Shown here piece by piece: positions 1 through 13,496 of a DNA stretch of 13,496 nucleotides. The notes below the pieces were generated by a model. That model had not been told where the DNA came from and did no database searches. It saw nothing but the letters and a program-made list of their open reading frames with translations. Location of the stretch: assembly GCA_013696945.1 (NCBI GenBank), contig JACCXQ010000208.1, positions 1 through 13,496 on the forward strand. The letters are read 5' to 3'. Both the position numbers and the translations under genes were made by a program. The stretch's first letter is position 1; the number at the start of each line of letters is the position of its first letter. This DNA comes from Chloroflexota bacterium (GTDB lineage: Bacteria; Chloroflexota; Limnocylindria; Limnocylindrales; CSP1-4).

Positions 1-1
1 C

Positions 2-118
2 GAGCCGACCGTGGAGCCCGAGCCCATGCCTGAGCCCGAGCCGCCGCCCGAGCCTGGCACTGCCGACGCCGAGGAACGGGAACGCTCCGTTCGCAGCGGG
101 CGCCGCCCCCGTTCCTGA
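2..118 (+). CDS. C-terminal fragment of an unknown protein with a Pro/Glu-rich tail
   Basis: The reading frame is open from the left edge (base 2) to a TGA at 116-118 and encodes 38 residues. It starts with alternating Glu-Pro units (EPEPMPEPEPPPEP) and ends in a short basic tail rich in Arg and Ser. Third codon positions are almost all G or C, as in the other genes here, which supports real coding. EP-rich stretches are typical of disordered tails or linkers, so no function can be read from it. The start and main body lie outside the window. It could be a chance open frame in high-GC DNA, so confidence is moderate. Confidence 0.5.
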   Translation, partial: EPTVEPEPMPEPEPPPEPGTADAEERERSVRSGRRPRS

Positions 119-459
119 TCCGTACCACCCAGTCATCACGGGGCTGTACAGAGCAGGAAGCGCACCCGATCCTTGCCACGACGCGGGATCACCCGCGCGG
201 CTCATGGGAATCTGGCCGAAAGTGACCGCGCGCCCGTACTTACCAGCCCACGGGTGACTCGATGGGAGGAACGGCTCAGGTCGGATGAGTGACGAAGTCC
301 TGCGGCGCTCGCCCGGGGCTTCGCTCACGAGATCGAGGGCAGCTTCTACCGTCGGAGCGTCACGGAGCGACCGCCGTCTCTGCCACCGCAAGCAGCGGCC
401 AGAGCGTCAGATCGGCCGCGTGAGCATGCGCGCTGACGACGACGAAGCGGCCTCGAGGG
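119..459. other. Intergenic stretch between convergent gene ends; no supported gene
   Basis: About 340 nt separate the end of the plus-strand fragment from the stop of the minus-strand cyclase. A plus-strand frame opens at ATG 285, but its product is Arg/Ser/Pro-rich, it runs deep into the antisense of the cyclase, and the nearest GGAGG lies about 19 nt upstream, too far to serve it. Two short perfect inverted repeats are visible: CGCGGG/CCCGCG at 182-187 and 192-197 (4-nt loop), and GCGGCC/GGCCGC at 395-400 and 414-419. Neither is followed by a T-tract on either strand, so they are at most weak terminator or processing structures. Confidence 0.5.
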
Positions 460-3414
460 TCAGGCGTCATGCCCCGGGAGCCCCTCGAGATCGGACTCGA
501 CACCGATCACCAGCGGCTCGGCGGACTGCTCCTGACGAGGCAGCTGCGCGACCATCGCCGCCGTCGCCGCTCGCCCTCGTCCCTGGCGCTTCGCGAGGTA
601 GCACGCTCGGTCCGCGGCCAGGAGCAACGAGCGGCGATCCGTACCATCGGTCGGGAACGCGGCCACGCCCGCAGAGCAGGTCACACCCGCGCGCCGGCGG
701 CCGCCGGGGATGGGCACGACCCGCACTGCGCGCCCAAGCTTCTCAGCGACGGCCAGGGCGCCGCCAGCGTCGGCGCCGGGAAGGATGACCGCGAACTCGT
801 CGCCGCCGTAACGGAAGATCTCGTCCGACTCGCGGCACGAGACGCGGAGCGCCTCGGCGATCCCCGCCAGCAGCTGGCTGCCCGCCTCGTGGCCACGACG
901 GTCGTTGAAGGCCTTGAATTCATCGAGATCGAGGAGGACGAGGCTGAAGGGTGCGGCGCGCGTGATGGCTCGCGTCAGGTACTCCACGAACGTGCCGTGG
1001 TTCTTGAGCCCGGTCAGCGCGTCGGTCTGTGCGCGTAGCTCGACCGCCTGGTGTGCCATGGCGTTCTGGAGCGCGATCGAGACATGGCCCGAGAACAACC
1101 TGATGAGCTCGAACTCGTCCTCGTCGAAGGTCGCGTCAGGCCCGATCCGTTCCAGGGTCAGCACGCCGATGGTCCGATCGGTGCCCCGCAGAGGCGTGAC
1201 GATGAGCGCGCCGAGACCAGGGCCGTCCTCCTCGAAGTGGGCCACTCGTGGATCTGCCATCTCGTCCGGCACGAGCTGCGCTTCGCCATGTCGCGCGACC
1301 CAGCCGCCGATGCCACGATCGTCAGGCAGGGTCCGCTCCATGAAGCGCTCCGCGTGGACGCCTCGCGCGAAGATCGGGCGGAGCATCCGGGCCTCGGCGT
1401 CGTACGTGTCGATCCCCAGGTTGTCGACCTTGACGAGGTTGCCCAGGCGGTCGGCGATGTTCTCCATGATCGTCCGCGGGTCGAGCGTCGAGAGGATGGA
1501 CTCGGTCGCACGCATTAGCTCGCGCTGGCTGGCGACCTGACGAGCCAGCCGCTCGGACTGCGCTCGCAGGCGCTCGGTCGCATCGGCGTTGGCCATCGCC
1601 TGCGCCGCGAACGAGGCGTAGATCTCGAGAAGCCGGAGATCATCGGCACCCTGGAAGCGGTCGAGTCCCAGCTTGGACAGCACGATCACTCCGAGGACGC
1701 GATCGTCGAACAGCATGGGCGCCAGGAGCATCGACTCGGCCAGGTCGTCCTCCGTCCCCGGGATCGTCTCGGACCGCGGGTCCAGCGCAGCGTCCGGGAG
1801 GTACTGGGCCTGACCATGCTCAGCCACCCACCCCGTGATACCTTCGCCGACCTTCATCCGCAGGCCCTCGGCGTCCTCGTCCGTGTACTCGCCCGTATGG
1901 CTACGCCACGCGACGGGCATCACGTCGTCGCCCACGATCTGGTAGACCCGGACGTTGTGGTAGTCGATGAGCTGGCGCAGCTCGGTCGCGATGGTCGTGC
2001 CGATGTCGGCCACCGTCGTGAGGCGAGCCAGCCGGGCACCGAGCTGCTGGATCGACTGGAGTTGTGCCGCCCAGCTCGCCATCTGCTCATAGTTGCGAGC
2101 GTTGCGGATGGCGACGCCGGCCTGGGCGCCGAGTGCCTCGAGGACATGGAGATCGTCCGTCGCCCACTCGTGTCGCTCGTCGTGGAACAGCGCGATGACC
2201 CCGAGGACCTCGCCGTCGGCGATGAGTGGGGCAGCGGCGACCGTATCGAAGCCCTCGGCGATGACGGCATCACGGATCCCCTCGCTCGATGGGTCGTTCG
2301 CGTAGTCCGTGATGGCCACCGCATGGCCGGTATCGATGGCAATGGCCCCCGCGGACGGGCGCGGTAGCCCGTGTGCAGCGGCGACGAGTCGATCGGACAC
2401 GTTGCGGGAATGACTCGCGTCGAAGGAACCCGACGGCGTCCGTTCGTAGACCGCAGCACGGTCAGCCCCGAACAGGCGCATCGCGTGATCGACCAGCCCG
2501 CTCATGATCACCGGGAGCTCGAGGCGAGACGAGATCTCGGTCGTCACGTGAGCGAGGACGCGAGCCTGTGCTCCCTGCTCCGCGAGCCGCCGCCGGAGTC
2601 GCCGCCACCCGATGAGCAGCGCGAGCTGGTTACCGACGCTCTGGAGGAGGTCCAGGTCCTGTCGATCGAGCGGCCGCTCGGGCGGGCTCTCGACGACGAG
2701 CACGCCCCAGGCGCGCTCGGCGGTACGGATGGGCACGTAGACCTCGACCGGCCCCCGCCCCGGGGCTGATCCGCCCCACCCGACGTTCCCCTTCGTCGAC
2801 CTGGCTCGCGGCGCCGCGATCGGCCGTCCGTCCCGCAGGCAGACCTCGATGAGCCGTTCGTCCAGCTGGAGCTTGGATCCCCGGCGTCGCGTAGAGGCAT
2901 CGATGACGCGCGCCCGAGTCCCGGAGGGGCCGTGCTCCACGACGGCGACCAGGTCGAATCCGCAGCCACGGCGAAGCGTGCCCGCCAGGGCCGGCAGGAC
3001 CGCATCGCGCTCGGTCGTGGTGGCCGCGATCCGGGAGAGCTCGGCAAGCAGCGCGAGACGGCCGCCGTCTACTGGATCTGCCGGTGTCGCCAGCGGTGGC
3101 TCCGCTGCGACGGGCGCGTCCGGGACCACGGGCAGCCAGCCATGGAGGGCGCCCAGCGCCGCGGCATCAGCACCGTCTCGGCGGGGTGCCGACGAGCCGT
3201 GCGTGGCCGCCTCGATCGCCTCGCGGGTCGCTCCCGCGGTCCGCAGGAATGACTGCACGTCGGTCACCCGGTAGCGTCGATCGCCGCGCTCGTTGATGCG
3301 CAGGCAGCGCAACCGGCCCTGATCGGTCCAGGCACGGACCGTGTTCGGGTGGACGCCCAGAAGCCGCGCGGCACTCCTGACGGTGAGGTTCGCGGCTTCG
3401 GATCGCGCTTCGAT
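460..3414 (-). CDS. Diguanylate cyclase with N-terminal MerR/excisionase-type HTH and four GAF domains
   Basis: Predicted c-di-GMP synthase (2 GTP to c-di-GMP). Counting from the start chosen here (984 aa): a MerR/BldC/excisionase-like helix-turn-helix at about 10-57 (ARLLGVHPNTVRAW, then a basic wing GDRRYRVTDVQSFL); four GAF-type sensor domains at about 118-268, 285-440, 450-615 and 630-785; and a GGDEF domain at about 795-955. The GGDEF signature (870-874) is intact, and RESD at 861-864, five residues ahead, matches the RxxD inhibitory site, so product feedback is expected. No transmembrane segment is seen, so it should be cytosolic. Start: the first standard start in frame is TTG at 3312, but it cuts the HTH in half. 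The frame continues upstream without ATG, GTG or TTG. An ATC at 3414 sits 7 nt after GGGAGG and gives a complete HTH, so I use it; CTG at 3471 is the alternative. It is the last gene of the minus-strand series, with a 117-nt gap before it that could hold its own promoter. Confidence 0.88.
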   Translation of the reverse strand: MEARSEAANLTVRSAARLLGVHPNTVRAWTDQGRLRCLRINERGDRRYRVTDVQSFLRTAGATREAIEAATHGSSAPRRDGADAAALGALHGWLPVVPDAPVAAEPPLATPADPVDGGRLALLAELSRIAATTTERDAVLPALAGTLRRGCGFDLVAVVEHGPSGTRARVIDASTRRRGSKLQLDERLIEVCLRDGRPIAAPRARSTKGNVGWGGSAPGRGPVEVYVPIRTAERAWGVLVVESPPERPLDRQDLDLLQSVGNQLALLIGWRRLRRRLAEQGAQARVLAHVTTEISSRLELPVIMSGLVDHAMRLFGADRAAVYERTPSGSFDASHSRNVSDRLVAAAHGLPRPSAGAIAIDTGHAVAITDYANDPSSEGIRDAVIAEGFDTVAAAPLIADGEVLGVIALFHDERHEWATDDLHVLEALGAQAGVAIRNARNYEQMASWAAQLQSIQQLGARLARLTTVADIGTTIATELRQLIDYHNVRVYQIVGDDVMPVAWRSHTGEYTDEDAEGLRMKVGEGITGWVAEHGQAQYLPDAALDPRSETIPGTEDDLAESMLLAPMLFDDRVLGVIVLSKLGLDRFQGADDLRLLEIYASFAAQAMANADATERLRAQSERLARQVASQRELMRATESILSTLDPRTIMENIADRLGNLVKVDNLGIDTYDAEARMLRPIFARGVHAERFMERTLPDDRGIGGWVARHGEAQLVPDEMADPRVAHFEEDGPGLGALIVTPLRGTDRTIGVLTLERIGPDATFDEDEFELIRLFSGHVSIALQNAMAHQAVELRAQTDALTGLKNHGTFVEYLTRAITRAAPFSLVLLDLDEFKAFNDRRGHEAGSQLLAGIAEALRVSCRESDEIFRYGGDEFAVILPGADAGGALAVAEKLGRAVRVVPIPGGRRRAGVTCSAGVAAFPTDGTDRRSLLLAADRACYLAKRQGRGRAATAAMVAQLPRQEQSAEPLVIGVESDLEGLPGHDA

Positions 3415-3531
3415 GGCGTGGCCTCCCGAGGTCGCCGTCGGAGGATTCGGTAAGAGACGGGACTTCGGCAGCCTATTGCGACCACACAGCGGTTGCCATG
3501 GGACGGAAGTACCCGGTCGCGGCCGGCAGAC

Positions 3532-3777
3532 CTACTCCTCCCGGGTGAGGCGAAGCACGAGCAGGGTCGCTCCGGCACTGACTACACCTAGCAGCACCAC
3601 CCCGAGCGCCACCGCGATGGGCGATCCGACAAGGCCGGGGCCCTCGCCGTCGCTGCGGGGGTCGCCCGGCACCAGCACCGACGGCTCGGGCGTAGCCGCG
3701 CGGAGCGGCCCGGCGATCATCACCACGAGTCCCATCATGACGACGCAGGCTCCAAGGACGAGCGCTGCGCGTCTCAC
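3532..3777 (-). CDS. Small membrane protein with two hydrophobic segments, unknown function
   Basis: 81 aa. The N-terminus (MRRAALVLGACVVMMGLVVM) is a signal peptide or first transmembrane helix with an Arg-rich n-region. A 30-residue Pro/Gly/Asp-rich loop follows, then a second helix (about residues 50-75, AVALGVVLLGVVSAG), and the protein ends in a short charged tail (RLTREE). The start is GTG at 3777; no strong Shine-Dalgarno is visible. It lies 28 nt downstream of the GIDE-like membrane protein on the same strand, which suggests co-transcription and possibly a shared membrane role. I do not recognise a family. The hydrophobic pattern and a stop (TAG) that closes cleanly before the next gap make it a likely real gene. 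Confidence 0.62.
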   Translation of the reverse strand: MRRAALVLGACVVMMGLVVMIAGPLRAATPEPSVLVPGDPRSDGEGPGLVGSPIAVALGVVLLGVVSAGATLLVLRLTREE

Positions 3778-3805
3778 GTCGGCGAGGCTAGCACGGTGAG
3801 CGCCC

Positions 3806-4660
3806 CTACCAGCCGGCCACGAATGCCATGATCGCGAACGCCACGAGTCCCAGGCCGGCCACGAGACACATCGCTGCCGTCACCGCTGTTCGCCGCTGGT
3901 CGCCGGCCAGGACGCGCATCGCCGCCGCCGGCTCCAGCGTGGAGAGCACGAGTGGCCGTCCGAGGCCGGCGGTCAGCGTCGGCCCGGTCGGCCCCATCTG
4001 CGCGACGCCGCAGACAGTGGCGTGCTCCACGGCGGAGACCTGGTCGACCCTCAGCCGAACAGCTGCATCGGCAGGCAGGGTGGTCCCGAGCTCGCCTCGA
4101 AGCGATCCCGGGAGCTCGGCAGCCGTGCCGGTCGCCTCGCGCGGGATGACCACGAGTCCTTCGCCGAGTGCATCGACATCCACGGCGATGAACCGCGTCC
4201 GGTCCTCGATGCCGAAGGGGACCGCGAGCCGTTCCTCTTGCAACGGGCGCCATCTGTGCCCCTCCGCCGTCTCGACGCGCTGCCGCCGGAACACGAGTGG
4301 CCGCTCGTGCTCATCGGGGAACTCCTCGTCACTCGTGATCCGGCCGCGGGCGCGCACGTAGCGTCGCTCCGGTCCCTCGGCCAGCCGCGCCACTTCCTCG
4401 AGGGTCGTCATGGGTGCGGCCGCGAGGAGGCGGGCGATCCGGTAGCCCGGCCCGATCCGCCGAAGCGCCACGGCGCCGGCAAGCAGGCTGGCGGCGGCGC
4501 CGAGCGCCGCTACGACCCCGATCACAAGGAAGACCCGGAGGAACCCTCCCGACACGTGGGCGTTGATGTCATCGCCGCCGCTAGTGTCGGACCAGGCCCC
4601 TCCGGGGCGAGACGGAGCATCGGCCGACCCGGACCTCCGGTCAACGGGGTCCGTCCACAC
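3806..4660 (-). CDS. GIDE-like membrane protein
   Basis: 284 aa from GTG 4660. One hydrophobic helix lies near residues 40-68 and a second at the C-terminus (about 260-283). Between them is a soluble, beta-rich region of about 185 residues. Its opening (RYVRARGRITSDEEF, then ERPLVFRRQRVE and RWRPLQEERLAVPFGIED) resembles the GIDE domain, found in eukaryotic mitochondrial E3 ligases (MAPL/MUL1) and in many bacterial membrane proteins of unknown role. No RING finger or Cys/His cluster is present, so it is not a ubiquitin ligase. The first 35 residues look disordered; GTG at 4555, just before the first helix, is an alternative start, and neither start has a clear Shine-Dalgarno. It lies 52 nt after the PQQ-like gene and 28 nt before the small membrane protein. 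The family call comes from pattern memory and is moderate. Confidence 0.68.
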   Translation of the reverse strand: MWTDPVDRRSGSADAPSRPGGAWSDTSGGDDINAHVSGGFLRVFLVIGVVAALGAAASLLAGAVALRRIGPGYRIARLLAAAPMTTLEEVARLAEGPERRYVRARGRITSDEEFPDEHERPLVFRRQRVETAEGHRWRPLQEERLAVPFGIEDRTRFIAVDVDALGEGLVVIPREATGTAAELPGSLRGELGTTLPADAAVRLRVDQVSAVEHATVCGVAQMGPTGPTLTAGLGRPLVLSTLEPAAAMRVLAGDQRRTAVTAAMCLVAGLGLVAFAIMAFVAGW

Positions 4661-4712
4661 GTTTCGCCGCGGATCGGCGACTCATCCACCGTCTGTCCAC
4701 AACCTGCCTGCG

Positions 4713-5309
4713 TCACGAGGGCGCTCGACCTGTCTGCGGATCCAGCGACTGGAGCAGCCCGGTGTAGCAGGTGAGCACGAGCGACCCCCCGACCAGCTCC
4801 GCCTCGGCGATGACATCCGGATGCGCGACGCGCCAGAGGACACCACCGTCCTGGCCGAGCGCGGCCGTCTCGAGCTCGCTCTGGGCGATGACGTGGTGCA
4901 GGCGGGACGAGGCGATGATCGAGATGAGCGGCGTTCGCGTGGCATGCGTCCAGCGCAGCTCACCGGTGCGACCGACGAACGCATACGCGCAGAACCCGTA
5001 CTTCACGACGAGCAGCCCGGTCGTGTCCCAGAGGATGCCCTGCGGTTCGTCGAAGATCGTCGACGCCAACCTGGCCGTCCATGCGCCCAGCGGGCCCTCG
5101 ATCCTCAGCTCTGCGCGGCAGAGCCGGTCCGGGTCGTCGGAGACGAGCGGGCCGTGGTCGGCGAACGTTCCTCCGACCTCGCTCGTCGCCGAGATGGCAG
5201 CCGCCTGCTGGCTGCCTACCCAGCGGTAGCGCGCAGCGAGTCCGCCGGGGTACTGGACGGAGGAGCGATGCGGCTCGGTCGACGGGCTCCCCGCTGCCGA
5301 CGGGGTCAC
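4713..5309 (-). CDS. PQQ/beta-propeller-repeat-like protein, unknown function
   Basis: 198 aa from GTG 5309, whose GTGA overlaps the TGA of the upstream YbaK-like gene, a classic coupled start. The open frame reaches back to 5894, but that portion is antisense-like Arg/Pro-rich sequence overlapping the YbaK gene, so I reject it. The protein is beta-rich and carries short PQQ-type motifs: FVGRTGELRW, LGQDGGVLWRV and, near the C-terminus, SLDPQTGRAP. Two or three blades are far fewer than a full seven- or eight-blade propeller. There is no signal peptide, so a cytosolic location is likely. It may be a minimal WD/PQQ-like domain protein. No catalytic residues can be named. Confidence 0.62.
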   Translation of the reverse strand: MTPSAAGSPSTEPHRSSVQYPGGLAARYRWVGSQQAAAISATSEVGGTFADHGPLVSDDPDRLCRAELRIEGPLGAWTARLASTIFDEPQGILWDTTGLLVVKYGFCAYAFVGRTGELRWTHATRTPLISIIASSRLHHVIAQSELETAALGQDGGVLWRVAHPDVIAEAELVGGSLVLTCYTGLLQSLDPQTGRAPS

Positions 5310-5878
5310 GCCTCGGACGGGGCGCCGGTGCGGAAAGCGGTGGCTCCGGTCGCTGGGCCCGTCGCGTCGGTCGACTGCTGCGGCTCCTCCGCGATCGGCG
5401 CTACGGTCGCGTTCGACAGGATGCGCAGGGTCGCGGGCGGCACCTCGAATACCGCGTTCGGTGTCCCCGCAGCGGCCCAGACCGTCGTGAAGCGGCCCAG
5501 GTCCGGGTCCATAACGACGCGGGTCGGACGGAGGTGGCCGATGGGCGGGATCCCGCCGATCACGAAGCCGGTCAGGTCGTGTGCCTCCTGTGCCGTCGCG
5601 CGCCGGAGGCCGGGCAGGCCGGCGACCGCGGCAAGCCGGCTGACCTCCACACGGTTCGCGCCGCTCACCAGGCATATCACGGGTTCTGGGCCGTCGTCGG
5701 TGAGGCCCACGAAGACGAGGCTCTTCACGATCTGGCCGAGCTCCGCGCCGACCGCCCGCGCGGCATCTTCCGCCGTGTGCGTCGAGTCGTCCTCGAAGGT
5801 CAGGATCTCGAGCGACACGGCTTTGCGCGCGGCGGCGTCGAGGACGCGCTGATGCGCGGGATGCACGACGCTGGGCAC
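5306..5878 (-). CDS. ybaK: YbaK/EbsC-family aminoacyl-tRNA deacylase
   Basis: 190 aa from GTG 5878. Members of this family hydrolyse mischarged aminoacyl-tRNAs (Cys-tRNA-Pro, Ala-tRNA-Pro and similar) in trans in the cytosol. Family landmarks are in order: THTAEDAARAVGAELGQIVKSLVF near residues 33-56 with the conserved Lys, GANRVEVSRLAA near 73-84, the glycine loop VIGGIPPIGH near 106-115, and VWAAAGTPNAVFEVPPATL near 133-151. The core ends near 160; the last 30 residues are Thr/Ala/Pro-rich and probably disordered. Substrate specificity (YbaK, ProX or YeaK-like) cannot be told from sequence alone. It heads the minus-strand series, overlaps the next gene by 4 nt, and is divergent from the thiamine operon, with the start only 54 nt from the riboswitch. 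Confidence 0.9.
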   Translation of the reverse strand: MPSVVHPAHQRVLDAAARKAVSLEILTFEDDSTHTAEDAARAVGAELGQIVKSLVFVGLTDDGPEPVICLVSGANRVEVSRLAAVAGLPGLRRATAQEAHDLTGFVIGGIPPIGHLRPTRVVMDPDLGRFTTVWAAAGTPNAVFEVPPATLRILSNATVAPIAEEPQQSTDATGPATGATAFRTGAPSEA

Positions 5879-5891
5879 CGCGGGAGTCTAG

Positions 5892-5908
5892 CACCCGCCT
5901 CCCGGGTG
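5892..5908. repeat. Short inverted repeat in the divergent promoter region
   Basis: CACCCG (5892-5897) and CGGGTG (5903-5908) form a perfect 6-bp inverted repeat with a 5-nt spacer. It lies between the divergent YbaK start and the thiamine riboswitch, immediately before the candidate -10 box. The position suits an operator or simply a GC-rich hairpin; no known regulator motif is recognised. Confidence 0.25.
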
Positions 5909-5914
5909 TACGAT
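5909..5914 (+). promoter_or_regulatory. Candidate -10 box for the thiamine operon
   Basis: TACGAT matches TANNNT and is preceded directly by TG. It would place transcription start near 5921, about 12 nt before the riboswitch aptamer, a sensible distance. No convincing -35 box is found 16-18 nt upstream, so this is a weak call made mainly from position. Confidence 0.3.
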
Positions 5915-5932
5915 AGGCTCAATCGAAGACAC

Positions 5933-6022
5933 GGGACAGGGGAGCGCCACGTGGCGCTGAGAGTGCGGCAGCCGCCGCAGACCCTCGGAACCTGATCTGG
6001 TTCGTACCAGCGAAGGGAGTCC
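5933..6022 (+). ncRNA. TPP (THI-box) riboswitch
   Basis: The conserved THI elements appear in order: CTGAGA at 5957-5962, ACCCT at 5981-5985, GAACCTGATCTGG at 5988-6000, and CCAGCGAAGGGA at 6007-6018. Helices can be drawn directly: P1 GGAC 5934-5937 with GTCC 6019-6022; P2 AGCGCC 5943-5948 with GGCGCT 5953-5958; a variable P3 stem TGCGGC 5964-5969 with GCCGCA 5974-5979; P4 CCCT 5982-5985 with AGGG 6014-6017; and P5 CTGG 5997-6000 with CCAG 6007-6010. This class binds thiamine pyrophosphate and lowers expression of downstream thiamine genes, which is what follows here (kinase plus ABC importer). The expression platform is described separately. Confidence 0.96.
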
Positions 6023-6027
6023 ATCCG

Positions 6028-6055
6028 CGACCTCCGTCCCATCGGCTGGAGGTCG
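6028..6055 (+). promoter_or_regulatory. Riboswitch expression platform: hairpin hiding a Shine-Dalgarno
   Basis: CGACCTCC (6028-6035) pairs perfectly with GGAGGTCG (6048-6055), leaving a 12-nt loop. The 3' arm contains GGAGG (6048-6052), an ideal Shine-Dalgarno 7 nt before ATG 6060. There is no T-tract after the hairpin, so control of translation initiation is more likely than termination. A competing pairing exists: the aptamer 5' strand GGGACAGGGG (5933-5942) can pair with CCTCCGTCCC (6031-6040) in 9 of 10 positions, with one A-C mismatch and one G-U pair. That would release GGAGG when TPP is absent. The pairings are read from sequence; the switching is inferred. Confidence 0.7.
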
Positions 6056-6059
6056 TTCC

Positions 6060-6083
6060 ATGTTCGGATCGGAAGACACGTGA
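6060..6083 (+). CDS. Possible 7-codon leader ORF coupled to the thiN-thiB frame
   Basis: ATG 6060 follows GGAGG by 7 nt, the best ribosome-binding site in the leader, but the frame encodes only MFGSEDT before TGA at 6081-6083. That stop overlaps the GTG (6080) of the long thiN-thiB frame as GTGA. A ribosome recruited at the riboswitch-controlled site would therefore finish at the exact start of the kinase and could re-initiate there. Alternatively GGAAG at 6071-6075 serves GTG 6080 directly and the mini-ORF is fortuitous. It is too short for coding statistics. Confidence 0.4.
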   Translation: MFGSEDT

Positions 6084-7834
6084 GGGCCGTCATCGTGGCG
6101 GCCGGCGAGGTAGATAACGCTGCGCTTCGCGCGGCCGTGGATGGCGACCCTACCGCGCGCCCTATCGTCATCTGCGCGGACGGCGGCGCCCTGGAGGCCG
6201 AGTCTGCGGGCGTGACGCCGGACCTGGTGCTGGGCGATGGCGACTCGCTCAGCGAAGCCGACGTCGCGCGCCTGCGGGCGGCCGGGGTCACGGTCACTCT
6301 CGTTTCGCCCGAGAAGGACGAGAGCGATATGGAGCTCTGCGTCCGCGGGGCCGTGGAACGCGGCGCGGACCCGATCCGGATCTTCGGGGCGCTCGGCGGG
6401 CTGCGGCCGGACCACACGCTCGCGAACCTCGCGCTGCTGGCGCTGCCGCAGCTACGCGGCGTGGACGTGACGCTCGAGCACGCGGGTGGATCGATCCGGC
6501 TGGTGGATGCGGGCCGCTCGCCGGCCACGGCGGCGTTCGACGGGGCGCCGGGCGACCTGTTGTCGCTCCAGCCACTCGGCGAGGGAGCGGAGGGCATCAC
6601 GACCCAGGGGCTGCGCTACCCGTTGGACGACGAGCCGCTGGCCTACGGGCCGTCACGCGGCCTCTCGAACGAGTTCGTCGAGCCCCGCGCGTCGCTCGAC
6701 GTGGGGCGGGGGCGGTTGCTGGTCACCCACACGCGGCTTGCGGCCCTGGGGGCCGTGCTGGCGTTGCTCGCGCTTGTCGCCTGCGGACCGGGGGCCAGCG
6801 TACCGCCGAGCCCGACCACGCTGCCGAGCGCCGTCACGTCCCCCTCGAACCCGCCCGACCCGACCGAGCTCGTGCTCATGACCCACGACTCGTTCGCGCT
6901 GTCCGATGCCTCGATCGCCGCATTCGAGAGTGATCAGGGGGTCACGCTGCGCATCCTGCGGTCGGGCGACGCGGGCTCGATGGTCAACCAGGCCATCCTC
7001 TCGCGCGAGCACCCGCTCGGCGACGTCCTCTACGGCGTCGACACCACGTTCCTCTCGCGCGCGCTCGACGCGGAGCTGTTCACGCCGTACGCAGCGACCG
7101 CGCTCGATCAGATCACCGTGCCGGTCGATCCCCGTCGCCGGGTCACGCCGGTCGACTACGGCGACGTCTGCCTGAACCTGGACCCGGAGGCCTTCCGGGA
7201 CGGGTCCCCGCGGGCGCCCGATTCGCTCGACGACCTGACCGACCCGGCGTACCGCGGCATGCTCGTGGTGGAGAACCCGGCTACGTCGTCGCCGGGCCTC
7301 TCGTTCCTGCTCGCCACGGTCCAGCGCTTCGGCGACGAGGGCGCTACGACCTGGCGCGACTACTGGGCCGCGCTGCGCGACAACGATGTGCTTGTGACCG
7401 ATGGCTGGGAGGATGCCTATTACGGCCGCTTCTCGGGTGGCTCGGGCGAGGGCGATCGACCGATCGTCGTCTCGTACGCCAGCAGCCCGGCGGCCGAGGT
7501 CGCTTTCGCGCCGGATCCCAAGCCGGAGAAGGCGCCCACCACCGTCGTCGAGGACGGCTGTTTCCGCCAGGTCGAGTACGCCGGCATCCTCGCCGGCACG
7601 GAGGTTCCCGGAATCGCCGGCGCGTTCATCGACCACCTGCTCTCGCTGCCGGTCCAGTCCGAAGAGGTACCGCTCCAGATGTTCGTCTACCCCGTTCGCG
7701 GCGACGCGACCCTGCCCGACGTGATCTCCCGATTCGGGCCGCCTGCTGCGGCTCCGATCGAGCTGCCGTACCAGGTCATCGGCGCGGATCGCGAGCGCTG
7801 GATCAGCGAGTGGACGGAGATCGTCCTGCAGTGA
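6080..7834 (+). CDS. thiN-thiB: Fused thiamine pyrophosphokinase (ThiN) - thiamine-binding lipoprotein (ThiB/TbpA)
   Basis: 584 aa in one uninterrupted frame from GTG 6080. Residues 1-213 are a ThiN-type TPK (thiamine + ATP to TPP): ADGG 33-36, GDGDS 52-56 (usually GDFDS), EKDESD 78-83, GGLRPDHTLAN 106-116 and GLSNEF 194-199. The kinase domain ends where stand-alone TPKs normally stop (GRLLVTHT). The frame continues directly into a signal-like helix at 219-234 with lipobox LVAC (Cys235), a Pro/Ser/Thr linker (to about 262), and a complete thiamine-binding protein: HDSF 269-272, VDYG 358-361, NPATSSPGLSFLL 399-411, DGWEDAYYG 441-449, SYASSPAAEV 465-474, MFVYPV 534-539 and ISEW 575-578. As one chain it would be N-in/C-out, with the kinase in the cytoplasm and the binder outside. 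GTG 6701 (Val208) or TTG 6716 could start a separate ThiB internally, but no good Shine-Dalgarno precedes them. The stop overlaps thiP (GTGA). A TPP riboswitch precedes it. Confidence 0.93.
   Translation: MRAVIVAAGEVDNAALRAAVDGDPTARPIVICADGGALEAESAGVTPDLVLGDGDSLSEADVARLRAAGVTVTLVSPEKDESDMELCVRGAVERGADPIRIFGALGGLRPDHTLANLALLALPQLRGVDVTLEHAGGSIRLVDAGRSPATAAFDGAPGDLLSLQPLGEGAEGITTQGLRYPLDDEPLAYGPSRGLSNEFVEPRASLDVGRGRLLVTHTRLAALGAVLALLALVACGPGASVPPSPTTLPSAVTSPSNPPDPTELVLMTHDSFALSDASIAAFESDQGVTLRILRSGDAGSMVNQAILSREHPLGDVLYGVDTTFLSRALDAELFTPYAATALDQITVPVDPRRRVTPVDYGDVCLNLDPEAFRDGSPRAPDSLDDLTDPAYRGMLVVENPATSSPGLSFLLATVQRFGDEGATTWRDYWAALRDNDVLVTDGWEDAYYGRFSGGSGEGDRPIVVSYASSPAAEVAFAPDPKPEKAPTTVVEDGCFRQVEYAGILAGTEVPGIAGAFIDHLLSLPVQSEEVPLQMFVYPVRGDATLPDVISRFGPPAAAPIELPYQVIGADRERWISEWTEIVLQ
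6701..6784 (+). other. Internal signal anchor/lipobox at the ThiN-ThiB junction
   Basis: Codons 208-235 read like a self-sufficient lipoprotein signal peptide. A basic n-region (VGRGRLLVTHTR) leads into a hydrophobic core rich in Ala, Leu and Val, then LVAC followed by Gly-Pro-Gly. If translated from GTG 6701 the lipid-modified Cys would be residue 28, a normal spacing. Within the fusion the same segment would act as a transmembrane anchor between the kinase and the binding domain. No purine-rich ribosome-binding site is seen before 6701; a G-rich tract precedes TTG 6716 but lacks a recognisable AGGAGG core. Confidence 0.7.
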
Positions 7835-9498
7835 GGGGTCGGACGGCACTGCTGCTCGGGGCATTGCCGCTCGCGTTCCTGGCGGTCTTCTTCGTCTACC
7901 CGGTCGCCTCCATCGTTGGGATGGGCCTCGATGGGCGGGACGGCGGCGGCGGCCTCGGCGGAGTCCTCCAGACGTGGCTCGCGCCGCGCACCCTCGATGT
8001 CCTCTGGTTCACGCTCTGGCAGGCGGCCCTCTCGACGGTCCTGACGGTCCTCGCGGCGCTCCCGGTGGCCTTCGTCTTCGCTCGTTTCGAGTTCCGTGGC
8101 AAGCGGCTCCTGCGCGCGCTGGCGACCGTAGCGTTCGTCCTCCCGACCGTCGTCGTCGCGTCCGCGTTCGTCGCGCTGCTCGGGCCGCGGAGCCCGCTGA
8201 ACGATGTCATCGAGGCGGTGCTCGGGGCAGGGCAGCGACCGATCGCCCTCGACGGCTCGATCTGGGCGATCCTGCTGGCGCACGTCTTCTTCGACTTCGC
8301 CATCGTCCTGCGGCTCGTCGGAGGGGTCTGGGCACAGCTCGACCCGCGAGCCGAGGAGGCCGCGCGCGTTCTTGGCGCGAGTGGCTGGGCGGTCTTTCGC
8401 GAGGTCACGCTCCCGCTCCTCAGGCCGGCCATCGCCTCCGCGGCGGCGATCGTCTTCCTGTTCACGTTCACTTCGTTCGGCGTGATCCTGCTGCTCGGGA
8501 GCGCCGGGACGGTGACCCTGGAGGTGGAGATCTACCGCGCCACGGCACAGCTGTTGGACCTCCCGCTGGCGTCCTCGCTCGCGCTGCTCCAGATGTCGGC
8601 CGTGATCCTGTTGCTGCTCGTCTCGGCGCGCGTCGGTGAGCGGCTGGCCGTGGCGCAGCGGTTGCGTCCCGCGGAGGACTCCGCCCGGCGACCACGCGAC
8701 CGTCGAGAGCGTGTGACCGTCGCTGCGACAACCGGCGCGATGCTCCTCCTCCTAGGGGGCCCCCTGGCGATCCTCGTCGAGCGGTCGTTCGCGACCAGTG
8801 CCGGGTACGGGCTCGATGCCTACCGTGCCCTCGGTCAGACGGGCGCGCGGAGCGGCCTCTTCGTCCCGCCCATCGAGGCCATCGGGAACTCGCTGGCGTT
8901 CGCCGTCGCGACGATGCTCCTCGCCACGATCCTGGGGCTGCTCGCGGCGGCGGCCGTTGCGTATCGCCGGGGCAGCGTGTCCGGCGGCCTGGACGCGCTG
9001 CTGATGCTGCCGCTGGGCACGTCGGCGGTCACGCTCGGCTTCGGGTTCATCGTCGCGCTCGACGAGCCGCCGCTCGACCTGCGGACCTCGCCCCTGCTCA
9101 TCCCGCTCGCGCACACGCTGGTGGCCATCCCGTTCGTGGTCCGCGCCACCGTGCCGCTCATCCGCTCGATCGAGCCGCGACTGCGTGAGGCTGCGGCGGT
9201 CCTTGGAGCGCCGCCGCGTCGGGTCTGGCGCGAGGTCGACGCACCGGTCATCGCGCGCGCCGCCGCCATCGGGGCCGGGTTCGCGTTCGCCGTTTCGCTC
9301 GGCGAGTTCGGTGCGACGCTCTTCATCGCTCGCCCGGACGTCCCGACCGTGCCCGTGGCGATCTTCCGGTTGCTCGGACTGCCCGGTGCGCTCACGTTCG
9401 GTCAGGCGATGGCGATGAGCACGATCCTGATGATCCTGACCGCGGCGGCGGTGCTGGTCGTGGAGCGCTGGCGCTCCGGACAGCCGCAGGTCTTCTGA
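7831..9498 (+). CDS. thiP: Thiamine ABC transporter permease ThiP
   Basis: 555 aa from GTG 7831, whose GTGA overlaps the thiN-thiB stop; an in-frame GTG at 7810 is the alternative. About twelve transmembrane helices can be counted, six in each half, so both permease domains lie on one chain as in E. coli ThiP. Each half has the cytoplasmic EAA loop that docks the ATPase: EEAARVLGA near residues 175-183 continuing to a TLPLLRPA end, and EAAAVLGA near 453-460 continuing to DAPVIARA. A charged Arg-rich linker (about 278-296) joins the halves. The family is shared with Fe3+ (FbpB) and putrescine-type importers; thiamine specificity is assigned from the TPP riboswitch, the TPK and the TbpA-like binder in the same operon. 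It ends with TGATG, overlapping thiQ by 1 nt. Confidence 0.93.
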   Translation: MRGRTALLLGALPLAFLAVFFVYPVASIVGMGLDGRDGGGGLGGVLQTWLAPRTLDVLWFTLWQAALSTVLTVLAALPVAFVFARFEFRGKRLLRALATVAFVLPTVVVASAFVALLGPRSPLNDVIEAVLGAGQRPIALDGSIWAILLAHVFFDFAIVLRLVGGVWAQLDPRAEEAARVLGASGWAVFREVTLPLLRPAIASAAAIVFLFTFTSFGVILLLGSAGTVTLEVEIYRATAQLLDLPLASSLALLQMSAVILLLLVSARVGERLAVAQRLRPAEDSARRPRDRRERVTVAATTGAMLLLLGGPLAILVERSFATSAGYGLDAYRALGQTGARSGLFVPPIEAIGNSLAFAVATMLLATILGLLAAAAVAYRRGSVSGGLDALLMLPLGTSAVTLGFGFIVALDEPPLDLRTSPLLIPLAHTLVAIPFVVRATVPLIRSIEPRLREAAAVLGAPPRRVWREVDAPVIARAAAIGAGFAFAVSLGEFGATLFIARPDVPTVPVAIFRLLGLPGALTFGQAMAMSTILMILTAAAVLVVERWRSGQPQVF

Positions 9499-10553
9499 TG
9501 CTCACGCTCGGCGGGGTCAGCGCCGCGTACGGCGACAGGCGTGTGCTCGAGGACATCGACCTGAGCATCCCCGACGGAGCACTCGTCAGCATCCTCGGGC
9601 CGAGCGGGTCGGGGAAGACCACGCTGCTTCGGCTGATAGCCGGGCTCGAACGCCCTACCGCCGGTCGCATCTCGTGGGACGGCGCGGATCTCGCGCGTGT
9701 CGCCGTGCATGAGCGTGGCTTCGGGCTGATGTTCCAGGATCTCGGGCTGTTCCCGCACCGCGATGTTGCCGGCAACGTGTCATTCGGGCTCCGGATGCGC
9801 GGTGACGACGAGCCGTCCATCCGGCGCCGGGTCGCGGAGGTCCTGGAGCTCGTCGGGCTCCCCGGCAGCGAAGGGCGACAGGTGGCGCGGCTGTCAGGCG
9901 GGGAGCAGCAGCGCGTCGCACTTGCCCGCGCCATCGCACCCCGGCCGCGGCTCCTCATGCTGGACGAGCCGCTCGGGTCGCTGGACCGCGAGCTCCGGGA
10001 GCGGTTGCCGCTGGAGCTTCGCACGATCTTCCAACAGATCGGTGCGACGGTCCTCTACGTCACTCACGACCAGGAAGAGGCGCTCGGCATCGCCGATCGA
10101 ACGGTGATCCTGAGGGAGGGTCGGATCGAAGCCGACGGGCCGCCCGAGTCGCTCTGGCAGCGGCCGCCGTCGGCGTTCGTCGCCCGATTCCTGGGGTTCC
10201 GCAACGTTGCGCCTGCCGTGATGGTGGCAGGTGGCCGCGCGACCACGCCGTGGGGGCAGGTCGTTGTCGCCCCCGATGTCCCCGATGGGATCCACTCGAT
10301 CTTCCTCCGACCGGACGCGTTCACGCCACAGACCGACGGGCCGATCCGCGGCACGGTCACGGGGCGGCTCTTCCGTGGCGACCATGTCCGGTTGCGGCTC
10401 GCCATCCCCGACGCTCCTCCGCTCGAGATCGAGGCGCGATGGACCCCCCTGCCGGCCGTGGGTGACGAGCTTGCGCTCGCCGTGGACCCGGGCGGCGTCG
10501 TTGTCCTTCCCCGCGGGGCCGACGAGGCCACGGCTGGTACATTCCCGGCATGA
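9498..10553 (+). CDS. thiQ: Thiamine ABC transporter ATP-binding protein ThiQ
   Basis: 351 aa from ATG 9498, overlapping the thiP stop by 1 nt (TGATG). All ABC ATPase motifs are intact: Walker A GPSGSGKTT 34-42, Q-loop Gln80 in MFQDLGLFPH, signature LSGGEQQR 132-139, Walker B LLMLDEP 152-158, D-loop SLD and switch His190 in VTHD. After about residue 235 there is a C-terminal extension of roughly 115 residues with TOBE-like beta segments (VAPAVMVAGG, IFLRPDAF, GTVTGRLFRGDHVRLRL). E. coli ThiQ is only about 230 aa; the longer form resembles FbpC/PotA-type ATPases, whose TOBE domains can be regulatory. The protein powers ThiP. Its end overlaps the peroxiredoxin start as ATGA. Confidence 0.93.
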   Translation: MLTLGGVSAAYGDRRVLEDIDLSIPDGALVSILGPSGSGKTTLLRLIAGLERPTAGRISWDGADLARVAVHERGFGLMFQDLGLFPHRDVAGNVSFGLRMRGDDEPSIRRRVAEVLELVGLPGSEGRQVARLSGGEQQRVALARAIAPRPRLLMLDEPLGSLDRELRERLPLELRTIFQQIGATVLYVTHDQEEALGIADRTVILREGRIEADGPPESLWQRPPSAFVARFLGFRNVAPAVMVAGGRATTPWGQVVVAPDVPDGIHSIFLRPDAFTPQTDGPIRGTVTGRLFRGDHVRLRLAIPDAPPLEIEARWTPLPAVGDELALAVDPGGVVVLPRGADEATAGTFPA

Positions 10554-11050
10554 GCATCGATGCCGCCCCGAGCCTGATGCCGGCCGCTGGCGACGAGGCC
10601 CCGGACTTCACCCTCCCCGATGACACGGGCGCTTCCCGACGGCTGGGTGATGAACGAGGCCACTGGCTCGTCCTGTACTTCTATCCCACCGACGACACCT
10701 CTGGCTGCACCAAGGAGGCCTGCAGCTTCCGTGACGCTCACGAGGACATCAAGGCAAGCGACGCGGAGGTGTGGGGCGTCAGCATCCTGGGATCGGCCAG
10801 CAAGGCGGCGTTCAAGCAGAAGTTCGGACTCCCGTTCACGCTCCTCGCCGACGAGGACCATGCCGTCGCCGACCAGTACGGGACGTGGGTCCAGAAGGAG
10901 CGCCAGGGCAGCACCTTCTGGGGCGTCCAGCGCGCCACCTTCCTGATCGATCCCGAGGGCAGGATCTCCAGAGTCTGGCCTCGCGTCAACCCTGACGCGC
11001 ACGCCGACGAGGTGCTCGCGGCGCTCGACGAAGCCCGACGCGGGAACTGA
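10550..11050 (+). CDS. bcp: Thiol peroxidase, PrxQ/Bcp-type peroxiredoxin
   Basis: 166 aa from ATG 10550, overlapping the thiQ stop by 4 nt (ATGA). It reduces peroxides through a peroxidatic Cys53 in YPTDDTSGC, with resolving Cys58 five residues on (CTKEAC), the atypical 2-Cys PrxQ arrangement. The N-terminal GDEAPDFTLPDDTG and the later WGVSILGSASKAAFKQKFGLPF and RATFLIDPEGRI match AhpC/TSA-family members. There is no signal peptide, so it is cytosolic, and thioredoxin is the usual reductant in the family. Its place as the last, overlapping gene of a TPP-riboswitch operon is unusual; a link to thiamine is possible but unproven. Confidence 0.93.
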   Translation: MSIDAAPSLMPAAGDEAPDFTLPDDTGASRRLGDERGHWLVLYFYPTDDTSGCTKEACSFRDAHEDIKASDAEVWGVSILGSASKAAFKQKFGLPFTLLADEDHAVADQYGTWVQKERQGSTFWGVQRATFLIDPEGRISRVWPRVNPDAHADEVLAALDEARRGN

Positions 11051-11061
11051 CGCAAACAGAA

Positions 11062-11099
11062 CGAGGCATCGCTCGTGGGGGGAGACGAGCGATGCCTCG
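11062..11099 (+). terminator. Perfect 15-bp inverted repeat after the peroxiredoxin gene
   Basis: CGAGGCATCGCTCGT (11062-11076) and ACGAGCGATGCCTCG (11085-11099) are perfectly complementary, with an 8-nt purine loop (GGGGGGAG). It starts 11 nt after the peroxiredoxin stop. No T-tract follows on the plus strand, nor does one follow when read on the minus strand. It may be a terminator that works without a U-tract, an mRNA-stabilising 3' stem, or a protein-binding palindrome ahead of the next gene. Confidence 0.5.
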
Positions 11100-11147
11100 G
11101 CCGAAAGCATACAACTCCGCGAATGCCGCGCAAGAGGGACTCGCGCG

Positions 11148-11897
11148 ATGACCGATGAGACCGCCAAGCCGGCCCCGGGGTCGACCGCTGACATCCGTCG
11201 CCCGGAGCGCGTGATGGTCATCGTCGCGCACCCCGATGACGCCGACTTCGGGCCCGCCGGCACGGTGGCCGGGTGGGTCCGCGCCGGGACCGTGGCGCAG
11301 CTCGTCTGCTGCACCAGCGGGGACGCCGGGTCGGACGACCCGCGGACAGATCCGCTCGATCTCGCGCGGCTGCGCGAGGCTGAGCAGCGCGCCGCCGCGG
11401 CGATCGTGGGCTACGAGCACGTGACGTTTCTGCATCGACCGGACGGCGCGCTCGAGAACGACCTCGCGCTCCGCGAGCAGCTGGTGCGGCTGCTGCGGAC
11501 CTTCCGGCCGGACGCGGTGATGACGATGGATCCGACGGTCCTCATCCACGAGGACGGCTACGTCCAGCACACCGACCACCGCGCCGCGGGAATGGCCGCG
11601 CTGGACGCCGTCTACCCCGCCGCGCGCAACCCCATGGCGTTCCCGCACCTCGCCAACGACGAGGGCCTCAGTTCCCACGAGGTGAAGTGGCTCTATCTCT
11701 TCTTCACGGATAAGGCGAACGCCTGGATCGACACGACCGAGACCATCGAGACGCGCATCGGCGCGCTGCGCGAGCACCGAAGCCAGCTGCGCAACCCGGA
11801 CGAGCTCGAGGCTCGAGTCCGCGAGTGGGGACGCGAGGCCGGCACGCGCATCGGCACCGAGGCGGCCGAAGCCTTCCGTGTGGTCGAGTTGCCCTAG
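11148..11897 (+). CDS. PIG-L/LmbE-family Zn-dependent deacetylase
   Basis: 249 aa from ATG 11148, with AGAGGGA about 9 nt upstream. The family removes N-acetyl groups from GlcNAc-linked small molecules (MshB of mycothiol, BshB of bacillithiol, GlcNAc-PI de-N-acetylase). The metal and catalytic motif AHPDD is at 27-31 (His28, Asp31 as Zn ligands, Asp30 as general base) and the third ligand is His144 in HTDH (141-144). RLREAEQRAAA near 74-84 is the usual conserved helix. The length is normal and there is no signal peptide. The substrate cannot be told from sequence; mycothiol or bacillithiol partner genes are not in the window. A 97-nt gap containing the strong inverted repeat separates it from the thiamine operon, so it is probably expressed independently. 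Confidence 0.9.
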   Translation: MTDETAKPAPGSTADIRRPERVMVIVAHPDDADFGPAGTVAGWVRAGTVAQLVCCTSGDAGSDDPRTDPLDLARLREAEQRAAAAIVGYEHVTFLHRPDGALENDLALREQLVRLLRTFRPDAVMTMDPTVLIHEDGYVQHTDHRAAGMAALDAVYPAARNPMAFPHLANDEGLSSHEVKWLYLFFTDKANAWIDTTETIETRIGALREHRSQLRNPDELEARVREWGREAGTRIGTEAAEAFRVVELP

Positions 11898-12114
11898 ACG
11901 TCGGGCCCCTACCGGATGGCGCTGCGCGTCCACCCAGCGGACCAACGGGCGAAGGAACGGCCCGGCGGATACCGAAGATCGCACGCTCGTCCGCCGGACT
12001 GCCCGCCCGATGAACGAAACGCTGTGGAGCCCAGTGTTTCGAGCTCTTTTTGTCCCTTCGTTGGTCCATTCACCCTCTCCATGGACGATCGGACCTACCG
12101 TTTGGTCCGTTGGG
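11898..12114. other. Gap between convergent genes with repeated GGACCAA motif
   Basis: This 217-nt gap holds the terminator at 12015-12051 and no gene. GGACCAACG at 11939-11947 has a perfect inverted partner CGTTGGTCC at 12059-12067, flanking the terminator. A further TTGGTCC lies at 12102-12108, part of a small hairpin CGGACC/GGTCCG (12090-12095 and 12104-12109). The role of the repeats is unknown. Confidence 0.4.
12015..12051 (+). terminator. Intrinsic terminator of the PIG-L gene
   Basis: CGAAACGCTG (12015-12024) pairs with CAGTGTTTCG (12032-12041) over 10 positions with one G-U pair and a 7-nt loop, followed after AGCTC by TTTTT at 12047-12051. It lies about 120 nt after the PIG-L stop and points toward the convergent minus-strand gene, so it would insulate the two. 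Confidence 0.65.
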
Positions 12115-13212
12115 CTAGTGTGAGGGCGGATCCGCGAGGAGCAGCGGGCGGATGCGGCCCCACGAATCCCACAGCTCGCCGAGCGGATCGGCCCGGCCTC
12201 CCAGCATGGACAGCACCTGGTCGAGAGTCATCGACGGGGCACGGACCGCCAGGTGGTCCTCGGTCGCGACGCGGGCGCCGTCGAACAGTCGCGCGATCGA
12301 GGATGCCGACGGCATGCCGCCGACGCCGCGGACGTCGTAGCCCCCGTACGCCAGCGCAAGCGCCAGCTCGCCCGGGCCGGGCTGCCGGCCCCCGAGCCAG
12401 CCGTCGCGAGCGTGGTATCGGAAGCCCATCCCGGCCAGCGCCCGGACGATGACGCGTGCCTCATCCAGGGTGAACTGGCCCCAGAACGGGTGCCCCTCGT
12501 CGAAGTCGAGGTAACCCTCGTCTGCGGCGCTGGCGACGAGTCCCTCGACGAGCTCCTGGAGCAGGAGCATGACCCGCGTCACCTCCTGGCCGGTCTCGTC
12601 GGCCAGCTGCCGCGCGACGCCGTGGAGGACGCTGCGGTCGCCCCCAACGAGGCGCTCGATGACGAGCGGTGCGCGTTCCACCGGCGCGTCACCCAAGCTG
12701 GCCGGTCCGTCCGCCGCCACGAGCGCAGGTACGGTCGGTGCCGCGGCCGGCGCCACGTCCGACTCCTCGCAGGCAGCCAGCTGCTGACGCGCCTCCCGGC
12801 AGGCGTCGATCGCCATCTCGGCGCGGATCCGTTCCGCGTCGGCGATCCGTTCGGCCGCGTCTGCCGCCTGCTGCGCGTCCGTGACGTCGCGACGTACCTG
12901 TCCCAGACGCGCACGCGCTGCGCGTGACTCGCGGTTCAACCCGTCGATCTCGCGCATCCAGACTGCCACGGCGCCGCGCTCGTCGTCCGCGCCCTGACGA
13001 GCGCGCCGGTACGCGTGCTGCGCATGACCCTTGGCCTCGGCCACCACGGACGGATCGGCCGCCACCTGAGCCCGTTCGAGGCGCGTCTCCACGGCCTGGA
13101 GCTCAGCCCGCCTGTGCGTCAGCGTCTCGGCGGCCGCGGTCGCGGTGGCTCGGAGCTCGGCCGATCGGGCGCATGCTTCCTCGGCGCGCTGACGGAGCTC
13201 GGTGGAGGGCAT
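12115..13212 (-). CDS. Coiled-coil protein with an uncharacterised C-terminal domain
   Basis: 365 aa from ATG 13212. The frame stays open to 13377, but the extra 55 residues are Arg-rich and overlap the divergent gene start, so I prefer ATG 13212; no clear Shine-Dalgarno precedes it. Residues 1-150 are Ala/Arg/Glu-rich with heptad-like spacing, a long coiled coil. An Ala/Pro linker follows (about 150-185). Residues 190-365 form a compact domain with features such as VLHGVARQLADETGQEV, EGHPFWGQFTLDEARVIVRAL, FRYHARDGWLGGRQPGPGE and LALAYGGYDVRGVGGMP. I recognise no family or catalytic motif, and there are no membrane segments. It is divergent from an Fe-S oxidoreductase gene and convergent with the PIG-L gene. 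Confidence 0.75.
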   Translation of the reverse strand: MPSTELRQRAEEACARSAELRATATAAAETLTHRRAELQAVETRLERAQVAADPSVVAEAKGHAQHAYRRARQGADDERGAVAVWMREIDGLNRESRAARARLGQVRRDVTDAQQAADAAERIADAERIRAEMAIDACREARQQLAACEESDVAPAAAPTVPALVAADGPASLGDAPVERAPLVIERLVGGDRSVLHGVARQLADETGQEVTRVMLLLQELVEGLVASAADEGYLDFDEGHPFWGQFTLDEARVIVRALAGMGFRYHARDGWLGGRQPGPGELALALAYGGYDVRGVGGMPSASSIARLFDGARVATEDHLAVRAPSMTLDQVLSMLGGRADPLGELWDSWGRIRPLLLADPPSH

Positions 13213-13305
13213 GGCAGGCAGCGTAGGAGCGTGGCGGGCCGCTCGTCTACGTGACCTCCGGACGCTTGCCGGGGGTACCCGTCGCGAGCGTGGGAGGGGT
13301 CGGAG

Positions 13306-13496
13306 ATGGTAGATTCGACCTCGGTGGCGACCCGAGCTCCAACGCTTCCCCCACAAGCGAAAGGCGTAGATCCGCACGTGGCCATCGACCCGGATCAGGA
13401 ATTCCTCGTTCAGCCTGTCAACGCCTCCTGGCTCCAGTGCAACATCGAGTGCCAGGAGGGTTGCCCCGTCGGCACGAACTGCCGCGGCTACCTGAA
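13306..13496 (+). CDS. N-terminus of an Fe-S/FAD oxidoreductase (GltD/DPYD-like, Fer4_20-type), partial
   Basis: The frame is open from ATG 13306 to the window end (63 codons, 3' incomplete). The start is set by GGGAGGGG at 13292-13299, about 6 nt upstream; GTG at 13324 and 13378 are later in-frame alternatives. Residues 42-63 (WLQCNIECQEGCPVGTNCRG and on) hold four Cys at 45, 49, 53 and 59. CxxxCPVG followed by an aromatic/Leu pair resembles the N-terminal Fe-S domain of NADPH-dependent glutamate synthase small subunits and dihydropyrimidine dehydrogenase-like enzymes, where Cys residues bind 4Fe-4S clusters for electron transfer. The FAD and NAD(P) domains would be beyond the edge. The Cys spacing differs slightly from the usual CxxCxxxxCxxxCP, so the family is probable rather than certain. 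Confidence 0.6.
   Translation, partial: MVDSTSVATRAPTLPPQAKGVDPHVAIDPDQEFLVQPVNASWLQCNIECQEGCPVGTNCRGYL

Follow-up and report, generated by a model that had tools for sequence, protein, structure and literature searches.

A probable in-frame fusion of thiamine diphosphokinase with a ThiB-like thiamine-binding protein in a riboswitch-preceded importer operon

Organisation of the locus

All coordinates refer to the window, the whole stretch of DNA analysed (13,496 nt), in which the fusion occupies positions 6080–7834 of the forward strand. The fusion is preceded by a TPP riboswitch aptamer (RF00059; 5928–6035, +) scoring 68.9 bits against a gathering threshold of 54.3 (E 3.9e-12). TPP riboswitches also precede the thiamine diphosphokinase (TPK) gene in 10 of the 12 related loci that were searched, the exceptions being L087 and L006, the contig of which begins inside TPK. 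Reading the sequence directly, a mini-ORF of seven codons (6060–6083, +) lies behind a GGAGG and its stop codon overlaps the TPK start (GTGA). The GGAGG is held within a GACCTCC...GGAGGTC hairpin located 3' of the riboswitch. The same layout occurs in G002 (L061) and, started by GTG, in G003 (L003), each with seven codons of differing residues; the corresponding ATG of L005, L007 and L008 is instead in frame with TPK. The mini-ORF may be a leader linking riboswitch control with translation of TPK.

The fusion is followed, as had been claimed in the preliminary description, by genes for the remaining importer components: a ThiP-like permease with two BPD domains (7831–9498, +; PF00528 in two stretches), the start of which overlaps the ThiB stop (GTGA), and a ThiQ-like ATPase with a TOBE_2 domain (9498–10553, +; PF00005 and PF08402). 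Overlaps of 1–4 bases join ThiB to ThiP, ThiP to ThiQ and ThiQ to the next gene. Scores against the equivalog models were below cut-off for both ThiP (TIGR01253, 118 against 395.1) and ThiQ (NF008039, 144.5 against 298), so that their assignment to thiamine rests on the binder, the riboswitch and TPK.

ThiC was found in none of five genomes of the genus, one of which is at least 90% complete, and in 13 of 14 control genomes. These bacteria therefore probably live by thiamine salvage. A single TPK match was present in the assembly. Import by TbpA/ThiPQ followed by the action of TPK is the salvage route proposed for Anaerolineae and Caldilineae (PMC6306507).

Reading frame and domain content

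Positions 6080–7834 form one open frame of 584 codons, in agreement with the preliminary description, which had also proposed that a complete TPK is joined to a complete TbpA-like binder. The family profiles bear this out. TIGR01378 (thiamine diphosphokinase) matched residues 27–215 with 147.8 bits against a cut-off of 76.4, covering profile positions 21–205 of 206, and TIGR01254 (thiamine ABC binder subfamily) matched residues 262–578 with 223.7 bits against 93.4. PF04263 and PF04265 in the TPK part, together with PF13343, were likewise above cut-off in Pfam searches. The TPK part comprises residues 1–219 (6080–6736, +) and its profile match ends at residue 215, placing the junction at the natural end of TPK, as had been suggested. 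A signal or anchor stretch with a lipobox cysteine (L220–C235; 6737–6784, +) leads into the ThiB-like part, residues 236–584 and the stop (6785–7834, +). The solved chains nearest in sequence were 3lm8, a TPK, for the first part and the thiamine-binding protein 2qry (E 8e-30) for the second.

The fusion carries GDxDS, K-D-x-S/T-D and SN, which we take to be the conserved motifs of TPK. In an alignment that included 37 of 44 TPK references and five of the six joined database proteins described below (P0025 was left out), G52, D53, D55, S56, K79, D83 and N197 were each kept in 42–43 of the 43 TPK-bearing rows. The first half is thus a complete predicted TPK. Its GTG start at 6080 agrees with the N-terminus of the G002 TPK (VRAVIV). 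The database gene call for this protein (P0002, 501 aa) begins at codon 84, cutting the TPK catalytic domain in half. The second half scored 86.3 against the ThiB equivalog TIGR01276, for which the cut-off is 317.15, and is therefore described as ThiB-like and outside that equivalog. GC3 lay between 0.87 and 0.97 in 30-codon windows over codons 141–290, and between 0.77 and 1.0 along the whole frame; because it continues across the junction with no dip, no change of frame is visible there.

Signal stretch and predicted topology

Residues L220–A234 form a hydrophobic stretch of 15 residues with a mean Kyte-Doolittle value of 2.77, preceded by R219 and followed by C235 in the lipobox LVAC-G, as had been noted for Cys235. 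The stretch resembles the signal peptides of ThiB proteins such as P0003 (MTRLA...LVACGG) and has the hydrophobicity and terminal cysteine of a lipoprotein signal; it departs from one in position, with 219 residues ahead of it instead of standing at the N-terminus.

Positively charged residues favour the cytosolic side of a membrane-crossing segment (the positive-inside rule). Three arginines (R210, R212 and R219) stand ahead of the stretch, in the TPK part, and no charged residue occurs for more than 20 residues after C235, which makes it likely that TPK is inside and ThiB outside, the orientation put forward in the preliminary description. Searches of the assembly showed that LspA and Lgt are both encoded. 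With these enzymes and an intact lipobox, a cut by LspA before C235 is plausible, and cleavage appears at least as likely as retention of the stretch as an uncleaved anchor. A literature search yielded nothing on LspA acting on a signal behind a cytosolic domain, here of 219 residues. Two separate Lgt matches (C162 and C191 of G000) were obtained in this one 65% complete genome.

TPK and ThiB are separate genes in related genomes

In all seven relatives of the same class found with a close ThiB (G002, G003, G004, G012, G021, G028 and G040), TPK is a gene of its own directly upstream of ThiB, read in a different frame. Two genes with an intervening stop in close relatives had been named beforehand as grounds for rejecting the fusion, and the seven pairs do show that arrangement; they mark the join as a species-level event, yet are no proof of an artefact.

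The same picture emerged from two wider tallies, both of which counted only pairs on one strand and separated by no more than 900 bases. A first tally of 140 loci gave 47 distinct adjacent TPK/ThiB pairs (52 before removal of duplicates), of which the window alone was joined. An extended tally of 205 loci gave 94 distinct pairs (111 before removal of duplicates): 49 in different frames, 43 in the same frame with a stop, and two joined, namely the window and locus L159. Because long open frames were one criterion in choosing the loci added for this tally, and because some genomes belong to both genome sets, the counts should not be read as rates. Since a TPK stop separates 92 of the 94 pairs, all seven class pairs included, the fusion is not ancestral, and its interpretation as an ancestral or clade trait was ruled out. 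Of the 92 unjoined pairs, 25 allow ThiB to start at a four-base overlap with the TPK stop; TPK and ThiB are thus normally two genes, and often coupled ones.

Searches for unbroken full-length matches found only the window's own among the matches listed, both in 400 genomes of the phylum (at least 166 with a match) and in 396 genomes of the class of G420 (at least 254 with a match). The join in G556, the genome of L159, was missed in this way, and this test is consequently too blunt.

Other joined frames

The preliminary description knew of no example of this exact fusion. A literature search likewise found no paper describing a TPK-ThiB fusion; joined frames as such do occur elsewhere, in six database proteins and in L159. 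Three protein searches, which listed 238 proteins, revealed at least six joined proteins besides the window's own. Both domains are whole in P0027, P0048 and P0156, while P0143 and P0009 as called lack the first 42–47 positions of the TPK profile. The TPK profile match ends at position 191 of 206 in P0009 and at 157 in P0025; the TPK tail of P0025, and perhaps that of P0009, looks like a frame disruption. P0027 and P0048 share 79% identity from end to end, on which basis the joined frame appears to have persisted for some time in their lineage. From the end of the TPK profile to the ThiB methionine, 17–46 residues intervene in P0027, P0048, P0156 and P0143. The linkers of P0027 and P0048 resemble repeats (QEARGKRQDARGKKQEA in P0027) and give the impression of an intergenic repeat translated in frame. 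When only the TPK part served as query, the window's own protein was the sole match listed although other joined proteins exist; this protein search is uninformative on rarity.

Positions 823–2562 of L159 contain the one other join seen in DNA, with both parts whole by alignment; its genome, G556, is 88% complete and 8% contaminated. The ThiB ATG is kept there behind AGGAGG (-10.2 kcal/mol), so that free ThiB could still be made. All six joined database proteins likewise have a methionine at the usual ThiB start position, as judged by eye from protein sequence. The window lacks the usual start, which makes its join tighter than any other in the set.

Origin of the junction and alternative explanations

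The closest ThiB among the matches listed, P0003 (69% identical), begins MTRLA...LVACGG, where the window reads LLVTHTRLA...LVACG. The TPKs of the genus (G002, G003 and G004) reach HTR, LTR or HTQ and then continue into a variable tail of 5–16 residues. A deletion between two places encoding Thr-Arg would have removed the TPK tail and stop together with the ThiB start and left the sequence observed. Direct repeats of at least 10 bases were absent from 6600–6860. A 17-base inverted repeat (6636–6652 and 6784–6800, 82% complementary, 131 bases between the arms) flanks the junction and may be due to chance.

The source assembly is a metagenome-assembled genome (MAG) that is 65% complete in 342 contigs, and the fusion was seen in this single genome. 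Ten of 11 window ORFs tested have matches in a 9.8 kb locus of G002, the nearest genome, where their order is conserved to either side of the junction; the eleventh would fall past the end of that locus. In trees, both halves fall within a clade of the same genus with branch lengths of 0.43 (against 0.25–0.57) for TPK, for which 45 of 47 sequences were used, two short ones being left out, and 0.31 (against 0.12–0.42) for ThiB. A chimeric contig at the junction was rejected as unlikely on these two grounds. A simple one-base sequencing slip was also rejected, as it would not give the usual two-gene layout.

A genuine and recent fusion is the most likely origin of the frame. A larger error, in which the organism has two genes and a few bases were lost at the junction during sequencing or assembly, would fit with the incompleteness of a lone MAG, with the stop carried by the class relatives at this point and with the disrupted appearance of P0025, and perhaps P0009, among the joined frames. 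Such an error is nevertheless unlikely: of the two alternative frames, one has its first stop some 50 codons past the end of TPK and the other has none in the stretch examined, the GC3 profile is unbroken, the region lacks a direct repeat of the above length that could mislead an assembler, and the in-frame loss of several bases would be an unusual error. A fused DNA might also yield two proteins, were ThiB mostly initiated inside TPK and the fusion protein a minor product. Two in-frame substitutes would leave a usable signal, GTG 6701 and a possible TTG start at 6716–6718 (+). The latter stands behind a Shine-Dalgarno-like run of G residues with an energy of -8.6 kcal/mol, in the 5% tail of the local background and stronger than the TPK, ThiP and ThiQ starts of the operon itself (-3.3 to -6.6), and its product would have a normal-looking lipoprotein signal. 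Together with the ThiB start retained in L159, this energy comparison raised the weight given to internal initiation and lowered that of a single precursor; the methionines of the six database proteins point the same way. Initiation chiefly from within TPK is nonetheless quite improbable, since the G-run lies only about 3 nt from the TTG, nearer than usual, and codes for conserved TPK residues, GTG 6701 has no Shine-Dalgarno match (+1.2), and every TPK chain, still devoid of a stop, would read on into ThiB. The join might lastly be a neutral or decaying accident that confers no function and is being lost, as its occurrence in one genome, the sporadic appearance of other joins and the variability of the TPK tail in relatives, by which little would be lost, could indicate. 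This is very improbable given that both parts are intact with ordinary branch lengths, and that the only TPK found belongs to a lineage in which ThiC was not detected.

Proposed mechanism and relation to known systems

A genuine TPK-ThiB fusion in this species, made as one precursor of 584 residues, is considered modestly probable. TPK would have become fused in frame to ThiB through a small deletion within an operon whose genes are translationally coupled, and the fusion would be expressed under the TPP riboswitch and translated as a single chain. The former ThiB signal, now internal, would thread this chain through the membrane so that TPK stays in the cytosol and ThiB emerges outside beside ThiP. 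Lgt and LspA would then probably modify and cut it at C235, so that a lipoprotein ThiB and a TPK still carrying a hydrophobic tail arise in a constant 1:1 ratio. Synthesis as one precursor that is then cut is proposed tentatively, as possible rather than probable, and a precursor left uncut is rather unlikely. Were the cut slow or absent, a tethered importer-kinase would result; that such an uncut fusion works as a membrane-spanning capture-and-kinase unit, in which ThiB feeds ThiP and the tethered TPK makes TPP at the pore, is distinctly unlikely. In that unit uptake and phosphorylation would be coupled by a covalent link, and the looser joins found elsewhere would represent repeated steps towards it.

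The fusion shares a complete domain with conserved motifs with thiamine diphosphokinases (TIGR01378; solved relatives 3lm8, 3k94 and 1ig3), but has no TPK stop, its C-terminal strand passing into the membrane-crossing stretch. As in ThiB/TbpA (TIGR01254; 2qry), a complete binder with a lipobox is encoded beside ThiP- and ThiQ-like genes; unlike them, it lacks the usual start codon and has a 219-residue enzyme ahead of its signal. Split operons elsewhere in the genus and class, such as those of G002 and G003, have the same genes in the same order, with TPK, ThiB and ThiP behind a riboswitch, and differ in keeping TPK and ThiB separate. The two are also separate in the Anaerolineae and Caldilineae route (PMC6306507). 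The other one-frame joins (P0027, P0048, P0156, P0143, P0009, P0025 and L159) differ from the window in keeping Met at the ThiB start, which in L159 stands behind AGGAGG. They differ further in the 17–46-residue linkers of P0027, P0048, P0156 and P0143 and in the apparently disrupted TPK tail of P0009 and P0025. In the thiamine uptake operons pnuT-tnr3 of Bacteroides a riboswitch-linked uptake gene lies beside a gene for a thiamine-phosphorylating enzyme (PMC5613172), but these are separate proteins and the transporter is of another type.

The fusion is probably a real, unusual domain architecture assembled from known parts, present as far as seen in one assembled genome. If real, it offers a natural test of whether a soluble vitamin kinase can be linked through the membrane to its importer, and of the processing by Lgt and LspA of a lipoprotein signal behind a folded cytosolic enzyme. 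It would also illustrate the conversion of two genes, frequently coupled through a four-base overlap, into a single gene with a fixed 1:1 output.

Upstream of the riboswitch, on the reverse strand, the window contains two overlapping frames (4713–5894 and 5306–5878): one encodes a YbaK-like tRNA-editing protein, and the other, a longer ORF, gave no Pfam match. Both gave tblastn matches in G002 and G003, and the longer ORF may in part be a shadow of the YbaK-like frame.
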